A stretch of 64,000 bases of DNA, from the NCBI RefSeq assembly GCF_005047635.1, contig NZ_SUKC01000001.1, positions 1-64,000 of the forward strand, in the 5' to 3' direction. Below the pieces are notes generated by a model. It ran no database searches, had not been told where the DNA came from, and worked only from the letters and a program-made list of their open reading frames with translations. The stretch comes from Arthrobacter sp. CAU 1506. GTDB lineage: Bacteria; Actinomycetota; Actinomycetes; Actinomycetales; Micrococcaceae. A program made the position numbers and the translations under genes. Below, piece by piece: positions 1 through 64,000 of the stretch (the first letter of the stretch is position 1; every line of letters begins with the position of its first letter).

Positions 1-90
1 ATTCAAACCAGGCTGATAAAAACCGCGACACACCACAGGGGCGGCACGCCACGGCACTTCAACCAATAAATAATTGGTATCAACAAACTT

Positions 91-117
91 GGCACACTAT
101 TGAGTTCTCAAACAACA
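91..117 (-). promoter_or_regulatory. rRNA leader antitermination (boxA-type) element
   Basis: Read on the minus strand this stretch contains TTTGAGAACTCAATAGTG followed by TGCC, the conserved leader motif found ahead of 16S rRNA and in the 16S-23S spacer of high-GC Gram-positives, where Nus factors assemble for antitermination. It lies about 70-90 nt downstream of a minus-strand promoter and no ORF follows it, so the rRNA operon should begin just beyond the left edge. No mature 16S sequence is visible in the window. Confidence 0.65.
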
Positions 118-186
118 GGAGCAAACGATTACTTCACAAAAGAATTTCTTTGAATCCGCTTTGCTTTTCTTCGCTGCGATGTTTCT

Positions 187-216
187 ACTTTATTTCATTC
201 TTTTTCTTTCTGTCAA
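187..216 (-). promoter_or_regulatory. probable rRNA operon promoter
   Basis: On the minus strand a perfect TTGACA (211-216) is followed after 18 nt by TAAAGT (187-192). The surrounding DNA is very AT-rich for this genome, as is usual for rRNA promoters. Transcription would run left through the antitermination leader at 91-117. The role is inferred from position and the near-consensus -35 box. Confidence 0.55.
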
Positions 217-441
217 ATCGGCGTTTCCGCGTCATTTACTTAGAAAAAGCATGATCCCAGCGAAAAACTTCAGCTAATCTGCCTGCGCACTGGGCGCATG
301 ACCAACCGCTGTCGTTTTATCGAAGGGGTTTTGTCGCGTTCCGGCCGGCTGTTTCACAACCCGCGGCGGCGACTCAGAAAACATTACACGGCACCGGCAG
401 TCCCCGCAAATCGCTGGAGGGTGATGCCCGCCACCGATGCG
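217..441. other. non-coding region between rRNA promoter and tyrS terminator
   Basis: No convincing gene is present. The left part is AT-rich and may hold additional rRNA promoter elements. A short open frame at 298-504 runs through the terminator hairpin, has no ribosome binding site and resembles no known family. Confidence 0.5.
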
Positions 442-490
442 GAAGGGCCCGCCGTTGCCCTCCTGTGTGGAGGAAAACGGCGGGCCCTTC
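442..490 (-). terminator. intrinsic terminator downstream of tyrS
   Basis: A perfect 15-bp inverted repeat (442-456 with 476-490, GAAGGGCCCGCCGTT and its complement) encloses a roughly 19-nt loop. It begins 28 nt past the tyrS stop codon. A pronounced T-tract is lacking, as is common in actinobacteria. Confidence 0.7.
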
Positions 491-517
491 GAATGAGCTA
501 TTAGCCGAGCGGTGAGG

Positions 518-1849
518 TCAGCCGGACACTTCCACTATCGCGAGTGTCCGCTTTCCGCGGCGCAGCAACAGGTACTTGCCGTGCAGCAACTGATCCGTTC
601 CAACAACGGTGTCCGGGTCCGTGATTTTTTGATTGTTCACGTAGGCACCGCCCTCGGCCACGGTGCGGCGGGCCGCCGAATTGCTGGCGGCCAACCCGGA
701 CTGGACCAACAACTCGATGATCCCGGTCGTTTCCGGGCCGGCAACGGCGCTGGGCAACTCGGCCGTGGCGGCAACCAGGGTCGACTCGTCCAGCTCGGCC
801 AACTCTCCTTGGCCAAACAATGCCGACGATGCGGCGATCACTTTGTCCGTCGCAGCTGTTCCGTGCACCAGAGACGTGACTTCGTAGGCCAACGTCCGCT
901 GGGCTTCACGGGCATGCGGCCGCTCTGCCACGGCTCGCTCGAGCCCTTCGATTTCCTCCCGCGAACGGAAGGTGAAGACCTTCAGCCGCTGGACGACGTC
1001 GGCATCGGCGGTGTTGAGCCAGAACTGGTACATGGCATAGGGGCTGCACATGTCTGCATCCAGCCAGATGGCGTTGCCTTCGCTCTTACCAAACTTGGTT
1101 CCATCGGAGTTGGTGATCAATGGCGTGCCGATGGCGTGCACAGCGCTGCCCTCGACCTTGCGGATCAGTTCGATGCCGCTGGTCAGGTTTCCCCACTGGT
1201 CCGATCCGCCGGTCTGCAGGATGCAGCCGTACTGCCGAAACAGTTCAAGGTAGTCCATGCCCTGCAGGATCTGGTAACTGAATTCGGCGTAGCTGATGCC
1301 CTCGTCGGAGTTGAGCCGGGAAGCAACGATGTCCTTTTTGACCATGGTGCCGACGCGGTAGTGCTTTCCGATGTCGCGCAGGAAGTCCAGCACGCTCATC
1401 GGCTCGGTCCAGTCCAGGTTGTTGACCATCCGCGCGGCGTTATCGCCGTCGAAATCAAGGAAGCGCTGGACCTGTCCCTTCAGCCGGTCCACCCATTCGG
1501 CGACCGTTTCCTTGGTGTTCATGGTCCGCTCGGCGGTGGGCCGGGGGTCTCCCACCAGCCCGGTGGAGCCTCCCACGAGTCCCAGCGGCTTGTGCCCGGC
1601 CAACTGCAGCCGGCGCATGGTGAGCAGCTGGACCAGGTTGCCCAGGTGCAAGCTCGGCGCTGTCGGGTCGAAACCGCAGTAATACGTCACCGGGTCCCCC
1701 GCCAGCAGTTTCTCCAGTTCAGCCTCGTCGGTTGAAACGTGGACAAGTCCGCGCCACTTCAGTTCCTGCCAGACGTTGGCGAAACCAGGGTCGTTGCGTT
1801 GGGAAGCCAGAAACGTATTATTCACGGATTCCAAAATATCAGCCTTCAA
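518..1849 (-). CDS. tyrS: tyrosyl-tRNA synthetase
   Basis: Charges tRNA-Tyr with tyrosine in the cytoplasm (class I aminoacyl-tRNA synthetase). The Rossmann catalytic domain shows the HIGH-like HLGN at residues 68-71 and the KMSKS-like KFGKSEG near residue 255. An S4-type RNA-binding domain forms the last ~70 residues (AARRTVAEGGAYVNN region). The length of about 440 aa is normal. The start is uncertain: the TTG at 1849 overlaps the stop of the upstream helicase gene by 11 nt, whereas the GTG at 1825 lacks that overlap and has a weak GGA 6 nt upstream. Family conservation begins only near residue 20. It ends at a strong hairpin, so it closes a possible two-gene unit with the helicase. Confidence 0.95.
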   Translation of the reverse strand: MKADILESVNNTFLASQRNDPGFANVWQELKWRGLVHVSTDEAELEKLLAGDPVTYYCGFDPTAPSLHLGNLVQLLTMRRLQLAGHKPLGLVGGSTGLVGDPRPTAERTMNTKETVAEWVDRLKGQVQRFLDFDGDNAARMVNNLDWTEPMSVLDFLRDIGKHYRVGTMVKKDIVASRLNSDEGISYAEFSYQILQGMDYLELFRQYGCILQTGGSDQWGNLTSGIELIRKVEGSAVHAIGTPLITNSDGTKFGKSEGNAIWLDADMCSPYAMYQFWLNTADADVVQRLKVFTFRSREEIEGLERAVAERPHAREAQRTLAYEVTSLVHGTAATDKVIAASSALFGQGELAELDESTLVAATAELPSAVAGPETTGIIELLVQSGLAASNSAARRTVAEGGAYVNNQKITDPDTVVGTDQLLHGKYLLLRRGKRTLAIVEVSG

Positions 1850-4097
1850 TTCCCTCGGGGACCTCGCCCTCGGCCAGCAGCCGCAGCCGCTGGGTGGGAC
1901 GGGTCATGGCCACGTAGAGGTCGCCGACGCGTCCTCCGGTACGGTGCAACAGTTCGCCGGGTTCGAGCACCACCACGGCGTCGAACTCGAGTCCCTTGGC
2001 CTCCTGCGGGCCAAGCACGCTGATGTCCTGCTCCAGGCCACCGGCTCCGCCGCCTACCCGCTGGGCGTAGACCGCGGCCAGTGCACTTCGGACCTCAGGC
2101 AGCTGATGGTCTGCGGCGATGACCGCCAGCAGTCCCCCATTGGCAGCCTCGATTTCCTCGGGCATGACCTCCAGCAGATGTTCGATCATGCGACCGGCCG
2201 GCACGCGGTCCACAATCGGCTGCCAGCGTCCATCACGGACGGCTTTGGGAGCCGATACAACCTGGCCGGCGGCGTTCGCCATCCGGACCGCTGCCTGTGC
2301 AATCTGCGATGGCGTGCGGTAGTTCACGGTCAGTTCTTCAAGCTGCCAGCGTTTGCCTGCGAACGGTTCAAGGGCCTGCTGCCAGGACTCGGCGCCGGCC
2401 GGGGAACTGGTTTGCGCAATATCGCCGACCACAGTGAACGACTTGAGAGGGCAGCGGCGCATCAGCAGGCGCCACTGCATGGCAGACAGCTCCTGGGCCT
2501 CGTCGACAACGATGTGACCGAAGGCCCACGTGCGGTCGCCGGCGGCACGTTCGGCGGCGGTGAGACGGTTTTGCTGCGTTTGGTTGTAGCCCGCCAGGTC
2601 CTCGGCGCTGACCAACCCGTTGATGCCGATGTCGCGCAGCGACTGGTCGACGTTGCGCAGCGACTGCTCGGCATTGGCGATGTCGCGGGCCCTGTCAGCG
2701 TCCTGCTGGGCCCTGTCACGCCCGGCCGAGGCGTCCATCTCGCCGAGCAGTTCGGCGGCTTCGTCGAGCAGCGGCACATCCGCTTCGGTCCAGGCCGCAT
2801 CAGCGGCGCGCAGGAGCAGGTTGCGTTCCGCTTCGGTCAGGTCCGGGGCGGCCGCCTCCAGATGGGCCGGCTTGCTGAGCAATTCGCCGATCAGCTTCTC
2901 CGGGGTCAACGGCATCCAGGCCAGGTTCAGTGCCACCCGGACATCGCGCGACGTCCGCACGTCTTCTGCCAGATAAGCCCGGTCTGCGTTGTTGCCCGCC
3001 CCTGAGGACGCTTCCAAAGCTTCACGTAGTTGGTCGGTCAGCTCGCGGAGCAGGATCTTCACGAAGGTCACCCGGGCGGCGTTGTGGGGTTTGCCGGTGG
3101 CCCGGGCGCGGTCGCGTGCCCGTGCCACCTGGCGCGGCGTCAAGGTCAAGATGGTGCCCTCGACGTTGAGCTTGCGTGGCTCCGCTGGCAGCCGCTGGCG
3201 GTTCGCCACCGCGTTGGCCACGACGTCGACCATGGACAAACGGCCCTTGATCTCAGCCACCGCCGGGTTGGTTTCCGGCACCGCCCGGACGCCGGGCATC
3301 AGCCCGCCGAGCGTGGACATGACGACGCCGGTCTCACCCAGCGAGGGCAGCACACGCTCGATGTACTTCATGAAGGAATTGGACGGGCCCACCAGCAGCA
3401 CGCCGGCGGACTTCAGCCGTTCGCGGTGCGAATACAGCAGGTATGCGGCACGGTGCAGGGCCACGGCGGTCTTGCCCGTGCCGGGGCCGCCCTGGACCAC
3501 CAGGATCCCCGGCATTGGGGCCCTGATGATGCGGTCCTGTTCGGCTTGGATCGTGCCGACGATGTCGGACATGGCACCGGTGCGCTTGGAGTTAAGCGCT
3601 GCCAGCAGGGCGCCTTCGCCTTGCAGCGACTCGCCGTCGGTCAGCATGGTCGAATCAAGCACGTCGTCTTCGATGCCCTTGACCTGGTGTCCTTGCAGGA
3701 TCAAATGCCGGCGGCGCCTTACGCCCAGCCGTTCGAAGGCCGTGGCCTGGTAAAACGCTCCGGCTTCGGGGGCACGCCAGTCCACCATCAGCTGCTGCAG
3801 GTCGGCGGTGCTGAGCCCGATCCGGCCGATGTAGCGCCGGTCGCCGTCGTCCAGATCGAGGCGGCCGAACACCAGCCGGTCGTCAACAGCATTGAGCTGG
3901 GCCAGACGGTCCTCGTACATGGTCGCGAACGCATCGCGTTCGGAAATATTCTGCATGCTGCCCACCGCGCCGCTGCCGCGGACCCGGGCCAGTTGCTCCT
4001 GCTTCTCGGCGCGCAGTTCTTCCAGCCGGCGGTACAGCCCGGCGACATAGGCGCGTTCGTGTTCAAGCTCGGCGTGGGCCGAAAGCGATTCTGGCAT
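1839..4097 (-). CDS. helR: HelD/HelR-family RNA polymerase recycling ATPase
   Basis: A UvrD-like superfamily 1 ATPase of the class that binds RNA polymerase and dislodges stalled or drug-bound complexes. The N-terminal ~80 residues form a charged coiled-coil arm (LEHERAYVAGLYRRLEELR). Walker A is GGPGTGKT at 203-210 and the Walker B/DEAx-box motif is VVDEAQE in the second half; UvrD-type motifs such as VNYRTPSQIA lie in the C-terminal third. The 752-aa length fits HelD/HelR and is unlike UvrD, Rep or PcrA. It starts at ATG 4097 and overlaps tyrS by 11 nt. Assignment to the HelR branch rather than a general HelD is from memory of actinobacterial relatives. Streptomyces HelR contributes to rifamycin tolerance; that role here is inference. 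Confidence 0.8.
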   Translation of the reverse strand: MPESLSAHAELEHERAYVAGLYRRLEELRAEKQEQLARVRGSGAVGSMQNISERDAFATMYEDRLAQLNAVDDRLVFGRLDLDDGDRRYIGRIGLSTADLQQLMVDWRAPEAGAFYQATAFERLGVRRRRHLILQGHQVKGIEDDVLDSTMLTDGESLQGEGALLAALNSKRTGAMSDIVGTIQAEQDRIIRAPMPGILVVQGGPGTGKTAVALHRAAYLLYSHRERLKSAGVLLVGPSNSFMKYIERVLPSLGETGVVMSTLGGLMPGVRAVPETNPAVAEIKGRLSMVDVVANAVANRQRLPAEPRKLNVEGTILTLTPRQVARARDRARATGKPHNAARVTFVKILLRELTDQLREALEASSGAGNNADRAYLAEDVRTSRDVRVALNLAWMPLTPEKLIGELLSKPAHLEAAAPDLTEAERNLLLRAADAAWTEADVPLLDEAAELLGEMDASAGRDRAQQDADRARDIANAEQSLRNVDQSLRDIGINGLVSAEDLAGYNQTQQNRLTAAERAAGDRTWAFGHIVVDEAQELSAMQWRLLMRRCPLKSFTVVGDIAQTSSPAGAESWQQALEPFAGKRWQLEELTVNYRTPSQIAQAAVRMANAAGQVVSAPKAVRDGRWQPIVDRVPAGRMIEHLLEVMPEEIEAANGGLLAVIAADHQLPEVRSALAAVYAQRVGGGAGGLEQDISVLGPQEAKGLEFDAVVVLEPGELLHRTGGRVGDLYVAMTRPTQRLRLLAEGEVPEGIEG

Positions 4098-4221
4098 CTG
4101 TGTTATCCCTCCCCAAAAGGCCGACCGTCCATTCTACTACCGGCACGGTGGATTTTCCTGAGAGCAGAACGACGGCGGGGCAGGCGGCCACCGGTCCGTC
4201 TGGCCCGGCCGGATTCATGGG

Positions 4222-4761
4222 CTATTCGCGTACCAACGAACGGATCCGGTGTCCCGCCAAAGCAGCCCTGCCACGCAGGGCCGAAAGCTCGAGGACCACA
4301 CCGAACCCGGCCACCTGGACTCCGGCCCGTTCGAACAGGCGGCAGGCGGCACCGAGGGTTCCGCCGGTTGCCAGCACGTCGTCCAGGATCAGCACCCGCG
4401 ACCCGGGCAGCAGGTCGTCGGCGTGGATTTCCAGCGTGGCCGACCCGTACTCCAGCGCGTAGTCCTCGGAGATCGTCTTTCGCGGCAGCTTGCCCTTCTT
4501 GCGCACCGTGATGACGCCCGTGCCGGAAGCGTAAGCCGCGGCGGCCGACAGCAGGAAGCCGCGGGCCTCCACCCCCGCCACGGCGTCGAACTGGCCTTGG
4601 AACGGGTCGATCAAAGCGTGCACCACTGCGTGCAATGCTTCCCCGTCGGCGAATACAGGAGTCAGGTCGCGGAAGACGATGCCGGGCTGTGGATAGTCCC
4701 GGACCGTTTCCGAAAGACGGTTGACCAAGGTTTCAACTGATTCGCGAGGGCGTTCATTCAC
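4222..4761 (-). CDS. apt: adenine phosphoribosyltransferase
   Basis: Salvages adenine by joining it to PRPP to give AMP. The type I phosphoribosyltransferase PRPP loop is VLILDDVLATGGTL at residues 123-136, and the family motif YPQPGIVFRDLTPVF lies at 23-37. At 179 aa the length is typical of bacterial Apt. It starts at ATG 4761, 9 nt beyond the stop of the upstream glycosylase gene, suggesting one transcription unit. A 124-nt gap to the helicase start holds no clear terminator. Confidence 0.95.
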   Translation of the reverse strand: MNERPRESVETLVNRLSETVRDYPQPGIVFRDLTPVFADGEALHAVVHALIDPFQGQFDAVAGVEARGFLLSAAAAYASGTGVITVRKKGKLPRKTISEDYALEYGSATLEIHADDLLPGSRVLILDDVLATGGTLGAACRLFERAGVQVAGFGVVLELSALRGRAALAGHRIRSLVRE

Positions 4762-4770
4762 CCAACTACC

Positions 4771-5400
4771 CTACCCGCTGCCGGCACGGCGCCGCGGTTT
4801 CGCTGCCCGGTACGGCGAGACCGTCGGGTCGCCTTCCAGCCAGAAGCGCCACGGGTACGCATCGGTGCCGCCCTCTCCGCTGACGCCCACCCGCGGGCCG
4901 GTCCGAACATGCTGATGCGACGCCTGGACCGCCGGTCGGGTCAGTGTCAGTTCCCCGGCGGCGAAGGCCCGGCCGTTGTCGCCGAGCTCCAGCCCGAGGG
5001 CCACGGCAAGCCGGGCCGGCCCCCGTGCCAGCTCCGCATCATCTTTGGCCGAGGTACGCCGGTTGCGGGCCAGGTCCACGCCTTCGATGACTTCGCCCGC
5101 GCGGAGCAAGGCGCCGGTGGCCTGGCCTTCGTGGCCGCATACGACGTTCACGCAATGGTGCATCCCATAGGTGAAGTAGACATAGATATGTCCCGGCGGG
5201 CCGAACATCACCTTGTTGCGATTGGTCTGGCCGCGGAAGGCATGCGACCCCGGATCGTGCTCCCCCATGTAGGCCTCGACCTCGGTGAGGCGCACCGCAA
5301 CGGTGCCGTCCGCCGTCGTATGCGCTAATCGGGCACCGAGCAGCCCCGGAGCCACCTCCACGGCAGGCCGGGCGAGCCAGTGCAGCAGGGCTGCATCCAC
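4771..5400 (-). CDS. mpg: 3-methyladenine (alkyladenine) DNA glycosylase
   Basis: Excises alkylated purines in base excision repair; AAG/MPG family. Diagnostic segments are [19 protein letters not shown] (residues ~40-58), whose first glutamate is the catalytic base of the family, then [19 protein letters not shown] and the later [12 protein letters not shown]. At 209 aa the length is normal. The GTG start at 5400 shares one base with the TAG of the upstream AHSA1-domain gene, so translation is probably coupled. Confidence 0.92.
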
Positions 5401-6389
5401 TAGGCGGGTTGCAGGCGCTGATAGAAACGGGCCAGGGCTTCGCGCCGGTGCGCCGAGTCATGTACGTGCCCGCCGCCCAGCACGGTGGCCAGTGCGTCCA
5501 GCCGCATGTGCCAGCCGGCCATCAGGCCCCCTGCCATGGTTTCCCGGTCGACGTTGTGAACCAGGGTCAGGCGGGTCTTGCCCTCCTCCGGTTCCAGCAT
5601 CCAGTGCACCGTGCCGGTGCCTTCCGGTGCGGACCAGGTGTAGTCGAGCCGGCTGCCGGCCAGCACGTACTGCACGTCTCCGCTGACGGTCCGTCCCGGC
5701 AGGTTGAATTCGACGGCGCCGCCGGCCTGCAGCTCCACCCGGCCGGGTCCGAGCCAGGCCGCGAGCAGCTCCGGCTCGGTCAGGGCCGCCCACACCCGGT
5801 CCGGGCCGGCGTCGAGCAGCCGTTCGAAGCGCAGGCAGGTGTGCCCGGAATCGTTCTCCACGGTGCCCATCGAATGCGAGAGCTGGTACTGGCGGGAATA
5901 GGCTTCCCGCAGCGGGGTCCACCGGTCGGTTTCCCAATTCGGCCGGCGCCCGGCGGCCACTTCGGCCAGCGCATCCAGAATGGTCTGCCAGCCGGCGCTG
6001 CCTTCGGTCAGGAATTCGGGTCCCTCGGCGCGGGAGCGGAACTGCAGCAGAGTCCCCCCGTCGCTTTCCAGGACCCGCCATTCAATCACCGACTCCTGTC
6101 CGAGCTCGTCCTCCCAGCTGATTTGCAGACTGAGCGGCGGGTTCAGCTGCAGCACCGTGCCGCTGGAGATGCCTCCGCCCAGCATCAGCTCATAGGTACG
6201 GCCCAGTTCCCAGTCGGCGTTGAGCGTGCCCAGCCATTTGGCGACGTTGTCCTTTTCTGCCAGCAGGCTCCAGATGTAGCTGTGCGGGTAGTCGAGTTGG
6301 CGGTCGAAGGCCAAGACGTAGTCCCCGTCTACCCGCTCAATCCGGCCCTCCGGAACCAGTTTTTCCTCGTCCTGGCTCAGCGTCGACAT
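5400..6389 (-). CDS. tandem AHSA1 (SRPBCC) domain protein
   Basis: Two copies of the START-like fold AHSA1 domain occur in tandem, approximately residues 20-145 and 170-320. Both copies share the domain's characteristic pattern of an early FDR or FER motif, a tryptophan-rich KWLG or AWLG turn, and an LxISWE or LDYTWS strand. Such domains bind hydrophobic ligands; the actual ligand is unknown. The first copy is more divergent. The gene is directly followed by the DNA glycosylase gene with a one-base overlap, an unusual pairing. The 103-nt gap upstream, toward argH, shows no clear signal. Confidence 0.8.
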
Positions 6390-6492
6390 GCTCGCTCCCT
6401 CGGCTCAGTGGCTATGCCTCCATCGCTTCACAAACTACCGCAGAGACATTTGCTACCGGTTGGTAACTTATCTTTCCGGTGGTCTGTGCGGG

Positions 6493-8049
<1,557 letters not shown>

Positions 8050-8063
8050 TTAGGTTATGGCGT

Positions 8064-8594
8064 TCAGGCGTTGCGCGACGAGTCGTCGGCGAACTGCAGG
8101 AACCGTGCCGCGAGAGCGGCGCCACCGGACGGATCGCGTGTGACCAGCAGGACCGTGTCGTCTCCCGCGATAGTGCCCAGGACCGAGGGCATGACCGAAT
8201 GATCGATGGCCAGCGCGAGGAAGTTGGCTGCCCCCGGCGGCGTGCGCAGCACCACCAGGTTGGCGGAGGCTTCGGCCGTCACCAGCAGATCGGCGCACAG
8301 CCGTGCCAGCCGGGCGTCCAGGATCTCCTGGGTGACACCGCTCTGCGGCGCCCGTTCACCGCCCTCGCTGGGCACCGCGTAGATCAGGCCGCCGTCCTGG
8401 CCGCGCACCCGCACGGCCCCCAGTTCCACCAGGTCGCGCGACAGCGTGGCCTGGGTGACCTGCACCCCTTCGTCGCCCAGCCGGGCCGCCAGTTCGGCCT
8501 GCGAGCGCACCGATTCTCCGGTGAGGATCGCGGTGATCTTGGCCTGGCGGGCAGTCTTGGTGGCGGGCATCGTGTTCATGGCTTGCTCTGCCAT
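8064..8594 (-). CDS. argR: arginine repressor
   Basis: Arginine-responsive transcriptional regulator. The N-terminal winged helix is represented by [15 protein letters not shown] and the recognition segment [17 protein letters not shown]. The C-terminal oligomerisation/arginine-binding domain includes [18 protein letters not shown] and [15 protein letters not shown]. The ATG at 8594 overlaps the argF stop (ATGA) and gives 176 aa, matching the family; a longer open frame to 8687 would overlap argF heavily and is rejected. It is embedded in the operon it probably controls. Confidence 0.95.
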
Positions 8595-9553
8595 CAGGCC
8601 GTGGCCAGCGGTGCCAGCGCCGACTTGTCCATCAGCCAGGCCATCAAGGCCTTCTGCGCGTGCAAGCGGTTCTCTGCTTCGTCCCACACCACCGACTGCG
8701 GACCGTCGATGACGTCGGCAGAGATCTCGTAACCGCGGTAGGCCGGCAGGCAGTGCAGCACGATGGCATCGCCGGCAGCCAGTTTCAGGGCGCCCTGGTC
8801 CACGGCGTAGTCCTTGAACAGCTCCAGTCGTTGCGCCTTCTCGTCTTCCTGACCCATCGAGACCCAGGTATCGGTGGCGATCACATCGGCCCCGGCCAGC
8901 GCCTGCGCCGGTTCCGTGGTGATCTGGACGGAGCCGCCGGTTTCTGCGGCCCTGGCTTCGGCCTCGGCCACCACGGAGTCCGCCGGCAGGTAGCCTTCCG
9001 GCCCGCCGATCCGCACGTGCATGCCTGCGGTCACACCGGCGAGCAGGTAGGAATTGGCCATGTTGTTGGCGGCGTCGCCCAGGTAGGCCATGGTGAGCCC
9101 GGCCAGTTTGCCCTTGTGCTCCTGGACCGTCAGTAGGTCCGCCAGCAGCTGGCAGGGGTGGTAATCGTCGGACAGCGAGTTGATCACCGGCACTTTCGAA
9201 ATGGCCGCCATCTCCTCCAAGCCGGAGTGGGCGTACGTCCGCCAGACCACCGTGGAGACCATCCGCTCCATCACCTTGATGGTGTCGGAGACGGTCTCCT
9301 TGTGCCCCAACTGCGATTCGCCGGGGTTGATAATCAGCGGGACACCGCCCAAGTCCGAAATTCCGCTGGCGAAGGACACCCGGGTGCGCGTCGAGGTCTT
9401 GTCGAAGATGACGGCCACGGTCTTCCGGCCGGCCCCGTCGCCGGCGAACGGCTGGTACCGGTACGGGAACTGCTTCATCTCAGCAGCCAGCTGCAGCACT
9501 TCGGCCTGCTCGGCCGGGCTGAGGTCGGTGTCCTTGAGGAAATGGCGGGTCAT
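8594..9553 (-). CDS. argF: ornithine carbamoyltransferase
   Basis: Forms citrulline from ornithine and carbamoyl phosphate. The carbamoyl-phosphate loop STRTR is in [14 protein letters not shown] (~residue 50), and the ornithine-binding motif HCLPAYRG lies near the C terminus (~residue 270). At 319 aa the length is typical. Its start overlaps the argD stop by 4 nt and its stop overlaps the argR start (ATGA), so translation along the operon is likely coupled. Confidence 0.96.
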
Positions 9554-10836
9554 GAGGCGTCCTTGCTGGTGGCGGCGGTACGGGCGGCCGCGGTGGTCAG
9601 GATGTGTGGCAGTGCGGCGGTGAACCGGTCGGCCTGCTCGGCGGCCAGGATCAGCGGCGGGGCCAGCCGCAGCGTGCGCGGGCCTGGGCTGTTGATGATG
9701 AAGCCGGCGTCCAGTGCCGCCTCAACGGCGGCGGCGGCAATGTCCGCGTCCAGGTCGAAGCCGATCAGCAGGCCCTCGCCGCGGACCTCCACGACGTGCT
9801 CGATGCCGGCCAACTGCTCGCGCAGCTTGTCTCCGAGGGCGGAGACGTGGGCCAGCAGCCCGCGCGACTCGATGGCGTGGAGCGTGGCCAGACCGGCCGC
9901 CGTGGCCACCGGGTTGCCGCCGAACGTGGTGCCGTGCTGGCCTGCGGTCAACAGGCTCGAGGTCTCCGCGCCGAATGTCAGCAGCGCACCGACAGGAAGT
10001 CCGCTGCCCAGGCCCTTGGCCAGGGTGATGGCGTCGGGGACAATACGTTCGCCGCCGGCCACCTTGCCTTGGAACGCGAACCAGTTGCCGGTGCGGCCCA
10101 CGCCGGACTGTACCTCGTCCAGGATCAGCAGTGCACCGGCCGCCGTGGTGGCTTCCCGGGCCGCTTTCAGGTATCCCTCCGGCAACGGCCGGACGCCCAC
10201 CTCGCCCTGGATCGGTTCCAGCACGACGGCGGCGACCGTCTCGTCGACGGCGGCGCGCAGTGCGTCTTCATCACCAAAGGGAAGGTGGACCACGCCGCCC
10301 GGCATCGGTTCGAAGGGTTCGCGGTAGGCTTGCTTGGCTGTCAGCGCCAGTGCGCCCATGGTGCGGCCGTGGAAGGCGCCCTCCAGGGCAATAATTTTGG
10401 TCCGCGTTGGACTGGAGTTGCGCCGGGCCAGCTTGAATGCCGCTTCGTTGGCTTCGGTGCCGGAGTTGGCGAAGAACACTTTGGAGCCGGCGGGAGCGTC
10501 GGCCAGTTCCAGCAACCGCTCGGCCAACGCAATCTGGGCGGGGCTGGTGAAGAAGTTGGAGACATGGCCGAGGGTGGACAACTGGTCGGCCACGATTCCG
10601 GTCAGGAACTCGTCCGCGTGGCCCAGCGCGTTCACCGCGATTCCACCGAGCAGGTCCAGGTACTCCCGGCCGTCGGCGTCCCAGACGGTGCAGCCCTTGC
10701 CCCGCACCAGCACACGCTGCGGGCTGCCGAAGACGCCCATCAGCGATTCGCGGTACTTCTCCAGCAACTGTTTGCTGTCCAGGCCCTCCAGTCCGGCCAA
10801 GCCGGCGGCGGTGGAGGTTGTATGGGTCGTGGTCAT
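9550..10836 (-). CDS. argD: acetylornithine aminotransferase
   Basis: PLP-dependent class III aminotransferase that makes N-acetylornithine. Visible features are [18 protein letters not shown], the pyridoxal-binding [13 protein letters not shown] and the Schiff-base lysine in [12 protein letters not shown]. The ATG at 10836 is chosen because it forms an ATGA overlap with the argB stop and gives 428 aa; the open frame continues upstream into argB without family similarity. Confidence 0.95.
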
Positions 10837-11744
10837 GATGCGTCTCCGTCCGGAACAATCTGGGTGCCGATCCCGGCTGCGGTAAAGATTTCCAGCAGGA
10901 TGGAGTGCGGCATCCTGCCATCCACGACGGCGGCCCGCTCCACTCCCCCATCGACTGCCTTCAGGCACGCTTCCATCTTGGGGATCATGCCGGATTGCAA
11001 TCCGGGGAGCAGCCCGCGCAGTTCCGCGGCCGTCAGCGACGATATCAGCGAGGACTTGTCCGGCCAGTTCGCGTACAGCCCCTCGACGTCGGTGAGGATG
11101 ACCAGCCGCGAGGCGTGCAGCGCGTCAGCGACCGCGGCGGCGGCGGTATCCGCATTGACGTTGAGCACCTGGTTGGTGCCCTCGCCGTCGCCGCCGATCT
11201 CCGGCGCCACGGTGGAAATCACCGGGATGCGACCGGCGTCGAGCAAATCCAGGATCGCGGAGGGATTGACGCCGACCACTTCGCCGACCAGGCCGAGATC
11301 GACCTCCTCGCCGTCCACTACGGTGCCGGTGCGGACCGCCTGCAGCAGCCCGCCGTCTTCACCGGACAGCCCCACCGCGTACGGCCCGTGCGAATTGATT
11401 AGCCCGACCAGTTCACGGCCTACCTGTCCGGTGAGCACCATGCGCACCACGTCCATGGCTTCAGGCGTGGTAACCCGCAATCCGCCTTTGAACTCGGATT
11501 CGATGCCGAGCCGGGAGAGCATGGCATTGATTTGCGGTCCGCCGCCGTGGACCACCACCGGCTTGATGCCTGCGTGGTGGAGGAAGACGATGTCCTCCGC
11601 GAAGGCCTGCCGCAGCTCGTCGTTGACCATGGCGTTGCCGCCGTACTTGATCACCATGGTGGTACCGGCGAACCGCTGGATCCACGGCAGCGCCTCGATC
11701 AGCGTGGCGGCTTTGTCCTGTGCCATCAGCATTGTGTTCTTCAT
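10833..11744 (-). CDS. argB: acetylglutamate kinase
   Basis: Phosphorylates N-acetylglutamate, normally the arginine-sensitive step. The amino acid kinase fold is shown by [10 protein letters not shown] (~residue 33) and the glycine-rich [13 protein letters not shown] (~residue 65), with the C-terminal ATP-binding lysine region [13 protein letters not shown]. At 303 aa the length is normal. The gap to the argJ stop is only 6 nt. Confidence 0.96.
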
Positions 11745-11750
11745 CGGTCC

Positions 11751-14035
<2,285 letters not shown>

Positions 14036-14116
14036 CTACGATGGATGAGAGGCGGCCGGTCTGTGACCAGTTTAGCTGCCGGCAACGACTCCCCCAGAGT
14101 GTTAAGGAGACCCCAG

Positions 14117-15082
14117 ATGGCCAAGGCAATCGTGGCTGCCGCTCCCGGCGGGCCGGAAGTTCTACAACTGCAGGATGTCGACATTCCGCAGCCTGGCCCG
14201 GGCGAACTGCTGGTGAAGGTGGCCGCAGCCGGTGTGAACTTCATTGACACCTACGAGCGCAGCGGCGTGTACAACGTCCGCTTCCCGTACACCCCCGGCG
14301 GCGAGGCTGCGGGCACAGTGGAAGCTGTCGGTGACGGCGTCGAGGAGTTCACGGCTGGAGACCGTGTGGCCTTCGCCGAAGGCACGCGCACGTATGCCCA
14401 GTACACGGTGGTGTCCGCAGAGGCCGCGCTTCCGGTGCCCCACGGGGTGGACGACGACGTTGCGGCTGCCATCCCGTTGCAGGGCATGACGGCGCACTAC
14501 CTGGTCAACTCCAGTTTCAAGGTCCAGCCGGGCCAGACGGTGCTCACCCATGCCGGCGCCGGTGGCGTGGGCTTGATCCTGACGCAGTTGCTCAAGGTTA
14601 AGGGAGCCCGGGTAATCACCACGGTCTCCACCCACGAAAAGGAAGAACTGGCCCGCAGCGCCGGCGCGGATGAAGTCTTGCGCTACGACGGCTTTGACCG
14701 GCGGGTCCGGGACCTGACCGGCGGCACCGGCGTCGACGTGGTCTACGACGGCGTAGGCAAGGACACCTTCGACGGATCGCTCTCCAGCCTGCGGACCCGC
14801 GGCATGCTGGTGCTCTTCGGCGGCGCGTCCGGCCAGGTCCCGCCGTTCGACCTGCAGCGGCTCAACCAGGGCGGCTCGCTCTTCGTCACCCGGCCCAAGC
14901 TCAAGGACCATTTGCTCACGCCGCAGGAACGTCGCTGGCGCTCCAGCGAATTGTTCGACGCCGTCTTGTCCGGCCAGTTGACGCTCCGTGTGGGCCGGAA
15001 ATACCCCTTGGCCGAAGCTGCGCAGGCCCACGAAGACCTGCAGGCCCGCCGCACCACCGGCAAGCTGCTGCTCATTCCGTAG
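14117..15082 (+). CDS. quinone oxidoreductase (zeta-crystallin type)
   Basis: Medium-chain dehydrogenase/reductase of the NADPH:quinone reductase type. It has the GroES-like N-terminal domain (PGPGELLVKVAAAGVNFIDTY), no zinc-ligand cysteines, and the nucleotide-binding motif THAGAGGVGLILTQL near residue 150. The start at 14117 is supported by AAGGAGA 6 nt upstream and gives 321 aa, the usual length; a longer frame from 14045 has no such signal. It is divergent from argC. The physiological substrate is unknown. Confidence 0.88.
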   Translation: MAKAIVAAAPGGPEVLQLQDVDIPQPGPGELLVKVAAAGVNFIDTYERSGVYNVRFPYTPGGEAAGTVEAVGDGVEEFTAGDRVAFAEGTRTYAQYTVVSAEAALPVPHGVDDDVAAAIPLQGMTAHYLVNSSFKVQPGQTVLTHAGAGGVGLILTQLLKVKGARVITTVSTHEKEELARSAGADEVLRYDGFDRRVRDLTGGTGVDVVYDGVGKDTFDGSLSSLRTRGMLVLFGGASGQVPPFDLQRLNQGGSLFVTRPKLKDHLLTPQERRWRSSELFDAVLSGQLTLRVGRKYPLAEAAQAHEDLQARRTTGKLLLIP

Positions 15083-15089
15083 GCCGCTC

Positions 15090-15134
15090 GACGCGCAGGT
15101 CGTGCCGGCCTCTCCCGGCATGGTCCTGCGCGTC
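15090..15134 (+). terminator. hairpin between convergent qor-like and PPTase genes
   Basis: The arms GACGCGCAGG (15090-15099) and CCTGCGCGTC (15125-15134) enclose a second inner stem GTGCCGG/CCGGCAT. It starts 7 nt past the oxidoreductase stop and lies before the stop of the convergent phosphopantetheinyl transferase gene. There is no T-tract. Confidence 0.55.
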
Positions 15135-15188
15135 CGGCCCCTTCGGATCCGTGCCGCCGGGGGCTGATCAATTGGCTGCCGTGGCTGT

Positions 15189-15899
15189 TCAGCCTTGGAC
15201 TACGGCGATGTCCCGGTAGGTGATCTTCGGGTCGGCGGAACCGCCGACGGCCAGTGCCGCGGCAAGTCCCGGCGGGACTGCTGCGCCAGCGTCAGTCAGG
15301 GATAGGTCCAGCAGTTGCAGGCCGGGGCGGTCCCCTGCTTCGCCGGGCCAGCTGGACAGCTGTGGTTCGCCGTCCGCGCCGGCGACGCCGATCGTGTCCG
15401 GTGCCAGCCGCAGCCCGTGTCCGGTGGACTTCAGCACGGCTTCTTTCCTGGTCCACAGTTGGGCCCTCAGCCGGCGCGGATCGGCAGCCTGTTCTACCAG
15501 CGGCCGCTCGGAGGCGGTGAGCATGACGGCGTCGATATTGTCCTCGGGCCGGAACGCGTCATCCCCTGCATCCTCGATGTCCACCCCGAGCAGCACCGGG
15601 CGGAAGGACAGCGCGGCCAGCAGCCACTGCCCCGACCGTGCGTAGCTCAGGCGGGCCGCCGCCGGAGCGCCGTCCAGCAGCAGTTGCGGCTGGCCATGCC
15701 GGCCATCATTGCCCCGCTGGCAGTTGCGGCAGTCAAACGTCAGCCTCATCCGGTCGGCGTCGACGTTCAGTTCCTGTGCCGCCAGCAGGCGGACGGCTTC
15801 GCGGGTGCGCGTGCGGATGCTGGGACGCCGGTCCGGCTCGCCGGCAGCCGCTAACCCGTTCTGCAGCTGCACCAACTGCAGTATCACCTGGGCCTTCAT
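15189..15899 (-). CDS. 4'-phosphopantetheinyl transferase superfamily protein
   Basis: Should attach phosphopantetheine from CoA to carrier proteins. The two family signatures are present: GVDIED at residues 105-110 (metal-binding acidic residues) and WTRKEAVLK at 149-157. The length of 236 aa and the Sfp-like layout point to the Sfp/EntD branch, acting on fatty-acid, polyketide or siderophore carriers, rather than short AcpS. The ATG at 15899 is preceded by AAGGAA at good spacing; the ORF extends to 15938 without family similarity. Partner carrier proteins are not visible nearby. Confidence 0.82.
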   Translation of the reverse strand: MKAQVILQLVQLQNGLAAAGEPDRRPSIRTRTREAVRLLAAQELNVDADRMRLTFDCRNCQRGNDGRHGQPQLLLDGAPAAARLSYARSGQWLLAALSFRPVLLGVDIEDAGDDAFRPEDNIDAVMLTASERPLVEQAADPRRLRAQLWTRKEAVLKSTGHGLRLAPDTIGVAGADGEPQLSSWPGEAGDRPGLQLLDLSLTDAGAAVPPGLAAALAVGGSADPKITYRDIAVVQG

Positions 15900-15921
15900 G
15901 CGTTCCTTTTCCCTTTCCCCC

Positions 15922-15963
15922 ACGACGGCGGGGCCCACCTGGGTCGGTGGGCCCCGCCGTCGT
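15922..15963 (-). terminator. hairpin downstream of pheT
   Basis: An 18-bp perfect inverted repeat has ACGACGGCGGGGCCCACC as its left arm and a 6-nt loop. It lies 20 nt beyond the pheT stop and just before the PPTase start on the same strand, and most likely ends pheST transcription. The arms are GC-only at the loop side and no T-tract follows on the minus strand. Confidence 0.7.
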
Positions 15964-15983
15964 TATTCACTTCAGTCAGCCGG

Positions 15984-18527
15984 TCACCGCTGGACGGCGC
16001 CGCAGCGGGCGGCGGCCAGTTCCACGGCCTGTGCCCGCGCTGCGGACGCCTCGTCAGCGGTCAGCGTGCGGTCGTCGGCGCGGAACCGCAGCCCGAAGGC
16101 CAGCGATTTTTTGCCGGGTTCGATACCGCTGCCGGAGTACACGTCGAACAGCGCGATGTCCTCCAGCAGTTCACCGGCGCCTTCGCGCAGCGCCTCGCGG
16201 ACCGCTTCGGCCGGAACGGACGAGTCCACCACCAGCGCCACGTCCTGGGTGGAGAGCGGGAAGGTGGACAGCGGCTTGGCCACGATCACGTCCGCGGCAG
16301 CCTCGAAGAGAGCCTCGCCGTTCAGTTCCATGGCGGCGGTACGCGCCGGCAGGTCCAGGTCTGCCAGCAGCTTCGGATGCAGCTCGCCGGCGTAGCCGAC
16401 CACCTCACCGGTGCGCAGCGAGAGCTGGGCGGTGCGGCCAGGGTGGAAGGCCTGGTGTTCGCCCTGCGCGACGACGAGTTCAATGCCGAGGATGTCGCCG
16501 ACGGTCAGCGCCGCATCCACCGCATCCGACCACTCCCAGGCGCGCGGGGTGAACCCGGCGCCGGGTGCAGCCTCATGTCCGGTCAGGACCGCGCCCACGT
16601 GCCACGGCTGGTCAGGGATGCCGGCGTACAGCTCCTCCAGCACTTCCTCCGCGGGCTTGACGCCCAGCGGCGGCAGCACTTCAGATCCGAGCTGGTCGCC
16701 GGGCAGGAAGACCAGCCCGCCTTCGTACAACGCCAGATCGCGGAAACCGCGGGAGTGGTTGCGGCGGGCGGTCTCCAGCAGCCCGGGGAGCAGGCTGGTG
16801 CGCAGGTAGCCGAATTCGGCAGAGATCGGGTTCGCCAGCTTCAGCGCCGCGACCTCGGACCCGCCCCGGGGTGCGCCGAAGGTGCTGTTCTGCTCCGTGG
16901 AGACGAACGGGTAGCTGAGAACCTCGGTCAGGCCCGCGTCGGCCAGCGACTGCAGCACGCGGCGGCGCTGCTGCTGGCCGCGGGTCAGTCCGCGGCCGGG
17001 CGGGGCCACCGGCAGGGTGGCCGGAATCCTGTCGTAGCCCACCAGCCGGGCGATCTCTTCGACCAGGTCTTCCTTGATGGCCAGGTCGGGGCGCCAGCTC
17101 GGCGCCGTGACGCGCAGGCCGCCGTCGTACTGTTCGAACGACGCTCCGATTCCGGTCAGGGTCGTTTCGATCTGCTCGGTGCTGTATTCCACGCCGATCA
17201 GCCGAGAGGCGAAGCCCTCGGGCAGGTCGATCACGACCGGCGACGGACGGGACCCGGTATCCGTAGCGGTGGTGTCGGCGGTGCCGCCGGCGAGTTGCAC
17301 CAGCAGGTCCACGGCGCGCTGCGCCGCTTCATCGGCCACTTCCCAGTCCACGCCGCGCTCATTGCGCTTGGATGCTTCCGACGGCAGCTTGTGCCGGCGG
17401 CGGGTGCGTCCCATGGAGACGTCGTCGAAGTGCGCGGATTCGATGAGCACGTTGGTGGTGCCGTCCCCGACCTCTGTTTCGGCGCCGCCCATCACGCCGG
17501 CCAGACCGATGGCCCCGCGGTCATCGGTGATCAGCAGGTCCTCGGTGGAGAGCTTGCGCTCCTTGCCGTCCAGCGTCACCAGGGTCTCCCCCGGGTTCGC
17601 CCGGCGGACCACAATGGGCCCCTGAAGCTTGTCCACGTCGTAGAAGTGCAGGGGCTGGCCCAGCTCCAGCATTACGTAGTTGGAGATGTCCACCACCAGC
17701 GAGATGGAGCGCATGCCCGCCAGGCGCAGCCGCGAGGCCATCCACTGCGGGGTCGGGCGCGAGGGATCGACGCCCCGCACCGCGCGGGCCACGAACCGGT
17801 CGCAGCCGGGCTTGCCGTAGACCGGGGCCTGGTCTTCGAGCCGGACGGGGTAGCCCTCGCCGCTCGCGTCCGCAACCTCGATCTGGGCAGCCGGATCGGT
17901 GAAGGAGGTACCGGTGGCGAGCGCGTATTCGCGGGCCACGCCCCGGATGGAGAAGCAGTAGCCGCGGTCGGGGGTCACGTTGATCTCGGCGGCCTCGTCG
18001 GTCAGGCCAAGCAGTTCCATCGCGTCGGTGCCGATTTCCGGGTTGAGTCCAAGCCGCGAGAGCACGATGATGCCGTCGTGGTCGTCGCCGATGCCGAGCT
18101 CACGGGCTGAAGCGATCATCCCGGCGGAGGTGTGCCCGTAGGTCTTGCGCGGGGTGATCCGGAAGTCTCCGGGCAGGACGGCGCCGGGCAGTGTCACCAC
18201 GACTTTGTCACCGGCCTCGAAGTTGTGGGCGCCGCAGACAATGCCCTGCACGCCGGACGGGTCGATTCCGTCGCCGGTGAGCGGCTGTGCGGCGCCCTCC
18301 GGCACCACGCGGACGTGGCACCAGTTGATGGTCTTGCCGTTGGTCTGCGGTTCCTTGACCACATCGAGGACCTGACCCACCACGATCGGTCCGGAAATCG
18401 AGTCGGACGGACGGTGCACGTCCTCTTCTTCAAGGCCGACCTTGACGAGGTCGGCCATGACGTCCTCGGCGGTGGCGTCAACCGGAACCTGCGCGTATTC
18501 GCGCAGCCAGGAAAGGGGAATACGCAT
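15984..18527 (-). CDS. pheT: phenylalanyl-tRNA synthetase beta subunit
   Basis: Beta chain of the heterotetrameric PheRS. It carries an N-terminal tRNA-binding OB-fold (GPIVVGQVLDVVKEP, about residues 40-150), B3/B4 editing domain, B5 and catalytic-like core, and a C-terminal anticodon-binding FDX-ACB domain ending in GLRFRADDRTLTADEA. At 847 aa it is full length. ATG 18527 begins 4 nt after the pheS stop. Confidence 0.96.
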   Translation of the reverse strand: MRIPLSWLREYAQVPVDATAEDVMADLVKVGLEEEDVHRPSDSISGPIVVGQVLDVVKEPQTNGKTINWCHVRVVPEGAAQPLTGDGIDPSGVQGIVCGAHNFEAGDKVVVTLPGAVLPGDFRITPRKTYGHTSAGMIASARELGIGDDHDGIIVLSRLGLNPEIGTDAMELLGLTDEAAEINVTPDRGYCFSIRGVAREYALATGTSFTDPAAQIEVADASGEGYPVRLEDQAPVYGKPGCDRFVARAVRGVDPSRPTPQWMASRLRLAGMRSISLVVDISNYVMLELGQPLHFYDVDKLQGPIVVRRANPGETLVTLDGKERKLSTEDLLITDDRGAIGLAGVMGGAETEVGDGTTNVLIESAHFDDVSMGRTRRRHKLPSEASKRNERGVDWEVADEAAQRAVDLLVQLAGGTADTTATDTGSRPSPVVIDLPEGFASRLIGVEYSTEQIETTLTGIGASFEQYDGGLRVTAPSWRPDLAIKEDLVEEIARLVGYDRIPATLPVAPPGRGLTRGQQQRRRVLQSLADAGLTEVLSYPFVSTEQNSTFGAPRGGSEVAALKLANPISAEFGYLRTSLLPGLLETARRNHSRGFRDLALYEGGLVFLPGDQLGSEVLPPLGVKPAEEVLEELYAGIPDQPWHVGAVLTGHEAAPGAGFTPRAWEWSDAVDAALTVGDILGIELVVAQGEHQAFHPGRTAQLSLRTGEVVGYAGELHPKLLADLDLPARTAAMELNGEALFEAAADVIVAKPLSTFPLSTQDVALVVDSSVPAEAVREALREGAGELLEDIALFDVYSGSGIEPGKKSLAFGLRFRADDRTLTADEASAARAQAVELAAARCGAVQR

Positions 18528-18531
18528 AGTT

Positions 18532-19602
18532 CTAGATCTCCATCCCGAAGTGCTGGCTGAAGCGGACGTCGCCTTCGATCATGTCGTGCATGTCCGGGAC
18601 GTCGTTGCGGAACATGAGGGTGCGTTCAATGCCCATCCCGAAGGCGAAGCCGGAGTAGACCTCCGGGTCGATGCCGGCGGCGCGCAGCACGTTCGGGTTG
18701 ACCATGCCGCAGCCGCCCCACTCGATCCAGCGCGGCCCGCCCTTGGCTCCGGGGTGCCAGATGTCCATCTCGGCGGAGGGCTCGGTGAACGGGAAGTAGG
18801 CCGGACGCAGCCGGATCTTCGCCTCGGCGCCGAACATCTGCCGGGAGAAGTGCTCCAACGTGCCGCGCAGGTCGGCCATGGTCAGGCCCTTGTCCACGGC
18901 CAGGCCCTCGAACTGGTGGAACACCGGTGTGTGGGTGGCGTCCAGTTCATCGGTGCGGAAGGTCCGGCCCGGGCACAGCACGTACACGGGAAGGTCGCGT
19001 TCCAGCATGGAGCGGACCTGCACCGGAGAGGTGTGGGTGCGCAGGACCAGGTGGGCCTCCGGCGGCTCCACGAAGAACGTGTCCTGCATCTCGCGTGCCG
19101 GGTGGTCCGGCTTGAAGTTCAGGGCGTCGAAGTTGAACCACTCGGATTCAACTTCCGGTCCTTCGGCGATCTCCCAGCCCATGCCCACGAAGATGTCGCT
19201 GACCCGCTCCTGCAGCGTGGAGAGCGGATGCCGGGCTCCGGCACGACGGCGCCGCGGAGCCGCGGTGACATCCACCGCTTCCTCGACGAGGATCTGCGCC
19301 TCCCGCTCGGCTTCCAGCTCCGCGGTGCGGGCAGCGAGCGCCTGGTTGATCCGTCCGCGGGCCGGGCCAATGATCTTGCCGGCGGCGGCTTTGTCTTCTT
19401 TGGCCAGCTTGCCGATTTCACGGTTGGCAAGGCTCAGCGGGGACTTCTCGCCGGAATGGGCGAGCCTGGCCGTTTTGAGCTCGTCCAGGTCTGAAGCGGC
19501 CTTGAAGGCCATCATCGCCTGCTCGACGGCGGCGGCAACCGCCGCTTCATCGAGCGGGCTCGGCACGAGCTGCTCCTGGGCTGGGGGTGTCACGTCAGAC
19601 AT
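18532..19602 (-). CDS. pheS: phenylalanyl-tRNA synthetase alpha subunit
   Basis: Catalytic chain of PheRS (class II). An N-terminal coiled coil is followed by the catalytic core with motif 2-type [19 protein letters not shown] (about residues 216-234), and motif 3 in [15 protein letters not shown] near the C terminus. At 356 aa the length is normal. The ATG at 19602 gives MSDVTPPAQ. The 108-nt region to the next gene contains a GCCCGCGCACGGGC hairpin but no recognised leader peptide or T-box. Confidence 0.96.
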
Positions 19603-19710
19603 GTGCTGTTGGGACCTCGGAATAGGTTAAAGGGTTTCTGCCCGCGCACGGGCAACCACACCAGTCTAGTTCACGGGCAGGCTCCGGCTCGAAACATCTA
19701 CGATGGGCCC

Positions 19711-20163
19711 ATGACGCCGTTTGAAAAGCTGCGTGCCGGGTGGAACCTGGTGAATGGCTCCACGCTGGTCGGGCTGGGCCTGGCCGCGGCGGTGCGCTGC
19801 AGCCTGGCCCCCGGCCCCCAGGGCCTGATCCTGGCGCACGGTTATGGGCTTGGGCTGCCGAAGGCAGCCGCGTTCACGGTGGGCAATGTGGTGCTCTTCC
19901 ACCGGAGTGCGGCCGGCTTGGCCGACAACCCCCAATTGCTAAGCCATGAGTCGCGCCACAGCACGCAATATGCCCTGTGCCTCGGCCTACCGTTCCTGCC
20001 GCTCTACGCTGGTGCCGCGCTGTGGTCCGTATGGCGGACCGGCGATCCGGCATCGCGGAACGTTTTCGAACGGAACGCCGGGCTTCGCGCCGGCGGCTAC
20101 ACCGAGCGGGCAGTCCGGCGGGGACCGGGCCGGCGCAGGGCTCCGTCCGCTCCGGTGGCCTGA
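19711..20163 (+). CDS. small HExxH-containing hydrophobic protein, function unknown
   Basis: A 150-aa protein with hydrophobic stretches at about residues 17-30, 36-65 and 88-108. It contains HESRH at 79-83, which fits the zincin HExxH pattern, and a downstream glutamate in NVFERNAGLRAGGY (E120) that could be a third ligand. I recognise it only as a conserved actinobacterial hypothetical protein. Protease activity is speculation. The start at ATG 19711 gives MTPFEKLRAGW; there is no strong ribosome binding site. It is divergent from pheS. Confidence 0.65.
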   Translation: MTPFEKLRAGWNLVNGSTLVGLGLAAAVRCSLAPGPQGLILAHGYGLGLPKAAAFTVGNVVLFHRSAAGLADNPQLLSHESRHSTQYALCLGLPFLPLYAGAALWSVWRTGDPASRNVFERNAGLRAGGYTERAVRRGPGRRRAPSAPVA

Positions 20164-20311
20164 CCCACGGCCCACCCGGCCTGCGGGCGGTCCAGCCTGT
20201 ACCGGAATGGCCCGTGCCGGCCAGGGTGTACCGGCCCCGGCGTGTGCCGGACCGACGTGGGCCGACCCGGCGTGCCGGACCAGCCTTTATCAATCCAGCG
20301 GCACGATGCCG

Positions 20312-21421
20312 TCACCAACCGCCACGCGTCGGGGTGTGCCCCTTTCGCGCATCCTCCGGCATGGCCATCTCGGCCCGCAGGCCCAAGAGGCGGATCGGCC
20401 GGCCCGCTTCCAGTGCAGCCGCGAGGTCCAAGGCCCGCGCGAGGATGTCGTTTCGGTCGAAGGTCTCGGGAATCTTCCGCGCGTGGGTCTTGGTGATGAA
20501 GGGCGCATACCGGACCTTAAGGGTGAGCCCGATCACGGGCCGCCCCTCGGCCACGACGTCCTCAAGGACCCGCGCCGTCAGCTCCCGCACGGCGCCTTCA
20601 ACTTGGGCGGGCTCGGTCAGGTCGCGTTGAAAGGTGGTCTCCCGGCTGTGCCCGCGGGCAACCCACGGAGTGTCGTCCACCACGCTGGTGCCATCCCCAC
20701 GCCCGAGCTCCGCGTACCAAGGGCCCATCCTGGGGCCGAACTCGGGCACCAAGTCTTGAGGGTCGGTCGCGGCGAGCTCTGCTACCGTATTGATGCCGAG
20801 CTTGGCTAGCCGGCCTGACACCTTGGTCCCGACGCCCCACAGGTCCTTGGTAGGCCGAGCGCCCATGACATCGAGCCAATTCCCGGCCGTGAGACGGAAA
20901 ACGCCGGCCGGCTTACCGAAACCGGTGGCGACCTTGGCTCGGACCAGGGTGTCACCGATGCCCACACTGCAATGCAGCTGGGTCCGTTCCAACACAGCGG
21001 CCTGCACCTGCCGGGCATAGGCTTCCGGATTCTCGGTCTCCGTCCCCACAAAAGCTTCATCCCACCCCAGCACCTGGACGGTGGCGCCGGGCTGGGCGCG
21101 CAGGGCAGCCATCACGGTTTCAGATACTGCGAGGTAAGTCTCTTGATCGACGGGCAGAATCACCGCGTCCGGCACTTTCCGTGCGGCTATGCGCAAGGGC
21201 ATTCCGGAACCCACACCGAACGCCCGGGCCTCGTAGGATGCGGTCGATACCACTGCTCGTTCCGTAGGGTCGCCCCGACCGCCGACAATGATCGGCTTGC
21301 CCTTGAGCTCCGGGCGCCGGAGCACTTCAACGGCCGCGATGAACTGGTCGAGATCGACATGCAGTACCCACGGGATTCCGCTCACGCCACTAGTCTGCCC
21401 TATACCTCCGGCGCCCGACAT
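20312..21421 (-). CDS. dinB: DNA polymerase IV (Y-family)
   Basis: Error-prone translesion polymerase. The palm catalytic residues are visible as LHVDLDQFIAAVEV (D23) and GWDEAFVG (D121, E122); the usual SIDEA is replaced by GWDEA, as I recall for one actinobacterial DinB branch. Helix-hairpin-helix and little-finger regions follow. The C terminus (TPTRGGW) has no obvious beta-clamp motif. A GTG 36 nt inside (21385) is an alternative start. A LexA-box-like site lies about 72 bp upstream, shared with the divergent radical SAM gene. Confidence 0.92.
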   Translation of the reverse strand: MSGAGGIGQTSGVSGIPWVLHVDLDQFIAAVEVLRRPELKGKPIIVGGRGDPTERAVVSTASYEARAFGVGSGMPLRIAARKVPDAVILPVDQETYLAVSETVMAALRAQPGATVQVLGWDEAFVGTETENPEAYARQVQAAVLERTQLHCSVGIGDTLVRAKVATGFGKPAGVFRLTAGNWLDVMGARPTKDLWGVGTKVSGRLAKLGINTVAELAATDPQDLVPEFGPRMGPWYAELGRGDGTSVVDDTPWVARGHSRETTFQRDLTEPAQVEGAVRELTARVLEDVVAEGRPVIGLTLKVRYAPFITKTHARKIPETFDRNDILARALDLAAALEAGRPIRLLGLRAEMAMPEDARKGHTPTRGGW

Positions 21422-21492
21422 TGGGTCCCCACCCAGCTTTTCAACCCGCGCGGCAGAGCGGCCAACACCTCACCCCAGAGCTGGGCAGCAAT

Positions 21493-21508
21493 TCGAAGAT
21501 GTGTTCTA
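21493..21508. promoter_or_regulatory. LexA (SOS) box between dinB and the radical SAM gene
   Basis: TCGAAGATGTGTTCTA matches the actinobacterial SOS consensus TCGAACN4GTTCGA at 10 of the 12 defined positions. It ends 9 nt before the ATG of the radical SAM gene and overlaps a plausible -10 (TCTAAT, 21505-21510). That arrangement would suit a leaderless transcript repressed by LexA. It may also control dinB. LexA, the LysM gene and recA in this window carry similar sites. Confidence 0.6.
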
Positions 21509-21516
21509 ATAAATGA

Positions 21517-23625
21517 ATGCGCTGGGATGGACAGTTAGTCACCGCCGAGTCTCCCGCTGCGTTGCCCGGGCTGGCCAAAACGAGCAACCTTGTACGCAGT
21601 GTGCAGACGCCGGAGTTCGCGGGAATCACCTTTCACGAAGTGCTGGCGAAATCCGCCCTCAGCCGGGTGCCCAGCCAGTCTGCGATGCCTTTCGAGTGGA
21701 CCATCAACCCGTACCGGGGCTGCTCGCATGCCTGCACATACTGCCTGCATCCAGACACGCTGATCCTGATGGCGGACGGCAGGCAAAAGGCGCTCCGCAA
21801 GGTAATGGTTGGCGATGAGGTCATGGGGACAGAAGTCCGTGGCAGCTATCGTCGCTATACGAGGACGCATGTGAGGGCTAAATGGCCCACTCGCAAGCAC
21901 GCCTATCGGCTCACACTGGGAGATGGTACTCAAATTGTGGCCAGCGGCGACCACCGCTTCCTTAGCGATCGCGGCTGGAAATTTGTACAAGGCACGATGT
22001 GGGGAGCAGAACAACGGCCCTATCTGACGCCAAATAACAAGCTCATGGGTTTCGGCCTCCACGGACTGGCGCAAGAGGCCTATGGGCCAGAGCACGACGA
22101 AGCCTACCGCCGTGGATATCTCACCGGAATGATTCGTGGCGATGCGATGTTATTGCGGCGCACCTATACACGGGCCAGCGGCACGCCGAACAACGTCAGC
22201 ATGTTCCGTTTAGCGCTCACGGATTCACAGGCATTGGAGCGGACGCGAGGATATCTGGCGAAGGCGGGGATATCGACCACCCAGCGCCCCTTCGGAACGA
22301 AAACCGATACCCGGAAACAAATGACGGCGATTCATACCTCCCGTGCGGCCCACTATGATGCCATCCAAGGCCTCATTGAATGGCCCGTTAACCCCAGCGA
22401 CACATGGAGCGCCGGCTTTCTGGCTGGAGTCTTCGATGCCGAGGGCAGTTGCTCCCGAGGAGTGCTGCGGATCAGCAACTCCAATCAGGAGATACTCAGG
22501 CACATCGAAACCGCTATGTCGGCTCTCGGAATCACCTATGTTAGGGAACGAGCCCGCGCAAACGGCGTCGCCAATATCCGCGTAGTCGGAGGACTTCCGA
22601 TGCGTTCACGCCTTTTTGGCGCCACAGCTCCAGCTATCTCCCGCAAGTTGAAGATCGAGGGGCTGGCGGTGAAATCGAAAGCCGACCTCCGAATCGTCTT
22701 GATCGAAGATCTCCGCCAAGAACAAGAAATGTTCGACATCACAACGGGAACGGGCGACTTCATTGCCAATGGAGTCGTCAGCCACAACTGCTTCGCTCGC
22801 AAGACCCACAGCTATCTTGGCCTGGACACCGGCTTGGACTTCGACAGCCAGCTGGTAGTGAAAATCAATGCCGGCGAGGTGCTGCGCCGGGAGCTCGCCA
22901 AACCATCATGGAAGCACGAACAGGTGGCCATGGGCACGAACACGGATCCTTACCAGCGGGCAGAAGGCCGGTACAAGCTCATGCCCGAGATCATCAGGGC
23001 CCTGGCCGATTCCGGAACGCCGTTTTCGATCCTGACCAAGGGGACCTTGCTGGCCCGCGATCTGCCCCTGTTGCATGATGTGGCCAAGGACGTCGAGGTC
23101 GGCATGGGCATCTCGCTGGCCATGACCGACGCCGGCTTGGCGCACCGGGTGGAGCCGGGAACACCGACGCCGCGGGCGCGGCTGGACCTGATCGCCAAGC
23201 TCAGCGACGCCGGCCTGGAGTGTTCGGTGATGGCGATGCCGATCCTGCCCTGGCTGACGGATTCCGAAGAGGCGCTCGACGACCTGTGTGCCTCGGTAGC
23301 TGCCGCCGGTGCCACCAGCATGACGGCTGGCGCGCTGCACCTTCGTCCCGGTGCGCGAGAGTGGTACATGCAGTGGCTGGCCAAGGAATATCCGCAGCTG
23401 GTCGACAGCTACCGCCGCCTCTACAACGGCGGAACCTACGCCTCCAAGGATTACCGGCGCTGGCTGGCCGCACGGGTGGGCGCGGCCAAACGCCGGCACG
23501 GTTTGCAGAGCGGAGCCCGGCTGCGCGACATCAACACGCAGCAGCCAGACACTGCTCGCGGACGGCCGATGGGAGGACCGAAGGCCGCCGCACTGCCTGA
23601 GGTTGGGCAGGCGACGCTGTTCTGA
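21517..23625 (+). CDS. Rv2578c-family radical SAM protein interrupted by an intein
   Basis: The host protein resembles the spore photoproduct lyase-like radical SAM family represented by Mycobacterium tuberculosis Rv2578c. It starts like that protein (MRW, then LVRSVQTPEFAGITFHEVL) and has the [4Fe-4S] CX3CX2C motif. Residues C69 and C73 lie in the N-extein, and the third cysteine is the first C-extein residue. After splicing the junction reads CSHACTY-CFARKTHSYL. The precursor is 702 aa, the spliced protein about 353 aa. The tail QATLF also matches Rv2578c. No ribosome binding site is evident. The reaction catalysed is unknown; the location beside dinB and the SOS box suggest a DNA-damage role (inference). 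Confidence 0.92.
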   Translation: MRWDGQLVTAESPAALPGLAKTSNLVRSVQTPEFAGITFHEVLAKSALSRVPSQSAMPFEWTINPYRGCSHACTYCLHPDTLILMADGRQKALRKVMVGDEVMGTEVRGSYRRYTRTHVRAKWPTRKHAYRLTLGDGTQIVASGDHRFLSDRGWKFVQGTMWGAEQRPYLTPNNKLMGFGLHGLAQEAYGPEHDEAYRRGYLTGMIRGDAMLLRRTYTRASGTPNNVSMFRLALTDSQALERTRGYLAKAGISTTQRPFGTKTDTRKQMTAIHTSRAAHYDAIQGLIEWPVNPSDTWSAGFLAGVFDAEGSCSRGVLRISNSNQEILRHIETAMSALGITYVRERARANGVANIRVVGGLPMRSRLFGATAPAISRKLKIEGLAVKSKADLRIVLIEDLRQEQEMFDITTGTGDFIANGVVSHNCFARKTHSYLGLDTGLDFDSQLVVKINAGEVLRRELAKPSWKHEQVAMGTNTDPYQRAEGRYKLMPEIIRALADSGTPFSILTKGTLLARDLPLLHDVAKDVEVGMGISLAMTDAGLAHRVEPGTPTPRARLDLIAKLSDAGLECSVMAMPILPWLTDSEEALDDLCASVAAAGATSMTAGALHLRPGAREWYMQWLAKEYPQLVDSYRRLYNGGTYASKDYRRWLAARVGAAKRRHGLQSGARLRDINTQQPDTARGRPMGGPKAAALPEVGQATLF
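21742..22788 (+). other. intein with LAGLIDADG homing endonuclease
   Basis: In-frame protein intron of 349 aa (host residues 76-424). It begins with Cys1 (CLHPDTLILMADG, GDEV), has a block B-like segment ASGDHRFLS, two LAGLIDADG endonuclease helices (GYLTGMIRGDAML and GFLAGVFDAEGS), and a C-terminal splicing block FDITTGTGDFIANGVVSHN followed by Cys+1. All splice-junction residues (Cys1, terminal His-Asn, Cys+1) are present, so splicing should work. Base composition looks less GC-rich than the flanking exteins, consistent with transfer. It sits immediately before the third iron-sulfur cysteine codon. Confidence 0.95.
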
Positions 23626-23667
23626 CCGCGCGGCGTCGGGCTCGAACCGGTTGGACGTGCCTGGGTG

Positions 23668-24111
23668 TCAGGAGGGGTGGCCAATCGCCGCGGCCGCCTT
23701 GAGGACAGCGGCAACGATCGGGAAGTCGGCCGGAATCCAGGGCAATGACGTGGCTTCGCCCTCGTCCAGCCGGACCCAGCGCAGTTCGTCATGGTCTTCA
23801 AGCGGCTCCGGCCGCCCGTCCGTAATGTACGCACACCACACCCGCATGGCCGCCGTTTCGTTGAGCGGCCAGCCCTGCTCGTGCGGACCGGCTACCTCCG
23901 CGCCAAGCTCAATCCCCACCCCAAGCTCCTCGCGGATTTCGCGCCGGAGGGCGTCCTCGCAGCTCTCCCCCGGCTCCACCTTGCCGCCGGGAAACTCCCA
24001 CAGGCCGGCCAAGGCCTCGGGTGCTGTGCGGCGCGCAGCAAGCAGGGTGCGCGGCGCTTCACGGGCATCGAGGATGGCCGCGCCAACGATTTGTTTCAGA
24101 CTCTGTTGCAC
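23668..24111 (-). CDS. Nudix hydrolase (MutT-like)
   Basis: Hydrolyses a nucleoside diphosphate linked to another moiety, possibly oxidised dNTPs. The Nudix box GX5EX7REUXEEXGU is complete, running from GKVEPGES to REIREELGV. The preceding LWEFPGG is typical of the MutT/8-oxo-dGTP subfamily. The GTG at 24111 is chosen (147 aa) because similarity begins at QQSLKQIVGAAIL; the open frame continues upstream to 24483 but that part is antisense to the exporter start region. The ribosome binding site is weak. Confidence 0.85.
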   Translation of the reverse strand: MQQSLKQIVGAAILDAREAPRTLLAARRTAPEALAGLWEFPGGKVEPGESCEDALRREIREELGVGIELGAEVAGPHEQGWPLNETAAMRVWCAYITDGRPEPLEDHDELRWVRLDEGEATSLPWIPADFPIVAAVLKAAAAIGHPS

Positions 24112-24328
24112 GCCGCTCAGTCTACGGGGAGGTTTGGCTCCTGACTTTTGCTCAGGAGCAGGATTATGTCGCTCACCACAGGCCCGGCGATCCCGGAATG
24201 CGACGCTGCGCTGAGGTGTTGCCATACTGTAATTGCCGGAGCGTGCTCCCCAGGGCCCACCGCTTCCGCCGCACTGGCGCGGCCACTTCTTTCCTCTGCA
24301 TCCCCTGCCGCCAAACGAAAGCCACCAG

Positions 24329-25603
24329 ATGAGCCACCCTGTCCCCGCCACCACACGGACGCCCACTGCCAAACGCCGGACGGTGTGGGCCATCGTTGCA
24401 CTGGCTATGGGCGGGTTCGCCATTGGAACCACGGAATTCGCCATTATGGGGCTGCTGCAGAACGTGGCGGAAGGCTTGAACATCAGTATCCCGGAGAGCG
24501 GGCACCTGATCTCCGCTTATGCGTTGGGCGTGGTGATCGGAGCCCCGCTGCTGGCGGCGCTCGGAGCCAAACTGCCGCACAAGTACATGGTGCTGGGGCT
24601 GATGGTCCTGTTCACGCTGGGGAATCTTTCGTCGGTGCTGGCTCCCGACTATGCCACCATGCTGGTGACCCGATTCATTTCCGGCCTGCCGCACGGCGCC
24701 TACTTTGGCGTGGCCGCCGTCCTGGCAGCCTCGCTGGTATCGCCTGGCCGCCGGGCACAGGCCGTTGCCATGGTGATGCTGGGGCTGTCAGTGGCCAACG
24801 TGGTTGGCGTCCCGCTCGTCACGTGGCTGGGCCAGCAGTACGGCTGGCGGCTGATGTTTGTGGCCGTCGGCGCGGTCGGGGCGGTCACTGTGCTGATGAT
24901 CCAACGCCTTGTCCCCTTCAGCCCGGCGCATGAAGAAGCCGGCGTCCGCCGCGAACTCCGCGCGCTGAAACGGATCCAGGTCTGGCTGGCGCTCCTCGTT
25001 GGCGTGGTTGGTTTCGGCGGGTTCTTTGCCGTGTATTCCTACATCAGCCCCACCATGACGGAGGTGACCGGGCTGGCCCCCGCCGCCCTGCCCTTGATCG
25101 TCGGCCTCTACGGCCTGGGCATGGTCGTTGGCACCTTCATCGGCGGACGGCTGGCGGACCGGTCCGTGATGGGCACCATCTATCAGGTCATGACGGCCAT
25201 CATCGTCGTCCTGGTGCTTTTCTGGGCAGCTTCCTCGGTGGCGATGCTGGCCATCCCGCTGGTCTTCCTCCTCGGCGTCGCCGGATCCAGCCTGATCCCC
25301 GCCCTGCAGACCCGGCTGATGGACGCGTCGCCGGATGCCCAGACCCTTGCGGCATCGCTCAACCATTCGGCCCTGAACATGGCCAACGCGCTGGGCGCGT
25401 TCCTGGGCGGTGTGGTGATCTCCTGGGGCTGGGGCTTCGCTGCACCGGCGCTGGTTGGTGCCGGCCTGGCCGCCCTGGGACTGGGCATCGCCGGGATCAG
25501 CGGCGCCGTCGAGAAGCGGCCCAACCCGGCATCGCCGCAGGCGGCACCAGCACAGGCCCCGGGATCAGCCATGTCCGCATCGGGGCGCACCGGCCAGGAT
25601 TAG
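24329..25603 (+). CDS. MFS exporter, DHA1/AraJ-like
   Basis: Twelve-helix major facilitator of the drug:H+ antiporter-1 type, resembling AraJ/arabinose-efflux proteins. The first helix FAIGTTEFAIMGLL is diagnostic for that branch; motif A-like GAPLLAALGAKLPHKYMVL follows helix 2. It is 424 aa from ATG 24329; the upstream open frame lacks similarity. It ends 4 nt inside the convergent CDF gene. The substrate cannot be predicted. Confidence 0.88.
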   Translation: MSHPVPATTRTPTAKRRTVWAIVALAMGGFAIGTTEFAIMGLLQNVAEGLNISIPESGHLISAYALGVVIGAPLLAALGAKLPHKYMVLGLMVLFTLGNLSSVLAPDYATMLVTRFISGLPHGAYFGVAAVLAASLVSPGRRAQAVAMVMLGLSVANVVGVPLVTWLGQQYGWRLMFVAVGAVGAVTVLMIQRLVPFSPAHEEAGVRRELRALKRIQVWLALLVGVVGFGGFFAVYSYISPTMTEVTGLAPAALPLIVGLYGLGMVVGTFIGGRLADRSVMGTIYQVMTAIIVVLVLFWAASSVAMLAIPLVFLLGVAGSSLIPALQTRLMDASPDAQTLAASLNHSALNMANALGAFLGGVVISWGWGFAAPALVGAGLAALGLGIAGISGAVEKRPNPASPQAAPAQAPGSAMSASGRTGQD

Positions 25604-26544
25604 GCCGGGCCCGCTGGGCGGCCAACGGATTCCGAACGGAAGATGTCCGGTTCCAAATAGATGAGGGTGGCAATCGGCACCGCGTCGCGGATGCGCCGTT
25701 CTGCACCGTCGATCAACCGCGCGATCTCCTGGCCCGAGTCACTCCGTCCCACGCTGATCTTGGCTGCGACCAGGAGTTCCTCCGGCCCCAGGTGCATGGT
25801 CTTCAGGTGAATAACTCGGGTCTCATCGTCGGCGGCGATGGCTTGCTCGATCAGCAGCAGGTGCTCCCGCGAGGCTGATTCGCCCAGCAGCAACGACTTG
25901 GTCTCAATGGCAAGCACGGCAGCGATGGCCACCAGCAGCAGACCGATCATGGCCGTGCCGGCGGCGTCCCACAGCCCGTTGCCGGTCAGCAGGGTGAGGC
26001 TGACACCAAACAACGCGAACACCAGGCCCAGGAGGGCAGCAAAGTCCTCAAGCAGGATTACGGGCAGTTCCGGCGCCTTCGAGCGGCGGATAAAGTCCAC
26101 CCAGCCGGTGGTGCCGCGCATTGGGTTGGACTCCCTGACGGCGGTCCGCAGCGAGAAGGATTCGGCGATGATCGCGCCGGCCAGTACAGCCAAGGGGACC
26201 CACCACCAGAAGCCTTCGATGGGGTGCGGGTCTTGCCACTTGTGGTAAGCCTCGTACAACGCGAACAGTCCACCGACGCTGAACAGCACGATCGAGACGA
26301 TGAACGCGTAGATGTACCGGTCCCGGCCGTAACCGAACGGGTGGCTGGGGCTCGCCTGCCGTGCGGCTCGTTTGCCGCCCACCAAGAGCAGGACCTGGTT
26401 GCCGGAATCGGCCACCGAGTGGATGGCTTCTGCCAGCATCGACGACGATAGGGTCAGGAGATATGCGACGAACTTCAGCGCGGCAATGGTCAGGTTGGCG
26501 GCTAACGCCGCGACGACAGCCTTGGTCCCTCCGCTTCCAGCCAT
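25600..26544 (-). CDS. cation diffusion facilitator transporter
   Basis: Six-helix CDF exporter for divalent cations. The helix II metal site is AEAIHSVADSGNQ (H42, D46). In helix V the usual HxxxD is replaced by LLEDFAALLG (E166, D167), as in the ZnT9-like branch, so the metal specificity may not be classical zinc. The cytoplasmic C-terminal domain spans the last ~90 residues (VIHLKTMHLGPEELLVAAKI). At 314 aa the length is normal. The stop overlaps the convergent exporter stop. Confidence 0.88.
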   Translation of the reverse strand: MAGSGGTKAVVAALAANLTIAALKFVAYLLTLSSSMLAEAIHSVADSGNQVLLLVGGKRAARQASPSHPFGYGRDRYIYAFIVSIVLFSVGGLFALYEAYHKWQDPHPIEGFWWWVPLAVLAGAIIAESFSLRTAVRESNPMRGTTGWVDFIRRSKAPELPVILLEDFAALLGLVFALFGVSLTLLTGNGLWDAAGTAMIGLLLVAIAAVLAIETKSLLLGESASREHLLLIEQAIAADDETRVIHLKTMHLGPEELLVAAKISVGRSDSGQEIARLIDGAERRIRDAVPIATLIYLEPDIFRSESVGRPAGPA

Positions 26545-26629
26545 CCTGCGCCTCCCGGTTCAACCCGACCTCCGCAATGATGCGGCTTCGGTTCTTACCG
26601 TACCTTCGGCCCGGGCCGATCGGCAGGGG

Positions 26630-27550
26630 CTAGACCGGCTGGCCACCCCGCCGCTGGGATCTGGCCGAGGCATACAAGCAGACCGTGGCGGCCGTACCGA
26701 CGTTGAGGCTCTCGGCTTGGCCGTAGACCGGCACCGCCACCCGGTGGGCCGCCGAGGCGAGCTCCTCCGATGAGAGCCCCTGGGCCTCGTTCCCAAAGAG
26801 CCAGGCGGTCGGCGCCGCCAGATCGGGAAGTCCTCCGCCGTCGTCGGAAGCGGAACCGCTCCCCAGCCGCCGAAGCGCACTGCGGTCCTGCAAATCGTCC
26901 AAATCGATCGTGCCGTAGCCGTCGGCAGCGAGCATGGTCAGCCCGGCCGCCCGCAGGGCGGCAGCCAACTCATCAAAATCATGTCCCGTGACCACCGGCA
27001 GGTGGAAAAGCGATCCAGCGGTGGAACGCACGGCCTTGGGGTTGTAGATATCCACGCTGGAGCTGGTCAGTATGACGGCGTCCGCGCCGGCCGAGTCGGC
27101 TGCCCGCAAAATGGTGCCGGCATTGCCGGGATCCTGCACCCGGACCATGATGGCCAGCAGCAGCGGTTTGGCCTGCAGCACTTCATTCAGCGGCCGGTCC
27201 AGGTAGTGGCAGACTGCCACGATTCCCTGCGGGTTGACAGTGTCGGCCATGGCCGCGAGCACGGCGTCGGTGGCCAGCCGCAGCGGCACACCGTCGGCCA
27301 GGTCCGCCAGTTCAGGCAACCGGTCCAGGCAGGCGTCGGTGGCAAAGACCTCGGCCACGATCCCGTCGCCCCCGGAGTCGATGTTCGCGCGGTGGGCGGA
27401 CAAGGCCTCGCGGACAGCCTGCGGGCCTTCGGCGAGGAACTGCCGGCGCTTTAAGCGCACCGAGCGCCCGGCAAGCTTGGCCACATCCTTCACCCGATCG
27501 GCTCGGGGGTTGGACATGATCGTAGCTTGCGGGCGCCCGGTAATGCTCAT
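26630..27550 (-). CDS. TrmH/SpoU-family RNA 2'-O-methyltransferase
   Basis: SPOUT-fold methyltransferase acting on rRNA or tRNA ribose. The three SpoU motifs are visible: VQDPGNAGTILRAADSAGAD, WLFGNEAQGLS and VPVYGQAESLNVGTAAT. An N-terminal substrate-binding domain (RRQFLAEGPQAVREAL) precedes them. The ATG at 27550 is preceded on the minus strand by TATAGT and 6 nt, which would fit a leaderless transcript; an inner ATG at 27517 is the alternative. It lies 45 nt downstream of rplT. The target nucleotide is unknown. Confidence 0.88.
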   Translation of the reverse strand: MSITGRPQATIMSNPRADRVKDVAKLAGRSVRLKRRQFLAEGPQAVREALSAHRANIDSGGDGIVAEVFATDACLDRLPELADLADGVPLRLATDAVLAAMADTVNPQGIVAVCHYLDRPLNEVLQAKPLLLAIMVRVQDPGNAGTILRAADSAGADAVILTSSSVDIYNPKAVRSTAGSLFHLPVVTGHDFDELAAALRAAGLTMLAADGYGTIDLDDLQDRSALRRLGSGSASDDGGGLPDLAAPTAWLFGNEAQGLSSEELASAAHRVAVPVYGQAESLNVGTAATVCLYASARSQRRGGQPV

Positions 27551-27595
27551 ACAGCGACTATAACGTCGCCGTATGGCGGTTCCTGCATCCGGTGC

Positions 27596-28246
27596 TTACT
27601 CGGCAACCTTCTGGCGGGCTTCGCCGCCGGCGGGCTCGAAACCGGCAGCCTTGGCGGCCTCGACGGACTCGAACCAGTACACCGGAGTGGTGTTCTCGTA
27701 CCAGGTGGAACCCGGAACGTGGTACTTCTTGGACTGGTTGCCCTTGATGGTGTAGCCGGCAGGTGCATCCTCGCCGTCAACAGCCTTCACGGCGCCGGCA
27801 ACTTCGCCGGCTTCAGCGGCCGGAGCGGCCTTGGCCTTGGCAGCCGGCTTGGCAGCGGCGGCCGGGCGCTCGGCGGGAGCCGAGGTGTCGGCGGGCAGCG
27901 CATCCTTGGCAATCTTCACCAGAGCAGCGAAGGCGCCGGCGTCGGAGACGGCCAGTTCGGCCAGCATGCGGCGGTCAACCTGAACCTCGGCGGCCTTCAG
28001 GCCCTGGATGAGGCGGTTGTAGGTCAGGCCGTTGGCGCGGGAAGCAGCGTTGATGCGCTGGATCCACAGGCGGCGGAAGTCGCCCTTACGCTTGCGGCGG
28101 TCGCCGTAGCTGTACACGAACGAGTGCAGCAGCTGTTCCTTGGCCTTGCGGTACAGGCGGGACCGCTGTCCGCGGTATCCGGCAGCCCGGTCCAGGATAA
28201 CCCGGCGCTTCTTGTGGGCGTTGACCGCCCGCTTCACACGTGCCAC
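27596..28246 (-). CDS. rplT: 50S ribosomal protein L20 with C-terminal extension
   Basis: Residues 1-118 are a canonical L20 ([31 protein letters not shown]), needed for 50S assembly and, in other bacteria, translational control of its operon. The protein then continues for ~98 residues: an Ala/Pro/Lys-rich linker (120-160) and a compact end domain at ~165-207 ([34 protein letters not shown]). That end domain resembles the short motif, called the 'sunset' domain in some annotations, found at C termini of actinobacterial surface and nuclease proteins. Total length is 216 aa against the usual ~120. Confidence 0.95.
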
Positions 28247-28363
28247 GTGCGTACTCCTTTTGATGATTGGTGCCCGGTGGTTCGACCGCCACGATCAGCG
28301 GTCGGGGCAAAACTTGCTGGGATGGTACTGACGGCTGACGCCGTGCGGACCGGAGGGGAGAAG

Positions 28364-28558
28364 TTAGATGCCGAGCATCTTCTTGATGTTGCGCACGTCT
28401 GCCGGAGCAACGATCTTGTCACCTGCGAGGCGGCGGGTCAGCGTGGAAGGCTTGTGCTCCAGGTAGTGGCGGCGGTTGGCCTGCTGGCGCTTGAGCTTGC
28501 CGCTGCCGGTGAGCTTGAAGCGCTTCTTGGCGCCGCTGTGGGTCTTCTGCTTCGGCAT
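28364..28558 (-). CDS. rpmI: 50S ribosomal protein L35
   Basis: Small basic 64-aa ribosomal protein ([36 protein letters not shown]), full length. It sits between infC and rplT in the standard infC-rpmI-rplT order; the 117-nt gap to rplT holds no obvious terminator. Confidence 0.97.
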
Positions 28559-28703
28559 GGCTGCCGTTCTCCTTACGTCTTCCTCAGGCCGTTGCTGACC
28601 TTCGGCTCGTGCGGTGCCGCTGCGGGCACCGGCGGTTTACTTGTGTACCGGCACCGGGCACGAGGATGTGCCCGGCGAGATGCCGGATGCTCTCTGGACG
28701 GTC

Positions 28704-29714
28704 TTAGCTCTTGGAGCCGGACCGGCCAGCAGGTTTGGGAGCCGCAGGCCGCGCTGTCGGCTTGGGCCGGGCTGCGGGCTTGGGTGCCGCGGGCTTGGCC
28801 TCGGCAGGTGCTGCGGGCTTCGCCGGAGCGGCAGGCTTGGCCTCCGCTGCAGGCTTCGCCTTGGCCGCAGGCTTGGCCTCCGCTGCAGGCTTCGCCTCGG
28901 CATCAGCCGCGGGCTTCGCCTTGGGCTGTTCCGCCGGCTTGGCCTCTTCGGGCTGCTCCGTGGCCTGCTCCGTGGCCTGAACGTCCGGTTCGGAAACAGC
29001 CGGTGCGGCCGGCTCGGCGGGCGCTTCGGTGGTTTCCTCCGGCTGGCTTGCCATGGCGGCAAGGCCTTCCGGGATCAGGTCGCCCAGGCTCTGGGTGAAC
29101 GGTTCCTGGTCGGCGGAGGTCTCCACCCGCTGCTTCTTGGCCTCGTTCGCAGCCTTGGCATCCGCCTTCTGCGCGGCGCGCCGGGCTTCTGCCTTGGCTT
29201 CGGCCTTGTTCTTGGTCGGGCCGATCACCATGACCATGTTCCTGCCGTCAATCCGCGGAGTCGACTCGATGACGCCGACTTCGGCGACGTCCTCGGCAAA
29301 CTTGTGCAGCAGGCGAATGCCCATTTCCGGGCGCTGTTGCTCACGGCCGCGGAACTGGATCATGGCCTTGACCTTGTCGCCGGCCGCGAGGAACCGAAGC
29401 GCATGGCCGCGCTTCGTCTCGTAGTCGTGCTTATCGATCTTCAGCCGGAACCGGATTTCCTTGAGCACAGTGTTCGTCTGGTTCTTGCGCGCCTCGCGGG
29501 CCTTGACCGCAGCCTCATACTTGTACTTGCCATAGTCCATAAGCTTGCACACCGGAGGCTTTGCCTGCGGTGCGACCTCAACCAGGTCAAGATCCGATTC
29601 CGTGGCCAGGCGGAGGGCGTCCTCAATGCGGACGATGCCGACCTGCTCACCGTTCGGTCCGACTAACCGGACCTCCGGAACGCGGATACGATCGTTGATT
29701 CTTGGCTCGCTAAT
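28704..29714 (-). CDS. infC: translation initiation factor IF-3, ATT start, extended C terminus
   Basis: Prevents premature subunit joining and checks initiation codons. Translating upstream of the first ATG/GTG/TTG shows the true N-terminal domain ([26 protein letters not shown]), and a stop codon lies five codons upstream of an ATT at 29714. CAGGAG is 6 nt before that ATT and no ordinary start exists in the N domain, so translation must begin at AUU, the rare codon that E. coli infC uses for self-control. This gives 336 aa: IF-3 N and C domains to ~residue 175, then ~160 residues of Ala/Pro/Lys/Glu-rich low-complexity tail (repeats of EAKPAA, KPAAPA). Confidence 0.93.
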
Positions 29715-29998
29715 GTGTGGCTCCTGTCACTGATATTTGGCTGCCCATGCAATGAAAGAAGGCCTCCCATTGCAAGCGCAATCGAAGGCCTCGAAGGTAG
29801 CGGCAGCCGGAACCGCACAGGTTCCGCGGACTGGGCACGGACTCCTTCCGTGAAAGGAACCGAACACATCCTGCCGACCAAAACCCGGCAGCTCTGGCTA
29901 GCCATACCGACGGGTGGGAGAGGTCTCCGCTTGCAGATTGGACCCCGTTTTCACTAAGTGCTTTCAGGCACATAAGTAACCGGATCCAATTGGTCTGT
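29715..29998 (-). promoter_or_regulatory. structured infC leader with attenuator-like hairpin
   Basis: The ~285-nt region upstream of infC contains several dyads. The strongest (29760-29791) has AGGCCT outer arms and an ATTGC-AAGC-GCAAT inner stem; on the minus strand it is followed by TTCTTTC, as in an intrinsic terminator. A second hairpin is GGAACC-GCACA-GGTTCC at 29809-29825. Control of infC-rpmI-rplT by attenuation or ribosomal-protein binding is known in other phyla. A role here is inferred from structure and position. Confidence 0.5.
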
Positions 29999-30003
29999 GA
30001 CAA
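29973..30003 (-). promoter_or_regulatory. possible infC operon promoter
   Basis: On the minus strand TTGTCA (29998-30003) is followed after 19 nt by TACTTA (29973-29978), in a locally AT-rich stretch upstream of the structured leader. The spacing is long and the -10 imperfect, so this is tentative. Confidence 0.35.
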
Positions 30004-30013
30004 GCTTACCAGT

Positions 30014-30433
30014 ATGAGCAGCTCAGATAACAATCCGCAGAACGACGGCCACCGACACAGCTTCGCGCCGGATGCCGGTTCTGCTTCTACCCAGGAACAG
30101 GAAGTCCTGGGCCAGATGCGCGACATCGCCGAAGTGCCCGCTGTGGAAGTCATCACCACCGCGGCCGTCCACCTGATGAGTGCCGCCGCCGTTAAATGCG
30201 GATTGGCCGCCGGCGACGATGCTGAAGAGCTCAAAGATCTGGACGAAGCCCGCAAGCTGATCACGGCGCTGGCTGGCTTTGTGACAGCTGCCGCGCCGGA
30301 AATCGGCAGCCAGCATGCCGGCCCGTTACGCGATGGCCTCCGCTCCCTGCAACTGGCCTTCCGCGAGGCGTCCGTGATCCAGGACGAGCCGGGCAAGGGA
30401 CCGGGTGAGAAGTTCACCGGCCCGGTCAACTAA
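30014..30433 (+). CDS. DUF1844 domain protein
   Basis: A 139-aa acidic cytoplasmic protein. The DUF1844 core is recognisable as EVPAVEVITTAAVHLMSAAAVKCGL, followed by DLDEARKLITALAGFV. Function unknown. The gene is divergent from infC, a position I recall for this family in actinobacteria. ATG 30014 gives MSSSDNNPQ; an in-frame GTG at 29990 is less likely because it lies over the putative infC promoter. A terminator follows the stop. Confidence 0.82.
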   Translation: MSSSDNNPQNDGHRHSFAPDAGSASTQEQEVLGQMRDIAEVPAVEVITTAAVHLMSAAAVKCGLAAGDDAEELKDLDEARKLITALAGFVTAAAPEIGSQHAGPLRDGLRSLQLAFREASVIQDEPGKGPGEKFTGPVN

Positions 30434-30457
30434 TCTGGCAAGAACTCCACAACAAAA

Positions 30458-30494
30458 AAGAACGACGCCGGTGCACGCACCGGCGTCGTTCTTG
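30458..30494. terminator. bidirectional intrinsic terminator
   Basis: A perfect 16-bp stem (arm AAGAACGACGCCGGTG with its complement) has a 4-nt loop. It is flanked by an A-run on the left and TTGTCTTTA on the right. It lies between the convergent DUF1844 and SseB-like genes and should stop transcription from both sides. Confidence 0.85.
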
Positions 30495-30532
30495 TCTTTA
30501 CAGCAGGCAGGGCGTGCGGATCCCCCGACCGC

Positions 30533-31381
30533 TCAGCGGGTGAACTTCAGCTCCAGCGAATCCACGCGCTCGGCAAACTCCTGCCGTGCCTGCAGCCTCT
30601 CCTGGATTCGCCCGGCCAAAGCAGCCAACTGCTCGCGGCCCAGACCGTCACGTACCTGCAGCACCAGGCGAAGCTCCGGTCCGTGGCCGCCTCCTGCCAC
30701 CACCGAACCATCGGCCGTCCGGACCGCGATCCCGGCCCCCGGCTCGACGGATGCTGCCAAGACGGCTTCCTCCGTACTGGTGGCGTCGGCCACCCAGTCC
30801 AGCAGCGCCGGATCACGGTAGGAGGGCAGCCATTCCTGTTGCTTGGCCAACGCCCACACGGCCGGCCGCCGGACCACGAAGGTCAGCGCGGCACCCGGGT
30901 CGATGACCAACAGTTCCGCGTCTTCGGACACTGCCGCCAACGCCGCCCGCGGCGCGTAAACGGCAACCGGACGGGCCTCGGGATGCCAGGCTTCGAGGGC
31001 GGCGGTATTGCTGAACGCGGGGAGCGCACGGCGCCCGTCCGGGGCTTGCAGCGTCACCAAGGCCATGTCCGCCTGCTTATCGGCCGTCAAGCCGCCGCTA
31101 CCCTCGGCTTCTTCACCGAGGGTGGCGACGATGGGGACGAAGACGCGGGCGTTGGCCAGTGCGGCCACTACTTCCGCTTCCCCGCCGGTGCCGGCGGCCA
31201 GCCACTGAAGAGCTGCTTCATAGGCCGGATCGGTGCTGCCGTCGTCGTGATCGAACTGGTGCAGCGGATTTCCTGCGCCACTCAGGTCGCGCCCGGTCCA
31301 GCTTTGGCCCGCCGAGTCCCCTGCGCCGCCGGCGCCCGCCAAGGCCGCAGCAATGTGGGCCGGCAGCTCCTTCTTTCCCAC
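30533..31381 (-). CDS. SseB-family protein
   Basis: 282-aa protein with the SseB N-terminal domain (YEAALQWLAAGTGGEAEVVAALANARVFVPIVA and ALPAFSNTAALEAWHPEARPV), followed by a C-terminal alpha/beta region. Such actinobacterial proteins often sit with the histidine genes; their biochemical role is not established. ATG 31381 follows the stretch of non-coding DNA after the bidirectional terminator; the stop of upstream priA is 9 nt away, so it is likely co-transcribed with the his genes. Confidence 0.75.
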   Translation of the reverse strand: MGKKELPAHIAAALAGAGGAGDSAGQSWTGRDLSGAGNPLHQFDHDDGSTDPAYEAALQWLAAGTGGEAEVVAALANARVFVPIVATLGEEAEGSGGLTADKQADMALVTLQAPDGRRALPAFSNTAALEAWHPEARPVAVYAPRAALAAVSEDAELLVIDPGAALTFVVRRPAVWALAKQQEWLPSYRDPALLDWVADATSTEEAVLAASVEPGAGIAVRTADGSVVAGGGHGPELRLVLQVRDGLGREQLAALAGRIQERLQARQEFAERVDSLELKFTR

Positions 31382-31390
31382 GCTGGACCC

Positions 31391-32131
31391 TCAGCGCCGT
31401 CCGGCTACGTCGAGGGCTTCGGGCAGGGTGAACTTGCCCGCGTAGAGGGCCTTGCCGACAATCGCCCCTTCGACTCCGGTCGGAACCAGTTCCCGCAGGG
31501 CCCGCAAGTCATCCAGGCTCGAAATGCCGCCGGAGGCCACCACGGGCTTCTCGGTCCGCTCGCACATCTGCCGCAGAAGGTCGATGTTCGGCCCGCGCAG
31601 TGTTCCGTCTTTGGTCACGTCGGTCACCACGTACCTGGCGCAACCGGCGTCTTCAAGGCGGGACAGGACCTCCCAGAGGTCGCCACCTTCCTCGGTCCAG
31701 CCCCGGGCTGCCAGCGTGGTGCCGCGGACATCAAGACCCACCGCGATGGCGTCGCCGTGCCGGGCGATGGCGCGCGCGGTCCACTCCGGGTTTTCCAGGG
31801 CGGCGGTGCCCAGGTTGACGCGGGTTGCACCGAATTCGAGGGCCCGCTCCAGGGATTCGTCGTCCCGAATGCCGCCAGACAGCTCCACCTTGATCTTCAG
31901 CTCGTCGGCGACGCGGCGCAGCACTTCCGTGTTGTTGCCACGGCCGAATGCGGCATCGAGATCCACCAGGTGCACCCACTCCGCTCCGTCGTTCTGCCAT
32001 GCCAGTGCAGCGTCCAGCGGATCTCCGTAACTGGTTTCGCTGCCGGCTTCACCTTGGACCAGCCGGACTGCCTGGCCGTCCGCTACATCGACTGCGGGCA
32101 GGAGCTCAAGGATGGGCGTTGGGTTCGTCAT
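31391..32131 (-). CDS. priA: phosphoribosyl isomerase A (HisA/TrpF dual function)
   Basis: TIM-barrel isomerase of the histidine pathway (ProFAR to PRFAR). In many actinobacteria the same enzyme also performs the TrpF step of tryptophan synthesis. The catalytic aspartates are in [13 protein letters not shown] (near the N terminus) and [13 protein letters not shown] (~residue 175). At 246 aa the length is normal. The assignment of dual function comes from phylum-wide knowledge and was not tested here; no trpF is in the window. It follows the small membrane protein gene with a 45-nt gap. Confidence 0.93.
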
Positions 32132-32176
32132 TGTGGTTCCGCTTTCTGCGCCGTCAGCTGCGCGGGCTGTAGGTGG

Positions 32177-32338
32177 TTACTCGGTTGGACCGAGGGTGAG
32201 CAGGTAGGCCGCGAGCAGGGACATACCGGCCAAAATCCAGAAAACGATGGCCGACCATTTGGGCAGCCGCTGTTGCCGGAACGAGATGGCTCCGCCGGCC
32301 AGCAGGCCGGCCAGGGCCATGAGGAGTAGGCTGCCCAC
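32177..32338 (-). CDS. 53-aa membrane protein between hisH and priA
   Basis: A short open frame translates to a clearly membrane-like peptide: two hydrophobic helices (SLLLMALAGLLAGGAISF and WSAIVFWILAGMSLLAAYLL) joined by a basic turn (RQQRLPKW), ending LGPTE. The GTG start lies 2 nt after the hisH stop and GAGG is 7 nt upstream, inside the end of hisH. The codon third positions are GC-rich. I do not know a function. Its place inside the operon suggests co-expression with histidine synthesis. Confidence 0.72.
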   Translation of the reverse strand: MGSLLLMALAGLLAGGAISFRQQRLPKWSAIVFWILAGMSLLAAYLLTLGPTE

Positions 32339-32340
32339 GG

Positions 32341-32982
32341 CTACCTCAGCGTCTTCAGCCAGTTGCGGAGCAACTCCGCGCCGGCGTCCCCGGACTTCTC
32401 CGGGTGGAATTGGGTAGCACTCAGTGGACCGTTCTCAACGGCCGCGATGAAGGGCTCCCCGTGCGTGGACCAGGTGACCCGCGGCGGCGTCATCGCCGGC
32501 TGGGTGACATCAAAGTTCCAGTGCTGCACACCATAGGAGTGGACAAAGTAGAACCGTTCGTCTTCAATGCCGGCGAACAACCGGCTGCCTTCCGCGGCGT
32601 CAACGGTGTTCCACCCCATGTGCGGCACCACCTCCGCCGGCAGCGCTTCCACGACTCCGGGCCACTCCCCGATCCCCTGGGTGCGTACGCCGTGTTCAAC
32701 ACCTTCTTCGAACATGACCTGCAGGCCCACGCAAATGCCCAGCACCGGGCGGCCGCCGGCTACCCGTCGTCCGATCCAACGCAGCGCATCCACGGACTTC
32801 AGCCCTTCCATGACCGTGGCGAAGGCGCCGACACCGGGGACCAACAGCCCGTCCGCGTTGAGCACATCCTCGGAAGCATGGCTGAGCGTGACATTGGCAC
32901 CGACGTGTTCCAGCGCCCGGACCGCCGAGCGCACGTTCCCGGACCCGTAGTCCAGGACAGTGACTTTGGGCCCAGCCGTCAC
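32341..32982 (-). CDS. hisH: imidazole glycerol phosphate synthase, glutaminase subunit
   Basis: Class I glutamine amidotransferase that feeds ammonia to HisF. The nucleophile is in [14 protein letters not shown] (~Cys85); the catalytic His-Glu pair lies in [10 protein letters not shown] near the C terminus. At 213 aa the length is normal. Its start overlaps the hisB stop by 4 nt. The partner hisF is not in the window. Confidence 0.95.
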
Positions 32983-33596
32983 AGGGCGCCCTTCGTTGAG
33001 GGAATGCCCTCGACCCGGGGATCGGGCTCTACGGCCGCGCGCAGCGCCCGGGCGAAAGCCTTGAACTGGGCCTCGACGATGTGGTGCGGGTCGCGGCCGC
33101 CAAGCACCCGCATGTGCAGGCAGATCTGGCCATGCAGCGTGATGGCTTCAAATACGTGGCGGGTCAGCGACCCGGTGAAGTGTCCGCCGATCAGGTGGTA
33201 TTCCTGCCCAGCAGGTTCTCCCGAGTGCACCAGGTAGGGGCGCCCGGAGATGTCGACGACGGCGTGGGCCAGCGCTTCATCCAGCGGTACCGTTGCTTCG
33301 CCGAACCGGCGGATCCCGGCTTTGTTGCCCAACGCCTGCTTCAAGCTCTCGCCGATCGTGATCGCCACATCTTCGACGGTGTGGTGGGCGTCAATATGCG
33401 TGTCGCCGGTGGCCTTCACGGTCAGATCGATCAGCGAGTGCTTCGCGAGTGCCGTGAGCATGTGGTCGTAGAACGGCACGGTGGTGCTGATCTCGGAACG
33501 GCCGGTGCCGTCGAGATCCAGTTCAACCAGCACGGACGACTCACTGGTGGTGCGTTCGAGGCGTGCGGTACGTCCGGTGGTGATATCCACGGTCAT
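32979..33596 (-). CDS. hisB: imidazoleglycerol-phosphate dehydratase
   Basis: Mn-dependent dehydratase of histidine synthesis. Metal-binding histidine repeats are visible in [15 protein letters not shown] and [19 protein letters not shown]. At 205 aa it is the monofunctional form without a HisN phosphatase domain. It lies between hisC (54-nt gap) and hisH (overlap). Confidence 0.96.
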
Positions 33597-33650
33597 GGGA
33601 ATCCTTTGACGAAATGGTTGACCGGCCCAAGCCGGTTCGCTCTTAACAGT

Positions 33651-34760
33651 TTAGGAGACTGGGCTCGACATCAGAGCCCTGATGCCTTCGAGGAAGGCTG
33701 TGGTCTCGGCCTCAGTGCCCGCGGTCACCCGCAAGTGTCCGGGAATCCCGACGTCGCGGATCAGCACGCCGTCATCCAGGAGCCCCTGCCACACAGCATG
33801 CGGATCCTCCAGGCCGCCGAAGAACACGAAGTTAGAATCCGACGGCGCCGGCTTCAACCCCAGTTCGGCCAGTCCCTCGACAATGCGGTCCCGCTGGGTC
33901 TTGATGTCCTCAACATTGGCCAGCAACGCGTCTGCATGTTCCAGCGCGGCCAACGCCGTTGCCTGCGTGATGGCGGACAAATGGTACGGCAGCCGGACCA
34001 AGCGCAAGGCATCGGCAATCTGTGGTGCGGCGGCGAGGTATCCCACCCGGGCTCCGGCCAGGGCGAAGGCCTTGCTCATGGTGCGGGAAACGATGAGCCG
34101 TTCCCGCCCGGGCAGCAGCGTCAGCGCGCTCGGCGTTCCGGCGTGGGCGAATTCGGCATAGGCCTCGTCCACGATCACGATGGCATTGGATGCCTCCCCC
34201 GCTTCGTAGGCTGCCTCGACAACATCAAGCCCAAGCGCGGTGCCCGTCGGGTTGTTCGGGGAGCATAAGACGACGACGTTTGCGGCGGTTTTTGCGACCG
34301 CAGCGGCAGCCGCCTCCGGAGTGAGCGTAAAGTCTGCCCCCCGCGGCACCGCCACATACTCGGTGTCGGTCCCGCTGGCCAGCAGCGGGTACATGGAGTA
34401 CGTCGGCGGGAAGCTCAGCAACGTCCGGCCCGGCCCGCCGAAGGCCTGAAGGATTTGCTGCAGCACTTCGTTCGATCCGTTGGCTGCCCAGATGTTCTCG
34501 GCAGTGAGGCCATGGCCCAGGTAGCCGGACAACGCCTGCCGAAGCTCGGTAAACTCGCGGTCCGGATACCGGTTCAGCCCAACCGCGGCGGCGCTGACGG
34601 ACGAAACGATGGCTTGATGCACCGACTCGGGCAGGCCGTGGGTGTTTTCATTGACGTTCAGCAGGATGGGCACCTCCAACTGGGGGGCGCCATACGGCTC
34701 CAGGCCCCGGAGATTTTCCCGTAACGGCAGGCGGTTCAGGCGTTCTAGCTGCTCACTCAC
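33651..34760 (-). CDS. hisC: histidinol-phosphate aminotransferase
   Basis: PLP enzyme (class I/II fold) forming histidinol phosphate. The Schiff-base lysine is in VSRTMSKAFALAGARVGYL; NENTHGLPE and AANGSNEVLQQILQAFGGPG are typical. At 369 aa the length is normal. It is the first his gene on this strand. hisD, which in many actinobacteria precedes hisC, is missing from this position and from the window. Confidence 0.95.
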   Translation of the reverse strand: MSEQLERLNRLPLRENLRGLEPYGAPQLEVPILLNVNENTHGLPESVHQAIVSSVSAAAVGLNRYPDREFTELRQALSGYLGHGLTAENIWAANGSNEVLQQILQAFGGPGRTLLSFPPTYSMYPLLASGTDTEYVAVPRGADFTLTPEAAAAAVAKTAANVVVLCSPNNPTGTALGLDVVEAAYEAGEASNAIVIVDEAYAEFAHAGTPSALTLLPGRERLIVSRTMSKAFALAGARVGYLAAAPQIADALRLVRLPYHLSAITQATALAALEHADALLANVEDIKTQRDRIVEGLAELGLKPAPSDSNFVFFGGLEDPHAVWQGLLDDGVLIRDVGIPGHLRVTAGTEAETTAFLEGIRALMSSPVS

Positions 34761-34773
34761 CGATCCAGCTTAA

Positions 34774-34813
34774 GCTTCGGTCCGCCCGGGGCAGGAATCG
34801 GGCGGACCGAAGC
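34774..34813 (-). terminator. terminator downstream of the LysM gene
   Basis: A perfect 15-bp inverted repeat (GCTTCGGTCCGCCCG at 34774-34788 with 34799-34813) and 10-nt loop lie between the LysM gene stop and the hisC start. It separates the SOS-type gene from the his operon. Confidence 0.75.
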
Positions 34814-34832
34814 AGCTCATATTACGGTTGGC

Positions 34833-35186
34833 TCACTTCGCTGAAGGCACGAGAAGCTGCTGACCGGAATGGACGATGTCCCCGTCCAGGCCGTTCAGCT
34901 GGGCAATCTCGAAGATGACATCGTGCGGGTTGCGATCAGGCGCGGAATGCACCGCCACATCCCAGAGCGTCTGGCCGCTGCCGACCGTGACGGTCACGGC
35001 GGGCCCAGGACCCAAGCCGCCGGCTGCAGCCATTGCCGGTGCAGTGAAGAAGCCGATCAAGGTGAGCGCAGCGGCCGCGGCAAGCATGAGCGGCAGGCCA
35101 ATCAGCAGCAAGCGGCCCCGGCGAGTGAGCCGGAGGCGGGCATTGGCGTGAAAGTCTGCGGGCTGCGGTGCGAGCTGGGCGGACAT
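34833..35186 (-). CDS. LysM membrane protein, probable SOS cell-division regulator
   Basis: A 117-aa protein with a basic cytoplasmic N terminus, one membrane segment (about 26-48) and a C-terminal LysM-like peptidoglycan-binding domain (about 65-115, VGSGQTLWDVA, NGLDGDIVHSGQQLLVP). ATG 35186 has AAAGGTGG 4 nt upstream. It is divergent from lexA and preceded by a LexA box, the same arrangement as M. tuberculosis Rv2719c (ChiZ) and, functionally, B. subtilis YneA and C. glutamicum DivS. A role in delaying division after DNA damage is inferred from this synteny. Confidence 0.78.
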   Translation of the reverse strand: MSAQLAPQPADFHANARLRLTRRGRLLLIGLPLMLAAAAALTLIGFFTAPAMAAAGGLGPGPAVTVTVGSGQTLWDVAVHSAPDRNPHDVIFEIAQLNGLDGDIVHSGQQLLVPSAK

Positions 35187-35246
35187 GGTGCCACCTTTCC
35201 GATTTTCGATCTGTTTCGACTGGTTTCGATCATCGAACCACCGCAT

Positions 35247-35262
35247 TCGAACGTATCTTCGA
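35247..35262. promoter_or_regulatory. LexA box upstream of the LysM gene
   Basis: TCGAACGTATCTTCGA differs from the TCGAACN4GTTCGA consensus at one defined position. It lies 61 bp upstream of the LysM gene start and 52 bp from a second LexA box nearer lexA. Confidence 0.75.
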
Positions 35263-35313
35263 ATGCGTCTTCTACAGTTCTAGCACTGGTGATCGACTAT
35301 TGTCGAGACTCAG

Positions 35314-35354
35314 TCGAACAAATGTTTGAAATTCCTCACCGCCTCGCCTAGCGT
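35314..35354 (+). promoter_or_regulatory. LexA box and promoter of lexA
   Basis: TCGAACAAATGTTTGA (35314-35329) matches the SOS consensus except for a T in place of C in the right half. It overlaps a good -35, TTGAAA (35326-35331), followed after 17 nt by TAGCGT (35349-35354). LexA bound here would block polymerase, the expected autoregulation. Confidence 0.75.
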
Positions 35355-35486
35355 TGATGGCAGAGGCGGCTATGACATGAAGTGCATCAGCCGCCACTGA
35401 CAAAACAGTCGAGACAGCAATCCGCGTGCCGGTTGCGCATTAGCCAGGCCGGCGCATGGACCATCATGGGAAGACCGGGGCCGGAT

Positions 35487-36236
35487 ATGTCCGAAGAGAC
35501 CACCACCACTGCCGGAGCACGGCGGCGCGGCCGCCCTGTCAAGGTCGGACGCAGCCTGACCCCGCGGCAGAAAAAGATCCTGGAAACCATCCAGCGCTCC
35601 GTGATTGCCCACGGGTATCCCCCGTCGATGCGCGAGATCGGCGATATCGTCGGTCTGGCGAGCTTGTCCAGCGTCACCCACCAGTTGGCTCAACTGGAGA
35701 AGATGGGCTACATCCGGCGGGATCCCAAGCGCCCCCGGGCGATGGAGATCCTCACCCCGCTGACGCTCGACAACGGCGGCGTGGAAATCGTGGGCGTCGA
35801 CGAGCCGCAGCAGTTGCGCAGCTCCAGCGGCGTCGCGGTCTCCGAACTCACCACCTCATCCGATACCGCCATGGTGCCGCTGGTGGGGCGGATCGCCGCC
35901 GGCGGGCCGATCCTTGCAGATCAGGCGGTCGAGGACGTCATGCCGCTGCCCCGTCAGTTGGTGGGACACGGCGAGTTGTTCATGCTCAAGGTTTCCGGCG
36001 ATTCGATGATCGACGCTGCCATTTGCGACGGCGATTGGGTGGTGGTCCGGCAGCAGCACACCGCCGAGAACGGAGATATCGTTGCTGCGCTGCTCGACGA
36101 CGAGGCAACGGTTAAAACCTTCCGGCAGCGCGACGGGCACACCTGGCTGCTGCCGCAGAACACGCGCTATGAACCGATCTTGGGCGACCACGCCACCATC
36201 ATGGGCAAGGTTGTCTCCGTGATGCGCGCGCTCTGA
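35487..36236 (+). CDS. lexA: LexA repressor
   Basis: SOS master repressor. N-terminal winged helix ([34 protein letters not shown]), then the S24 self-cleaving domain: Ala-Gly cleavage site at 138-139 ([11 protein letters not shown]), catalytic Ser173 (SGDSMIDA) and Lys210 (EATVKTF). At 249 aa from ATG 35487 the length is normal for actinobacteria; an in-frame ATG at 35466 adds seven residues and cannot be excluded. Neither has a strong ribosome binding site. Confidence 0.95.
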
Positions 36237-36276
36237 CCGCTCGGTCACCCATCACCCGGGCCGGTTGGACCTGCCC

Positions 36277-36304
36277 ACGGCGGCGGCGCTCCTGCCGCCG
36301 CCGT
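36277..36304. terminator. terminator between lexA and dinG
   Basis: ACGGCGGCGGC (36277-36287) pairs with GCCGCCGCCGT (36294-36304) around a 6-nt loop, followed by TT. It lies between the convergent lexA and DinG-like genes. Confidence 0.7.
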
Positions 36305-36305
36305 T

Positions 36306-38345
36306 TCAGGCTGCGGCGGCCGCCAGCCGCTCCAGAATCTGGCGGGCGGTCGCACCATCCTTCGTGCTCCAGAACGGCGGCAGGGCGCTGCGCAGGAAGT
36401 TTCCATAGCGCGCCGTGGCCAGCCTGGAATCCAAGACGGCTACCACTCCCTTGTCATTGGCTGCTCGGATCAAGCGGCCGGCTCCCTGCGCCAGCCGCAC
36501 GGCGGCGTGGGTGGCTGAGACGGTCATGAAACCGTTGCCTCCCGCTTGGGCCACCGACCGGGTCCGGGCGGTGGTAAGGGGGTCGTCCGGCCGCGGGAAC
36601 GGAATGCGGTCGATCACTACCAGCCGGCATGCCTCGCCGGGCACATCGACGCCCTGCCACAGCGTCATGGTGCCGAACAGGCAGGTGTCCGGTTCATCCG
36701 CGAATTGGCGGACCAACGCCGCCATTGAGGATTCGCCCTGGCACAGGATGGTCAGGTCGGTGCGCTTGCGCATTTCAGCCGCAGCCTCTTCTGCCGCACG
36801 CCGCGAGGAGAACAGTCCGAGGGCACCGCCGCGAGAGGCCTGCAGCAGTTCCTCGAGTTCGTCGAGCTGCTCCGGACTGGTGCCGCGGCCCGGCTTGGGC
36901 AGATGCGATGCCACATACAGCACGCCCTGGCGCGGGTAGTCGAAGGGGCTGCCCACATCGGCACTCGAGTAAGCCGGAGCGCCGGCCCCCAGCAACCCGA
37001 GCGAACCGGCGACGGCGTCGAAGGTTCCGCCCACCGACAGCGTGGCAGACGTCAGCACCACCGTATGTTCGTCGAAGAGCCCTTCACGCAGTCTGGACGC
37101 GACAGACAACGGAGCAATGTTGAGGGTAGCCGGTTGGTCGTCGTTGGCGACGTAGTCCCCGGCCTCGCCGTAGGTGCTGGGACGGGTTGCCCAAATGACC
37201 TCGCGGGAATCCGCCGCGGACAGCAGCCGTTCTGCCATCTCCAACACCGCGGCGAGACGCGAACGGGCCATCTGCCGGCCGCCGTCCGCCGCTCCGGATC
37301 CGTCGGGCTTGGAATCGGATAGCGCCACGCGGGCGGCCTCCCGCACCTGCATGAGCACCAGTTCTTGCTCCTGGCGCAGACCGGAGGCCTGCAATCCGCT
37401 CGGCACGGCTTCCAAGACATCCTCCAGCGCGCCGGCCGCCGAATTGAGGGGTTCCACGCTGATTCCGGTGTGCTTGCGCGCGGTAGAGGCCGCGGTGCGT
37501 ACCATGGCCGCGGACAGCTGCCCGGCCACCGCGCTGGTCACTCGGTCCTGCAGTTCGTGGGCCTCGTCAATGACCACCACGTCGTAGTCCGGAAGGACTG
37601 CGACGCCCTCGAAGGCGTTGATGGCGAGCATGGCATGGTTGGTGATCACGATGTCCGCTTCGGCCGCATGTCCGCGTGCCAGTTCGCTGAAGCATTCCGC
37701 CGCGAGGGGGCACTTTTGCGCGCCGAGGCATTCCATCGATCCCACGGAAACCTGGCGCCATGCCCGGTCACTGACACCCGGCACCAGTTCATCGCGGTCG
37801 CCGGTCTCGGTCTCCTGCGCCCATTCGCGCAGGCGCACCACCTCCTTGCCCAACGCACTCGACGCCCCGCCGGATGCCCCTCCGCCGGCGGGCGCCGGAT
37901 GCGGGACGGCGTCCTCGCCCAGGCTGAACAGCGCGGCTGGCGCGTCTTCGTCCGGAAAGCCGCCGGCCAGCTTATGCAGGCAGACGTAATTGTTCCGCCC
38001 TTTGAGCAACGCGACGTCCAGCGGCCGCGGAAGCTCATCGGCGACGGCTTCCATCAGCCGCGGCAGATCCCGTTTGACGATCTGCGATTGCAGGGCCAGC
38101 GTCGCCGTGGAAACGATAGCGGGCTTCTCACCTTCCAACGCTTGCACCATGAGCGGGACCAGATAGGCCAACGACTTTCCAGTGCCGGTGCCCGCCTGCA
38201 CCAGCAGATGCCGTCGGCGGTCGAAGGCCTCGGCCACCTTGGCAGCCATTTCATGCTGGCCGGCGCGATGCTGGCCGCCCATTCCCTGGACTGCGACATC
38301 CAGCAGCCGCAACGCCTCGCCGGCCGGAACCCGGGTATCAGTCAT
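36306..38345 (-). CDS. dinG: DinG/XPD-family iron-sulfur DNA helicase
   Basis: Superfamily 2 helicase expected to unwind DNA 5' to 3'. Walker A is AGTGTGKSLAYL near residue 55, the DEAH box is VVVIDEAHELQDRV, and four cysteines between them (NNYVC, SMEC, QKC, AEC) form the XPD-type [4Fe-4S] site. C-terminal helicase motifs include LFGTMTLWQGVDVPG and QGAGRLIR. ATG 38345 (679 aa) overlaps the hflX stop by 8 nt; a longer frame from 38396 would lie inside hflX. No exonuclease domain is fused. Confidence 0.9.
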   Translation of the reverse strand: MTDTRVPAGEALRLLDVAVQGMGGQHRAGQHEMAAKVAEAFDRRRHLLVQAGTGTGKSLAYLVPLMVQALEGEKPAIVSTATLALQSQIVKRDLPRLMEAVADELPRPLDVALLKGRNNYVCLHKLAGGFPDEDAPAALFSLGEDAVPHPAPAGGGASGGASSALGKEVVRLREWAQETETGDRDELVPGVSDRAWRQVSVGSMECLGAQKCPLAAECFSELARGHAAEADIVITNHAMLAINAFEGVAVLPDYDVVVIDEAHELQDRVTSAVAGQLSAAMVRTAASTARKHTGISVEPLNSAAGALEDVLEAVPSGLQASGLRQEQELVLMQVREAARVALSDSKPDGSGAADGGRQMARSRLAAVLEMAERLLSAADSREVIWATRPSTYGEAGDYVANDDQPATLNIAPLSVASRLREGLFDEHTVVLTSATLSVGGTFDAVAGSLGLLGAGAPAYSSADVGSPFDYPRQGVLYVASHLPKPGRGTSPEQLDELEELLQASRGGALGLFSSRRAAEEAAAEMRKRTDLTILCQGESSMAALVRQFADEPDTCLFGTMTLWQGVDVPGEACRLVVIDRIPFPRPDDPLTTARTRSVAQAGGNGFMTVSATHAAVRLAQGAGRLIRAANDKGVVAVLDSRLATARYGNFLRSALPPFWSTKDGATARQILERLAAAAA

Positions 38346-39879
38346 GCCGCAGGAATCGTTCCAGCTCCGCTGCCAGCCCCTCACGAACGAGCACATCGAG
38401 CCGAGTGCCGTCTTCTCCGTGCTCCATGGCGAGAATTTCGGCGTCCTCGCTGTGCAACCGGCTGATGACTTCGCCGCGGTCGTAGGGCACCAGCAGCCGC
38501 AGCTTCACACTGGGCCGGGGAATGGTCTCGCTGATCCGTCGAAGCAGCGTGTCCATGCCCTGGCCGGTGCGCGCCGACACCACGACGTGGTTCGGTTCGC
38601 GCTGGCGCAGGCGCTCGACCACAAAGGGATCGGCGACATCGGCTTTGTTCAGCACCACGATTTCGGGAATGTGCCGCGCGTCCACCTCGGAAAGCACTTC
38701 GCGCACCGCCGCGATCTGCCCCTCCGGGTCGGGGTGGGAGACGTCGACCACATGCAGGATCACATCGGCGTCGGCAACTTCTTCCAGCGTGGAGCGGAAG
38801 GCTTCCACCAGTTGGGTGGGCAGCGAACGGACAAATCCGACAGTGTCGGCGAGCGTGTAGCCTATACCGTCGGGCGTCTCCGCGCGGCGGACGGTGGGGT
38901 CCAAGGTGGCAAAAAGCGCATTCTCCACCAGCACGCCGGCATCGGTCAGCCGGTTGAGCAGCGACGATTTGCCGGCGTTGGTGTACCCGGCGATGGCCAC
39001 TGAGGGCACGGCATTGCGTCGGCGGTTGGCACGCTTGGTTTCCCGTGCCGGCTTCATGGCCGCGATCTCGCGGCGCAGTTTCGCCATCCGCGTCCTAATA
39101 CGACGGCGGTCCAGTTCGATCTTCGTCTCACCGGGTCCGCGCGAACCGATGCCGCCACCGGCAGCGCCTACCCGGCCGCCGGCCTGGCGTGACATCGACT
39201 CGCCCCAGCCACGCAGCCTCGGCAGCAAGTATTCCAACTGGGCCAGTTCGACTTGTGCCTTGCCTTCGCGGCTCTTGGCGTGCTGCGCGAAGATGTCCAG
39301 GATCAGCGCGGTGCGGTCGATGACCTTGACCTTGACGATGTCCTCCAGCCCGCGGCGCTGCGAAGGCGAGAGTTCGCCGTCGACAATGACCGTGTCCGCA
39401 CCGGTGGACATCACGATGTCCCGCAGTTCCTGGGCCTTGCCGGAACCGAGGAAGGTACCCGGGTCCGGCTTCATCCGGCGCTGCACGATACCGTCCAACA
39501 CTTCGGAGCCGGCAGTCTCCGCCAGCGCGGCCAGTTCCCGCAAGGAGTTGTCGGCGTCGTCGGCGGTGCCTTCGGTCCAGAGGCCTGCCAGGACCACGCG
39601 TTCCAGGCGCAACTGCCGGTACTCGACCTCGGTGACGTCCTCCAGTTCGGTGGAGAGGCCTGCGACGCGGCGGAGGGCACGACGTTCGGCCAAGTCCTGC
39701 TGGTCACCGTCGAATTCGGAATGTTCGGAATTAAGGTCGGACAGGGCCTGCGCTCGTCCGCCGACGCCCGGCTTGCTGCGTGGCGCAGTATCTCGGGCCA
39801 AGATACGGTCAATGACGGCTTGGATCTCATCCGGCGTCATTTCCGGTTCCGGCGACGGCTGGGGGCTGTTGGTGGTCAT
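38338..39879 (-). CDS. hflX: GTPase HflX
   Basis: Ribosome-associated GTPase that splits stalled 70S ribosomes. An N-terminal HflX domain with glycine-rich SRGPGETKIELDRRRI is followed by the G domain: G1 GYTNAGKSS, G3 DTVGFV, G4 NKAD. ATG 39879 has a strong AAGGAG 3 nt upstream and gives 513 aa; the frame upstream to 40065 is not conserved-looking. The N-terminal ~80 residues are variable and acidic. It is followed directly by dinG. Confidence 0.94.
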   Translation of the reverse strand: MTTNSPQPSPEPEMTPDEIQAVIDRILARDTAPRSKPGVGGRAQALSDLNSEHSEFDGDQQDLAERRALRRVAGLSTELEDVTEVEYRQLRLERVVLAGLWTEGTADDADNSLRELAALAETAGSEVLDGIVQRRMKPDPGTFLGSGKAQELRDIVMSTGADTVIVDGELSPSQRRGLEDIVKVKVIDRTALILDIFAQHAKSREGKAQVELAQLEYLLPRLRGWGESMSRQAGGRVGAAGGGIGSRGPGETKIELDRRRIRTRMAKLRREIAAMKPARETKRANRRRNAVPSVAIAGYTNAGKSSLLNRLTDAGVLVENALFATLDPTVRRAETPDGIGYTLADTVGFVRSLPTQLVEAFRSTLEEVADADVILHVVDVSHPDPEGQIAAVREVLSEVDARHIPEIVVLNKADVADPFVVERLRQREPNHVVVSARTGQGMDTLLRRISETIPRPSVKLRLLVPYDRGEVISRLHSEDAEILAMEHGEDGTRLDVLVREGLAAELERFLRHD

Positions 39880-40307
39880 GCTCTCCTTCGAAATGTCCGT
39901 GGTCTTATCGTAGTCCTCCGGGCTGCGTCCGGCGGAGTCCGAAGATGTGGTTTGTGGATGATTGGCCAAAAGTCCTCCTGGCATGGGCCCCGTCGGTGCG
40001 GGGCAGGAAATGTGTGGCTGCTGGCGCCTGCTGGTGCGGCCGGAACAACCGGCACCGGGGACCATAAACAGCCGGCATCAAGCGGCTGCGGAGGTGGAGT
40101 GTTCCAGAAGTATTCGGGGAACGTTGATTGCCCGGCGGCCGGGGAGAATGGATTCTCAACCAACGGCACGCGCTGTGCCGTAGCGAACGGGACAGCATGG
40201 TGGCGGCGCAATCATTACTTCTTCATGGGGTTCACGCTACCAGAGCGGGCGCAGCTTAGGTGCGCCTAGATACCGATTCCGCTGAGCGCGCACTAATCTG
40301 GCCGATT
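39880..40307. other. 428-bp intergenic region upstream of hflX
   Basis: No convincing gene is visible. Several overlapping minus-strand open frames exist (for example 39876-40211 from a TTG), but their third-position GC is lower than in neighbouring genes and they have no recognisable domains. On the minus strand a miniature ATG-AAG-AAG-TAA occurs near 40224. The region must hold the hflX promoter; TAATCT at 40294-40299 could serve the divergent methyltransferase as a leaderless start. A TAGG-N4-CCTA dyad lies at 40257-40268. Confidence 0.5.
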
Positions 40308-40919
40308 ATGGGAACAGAGCACTACTTCAGCCCGCAACCAGGAAAACCCGAGGTCCGCCGCACCTTGGAGGTCGAGCTGGACGGCCGCACCCGCCAACTG
40401 CAGACGGCGGGCGGAATCTTCAGCCCGGACGGCGTCGACAAGGGCACAGCGGTGCTGTTGGCCGAAGTGCCGCCGCCGGCTGCGGCCGGCAACCTGCTGG
40501 ACATAGGCTGCGGGTGGGGCCCGATCGCCCTGACCCTGGGCCTGAAGTCTCCAGCGGCCGCAGTGTGGGCCGTGGACGTCAACGAGCGCAGCATCGCCTT
40601 GACCAACGACAACGCCGCATCGCTGGGCCTGAAGAACGTCCGTGCCTGTCGGCCGGAAGATGTCGACCCGTCGCTGCAGTTCAACACCATCTGGTCCAAT
40701 CCGCCGATCCGGATCGGCAAGAGTGAACTTCACGAACTGTTGCTGCTCTGGCTGCCCAGGCTCGCCCCGGGAGGCACAGCCTGGCTGGTAGTCCAGAAGA
40801 ACCTGGGCTCGGACTCGCTGCAGCGCTGGCTCTCGGGCGAGTTGCCGCCGGATTACTCCGTCACGCGTGAAAGCACGGCCAAGGCCTTCCGCGTGCTCTG
40901 CGTCCGGCGCGCGGACTGA
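40308..40919 (+). CDS. RsmC-like methyltransferase
   Basis: Class I SAM-dependent methyltransferase of the small-subunit rRNA guanine-N2 (RsmC/MTS) type. SAM motif I is NLLDIGCGWGPIALTLGL (~residue 80) and the N-base catalytic motif is WSNPPIRIGK (~residue 145). At 203 aa it is a single-domain version, half the size of E. coli RsmC. ATG 40308 (MGTEHYFSPQP) is preferred; TAATCT eight nt upstream may be a -10 for a leaderless transcript. The modified base is inferred from family. Confidence 0.82.
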   Translation: MGTEHYFSPQPGKPEVRRTLEVELDGRTRQLQTAGGIFSPDGVDKGTAVLLAEVPPPAAAGNLLDIGCGWGPIALTLGLKSPAAAVWAVDVNERSIALTNDNAASLGLKNVRACRPEDVDPSLQFNTIWSNPPIRIGKSELHELLLLWLPRLAPGGTAWLVVQKNLGSDSLQRWLSGELPPDYSVTRESTAKAFRVLCVRRAD

Positions 40920-40928
40920 CCGCCCGGC

Positions 40929-41861
40929 TCAGGCCACCGTGCCGCGGGACACCAGCACCGCGGGACCGCTCAGCTCCACATGTTCGCGCCCGTCCGCTGC
41001 CGGAAGAAACCGAACACGAACTGTTCCACCGGGGACGCCGACCTGCCAGTCGTCGGGAGCTCCCTTCCCGGCCCAGTAGCGGATGGCGACGGCGGCGGCG
41101 CAGGCACCTGTCCCGCAGGACTGTGTCTCCCCCACTCCCCGCTCGTGCACGCGCATGCTGATGTGTCCGGCTCCGTCGGCAACCAGAGGTTCGGCCGGCA
41201 CCACAAATTCAACGTTGGTTCCGCGTGCCGGAACCGGATCCACCGCCGGGGCTGCGAACAGTTCGGTGGCGGCAAGTTCTTCGAGTCCGGCAAGGGCCAC
41301 GACAGTGTGCGGGTTGCCCATGCTCACGGACAACGCCGGCCGCGGCACCTCCAAGCCTCCGGCACTGACGGTGGAATCCATGGCCCTGGCGGCAGCCTCC
41401 GCCGGGAAGATGAATTCCCACGGCCCCATGTCCACCGCGTAGCCATTGGCGGACCGGCGGATGACTTTGATCCCGGCCCTGGTCCCGATGGTCAGGGACT
41501 CCCCCGGCGCCAGCTCTACCAGTCCTTCGTCCAGCAGGAAATGCACGAAGACCCGGACGCCATTGCCGCACATCTCTGACACTGAGCCATCGCCATTGCG
41601 GTAGTCCATGAACCACTCGGCCTCCGGCGCCGCCGCCAGCAGCTCCCGGCCCTCAGGCAGATGCGCGGAACGGACCGCACGGATCAGCCCATCCGCGCCG
41701 ATCCCCAGATGGCGGTGGCACAGCGCAGCGACCGCTTGGGGTTCGATGTCCTTGACGCCATCCGGATCGGCGATCAGCACAAAGTCGTTGCCGGTTCCAT
41801 GCCCTTTGGCGAAGGACAGCCCGGACAAGGCGGACAAATGGTCAGGAAGGGGTTTGTTCAC
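40929..41861 (-). CDS. dapF: diaminopimelate epimerase
   Basis: Cofactor-free racemase converting LL- to meso-diaminopimelate for lysine and peptidoglycan. Both catalytic cysteines are visible: [13 protein letters not shown] and [15 protein letters not shown]. At 310 aa the length is normal. Its start overlaps the miaA stop (ATGA) and it converges on the methyltransferase gene with a 9-nt gap. Confidence 0.96.
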
Positions 41862-42790
41862 GCATCAAGCTTAGCGAGGTGGCCAGCGGCCTTGTCCGCC
41901 ACCAGCGGATCCTGCCAGTCGAGCCAGTGGATCCGGGGGTCGGCCCGGAACCAGGTCAGCTGGCGCCGCGCAAATTTGCGGGTGGCGGTGATGGTGTCCT
42001 CGACGGCGTGGTCCTGGCTCCACCCGCCGTCGAGCACCCTCAGGAACTGGGCGTAACCGAGCGCGCGAGGGGCAGTCCGGCCCCGGCGGAGTCCTTCTCG
42101 GTCCAGTGTGGCGACTTCGTCCAACAGACCGCGCTCGACCATCACATGAACGCGGCCGGCCAGGCGCTGCTTGAGCTGTTCGCGGTCCACGCGGAGGCCA
42201 ATCTGGACCGTGGGGCGGACGTATTGCCGCTCCGGCATGTAGGAGCTGAAGGGGCGCCCGGTCAGCTGCTGCACTTCCAGCGCACGCACCACCCGCCGGG
42301 CGTCGCCCAGCCGGCTGGCCGAGACCGGATCGACCTCCCGGAGCCGGTCCCTCATCGCTTCCAGGCCGCGGCCGGCCAGTTCTTCCTCCAGAGAGCGGCG
42401 CAGCGCAGGATCGGTACCCGGAAACTCGATCGCGTCGAGGGCCGCCCGGAGATAGAGTCCGGAACCGCCGGCAAGGATGGCACGGCGGCCCCTGCCGTGA
42501 ATGGCATCGATCGCGTCGCGGGCCTGCTGCTGGTATGCCGAGACGCTCGCTTCCTCGGTGACATCGAGGATGTCCAGCAGGTGGTGGGCCACTCCTTGCC
42601 GTTCGGCCAGCGTCATTTTGGCCGTACCGATGTCCATGCCGCGGTAGAACTGCATGGAATCGGCGTTGATCACTTCTCCGTCCAGCCGCTGGGCCAGCTG
42701 AACGGCGAGATCGGATTTTCCGGATCCGGTGGGCCCGACGACGGCGATGACCGCCGGGCTGTCCTGCTGGCGCTGTGGGTCGGCCGGCAT
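41858..42790 (-). CDS. miaA: tRNA dimethylallyltransferase
   Basis: Adds a dimethylallyl group to A37 of tRNAs reading UNN codons. P-loop [12 protein letters not shown] near residue 19; [15 protein letters not shown] and GGSGLYLRA are typical. At 310 aa the length is normal. It follows miaB with 5 nt between and overlaps dapF, so the modification pair is co-transcribed. Confidence 0.96.
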
Positions 42791-42795
42791 CGCGC

Positions 42796-44316
42796 TCAGG
42801 CGGGCCGGACCGGCAGCGCGGGCATGCCCAGCGACACCTGGGCAGGTTTGCTGCCCGGGGTCGCGGGTACTCCGCAGGAGTCAGCCTGAGAACGGTCCCA
42901 GGCGTCCCCGGCGCGTGAGCGGCGCAGTTGGTAGTCCGATGCGGACGCCGGATCGGCGATCAGGTGGAAGGGCGCAGCTTCGGTGACCGTCACCGTCACC
43001 AGGTCACCGGGACGAGGTGCCTGCGTGCCGTCGGGCACGGAGAAGTGCACCAGCCGCTGGTCGCGGGCCCGGCCCGAGAGCCGGTGCGTCTCCCCTGCTT
43101 TGCGCCCTTGCTGCGCGGTCACCATGACCTCCACCCGGCTGCCCAGCTGCTTGGCGTTTTCTTCCGCGGCAATCCTGTCCTGCAAGGCGATCAGGCGCTC
43201 GTAGCGTTCTTGCACGACGGACTTGGGCAGCTGGTCCGGCAAGTCTGCGGCCGGGGTTCCGGGCCGCTTGGAGTACTGGAACGTGAAGGCGCTGGCGAAG
43301 CGGGCCTGTTCCACCACCGCCAGCGTTGCCTGGAAGTCCTCTTCGGTCTCCCCGGGAAAACCGACGATGATGTCCGTCGAAATGGCCGCATGCGGAATCC
43401 GTTCGCGGACCTTGTCCAAGATGCCCAGGAACTTCTTGGACCGGTAGGACCGGCGCATGTCCTTCAGGACCTTGTCCGATCCGGACTGCAGGGGCATGTG
43501 CAGCTGCGGCATGGCATTGGGCGTCTCGGCCATGGCGTCAATAACGTCATCGGTGAAGGCTGCCGGGTGAGGGCTGGTGAACCGTACCCGTTCCAGGCCC
43601 TCAATGCTGCCGCAGGCGCGCAGCAACTTCGCGAAGGCCCCGCGGTCGCCGAACTCCACCCCGTAGGAGTTCACGTTCTGCCCCAGCAGCGTGACTTCGA
43701 TGGCCCCGTCGTCGACCAGTGCCTGGACCTCGGCCAGAATCTCGCCTGGCCGGCGGTCGCGTTCCTTACCGCGCAGCGAGGGCACAATGCAGAACGTGCA
43801 GGTGTTGTTGCAGCCTACGGAGATGGAGACCCAGCCGGAGTACACCGCGTCCCGTTTGGTGGGCAACGTCGAGGGAAACACATCGAGCGATTCCAGGATT
43901 TCCAGCTGTGCTTCGTTGTTGTGCCGCGCGCGCTCCAGCAATGCGGGAAGCGACCCGACGTTGTGGGTGCCGAACACCACGTCCACCCAGGGCGCCTTCT
44001 TGAGGATCGTCTCGCGGTCCTTCTGGGCCAGGCAGCCGCCGACGGCGATCTGCATCCCGGGGTGGCGTTCCTTGACCGGGGCCAGTTGGCCCAGGTTGCC
44101 GTACAACTTGTTGTCCGCGTTCTCCCGCACCGCACACGTATTGAACACCACGACGTCGGCCTGGCCGGCTTGGGCTTCGACCATCCCGGCGGCTTCGAGG
44201 AGCCCGGCAAGGCGCTCGGAATCGTGCACGTTCATCTGGCAGCCGAACGTCCGCACCTGGTAGGTGCGCGCTTCCGGCTGCTTCTCGATGGCGGGGGCGG
44301 GGACAGTCAAACTCAC
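42796..44316 (-). CDS. miaB: tRNA-2-methylthio-N6-dimethylallyladenosine synthase
   Basis: Radical SAM methylthiotransferase completing the ms2i6A37 modification. N-terminal MTTase domain with three cysteines (FGCQMN, NTCAVRE, GGCLAQ), radical SAM CX3CX2C in [16 protein letters not shown], and a C-terminal TRAM domain. The GTG at 44316 gives 506 aa; the last ~45 residues after TRAM ([11 protein letters not shown] and beyond) are a low-complexity extension. Confidence 0.95.
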
Positions 44317-44370
44317 CTTACAAGGGTACGGCCTGCGGCCGGGCGGGCCACAATCTGCAACCGCCCGGGA

Positions 44371-45204
44371 TCAGTACCAGTTGTTGGCCAGATGGAAATT
44401 CAAGGCCGAGCACGGGGAACCGTAGCGGGACTCGATGTAGCCCAGCCCCCAGTCGACCTGGGTCTGGAAGTTCGTCTGCCAGTCAGCGCCGGCGGCAGCC
44501 ATCTTGTCACCGGGCAGGGCCTGCGGAATGCCATACGCCCCGCTGGATGGATTCGTGGCGTCCAGGCTCCATTCCGACTCCTTGTGCCAGAGCGTTTCCA
44601 GGCAGCCGATTTCTCCGGCGCCCCAGCCGAAGGATGCCAGCGCGCCTTCAGCGTAGGCCTTGGCAGCGGCCGGATCGTTTCGCGACGCCTGCGCCTGCGC
44701 AGCAGCCTTCTCTTCGGCAGCCTTCGCCTCAGCAGCCTTTTGGGCAGCACGTTTCTTAGCCGCCTCCGCAGCGGCACGTTTTTCGCTCGTCTTTTTCTCC
44801 GCTGCAGCCTTCGCCGCAGCGGCCTTCCGCTCAGCTGCCTTCTTGGCGGCCGCCTTCTTCGCGGCTGCCTTCTGATCGGCAGCTTCTTGGCGCGCCTCAT
44901 CCGCCTGCGCGGCCTTCTTCGCGGCCGCCTCCGCTGCTGCTGCTTCAGCTGCTTGCTGCTGGGCATCCACTGTCCGGCCCTCGGCGGGCTCAACCAGGCC
45001 CACTAATTCGAGCACCGGAGATGTGATCGATCCCACGGCCTCTGAGGCGCTATGGCCGTTCCGAACCGCGCTGGCGGCTCCCGTTGCGCCCACGGCGGCA
45101 ACGGAACAAAGTGTTAGGCCTGCGGCGATCCTGAGGCGGCGCTGCCTGCGGCTGCGCCTGCGTTGCTGGGTTTTCTGTCGACGTTCATTCTGCGGTGCAC
45201 TCAC
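44371..45204 (-). CDS. secreted lytic transglycosylase-like protein with Ala/Lys coiled coil
   Basis: 277 aa: a very basic N terminus, one hydrophobic segment (about 26-48) acting as signal or anchor, a long Ala/Lys/Glu-rich coiled coil (about 83-175), and a C-terminal lysozyme-like domain (CLETLWHKESEWSLDATNPS, GAYGIPQALPGDKM). The glutamate in HKESEW fits the catalytic acid of SLT/Rpf-like folds. It probably remodels peptidoglycan outside the membrane. The coiled-coil DNA is itself a degenerate GCC/AAG repeat, likely variable between strains. Confidence 0.85.
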   Translation of the reverse strand: MSAPQNERRQKTQQRRRSRRQRRLRIAAGLTLCSVAAVGATGAASAVRNGHSASEAVGSITSPVLELVGLVEPAEGRTVDAQQQAAEAAAAEAAAKKAAQADEARQEAADQKAAAKKAAAKKAAERKAAAAKAAAEKKTSEKRAAAEAAKKRAAQKAAEAKAAEEKAAAQAQASRNDPAAAKAYAEGALASFGWGAGEIGCLETLWHKESEWSLDATNPSSGAYGIPQALPGDKMAAAGADWQTNFQTQVDWGLGYIESRYGSPCSALNFHLANNWY

Positions 45205-45284
45205 AGTCGCACTACGGTAACGACCGAATCTGGGAAAAGTCTCAAAACGATAACAGCGGTGATGACGGGCCGGTTCGAAGAATG

Positions 45285-45427
45285 CAGCCTTGCCGAGTCA
45301 AACTTCCGATGTGACGGCGGGACCGAGCCAAGCCGCCGGAGAACAGCCTTGCTGAGTCAGACCTCCGACGCGACGGCGTGAACGAGTCAAGCCGCCGGCG
45401 AGCAGCGTTGCCGAGTCAGACTTCCGG
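45285..45427. repeat. 59-bp tandem repeat overlapping the recX stop codon
   Basis: Two full 59-bp units (45285-45343, 45344-45402) and a partial third (from 45403). Each starts like CAGCCTTGCCGAGTCA and contains GACGGCG and AGCCGCCGG. The third copy contains the recX stop codon, so the first two look like duplications of the gene's 3' end. Units differ at several positions, so the duplication is not recent. Confidence 0.85.
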
Positions 45428-45973
45428 GGTGCCGGCCGCGTCGAGTTCCTCATCGGCGACCCGGAACGCGATTGAGGCGGAATAGCCCTTCCGGGCCAGC
45501 ATGGAGACCAGCCGGCGCAAGTGCTTGTCCCTTTCCGACCGCTCATGCAGTTGCCAATCAGGACGGATCTTGCGGCGAACCAGGCTGCGGGCCGCTTCAA
45601 CCTCGTCGTCCGCCGACAGTTGGTCCAGCGCCTGCTCGGCCAGATCACCGACGATCCCCTTGTCAGCAAGCTCCCGTTTGAGTGCTGCCCGGGCCAAGGA
45701 ACGGGTCTGGGACCGGCTCCGCACCCACATTCTGGCGAACTCGGCGTCGTCAATGAGGTTGACCTCTTCAAACCGCTCGAGCACTGCCTCGGCGACGTCG
45801 TCCGGGACGCCGCGCTCAGCCAGCTTCGCAGCCAGCTGTGCGCGGCTCTTCGGGGACTGGGTCAGCGCGCGCAGCACAATAGCGCGCGCCACTGCGTAAG
45901 GATCCGCGTCCGGCCCCAGGTCCGCCGGGCTGCCCGGCGTCGGGCCGGCGCCCTGTCCGTTCCTGGGCGACAT
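45416..45973 (-). CDS. recX: regulatory protein RecX
   Basis: Binds RecA and modulates its filament. 185 aa, rich in charged helices with three-helix RecX repeats (LTQSPKSRAQLAAKLAERGVP, NLIDDAEFARMWVRSR). ATG 45973 abuts the recA stop directly (TAAATG). The last codons and stop lie in a 59-bp repeat unit. The N-terminal ~25 residues are Gly/Pro-rich and likely disordered. Confidence 0.93.
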   Translation of the reverse strand: MSPRNGQGAGPTPGSPADLGPDADPYAVARAIVLRALTQSPKSRAQLAAKLAERGVPDDVAEAVLERFEEVNLIDDAEFARMWVRSRSQTRSLARAALKRELADKGIVGDLAEQALDQLSADDEVEAARSLVRRKIRPDWQLHERSERDKHLRRLVSMLARKGYSASIAFRVADEELDAAGTPEV

Positions 45974-47026
45974 TTAGAACCCGTCGACGGCCTTGAGCTT
46001 CGGCTCGCCCTCTTCCCCGTTGTCCGGGACTGCGTCGATGCCGAGCTTCTGGCGGATCTTGCGCTCCAGCTCATCCGCCAGGTCCGGGTTGTCGATCAGG
46101 AACTTGCGGGCATTTTCCTTGCCTTGGCCGAGCTGGTCTCCGTCATACGTGAACCAGGCCCCCGACTTCTTGACGAGTGAATGCTCCACTCCCATGTCGA
46201 TCAGGCCGCCCTCGCGGGAAATACCGTGGCCATACAGAATGTCGAATTCTGCCTGCTTGAACGGCGGCGCCATCTTGTTCTTGACGATCTTGGCGCGCGT
46301 CCGGTTGCCCACCGGGTTGGCTCCGTCCTTCAACGTCTCAATGCGGCGCACATCGATGCGCACCGAGGCGTAGAACTTCAGCGCCTTACCGCCGGTGGTG
46401 GTCTCCGGGCTGCCGAAGAACACACCGATCTTTTCGCGCAGCTGGTTGATGAAAATGGCCGTGGTCTTCGACTGGTTGAGTCGACCGGTGATCTTTCGCA
46501 GGGCCTGGCTCATCAAGCGCGCCTGGAGGCCAACGTGGCTGTCGCCCATTTCGCCTTCGATTTCGGCACGCGGCACGAGGGCTGCGACGGAGTCGATCAC
46601 GATGATGTCGAGGGAGCCGGAGCCGATCAACATGTCCATGATTTCCAGTGCCTGCTCGCCAGTATCCGGCTGCGACACCAGCAGGGCGTCAGTGTCAACG
46701 CCCAGCTTCTTGGCATATTCCGGGTCCAGCGCGTGTTCGGCGTCGATGAAGGCGGCGATTCCGCCGTTGCGCTGGGCGCTGGCAACGGCATGCAGCGCCA
46801 CAGTGGTCTTACCCGAAGATTCCGGACCGTAAATCTCGACCACGCGGCCACGCGGCAGGCCGCCGATGCCCAAGGCAGCATCCAAGGAGATCGAACTGGT
46901 GGAGATCGTTTCGATGGGGGCGCGGGTGTCGTCGCCGAGCCGCATCACCGAGCCCTTACCGAACTGCTTGTCGATCTGCGCCAGCGCAGCTTCCAGTGCC
47001 TTCTCGCGGTCAGCTGGTGCGGCCAT
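45974..47026 (-). CDS. recA: recombinase RecA
   Basis: DNA strand-exchange ATPase and LexA co-protease. Walker [10 protein letters not shown] at 67-75, Walker [16 protein letters not shown], loop region [12 protein letters not shown]. At 350 aa without an intein, unlike M. tuberculosis recA. GAGGTG lies 5 nt before ATG 47026. A LexA-box-like sequence lies ~150 bp upstream. recX follows without a gap. Confidence 0.97.
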
Positions 47027-47171
47027 TGTTCACCTCAGTCTCTTGCGGCCCTCGGGCCTTGTCTGTCTTGACTCTTCCGACCGTAACGTCCGGCTCGGAC
47101 AAAATCGGATCGGCAGCGGAGCATGTGGATAATCCGGCCTCTCGGCGGTCTGTGTAGAAGCTTAGCGGGAT

Positions 47172-47187
47172 CCGAACACACTTTCGA
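47172..47187. promoter_or_regulatory. LexA box upstream of recA
   Basis: On the recA strand the site reads TCGAAAGTGTGTTCGG, matching TCGAACN4GTTCGA at 10 of 12 positions. The right half GTTCGG is the same as in the mycobacterial recA box. It is ~146 bp from the recA start and 33 bp from the end of the DUF3046 gene. Confidence 0.6.
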
Positions 47188-47219
47188 ACATATCGGTAGT
47201 TTTTGCCGGGCGTGTCCGC

Positions 47220-47441
47220 TCAGCGACGCGGCTCGCGGTCCTTGCCCCAGCGCCGCTCCTGCGGAACATCTTGGATATCGCAAACCGCGAGCCACACCGA
47301 TTTCGGGGGAATTCCCGCAGCCAACGCTTCTGTGGCGGTCCTGCCGCCGAGTTGTCCCAGTACCAAATCCGCGGCCAGGACGTGTGAATAGGCAGAACCG
47401 AACTCGTCGTCCATCAACCGCCAGAAGTCACTGAGTCGCAC
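47220..47441 (-). CDS. DUF3046 protein
   Basis: 73-aa protein with the typical start MRLSDFWRLMDDEFGSAY and core LGGRTATEALAAGIPPKSVW. Conserved upstream of recA in actinobacteria; function unknown. The last ~15 residues are basic. Confidence 0.85.
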   Translation of the reverse strand: MRLSDFWRLMDDEFGSAYSHVLAADLVLGQLGGRTATEALAAGIPPKSVWLAVCDIQDVPQERRWGKDREPRR

Positions 47442-47570
47442 GGGTACATCTTCTCACGTGTCTGTCTGGCCCGAGCGGCCGGCAGCAAGATTCCCTCGTA
47501 GCTGCCGGCGGCCTGCGACGCGTCGCGCAAGATTCTCTGCGCCGGCACCAGCGCTCATTAGAATAAGGCC

Positions 47571-48053
47571 ATGACAGACCATGCCACGGGCAGCGCAGAT
47601 GCAGGGTTCGATTCGGCGATCGAAGCTCTAGAGCGGCAGTTGAGCTTGCTCTGGCGCCGGGCCAGGGCGAACTCCCACCGGGTGGCACGGAGCGTGCACC
47701 CGGACATGGAGCCGGCCGCGTACGGACTCCTGCTGATCCTTCAGCGGGAGCGTTCCCTGCGGCTTACGGAACTGGCCGCCGCCATCGGGGTCGGCAAACC
47801 GTCGGTCAGCCGCCAAATTGCCATGCTCGAGCAACTGGGGTTGGTAGGCAAGCAGGCGGATCCACTGGACGGGCGGGCGCAGTCAATCACCCTGACTCCC
47901 GCTGGGCTGGAAAAACTGGCCGAGGCACAGGCGGCCCGCAAAATCGCCTTTCACGAGCGCCTGGGCGATTGGTCCGTCGAAGACTTGTCGACACTGGGAC
48001 ATCTGCTGGACCGGCTGAACGCTTCCTATGCCAATGAGCCGCCCATCCACTGA
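47571..48053 (+). CDS. MarR-family transcriptional regulator
   Basis: 160 aa with a winged helix: AAYGLLLILQRERSLRLTELAAAIGVGKPSVSRQIAMLEQLGLV, then the wing DPLDGRAQSITLTPAG. N- and C-terminal helices form the dimer. It is divergent from DUF3046. No neighbouring target gene is obvious; it probably autoregulates. Confidence 0.88.
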   Translation: MTDHATGSADAGFDSAIEALERQLSLLWRRARANSHRVARSVHPDMEPAAYGLLLILQRERSLRLTELAAAIGVGKPSVSRQIAMLEQLGLVGKQADPLDGRAQSITLTPAGLEKLAEAQAARKIAFHERLGDWSVEDLSTLGHLLDRLNASYANEPPIH

Positions 48054-48087
48054 ACCGCAGGATCCAGCCGGGCGCCGGACACAAAGA

Positions 48088-48126
48088 AACGGGCCGGTTC
48101 CGCCGCTGTGGCGGAACCGGCCCGTT
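48088..48126 (-). terminator. intrinsic terminator downstream of clgR
   Basis: A 17-bp perfect stem (AACGGGCCGGTTCCGCC and its complement) with a 5-nt loop. On the minus strand it is followed by TTCTTTG, so it mainly serves clgR, and it also lies 35 nt after the MarR gene stop. Confidence 0.85.
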
Positions 48127-48138
48127 GGGGTCTGGTGG

Positions 48139-48576
48139 TCAGTATCGGGCAGAAGCCAAACCGCGGAGATCCTCGGGCAGCTCGTCCGGAATGTCGCCGA
48201 CAAACTCACGCGAGAGTTCCTGCGGGACGGTATCGGGAATGACCACGCCCTCGGCCTCTGCGACCCGGTCGCTCACTTCCCGCAGCATGTGCGACAGGGG
48301 GACGTCCAAGGCCGAGCAAATCGAGGACAATAGCTCAGACGATGCTTCCTTCTGGCCGCGCTCGACTTCGCTCAGGTAGCCAAGGGAAACGCGGGCGCTG
48401 TGCGACACTTCACGCAGGGTTCGTCCCTGCCGCTGCCGGACATCACGGAGGACATCGCCAATTTCGTGTCGCAACACTACCATTTTGCGCTCCTTCTGCT
48501 CCCTGCGGGGTTCTTCGGCCAATCCCACATCACGCCAACGGACAACACCGTTTACGGACACGGGCTGCTTTACCAT
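48139..48576 (-). CDS. clgR: ClgR-like helix-turn-helix regulator
   Basis: XRE-family regulator. The HTH is [37 protein letters not shown], near-invariant in ClgR proteins that activate clp protease genes and envelope stress responses. Position next to pgsA and ftsK matches M. tuberculosis Rv2745c. Two starts are possible: ATG 48576 (145 aa, preferred from recalled Arthrobacter relatives) and ATG 48483 (114 aa), which has an excellent AGAAGGAG 6 nt upstream. The true N terminus is therefore open. Confidence 0.85.
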
Positions 48577-48705
48577 CTGTATCGCCTTGCTCCCTCTTAA
48601 GCTGGGCGGCATCCGCCGCTGTTTTCAAGCCTAGGCCAACAACCTAACATCTGCTGACACCCTTGATAACTACTGGATCAATATTTTTGTTCCCCGGACT
48701 TAAAT

Positions 48706-49203
48706 CTACGATCCGGACAAAACTGCCGCCTCATCGCCGACTGCCCGGCCCAGTTCTATGATGGCGGCTTCGCAGGCCTGCTGCCGGATACTGGCCCGGT
48801 CGCCGTCGAAGTGGTACTCACTGGCCCACGTTCCGTGCGGGGCTGCGACACCGATCCACACGGTTCCCACGTCCCGGCCGCCGTGCGGTTCCGGTCCGGC
48901 AACCCCGGTGGTGGACACCGCGATGTCCGCCTGGAGCACGCGCCTGGCGCCTTCTGCCATTTGGCACGCCACGCCCTCGGTGACCGCGCCCTCGCGCGCC
49001 AACAGATCCGCGTCGACGCCGAGCACCGCTGCCTTGACCTGGCTCTGGTAGGACACGATTCCGCCTTGGAGCGTGCCCGACGCCCCGGGAATCGTGGCCA
49101 GTTCGGCCGCCACCATTCCGGCAGTCAAGGACTCGGCCGTGGCCACCGTGAGGCTCCGGGCGATGGCTGCGGCGACGACGGCCGCAGCCTGGGTGGTATT
49201 CAT
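48706..49203 (-). CDS. CinA C-terminal domain protein (nicotinamide-nucleotide amidase)
   Basis: 165 aa covering only the PncC/CinA amidase domain: TVATAESLTAGMVAAELATIPG, GGIVSYQSQVKAAVLGV, STTGVAGPEPHGGRDVGTV. The family deamidates NMN in pyridine nucleotide recycling. ATG 49203 overlaps the pgsA stop (ATGA); a long upstream open frame to 49674 is antisense-like shadow of pgsA. The N-terminal MoaB-like domain of full CinA is absent. Confidence 0.9.
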   Translation of the reverse strand: MNTTQAAAVVAAAIARSLTVATAESLTAGMVAAELATIPGASGTLQGGIVSYQSQVKAAVLGVDADLLAREGAVTEGVACQMAEGARRVLQADIAVSTTGVAGPEPHGGRDVGTVWIGVAAPHGTWASEYHFDGDRASIRQQACEAAIIELGRAVGDEAAVLSGS

Positions 49204-49805
49204 CGCTGGCCCTCGGTCCCCGCGAGCGAAGCGCGGCGCAGCTTCATGGCTTTCACCACGTAGTCGACGCCGGTGACCACCGTGACGACGACGGCAAGCA
49301 TCATGACGGCGAAGGCCACCCAGACGGCCCACGGGCCGAGCCAGGATTCCAGCGGCAGCAGGTAGAGGAAGATGGCCAGCGTCTGGAGCACGGTCTTCAG
49401 CTTGCCGCCGCGCGAGGCCGGCATGACCCCATAACGGATCACCACGAAACGCAGCAGGGTGATGCCCAGCTCGCGCACCAGGATGACGATGGTGATCCAC
49501 CACGGCAGGTCTCCCAATACCGACAGCAGGATCAAGGCCGAACCGATCAGCAGCTTGTCGGCGATCGGATCGGCGATCTTGCCGAAGTTGGTGATCAGGC
49601 CACGGCTGCGGGCCAGATCGCCATCCAGCTTGTCCGTGTAAATCGCGACGGCGAAAACCAACACCGCCAGCCAACGGAACACTCCCCCAGCGCCGTTGTC
49701 AGCCAGCAGGAACCAGATGAAAAACGGAACCAGCAGGATCCGCACCGTGGTGAGGACGTTGGCGATGTTGAGGAGGGGCACAGGCCGGGACACTGAATCA
49801 GTCAC
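49200..49805 (-). CDS. pgsA: CDP-diacylglycerol--glycerol-3-phosphate phosphatidyltransferase
   Basis: Membrane enzyme making phosphatidylglycerol phosphate. The CDP-alcohol phosphotransferase motif DG..AR.........G...D...D is complete, running from DGDLARSRG to GKIADPIADK. At least four hydrophobic helices. 201 aa, normal. Lies between ftsK and cinA, the usual order. Confidence 0.93.
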   Translation of the reverse strand: MTDSVSRPVPLLNIANVLTTVRILLVPFFIWFLLADNGAGGVFRWLAVLVFAVAIYTDKLDGDLARSRGLITNFGKIADPIADKLLIGSALILLSVLGDLPWWITIVILVRELGITLLRFVVIRYGVMPASRGGKLKTVLQTLAIFLYLLPLESWLGPWAVWVAFAVMMLAVVVTVVTGVDYVVKAMKLRRASLAGTEGQR

Positions 49806-49837
49806 GCGTTCAAGGCTACCCGTAGCGGGTCTCCACG

Positions 49838-49925
49838 CGGGCCTGGCGGCCCTTGGTCGACCACCGGAGGGCGGACGCCACCTCCCGGGCCTGACGGCCC
49901 TTGGTCGACCGCCGGAGGGCGGACG

Positions 49926-49933
<8 letters not shown>
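49838..49933. repeat. two 48-bp tandem repeats overlapping the ftsK stop codon
   Basis: Units 49838-49885 and 49886-49933 start CGGGCCTG and contain CGGCCCTTGGTCGACC and CCGGAGGGCGGACG; they differ at four positions. The second copy contains the ftsK stop codon (49926-49928). Each unit has internal dyads that could fold, so the pair may also act as a terminator between ftsK and pgsA. Confidence 0.85.
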
Positions 49934-52781
<2,848 letters not shown>

Positions 52782-52854
52782 AGTCGCAAGGTTACCGGCT
52801 GAAGCTGACCATCCGCGGGATTTCGCCCGCGGGGCCGACTGCGCCGGACCGGGG

Positions 52855-54546
52855 TCAGGCCTCCAGGACCACCGGGACGATCATGGGCCGGCGGCGGTGC
52901 CGCTTGTTCACCCACGTGCCGATGACCCGGCGCACCACTTGCTGCAACTGGTAGGTCGTGTGGTCCTTGTTGTTGACCACTGCCTCTTCGAGCGCGCTGA
53001 TGATCTTCGGTTTGATGTCGTCGAAGACCGAATCATCCTCGGCGAACCCGCGGGCATGGATTTCCGGCCCGGAGACAATCTGGCCGGTGCTGCGGTTGAC
53101 TACCGTGATCACGGAGATGAACCCCTCCTCGCCCAGGATCCGGCGGTCCTTGAGGTCGGCGTCGGTGATCTCGCCGATGCTGGATCCGTCCACATACACG
53201 TAGCCGCATTCGATCTGGCCGACAATCCGCGCGGTGCCGTCCTTCAGGTCGATAACCGACCCGTCGTCCGCCAGCAACACGTTGTCCGCCGGTACGCCGG
53301 TCTGTTCGGCCAGCCTGCCATTGGCAATCAAGTGGCGGGTCTCGCCGTGCACCGGCAGGGCATTTTTGGGCCGCAGGATGTTGTAGCAGTACAGCAGCTC
53401 GCCGGCGGCCGCGTGCCCGGACACGTGGACTTTGGCATTGCCCTTGTGGATGACCTCGGCGCCGAGCTTCAACAGGCCGTTGATCACCCGGAAGACGGCG
53501 TTTTCGTTGCCCGGAATCAGCGAGGACGCCAGGATCACCGTGTCTCCCTTGCCGACCTGGATCCGGTGGTCTCCATTGGCCATCCGGGACAGTGCCGCCA
53601 TCGGCTCGCCCTGTGATCCGGTGGACATCAGCACTATCCGGTCGTCCGGGAAGTCCTCCACGTTCTTCAGGTCCACCAGGATGCCCTCGGGAACCTTCAG
53701 GAAGCCGAGCTTGGCGGCAATGCCCATGTTCCGCACCATGGACCGCCCGACGAACGCCACATGCCGGCCGTGGGCGGCAGCGGCGTCGAGCACCTGCTGG
53801 ACGCGGTGAATGTGGGAGGAAAACGAGGCGACGATGATGCGCTTCTGCACTTGGCCGAAGAGGCGCTCCAGCACCGGCCCGATTTCCTTCTCCGCGGTGG
53901 TGAAGCCAGGAACGTCGGCGTTGGTGGAGTCGGACATGAACAGGTCCACGCCCTCCTCGCCGAGGCGGGCGAAGGCCCGCAGGTCGGTGATCCGGCCGTC
54001 CAGCGGCAGCTGGTCCATTTTGAAGTCGCCGGTGTGCAGTACCGTGCCGGCGGACGTTCGGAGGAAGACCGCAAGCGCGTCCGGGATCGAGTGGTTGACC
54101 GCCACGAATTCGCACTCGAACGGCCCGAACTGCTCGATTTGGCCTTCGGCGACGGTGAGGGTGTAGGGCGTGATCCGGTGTTCGGCCAGCTTGGCCTCGA
54201 CCAGGGCCAGGGTCAGCTGCGACCCGATCAGCGGAATGTCCTGCCGCATCCGCAACAGATACGGGACGGCGCCGATGTGGTCCTCGTGCCCGTGGGTGAG
54301 CACAACGCCCACGACGTCGTCGAGCCGGTCCTCAATGTAGGAAAAGTCCGGCAGGATCAGATCCACCCCCGGCTGGTACTCTTCCGGGAACAGCACGCCG
54401 CAGTCGACCACCAGCAGTTTCGAGTCGATTTCGAAGACCGCCATATTGCGGCCGATCTCCCCGAGCCCGCCGAGCGGAACAATCCGGAGCGTGCCCGGTT
54501 CAAGGCTGGGCGGGGTGCGCAGTTGGGTCAGCGTCGACTCGCTCAT
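52855..54546 (-). CDS. rnj: ribonuclease J
   Basis: Metallo-beta-lactamase/beta-CASP nuclease for mRNA decay and rRNA maturation. The metal motif LTHGHEDHIGA is near residue 90, followed by the beta-CASP domain (FVGRSMVRNMG, LMSTGSQGEPMAALSRMA, VSGHAAAGELL) and a C-terminal dimerisation domain. ATG 54546 overlaps the dapA stop (ATGA) and gives 563 aa; the open frame upstream to 54672 lies within dapA. Confidence 0.94.
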   Translation of the reverse strand: MSESTLTQLRTPPSLEPGTLRIVPLGGLGEIGRNMAVFEIDSKLLVVDCGVLFPEEYQPGVDLILPDFSYIEDRLDDVVGVVLTHGHEDHIGAVPYLLRMRQDIPLIGSQLTLALVEAKLAEHRITPYTLTVAEGQIEQFGPFECEFVAVNHSIPDALAVFLRTSAGTVLHTGDFKMDQLPLDGRITDLRAFARLGEEGVDLFMSDSTNADVPGFTTAEKEIGPVLERLFGQVQKRIIVASFSSHIHRVQQVLDAAAAHGRHVAFVGRSMVRNMGIAAKLGFLKVPEGILVDLKNVEDFPDDRIVLMSTGSQGEPMAALSRMANGDHRIQVGKGDTVILASSLIPGNENAVFRVINGLLKLGAEVIHKGNAKVHVSGHAAAGELLYCYNILRPKNALPVHGETRHLIANGRLAEQTGVPADNVLLADDGSVIDLKDGTARIVGQIECGYVYVDGSSIGEITDADLKDRRILGEEGFISVITVVNRSTGQIVSGPEIHARGFAEDDSVFDDIKPKIISALEEAVVNNKDHTTYQLQQVVRRVIGTWVNKRHRRRPMIVPVVLEA

Positions 54547-55466
54547 CGGGCGTTCAGGGCGTCCAGCGACCAGCCGGCCTCGGCCAGGTCGGCGCGGACG
54601 GGCGCGAGTTCGGCCTCCGACGGTTCCACGAGCGGCAGCCGGACCACCGAGTTGGGCAGCACACCCTGCCACTTCAGGACCTGCTTGGCGGCGACTGCGC
54701 CCTGCACATGGGTCATCACGGCGCGGATAACGGGGTCCAGTTCGAAGTGGAGCCGGCGTGCCGTGGCGAAGTCCCCCGCCAGCGCCGCATCGACCAGTTC
54801 GCGGAATTGCCGGGTGGCCACGTGGGCGGTCACGCTCACGACGCCGACCGCGCCCGCCGCCATCAGCGGCAGGGTCAGTCCGTCGTCGCCGGAGTAGACA
54901 TCCAGGTCGGTGTTGGCCAGGACGCGGGTGGTCTCGCCGTAGTCCGCCTTCGCATCCTTAAGGGCGATGATCAGCGGGTGCTCTGCCAACCGGATCAGGG
55001 TGTCCGTCGCGATCGAGATGCCGGCGCGGCCGGGGATGTCGTAGACCATGACCGGCAGCCCGATGGCGGACGCAATGGTTTCAATGTGGGCCTGGACGCC
55101 GGCCTGGCTCGGCTTGTTGTAATACGGGGCGGTGATCAACAGCCCGTCCACGCCGACGGCGGCAGCGCGCCGGGACAAGTTGATGGAGTGGCGCGTGTCG
55201 TTGGTGGTGGACCCGGCAATGACCTTGGCACGGCCTCCGACTGCCTCAACGACCGTGCGGAACATCGCTTCGTTCTCGTCGTCGGTCAGCGTGGATGTTT
55301 CACCGGTGGTGCCGGTGACGACGAGTCCGTCGCAGCCATCCTGGACCAGCTTGTCGGCTAATTCGGCGGCCTTGAGGTAGTCCACTTCACCCTCCTCGGT
55401 GAAGGGGGTAACCATCGCGGTGACCAGGGTGCCGAAGGGATACTCACGAACGTCAGACTCAGCCAT
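54543..55466 (-). CDS. dapA: 4-hydroxy-tetrahydrodipicolinate synthase
   Basis: First committed step of lysine/diaminopimelate synthesis. TIM-barrel aldolase with Schiff-base lysine in PLIIALKDAKADYGE, catalytic tyrosine in LLITAPYYNKPSQAG, and GTTGETSTL binding pyruvate. At 307 aa the length is normal. It is translationally coupled to rnj. A GC-rich tandem array lies ~100 bp upstream. Confidence 0.96.
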   Translation of the reverse strand: MAESDVREYPFGTLVTAMVTPFTEEGEVDYLKAAELADKLVQDGCDGLVVTGTTGETSTLTDDENEAMFRTVVEAVGGRAKVIAGSTTNDTRHSINLSRRAAAVGVDGLLITAPYYNKPSQAGVQAHIETIASAIGLPVMVYDIPGRAGISIATDTLIRLAEHPLIIALKDAKADYGETTRVLANTDLDVYSGDDGLTLPLMAAGAVGVVSVTAHVATRQFRELVDAALAGDFATARRLHFELDPVIRAVMTHVQGAVAAKQVLKWQGVLPNSVVRLPLVEPSEAELAPVRADLAEAGWSLDALNAR

Positions 55467-55563
55467 AAGGAAAACGTTACCGTGTCCTGCGGCGGTCTGA
55501 GGCCACGGCGTAACGGCGGCGCCACAGAGTGGTCCGTCACGGGCGGAGGCGCCAGGCCGCGTG

Positions 55564-55713
55564 GCGCGGGCGCCTTAGGCGCGGCCAAGGGCGGGGCGCC
55601 TGGGCCCGGCCAAGGGCGGGCGGGTGCCTAGGCCCGGGCCGCGCGGGGCGCCATGGACCCGGGCCGCGCGGGGCGCCATGGACCCGGTCCGCGCGGGCGC
55701 CTTAGACCCGGCC
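55564..55713. repeat. degenerate ~25-bp GC-rich tandem array
   Basis: Six units of 23-26 bp with a consensus near GCGCGGGGCGCCATGGACCC then GGGCC. Units 4 and 5 (55641-55665, 55666-55690) are nearly identical; units 1-3 and 6 are more diverged. The array lies between the hydrolase stop and dapA start and includes GGCGCC dyads able to form hairpins. No coding content is supported. Confidence 0.8.
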
Positions 55714-55726
55714 AGGGCCGGGCGGC

Positions 55727-56530
55727 TCAGCGGGGTGAGTGGACCCGGTCCAGGAAACCGGTCAACAAGGCGGTCACGTCTTCCTGAGCGGAGAGGCACC
55801 CGGCGTGGTCCAAACCGGGCAGTTCGGCAAAGTGTCCGTCCGGCAGCAAAGCGGCGGCCTGGCGCGATTCCTCCGCCCGCGGATGGTCCTTGCTGCCGGC
55901 GATCAGCAGGACCGGCAGCTGGATCTGCTGGACGTCGCGCGGATCCAGGCCGGGCAACTCCTCGCCGGCGCGGAAGTAGGCTGCCAGCGCTGCCGGGTCG
56001 TTGGCCAGGAACGCCTGCCGGGTGGCCGGGTCTACCGCCACCGTGCGTCGATCGTTCCAGCGGCGGATGAATTCCTCCATGCCGCCCGTCTCCAGCGCTT
56101 CCAGATAGTCGGGAAAGAAGAGCTTGCCGACCTGGCCGGCCAGGCTCCGGTGGGTCCCGCCGAGCGTGGTGAGTGTGCGCAGGCGGTGCCGCCGGGCTGC
56201 AGCCATCGCGAGCCCGACCCGTGCGCCGAAGGAGTAGCCGAAGTAGTGCACGCTCTGCAGCCCGCAGGCGTCCAGCACCGCTTCGACGTCGCCGATAAAG
56301 CGCTCCATCGTATAAGCGTCATCGTTGTGCGGTTTGTCACTGCGGCCATGACCGCGCATGTCGAGCGAGACCACCCGGTACCGCGGTTTGAGGGCGCGCT
56401 GGTAGCCCAGCCCGCGCCAGGCTGCTTTGGACAATGCTGTTCCGTGCACCAACAGCAGCGGTTCGCCGGTGCCGGTGTCCTCGTAAGCCAGCCGGACGCC
56501 GTCGTCCTCGTTGACAGCGAATCCCATCAT
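55727..56530 (-). CDS. alpha/beta hydrolase
   Basis: 267-aa alpha/beta-fold hydrolase. Nucleophile Ser in YFGYSFGARVGLA, acid Asp in LIAGSKDHPRAEE, His in GLDHAGCLS; oxyanion HGTALS near the N terminus. The substrate is unknown; similar proteins include peroxidase- and lactonase-like enzymes. Two adjacent ATGs (56530, 56527) are possible starts. It is divergent from the DUF1624 membrane gene. Confidence 0.82.
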   Translation of the reverse strand: MMGFAVNEDDGVRLAYEDTGTGEPLLLVHGTALSKAAWRGLGYQRALKPRYRVVSLDMRGHGRSDKPHNDDAYTMERFIGDVEAVLDACGLQSVHYFGYSFGARVGLAMAAARRHRLRTLTTLGGTHRSLAGQVGKLFFPDYLEALETGGMEEFIRRWNDRRTVAVDPATRQAFLANDPAALAAYFRAGEELPGLDPRDVQQIQLPVLLIAGSKDHPRAEESRQAAALLPDGHFAELPGLDHAGCLSAQEDVTALLTGFLDRVHSPR

Positions 56531-56646
56531 GGCCGCTCCCCGGCCGCCGAAAAACAGTATGCGAAGGTGTCCATTCCTTCACGGTATCGCGTGCCGGCCG
56601 CGAATTTTCCCACCGGACCTCCGGCCGGCTGTGAGAATATCGGTGC

Positions 56647-57831
56647 ATGCCCTCTGTCCCCGCCGGCCACCGGATTGCCGGCATCGACGCCGCCCGCGGC
56701 ATCGCCCTGCTGGGCATGATGGCTACCCACATCTTCGCGCCGTGGACTGCCGGGACGGATCCGGAGCCGAATTTCGTCGGCCTGGTGCTGTCCGGCCGGT
56801 CGTCGGCGCTGTTCGCGGTCCTGGCCGGGGTAGGGCTGGCCCTGCTGACAGGCGGCAGCCGCGGCCACCAGGGCGGCAGCCTGGCAGCGGACCGCGGCGG
56901 AATTGCGGTACGCGCCCTACTGATTGCAACAGTCGGCATGATGCTGGGCCTGCTGGAAGTGAACATTGCGGTGATCCTGGTCCACTATGCCGTGCTGTTC
57001 CTGTGTGCACTGCCATTCCTCCAGCTGCGCCGCCGGGTGCTGGCGTTGTGGGCCGCGGGATGGATCGTCCTCTCCCCGGTGCTGGCCCATCTGCTGCGCC
57101 CCGTGGTGGAAGCTGCCGTGGAGCCGGCCGAGCTGGGGCACAATCCGATGGTCTACGACTTGATCACACCGGCGACGCTGCTCAGCGACGTTTTCCTGAC
57201 CGGCTATTACCCGGTGGTGCAGTGGCTGGGCTACCTGCTTGCCGGGTTGCTGATCGGCCGGATGGAACTGCAGCGCACCGGCGTGCAGCTGGGGCTGCTG
57301 GCCGTGGGCGCGGTGCTGGCGGTGGCAGCCAAGACCGGCTCCTGGCTGGTCATGGACCGGATGGGCGGTTATGCCGAAGTAGCGGCCACCGAGCCGGCAC
57401 AACGGGCCGACTTCGATCTGGTGTACCAGGTGAACATGAGCTGGGTGGAGCAGCGCGGCTCCTGGTGGTGGCTGGGCGGCGCGTCGCCGCACTCCGGGAC
57501 GAGCTTTGACCTGCTGCACACGGTGGGCACCTCGGCCGTGGTCCTGGCGCTGTGCCTGTTGCTGACCTCGCGGCTGCCGTGGCTGCTGCTGCCGCTCTCC
57601 GGCGCGGGCGCCATGACCCTGACGCTCTACTCCGCCCATGTCTGGGTGATGAGCACGCTGCCCCCGGATGCCCCGGATCTGCCGGTCTACCTGTGGCAGG
57701 CCCTCGCAGCGATCGCCATCGGGATGGTCTTCCACGCGCTGGGCTGGCGCGGACCGTTCGAACTGGTGATTTCCACTGCGTCCTGGCTCACCCGGGATGC
57801 GCTCAGGCCCACCGGCAGCCGCTCCCGCTGA
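56647..57831 (+). CDS. DUF1624/DUF418-type acyltransferase-like membrane protein
   Basis: 394-aa polytopic membrane protein with about nine or ten helices. The N-terminal signature GIDAARGIALLGMMATHIF is typical of the heparan-alpha-glucosaminide N-acetyltransferase-like/DUF418 group; a conserved histidine lies in helix 1. The C-terminal MTLTLYSAHVWVM also fits the group. Transfer of an acyl group to a cell-surface sugar is plausible but not shown. ATG 56647. Confidence 0.78.
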   Translation: MPSVPAGHRIAGIDAARGIALLGMMATHIFAPWTAGTDPEPNFVGLVLSGRSSALFAVLAGVGLALLTGGSRGHQGGSLAADRGGIAVRALLIATVGMMLGLLEVNIAVILVHYAVLFLCALPFLQLRRRVLALWAAGWIVLSPVLAHLLRPVVEAAVEPAELGHNPMVYDLITPATLLSDVFLTGYYPVVQWLGYLLAGLLIGRMELQRTGVQLGLLAVGAVLAVAAKTGSWLVMDRMGGYAEVAATEPAQRADFDLVYQVNMSWVEQRGSWWWLGGASPHSGTSFDLLHTVGTSAVVLALCLLLTSRLPWLLLPLSGAGAMTLTLYSAHVWVMSTLPPDAPDLPVYLWQALAAIAIGMVFHALGWRGPFELVISTASWLTRDALRPTGSRSR

Positions 57832-57924
57832 GCGGCCCAAGCGGCGGGTTGCCCGGGTTCCTCCGCAGCGCCCGCCCGCTTGAGCGCTGGCGAGCGGGGT
57901 CAGCCGCTTAACAACGACGATCCC

Positions 57925-57950
57925 ACTCAGCCGGTCAGGAGCGGCTGAGT
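57925..57950. terminator. hairpin between DUF1624 and TPR-like genes
   Basis: ACTCAGCCG (57925-57933) pairs with CGGCTGAGT (57942-57950), overlapping the last codons of the minus-strand gene. A second dyad (AAGCGGCGGG with CCCGCCCGCTT) lies at about 57849-57883. Both could end convergent transcription; neither has a T-tract. Confidence 0.4.
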
Positions 57951-58441
57951 CCGATCGCGTGGCGCATCGACTCGCGGGCGCGTTTGCGGTCGCCGGCCGC
58001 GTCGTAGGCGCAGGAGAGCCGGAACCAGCTGCGCCAGTCTTCCGGTGCCGCCTCGGCCTCGGCCTTGTATTTGAGGAACTCCTGGTCGGCTGCTTCGCGG
58101 ACAATCCGGCCGCCGGGCGTGCGCGGCAGGTTGTCCACCGGCAGGCCGCCTTCGGCTTCCAGCGTGCGGGCCAGCTTGGACATCCGCGAGCCGAACAGCA
58201 ATTCCCGGCTCAGCGCCCAGGCGCCGATCACGGGCAGGATCACCAGGGCCACGCCCAGTCCTTTGGCCACGAGGTCCGGTTCGTTGAGCATCAGCCAGGC
58301 CCGCTGCAAGGTGGCGACCAGGTAGCCCACCAGCAGAACGATGATCACGCCGACCCAGATTTTGGCCCCGTGCCGGGTGTACCAGCCGACGCTGTTGCTG
58401 CCGTTGTCGAGCCCGCCGGCCGTGTGTTCGGTGTTGCTCAT
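57935..58441 (-). CDS. membrane protein with C-terminal TPR-like region, unknown function
   Basis: 168 aa. Two hydrophobic helices (about 27-48 and 60-80), then a cytoplasmic region with one TPR-like helix pair (WRSWFRLSCAYDAAGDRKRARESMRHAI). Function unknown. Its start overlaps the dapB stop by 4 nt, so it is co-translated with dapB; I have no family name for it. Confidence 0.72.
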   Translation of the reverse strand: MSNTEHTAGGLDNGSNSVGWYTRHGAKIWVGVIIVLLVGYLVATLQRAWLMLNEPDLVAKGLGVALVILPVIGAWALSRELLFGSRMSKLARTLEAEGGLPVDNLPRTPGGRIVREAADQEFLKYKAEAEAAPEDWRSWFRLSCAYDAAGDRKRARESMRHAIGLSRS

Positions 58442-59193
58442 GAGAGTTCCAGGTACCCGTCCAGTCCGTAGGTCAGCCCGGGATGCCCTGTGACGGTCCG
58501 GACGCCCAGCAGCACACCGGGCATAAAAGAGGCGCGGTCGAACGAATCGTGCCGGATGGTGAGCTGTTCGCCCGGCCCGCCGAGCAGCACCTCCTGGTGC
58601 GCCACCAGGCCGCGCAGCCGCACGCTGTGCACCCGCACGCCGTCCACCTCCGCGCCGCGGGCGCCGTCCAGCGCCTTGGTGGTGGCGTCCGGGCCGGCGG
58701 GAACGCCGGCGGTGTCGCGGGCGGCTGCCACCAGCTGCGCGGTGCGGATGGCGGTGCCGGAGGGGGCGTCCACCTTGTCCGGGTGGTGCAGTTCGATGAT
58801 CTCCACCGATTCGAAGTATTTGGCCGCCGTCGCGGCGAACGAGGATGCGAGCACCGAACCGAGCGCGAAGTTGGGCGCGATCAGGACCCCGGTTCCGGGG
58901 TGCTGTTCCAGCAGCTCGGCCAGCGAGGCGCGCTTGGTTTCGTCCCAGCCGGTGGTGCCGACCACTGCATGCATGCCGTGTTCGACGGCGAACCGGACGT
59001 TAGCCTCGGTGTTCTCCGGTGTGGTCAGGTCCACCACCACTTGGGCTCCGGCGGAGACCAGTTCTTCGAGGGAGTCGCCGCGCTTCAGCGCTGCCACCAG
59101 TTCCAGGTCGGGGGCGGCTTCGACGGCCATGACGGCCTCGCTCCCCATCCGTCCGCCGGCGCCCAGCACGGCCACCGCAAGTTGCTCAGTCAT
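58438..59193 (-). CDS. dapB: 4-hydroxy-tetrahydrodipicolinate reductase
   Basis: NAD(P)H-dependent reductase of the diaminopimelate pathway. N-terminal GAGGRMGSEAVMAV, substrate site EIIELHHPDKVDAPSGTA with the catalytic His-His-x3-Lys. ATG 59193 has GGAGG 2 nt upstream and gives 251 aa; the open frame to 59430 lacks similarity. Confidence 0.95.
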   Translation of the reverse strand: MTEQLAVAVLGAGGRMGSEAVMAVEAAPDLELVAALKRGDSLEELVSAGAQVVVDLTTPENTEANVRFAVEHGMHAVVGTTGWDETKRASLAELLEQHPGTGVLIAPNFALGSVLASSFAATAAKYFESVEIIELHHPDKVDAPSGTAIRTAQLVAAARDTAGVPAGPDATTKALDGARGAEVDGVRVHSVRLRGLVAHQEVLLGGPGEQLTIRHDSFDRASFMPGVLLGVRTVTGHPGLTYGLDGYLELS

Positions 59194-59476
59194 GCCCTCC
59201 AGCGTATCGCTACTGGATGAGGCACTGCGCGAAAAGTCCGTGTGTCGGCGTAGGCTTCGCGTTCGACACCAACAAGTTCGTACTTGTGGATCCACGTACT
59301 CTCGGATGACGTCCAGCGAACGGTTCAACGACGGATCCAGCGAAGTATTGCCCGGAGTGACGCCGCATGTTGTTCCGGTAAAGCCATTCCGGCTTCGGGA
59401 ACTGTGGGCTCTAACTGCGAGTGGGATCACATCAGGGAGCTCTTCAAATTCCCCACTGTCGCACTTTGGTCATGTA
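59194..59476. other. non-coding region upstream of dapB
   Basis: About 280 bp with lower GC than neighbours and no recognisable gene. It should hold the dapB promoter. Short open frames on both strands encode no known domain. The DNA may be a remnant brought in or disturbed by the adjacent insertion element. Confidence 0.45.
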
Positions 59477-59529
59477 CAAAATACTGGTGTCCTGGAGCAC
59501 GGGCTTTAGTTTCTAGACACCGATTTTTG
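59477..59529. repeat. inverted repeat upstream of tnpB (possible left end)
   Basis: CAAAATACTGGTGTC (59477-59491) and GACACCGATTTTTG (59516-59529) form an imperfect 14-bp stem with a 24-nt loop, 26 bp before the tnpB start. It may be the left-end hairpin of the IS200/IS605-type element or an unrelated transcription terminator. Confidence 0.5.
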
Positions 59530-59555
59530 TCGTAGGCAGCGAATACCTTGGAAGT

Positions 59556-60808
59556 ATGTCGAAGCGTTACCGCTACCGCGCCTACCCGACGCCGGACCAG
59601 GAGCAGCGTCTGACCCGGCTGTTCGGTTGCGTCCGGGTGGTGTTCAACGATGCCATCGCTGCACGCCGGACCGCCCGTGAACAGGGTGAAGGGCTTCCGT
59701 CTGCCGCGGAACTGTCTCGCGAGCTGACGGCTGCGAAGCAGACCCCGGCGCGTGCGTGGCTTGCTGAGGTGTCGGCGATTCCATTGCAGCAAGCGCTGGC
59801 GGATGCCGACAGGGCTCACCGGAATCACTTCAACTCAGTCACCGGCCGCCGCAAGCGTCATCGAGTGGGTGCTCCGCGGTTCAGGTCGCGGCGCGATGCC
59901 ACCCAGACTGCCCGGTTCACAAGGAACGCACGGTTCCGAGTCAACGGCGGCTGGGCCAATACGAGTCCAGGCGGAGGCCGGCTGGTGCTTCCCAAGATCG
60001 GTGCATTGAGGGTTGCCTGGTCCCGGCCGCTGCCTTCGGAACCAAGCAGCGTGACCCTGATCCGGGAAGCGGACGGCCGCTACTATGCCTCGTTTGTAGT
60101 CGGGGTGTCCTCGGTCCACCGCCCCTTGCCAAAGCATGAAGTGGCTGGCATCGATCTGGGCTTGGAGCATCTTGCCACGATCGCATACGTCGACGGCACC
60201 AGTGAAAAGGTTGAGAACCCGCGGCTTCTGAAGAAGAAGCTTGCCAAGCTGGCCAAGGCCCAAAAGGAGTTGGCCCGCAGACAGAAGGGATCGGCTAACC
60301 GAAGGAAGTCCCGTCGCAGGGTCGCGATCCTCCACCGCGAGGTCCGGGAGACCCGGGCTGATCACCATCACAAACTTGCCCGCAGGATCGTTGACGAAAA
60401 CCAAGTCATCGGTGCCGAAACCCTGGGCATTACGGGCTTGGCCAGGACCCGACTGGCCAAGTCCGTCCACGACGCAGGCTGGGGCATGCTCCTGCGGCTG
60501 ATCGGGGAAAAAGCCGCTGAGTCCGACGCACCCTCATCAAAGCGGAACGGTCATTCCCATCCACTCGACTCTGCTCGGCGTGCGGATTCCTCGGCGAAAC
60601 CAAACCACTGAAAGTCAGGTCTTGGACCTGCAAATGCGGGGCTGTGCACGACCGTGACAATAATGCCGCAATAAACTTGATGCGAGTCGCCGCAGGGCAT
60701 GCGGAGACCCTAAATGCCTGTGGAGGGAAGGTAAGCCCGGCGTCAGCGCCGGCCCACCCCGATGAAACAGGAACCATCCTGCGAGTGGTCGCACAAGCGC
60801 CCGCCTGA
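59556..60808 (+). pseudogene. tnpB: tnpB (IS200/IS605 family), frameshifted
   Basis: RNA-guided nuclease ancestor of Cas12. The first 321 residues carry the N-terminal helix-turn-helix (YPTPDQEQRLTRLFG), RuvC-I AGIDLGLEHLATIA and RuvC-II VIGAETLGITGL. After 60521 the frame changes: frame 1 stops at 60611, while the missing part continues in another frame to 60808, with KAERSFPSTRLCSACGF, the second zinc pair CKCG and RuvC-III DRDNNAAINL. Restoring one base near 60522 (GAG TAC CGA CGC) rejoins the halves into ~416 aa. As read, the zinc finger and third catalytic Asp are lost, so it is probably inactive. Confidence 0.88.
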
Positions 60809-60838
60809 GGAATCCCCCTATTCACTACGGGGAGGATG

Positions 60839-61267
60839 TCAATGGCCGATGCCGACCCATTCGGTGCTGCCGTCGGCGAAGTGCTGTTCCTTCCAGACCG
60901 GCACCTCTTCCTTGATCCGGTCCACCAGCTCGGAGCAGGCGGCAAAGGCAGCGGCCCGGTGCGCCGATGCCACGGCGGCCACCAAGGCAGGGTCGCCGAT
61001 GGCCAGCGGGCCGGTGCGGTGCGCCACCCAGATCCGGACGCCGTCGTGCTCCGCTGCAATCCGGCCGGCGACCTCGGCGATCACGCGTTGGGCGCTGGGG
61101 TGGGCCGAGTAGGACAGCGCCGCCACGGCCTGCCCGCCGTCGTGGTTGCGGACCACGCCGCTGAAGCTGACCACGGCGCCGCATTCGACCGAGTCCACCG
61201 CGGCAGTCGCCTCGGCGGCGTCGATCGCTTCGCCGGTCACCGCCGCGTACAACACCGTGCTGGTCAT
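60839..61267 (-). CDS. moaE: molybdopterin synthase catalytic subunit
   Basis: Large subunit of molybdopterin synthase, converting precursor Z with MoaD. The MoaE features are CGAVVSFSGVVRNHDGGQAV, LSYSAHPSAQ and the catalytic lysine region VDRIKEEVPVWKEQHFADG. ATG 61267 overlaps the mog stop (ATGA) and gives 142 aa. Its stop codon is the complement of the TCA inside the TCAA that ends the insertion element, so the last residue(s) may have been altered by the insertion. moaD is not in the window. Confidence 0.92.
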   Translation of the reverse strand: MTSTVLYAAVTGEAIDAAEATAAVDSVECGAVVSFSGVVRNHDGGQAVAALSYSAHPSAQRVIAEVAGRIAAEHDGVRIWVAHRTGPLAIGDPALVAAVASAHRAAAFAACSELVDRIKEEVPVWKEQHFADGSTEWVGIGH

Positions 61268-61797
61268 GGTTGTCCTTCCGTCCGCTGGTTTCTTCCAGTA
61301 TCCCCCGGCCCCGGGTGGCCGGCGTCGGTGTGACCTTCCAGCTGGGCGCAAATATGGCCGATCAGCGGGTCCAGTGCGGCCAGGCCGTCGCGCACTCCGC
61401 CGGGAGATCCGGGCAGATTGACCACAAAGGTGGAGCCGGCGGTACCGGCTACTCCCCTGCTCAGCGCCGCCAGCGGCGTCTTGGTGCGTCCGTAGGCACG
61501 GATGGCTTCCATCACGCCCGGCAGTTCGCGTTCCAGCACGACGGCGGTGATCTCCGGGGTGCGGTCGTCGGCAGCAAGTCCTGTTCCTCCGCTGGTGACG
61601 ATGACGCGGGGCCCCGCGGCCAGCATGGTCCGCAGCGCCCGGCGGACGGGCTCGCCGTCGGCAACGATCTGCGGGACTCCGGCGGCGATGCCATGGCCGG
61701 CCAGCCATTCGGAGATCAACGGCGCGCATTCGTCCTCGTAGGCTCCGGCCGCGGCGCGGGTGGAGGCGATGATGATGCCGGCGGTCCTGGCGCTCAC
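61264..61797 (-). CDS. MogA/MoaB-type molybdopterin adenylyltransferase
   Basis: 177 aa; adenylates molybdopterin before metal insertion. Family motifs: [18 protein letters not shown] and [16 protein letters not shown]. Overlaps moaC (4 nt) and moaE (ATGA). MogA and MoaB cannot be separated by eye. Confidence 0.92.
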
Positions 61798-62279
61798 AGG
61801 ACCCAGTCCCCGCTCTTGCCTCCGGATTTGGCCAGCACCTTGATGTCGGAGATCACCGCGTGCTTGTCCACCGCCTTGACCATGTCATACAGGCTGAGCG
61901 CCGCCACCGAGGCGGCCGTCAGCGCCTCCATTTCGACGCCGGTGACCGAACGGGTCTTGACCGTGGCTTCGATCCGCACCGAGTCCGCTGCCGGGAAGAA
62001 ATCGACCGTGACCTTGCTGATCGGCAGCGGGTGGCACAGCGGGATCAGCTGCGGGGTCTGCTTGGCTGCCATGATGCCGGCCACCCGGCTGACGGCCAGC
62101 GCATCGCCCTTCGGCAGCGAGCCGGCGGCCAGCAGGTCCACCACGTCGGAGCGGGTGGAGAGCACGGCCTGCGCGGTGGCCTGCCGGGTGGTTTCGTCCT
62201 TACCGCTGACATCGACCATGTGTGCCGTGCCGTCTTCGCGGACGTGGGTCAGTCGTTCTGCTTCGCTCATAGCAGCCAT
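61794..62279 (-). CDS. moaC: cyclic pyranopterin monophosphate synthase
   Basis: Works with MoaA in the first step of molybdenum cofactor synthesis. Motifs: [31 protein letters not shown] and the catalytic lysine region [20 protein letters not shown] 62279 (161 aa) or ATG 62270, the latter giving an ATGA overlap with moeA, may be the start. Confidence 0.95.
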
Positions 62280-63478
62280 ATTTCCACGTCCTGGCCGGCT
62301 TCCGCGTGCCCGGTTCCAACCGGCAGGTGGACAAGGGCGTTGGATTGCGCCATCGCGTGCACCAAATGGGATTCGGCACCGCCCACCAGCCGCACCCGGC
62401 CGCCGTCGTAATGGCCGCGCCGCACCTGGTGCTTGGCCGCGGGCGAATCGGCGGCGTCCGCCAGCGGAACGCGCAACACGGTACGCGGCGCCGGAGTGCC
62501 CAGCGCGGCGGTCAGCGCCGGGCGCAGGAACATCTCGAAAGAAACCAGGCAGCTGACCGGGTTGCCGGGGAAGCCCAGGAACACTGCGTCGCCGATCCGG
62601 CCGGCGCCCTGCGGGCCGCCCGGCTGCATGGCCACCGGGCCGAAGGCAACGCCTTCGGGCTCGAGCGCCAGCCGGACCACTTCAAAGGCGCCCTTGGAGA
62701 TGCCGCCGGAGGTCAACACCAGATCCGCCCGCTGGCGGCGCAGTTCGGCGTCGAGCAGGCGGCGGAACTCCGGCGCCGCATCGGCCAGGATCCGGCTCTC
62801 CACCACCTCGCAGCCGGCTTCCCGTAGCGAGGCCGCCAACATGGTGTTGTTGGCGTCGAAAATCTGCCCGGCGTCCAGCGCTCCGCCGGCCGCCACCACC
62901 TCGTCCCCGGTGCTCAGCAGCAGCACGCGCAGCCGCGGCCTCACCGCGGCCGAGGCCAGGCCCAGGGCCGCCAGCAGTCCCAGCTGCGGCGCCTTGAGCA
63001 CCGTTCCGGCGGCCAGCGCAAGGCTGCCGGCGGCAATGTCGCTGCCGACGCCCCTGATAAACCGGCCGGCAGGCGTTTCCGGGAGCCTGACCGTTCGTCC
63101 GTCGTCTTCGGCCAGGAACCTGTCCGGCACCGCTTCCTCGATCGGCACGACGGCGTCCGCCCCCTCGGGCAGCATGGCCCCGGTCATGATCGGGGCGGCC
63201 GAGCCCGGAGCCAGCGCCGGCGCGGCGTATCCGGCGGGAATCGTCGCGGCCACCGGGAGCTCCGCCCCGCCGGACGTTTCCGCGCTGCGGACCGCGTAGC
63301 CGTCCATCTGCGAGTTCGCGAACGGCGGCAGGCTCATCGGCGCGACCACATCGGCGGCCAGCACACGCCCGTACGCCGCTTCGACCGCCACCGACTCGCT
63401 GCCGGCCAGGCTGGCACGTGCCGCGAACCGGAGCAGTTCCTCCACCTCGGCACGGTGTTCGGCAACGCTTTTGGCCAC
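62267..63478 (-). CDS. moeA: molybdopterin molybdotransferase MoeA
   Basis: Inserts molybdate into adenylated molybdopterin. Typical segments: [56 protein letters not shown] and [19 protein letters not shown]. The GTG at 63478 has AAGGAGG 4-5 nt upstream and gives 403 aa; the frame upstream to 63547 is not conserved. It is the first gene of moeA-moaC-mog-moaE. Confidence 0.94.
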
Positions 63479-63598
63479 GGGCCCTCCTTGGTGAGCGAAC
63501 GGGACCGGCGCCGCGCGGTGCGCCTGGACCGGTCCGCCGCGGTACATGGTCTGCTGTCATCCTAGGGGAAGCCTGCACGCTTTCAACGGCTTACCGGC

Positions 63599-64000
63599 TC
63601 ACCGGCGATAGATCGCTACCTCGGCCGCCTTGACCACAAAGTGCACGCGCTCCCCCGGCGCCAGCGACAAGTCGGACACCGCGGCCGGTGTCACCTCGGC
63701 CGCCAGCCAGCCGGCCCGGACCGAGACCAGGCCGCCGTGCGGCACCAGGTCGGTCACGGTGGCCGCCACGGCGTTGCGCGGGCTGCCGGCCGGGAGATCG
63801 GTAAACAGCGCCACGGAGGCAGGGCGGAACGCGGCCGCCGCGGGGTCGCCGGGGCGCAGTCCGGCCTCGGCTTCGCCGCTCCAGTGCACCCCGTCGGAAT
63901 CCACCAAACCGGTGTCGGTGGCGGTGCCGGTGACCAGATTGAGGCCCGTCATGCCTGCCGCGAAGGAGCTGCGCGGCCGGGCAAACACCTCGCGCACCGG
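63599..64000 (-). CDS. modC: molybdate ABC transporter ATP-binding protein, C-terminal part
   Basis: The frame is open to the right edge, so the 5' part is outside. What is visible is the end of a ModC-like protein: a junction REVFARPRSSFAAGMTGLNLV typical after the ATPase domain, then a TOBE/MOP-like molybdate-binding domain (VAATVTDLVPHGGLVSVRAGWL, LSLAPGERVHFVVKAAEVAIY). The ATPase motifs are not in the window. Its place beside the cofactor genes supports molybdate uptake. Confidence 0.78.
   Translation of the reverse strand, partial: PVREVFARPRSSFAAGMTGLNLVTGTATDTGLVDSDGVHWSGEAEAGLRPGDPAAAAFRPASVALFTDLPAGSPRNAVAATVTDLVPHGGLVSVRAGWLAAEVTPAAVSDLSLAPGERVHFVVKAAEVAIYRR

Follow-up and report, generated by a model that had tools for sequence, protein, structure and literature searches.

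The locus examined here raises the question of what an intein is doing inside the iron-sulfur cluster motif of a radical SAM gene that appears to belong to the SOS response, and whether it is a mobile element lodged in such a gene or a device that makes the enzyme conditional on the redox state of the cell. The gene lies in a 64,000-nucleotide stretch of Arthrobacter sp. CAU 1506 (contig NZ_SUKC01000001.1), referred to below as the window. An earlier note, made from the letters of this stretch, had favored the second answer. Its claims were followed up by profile searches, comparison with intein-free and intein-bearing relatives, tree building and structure prediction, and the features involved are collected in Table 1.

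Table 1. Features of the radical SAM locus, with positions in the window
Feature	Position	Strand	Basis or remark
DinB-type DNA polymerase IV, divergent neighbor	20312..21421	-	NF002883, 536.8 bits (cut-off 330)
Putative promoter: -35 TGGGCA (21482-21487), 17-bp spacer, -10 TCTAAT (21505-21510)	21482..21510	+	predicted from sequence
LexA (SOS) box TCGAAGATGTGTTCTA	21493..21508	+	10/12 consensus positions; 8 bp between its end and ATG
Gene for the intein-bearing precursor of an Rv2578c-family radical SAM protein	21517..23625	+	702 aa; profile scores
N-extein	21517..21741	+	aa 1-75; comparison with intein-free homologues
CX3CX2C as read in the precursor: Cys-7 (aa 69), Cys-3 (aa 73), intein Cys1 (aa 76)	21721..21744	+	alignment
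Intein, Hint fold and LAGLIDADG endonuclease	21742..22788	+	aa 76-424, 349 aa; Cys1 ... His-Asn
LAGLIDADG motif 1, LTGMIRGDA	22120..22146	+	alignments; acid retained, final Gly replaced by Ala
LAGLIDADG motif 2, LAGVFDAEG	22420..22446	+	PF14528, 32.2 bits (cut-off 22.5), and alignments; acid retained
C-extein	22789..23625	+	first residue Cys+1, which is the third cluster cysteine once the protein is mature

An intein before the third cluster cysteine

The assignment of the gene to the Rv2578c family, proposed in the earlier note, is borne out by scores above both curated cut-offs: the precursor scores 516.4 bits against NF038135 (Rv2578c family radical SAM protein, cut-off 430) and 817.6 bits against NF038136 (intein-containing Rv2578c family radical SAM protein, cut-off 700). 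The intein-bearing form is thus already known, being catalogued as an NCBIfam class of its own. The radical SAM model PF04055 gives 39.7 bits (cut-off 29.5), and 28.4 bits when the genome is searched in six frames. The ATG at 21517 is backed by a conserved MRW N-terminus and by a near-constant distance to the LexA box among relatives.

The anatomy of the precursor can be read directly. At the insertion site, intein-free homologues run ...CSHACVYCFARKTH... or ...CLHQCTYCFARKTH..., giving an uninterrupted C-x3-C-x2-C-FAR, and because they do so the 349-aa LAGLIDADG intein must sit exactly before the third motif cysteine, in agreement with the earlier note. The intein begins with Cys1 and ends with His-Asn, followed by Cys+1, and C1, H71 (the block B His), H348 and N349 are invariant across nine aligned inteins. 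The residues expected of a class 1-type intein (Cys1, the His of block B, a penultimate His, a terminal Asn and Cys+1) are therefore all present, and the precursor is presumably spliced. The general intein models score below their curated cut-offs (PF14890 27.2/35.8, PF05203 20.7/32.1, TIGR01445 22.7/24.5). The intein is poorer in G+C than the C-extein (0.578 vs 0.663).

A larger set of intein genes was drawn from two sources. Searching the family contributed 15, and a genome scan with the intein, from which 80 loci were retained, contributed 78; at least three of these 80 duplicate genomes of the family search. The remaining two (L062, L110) did not parse and were inspected separately. Cysteines occupy positions -7, -3, 1 and +1 in all 93 parsed genes, which confirms the cysteine nucleophile noted at both junctions, and the insertion site is identical in all 93, although neither this count nor the box counts below are to be read as independent events, because 78 of the 93 were collected with the intein query and the loci are akin to each other. 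In the mature form, after removal of the intein, the cysteine positions of CX3CX2C are filled in 42/42 alignment rows.

One conclusion drawn earlier from this arrangement, that cluster binding has to wait for the end of splicing, is not supported in that form. The precursor retains a CX3CX2C in which the intein Cys1 supplies the third cysteine; as Cys1 fills that place until Cys+1 takes over, an inability of the precursor to hold a cluster does not follow. On this reading of the sequence, what splicing would restore is the downstream sequence and the barrel.

A conserved LexA box at the start codon

A LexA-box-like site had also been noted 9 bp from the start codon; the site stands, while the measured spacing is 8 bp. 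Comparison lends strong support to LexA control. In 39/39 Micrococcaceae loci examined, a LexA-like box is found 7-9 bp upstream of the start and agrees with the 12-position consensus at 9-12 places. These loci are the window, nine relatives from its genus, 14 from Nesterenkonia and 15 from elsewhere in the Micrococcaceae, the last being the best-scoring intein-free loci of the family (217/295 genomes matched) and not a random draw. When the 117 parsed loci are considered, less five that have no recognizable start, the best site (at least 8/12) lies 7-11 bp from the start in 108/112. There are four exceptions: L124 reaches 7/12, the strong boxes of L125 and L126 lie farther out (22 bp and 18 bp, respectively), and in L092 two sites tie and a 10/12 box is also present at 8 bp. 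Sites of at least 10/12 occur in 95/112 loci as against 6/5600 single-base shuffles of the same stretches, and sites of at least 8/12 in 111/112 as against 645/5600, the loci again being related to each other and the counts not independent.

A symmetrized LexA matrix was built from the boxes of 38 relatives, excluding that of the window. By this matrix the site in the window scores 22.3 bits and ranks second in 64 kb, and 30 random 64-kb sequences generated by a first-order Markov model contain no site that scores as well. Of the five best sites, the remaining four are at 35247, 35259 and 35314, near lexA, and at 47172, about 146 bp upstream of the recA ORF. A matrix derived from radical SAM promoters alone thus finds three boxes near lexA (35247-35329) and one before recA (47172-47187). 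The conserved box is the observed part, and LexA would be expected to bind at 21493..21508. The predicted -10 element overlaps the box, and transcription probably starts at about 21517, giving a leaderless mRNA. By comparison across loci, then, there is a strong case for counting the Rv2578c-type enzyme of these bacteria among their SOS functions.

Older regulon papers reportedly place M. tuberculosis Rv2578c under LexA control. The name Rv2578c has no occurrence in PMC8151990, and LexA control of this gene was not found in our literature search. A parallel is the S. venezuelae radical SAM gene vnz_31145, given in the available text of PMC9380542 as a LexA ChIP target that is up 19.97-fold under mitomycin C. 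Its printed SOS box was found in 77/295 genomes of the genus taken to be Streptomyces. In 1/20 loci examined (L183) the box immediately precedes an Rv2578c-type gene, and there the first base of the box lies 38 bp before the start as read here, versus -61 in the available part of PMC9380542. These comparisons support vnz_31145 as a probable member of the Rv2578c family.

Distribution, origin and surroundings of the intein

The sporadic distribution of the intein is directly seen. Within the genus, the gene is present in 10/10 genomes and the intein only in that of the window, the site being empty in 9/9 relatives. Within the family, 217/295 genomes match the gene and 15/295 exceed the NF038136 cut-off, namely that of the window and 14 assigned to Nesterenkonia by identical proteins; eight further Nesterenkonia genomes match below the cut-off, and in the four with listed positions the match skips the intein. 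Across the phylum, 14/396 genomes, the window's included, exceed the intein cut-off, and the true number is at least 14, since 13 more matches below it span intein positions. With only 15/295 family genomes over the cut-off, the intein has the behavior of a mobile element and not that of a regulatory device fixed in the gene. The best 80 of 305 relatives in the genome scan are 79 Actinomycetota and one Salinivenus MAG (L121), which among these 80 is closest to the window at 60-61%.

The histories of intein and host gene appear to differ, since the two trees group the window differently: at an SH-aLRT of 89 (not starred) the intein groups with five inteins from Microbacteriaceae, and at 99 (starred) the extein groups with 15 Micrococcaceae that lack an intein. 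Separate histories are what homing predicts. At the DNA level, the five best of 110 matches to the N-extein are Microbacteriaceae intein carriers, with another such carrier and an intein-free Micrococcaceae tied in sixth place; the best matches to the C-extein are Micrococcaceae. A mosaic N-extein, possibly part of a co-conversion tract (21517-22788), is suggested, the tree tests being not significant (the two placements of the N-extein obtain p-AU values of 0.645 and 0.655, and the alternative placement of the C-extein 0.241). The 24-nt box region is nearest to that of a genus relative, which speaks against an imported promoter. Nor is there support for entry of the gene as a whole into the genus by transfer, since in the five relatives whose flanks were read it occupies the orthologous position. 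A phage source was also considered: viral contigs scanned with the window intein gave none, and a scan with the intein alignment gave three weak relatives (31-37%) whose flanks, judged by eye, are not this host protein.

The order pheT-pheS-...-rSAM-nudix-MFS recurs in all five intein-free relatives for which wide flanks were read, and a Nesterenkonia region (L160) has none of the pheT-pheS, nudix or MFS neighbors. DinB was rejected as a conserved partner: among the loci compared it adjoins the gene only in the window, where it separates the radical SAM gene from the conserved flank with pheS, and it is absent from that place in the five intein-free relatives. Copies 89-93% identical lie at other places in 7/9 of the remaining genomes of the genus, two further genera have such copies as well, and a polymerase elsewhere in the genome of the window (L132) is 29.5% alike to this DinB. 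In the nine loci of these copies, the best LexA-matrix score is below 5 bits in eight and 11.1 in one (L139). The dinB gene is a local arrival with no conserved partnership. According to the available text of PMC12924846, a Streptomyces member of the gene family is the attachment site for the integrase of phage Samy, and two unrelated kinds of mobile element, intein and phage, thus aim at Rv2578c-type genes.

Predicted splicing, its possible gating and known relatives

Taken together, we consider it likely that a LexA-repressed radical SAM gene was invaded by a homing intein that is spliced out after induction. The gene would very probably serve repair or tolerance of DNA damage, and a mobile, class-1-type LAGLIDADG intein would have invaded the codon of the third cluster cysteine. 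Upon DNA damage, LexA would leave the box overlapping the -10 element, and a probably leaderless mRNA would be made; the Hint domain of the precursor would fold, and Cys1, the block B His, the His-Asn end and Cys+1 would excise the intein. Cys+1 would then complete CX3CX2C, allowing the mature enzyme to load its [4Fe-4S] cluster and act in repair or tolerance. The intein would spread by homing, and would be kept because the host cannot vary the site and any inexact deletion would destroy the enzyme. The most likely reading is an ordinary homing intein within an SOS gene, in which any putative effect of redox state or cluster on splicing would be secondary.

Against this stands the proposal that splicing is a redox switch, in which a disulfide between Cys-3 and Cys1 in oxidizing cells halts the first splicing step. 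Both cysteines are present in 93/93 parsed intein genes, and 13 of these inteins contain no cysteine other than Cys1, which leaves the motif cysteines as the near partners. A precedent is provided by the MoaA intein of Pyrococcus abyssi, for which the available texts describe a native disulfide with Cys-3 (PMC3922620) that prevents the first step (PMC10663303). Redox gating in the window is thereby plausible by analogy. However, the conservation of Cys-3 and Cys1 is no sign of regulation, because the pair is dictated by the host cluster motif and would be expected without any, and most gene-bearing family genomes fall below the intein cut-off. We regard the switch as doubtful, and equally so its consequence that the SOS-induced enzyme appears only in cells reducing enough for an oxygen-labile cluster.

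A broader form of the proposal, which we hold to be unlikely, is a two-key enzyme whose SOS-made precursor is held by a Cys1 disulfide or by a metal or Fe-S center until the cell is both reducing and iron-sulfur replete, the cluster motif being the sensor. Its metal-binding half on its own, in which Cys-7, Cys-3 and Cys1 of the precursor bind a cluster, iron or zinc and so occupy the splicing nucleophile, making splicing dependent on metal or Fe-S state, is in both respects more improbable still. The precursor does preserve the CX3CX2C spacing, but a radical SAM cluster additionally requires the barrel and SAM, and the motif loop is predicted at low confidence (pLDDT below 50 at 68-72), making the geometry of Cys-7, Cys-3 and Cys1 in the model unusable. 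Inhibition of mycobacterial DnaB splicing by zinc, described in the available part of PMC7360933, offers a precedent.

The integrity of the allele bears on a further alternative. The intein is predicted to be a LAGLIDADG homing endonuclease from its two acid-bearing motifs (D209 and E309 both retained), its PF14528 score above the cut-off and an I-DmoI-like predicted fold (TMt up to 0.78), although the endonuclease may be weakened, given the Ala at the end of motif 1. This residue is Ala in the window and in L110 (Micromonospora yasonensis), versus Gly in the five full-length inteins among the 14 of Nesterenkonia. The other nine (L024-L032) are mini-inteins of 158-188 aa that have lost the endonuclease and kept the splice residues, with deletion ends that vary by lineage (e.g. 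L024 vs L031 vs L032). In L062 (Cryobacterium algoritolerans) Cys1 is replaced by Ser and the frame is broken, and L110 has a frame break close to the intein start, through decay or sequencing error in both cases. That the window allele is itself decaying, with splicing or endonuclease already dead and the gene silent, is very improbable: L062 and L110 suggest that such decay occurs and motif 1 has lost its last Gly, but the open frame of 702 codons, the splice residues, the cluster residues and the LexA box are all intact, and the Ala, shared with L110, is not peculiar to the window.

For the predicted structure of the window precursor (pLDDT 83.4, pTM 0.57), the best fold matches are the intein and homing endonuclease structures PI-SceI, the TliVMA intein, PI-PfuI and I-DmoI. 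A sequence search at E 0.01 found no solved structure for the extein; its 13 matches are 12 intein or endonuclease chains and one replicative DNA helicase aligning to the intein part. The intein-free homologue L034 (pLDDT 79.2, pTM 0.78, cluster loop below 50) best matches spore photoproduct lyase (SPL) in the PDB, at ranks 1-5 and 10 (E 3.1e-6 to 2.5e-5), with lipoyl synthase at ranks 6-9. L034 resembles SPL to a moderate degree, with a TM of about 0.5, an rmsd of 5.6-6.6 and an identity of 13-15%.

The significance of the locus lies in a widespread natural case of an intein splicing nucleophile at the cluster-ligand position of an apparently SOS-induced enzyme. Because of this position, and because intein-free, mini-intein and full-length alleles exist within one bacterial family, the question of whether inteins act as sensors for their hosts becomes directly testable. 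Our literature search, in which few subscription journals were covered, found no paper joining an intein with Rv2578c. With the catalogued NF038136 class the window protein shows no difference at the family level; it is a member from a genus otherwise intein-free (10 genomes).

SPL (SplB) has the CX3CX2C and the fold in common with the Rv2578c family. Its Cys140, which follows the cluster motif, is the catalytic hydrogen donor, and the SPL entries among the fold matches carry C140 mutants in their titles; this residue, however, has no conserved counterpart here. Outside the motif no extein cysteine is invariant (the best column, about 144 residues past the motif, has 33/42), and SPL chemistry is therefore not implied. 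The available text of PMC12924846 likewise leaves the SplB label of a Streptomyces member uncertain. Like the gene in the window, S. venezuelae vnz_31145 is a LexA-linked radical SAM gene, but the L183 locus lacks an intein and differs in the distance from box to start. The P. abyssi intein resides in MoaA, itself a radical SAM enzyme, and has the same Cys-3/Cys1 neighbors as the window intein, but its host belongs to another family and organism, and it is for MoaA that the disulfide is demonstrated. The DnaB and SufB inteins of mycobacteria, which the available parts of PMC6195587 and PMC8891592 connect with redox or Fe-S state, are Cys-based like that of the window but reside in different host proteins, and the trap pair of DnaBi1, Cys48-Cys118, lies inside the intein (PMC6195587, available part).
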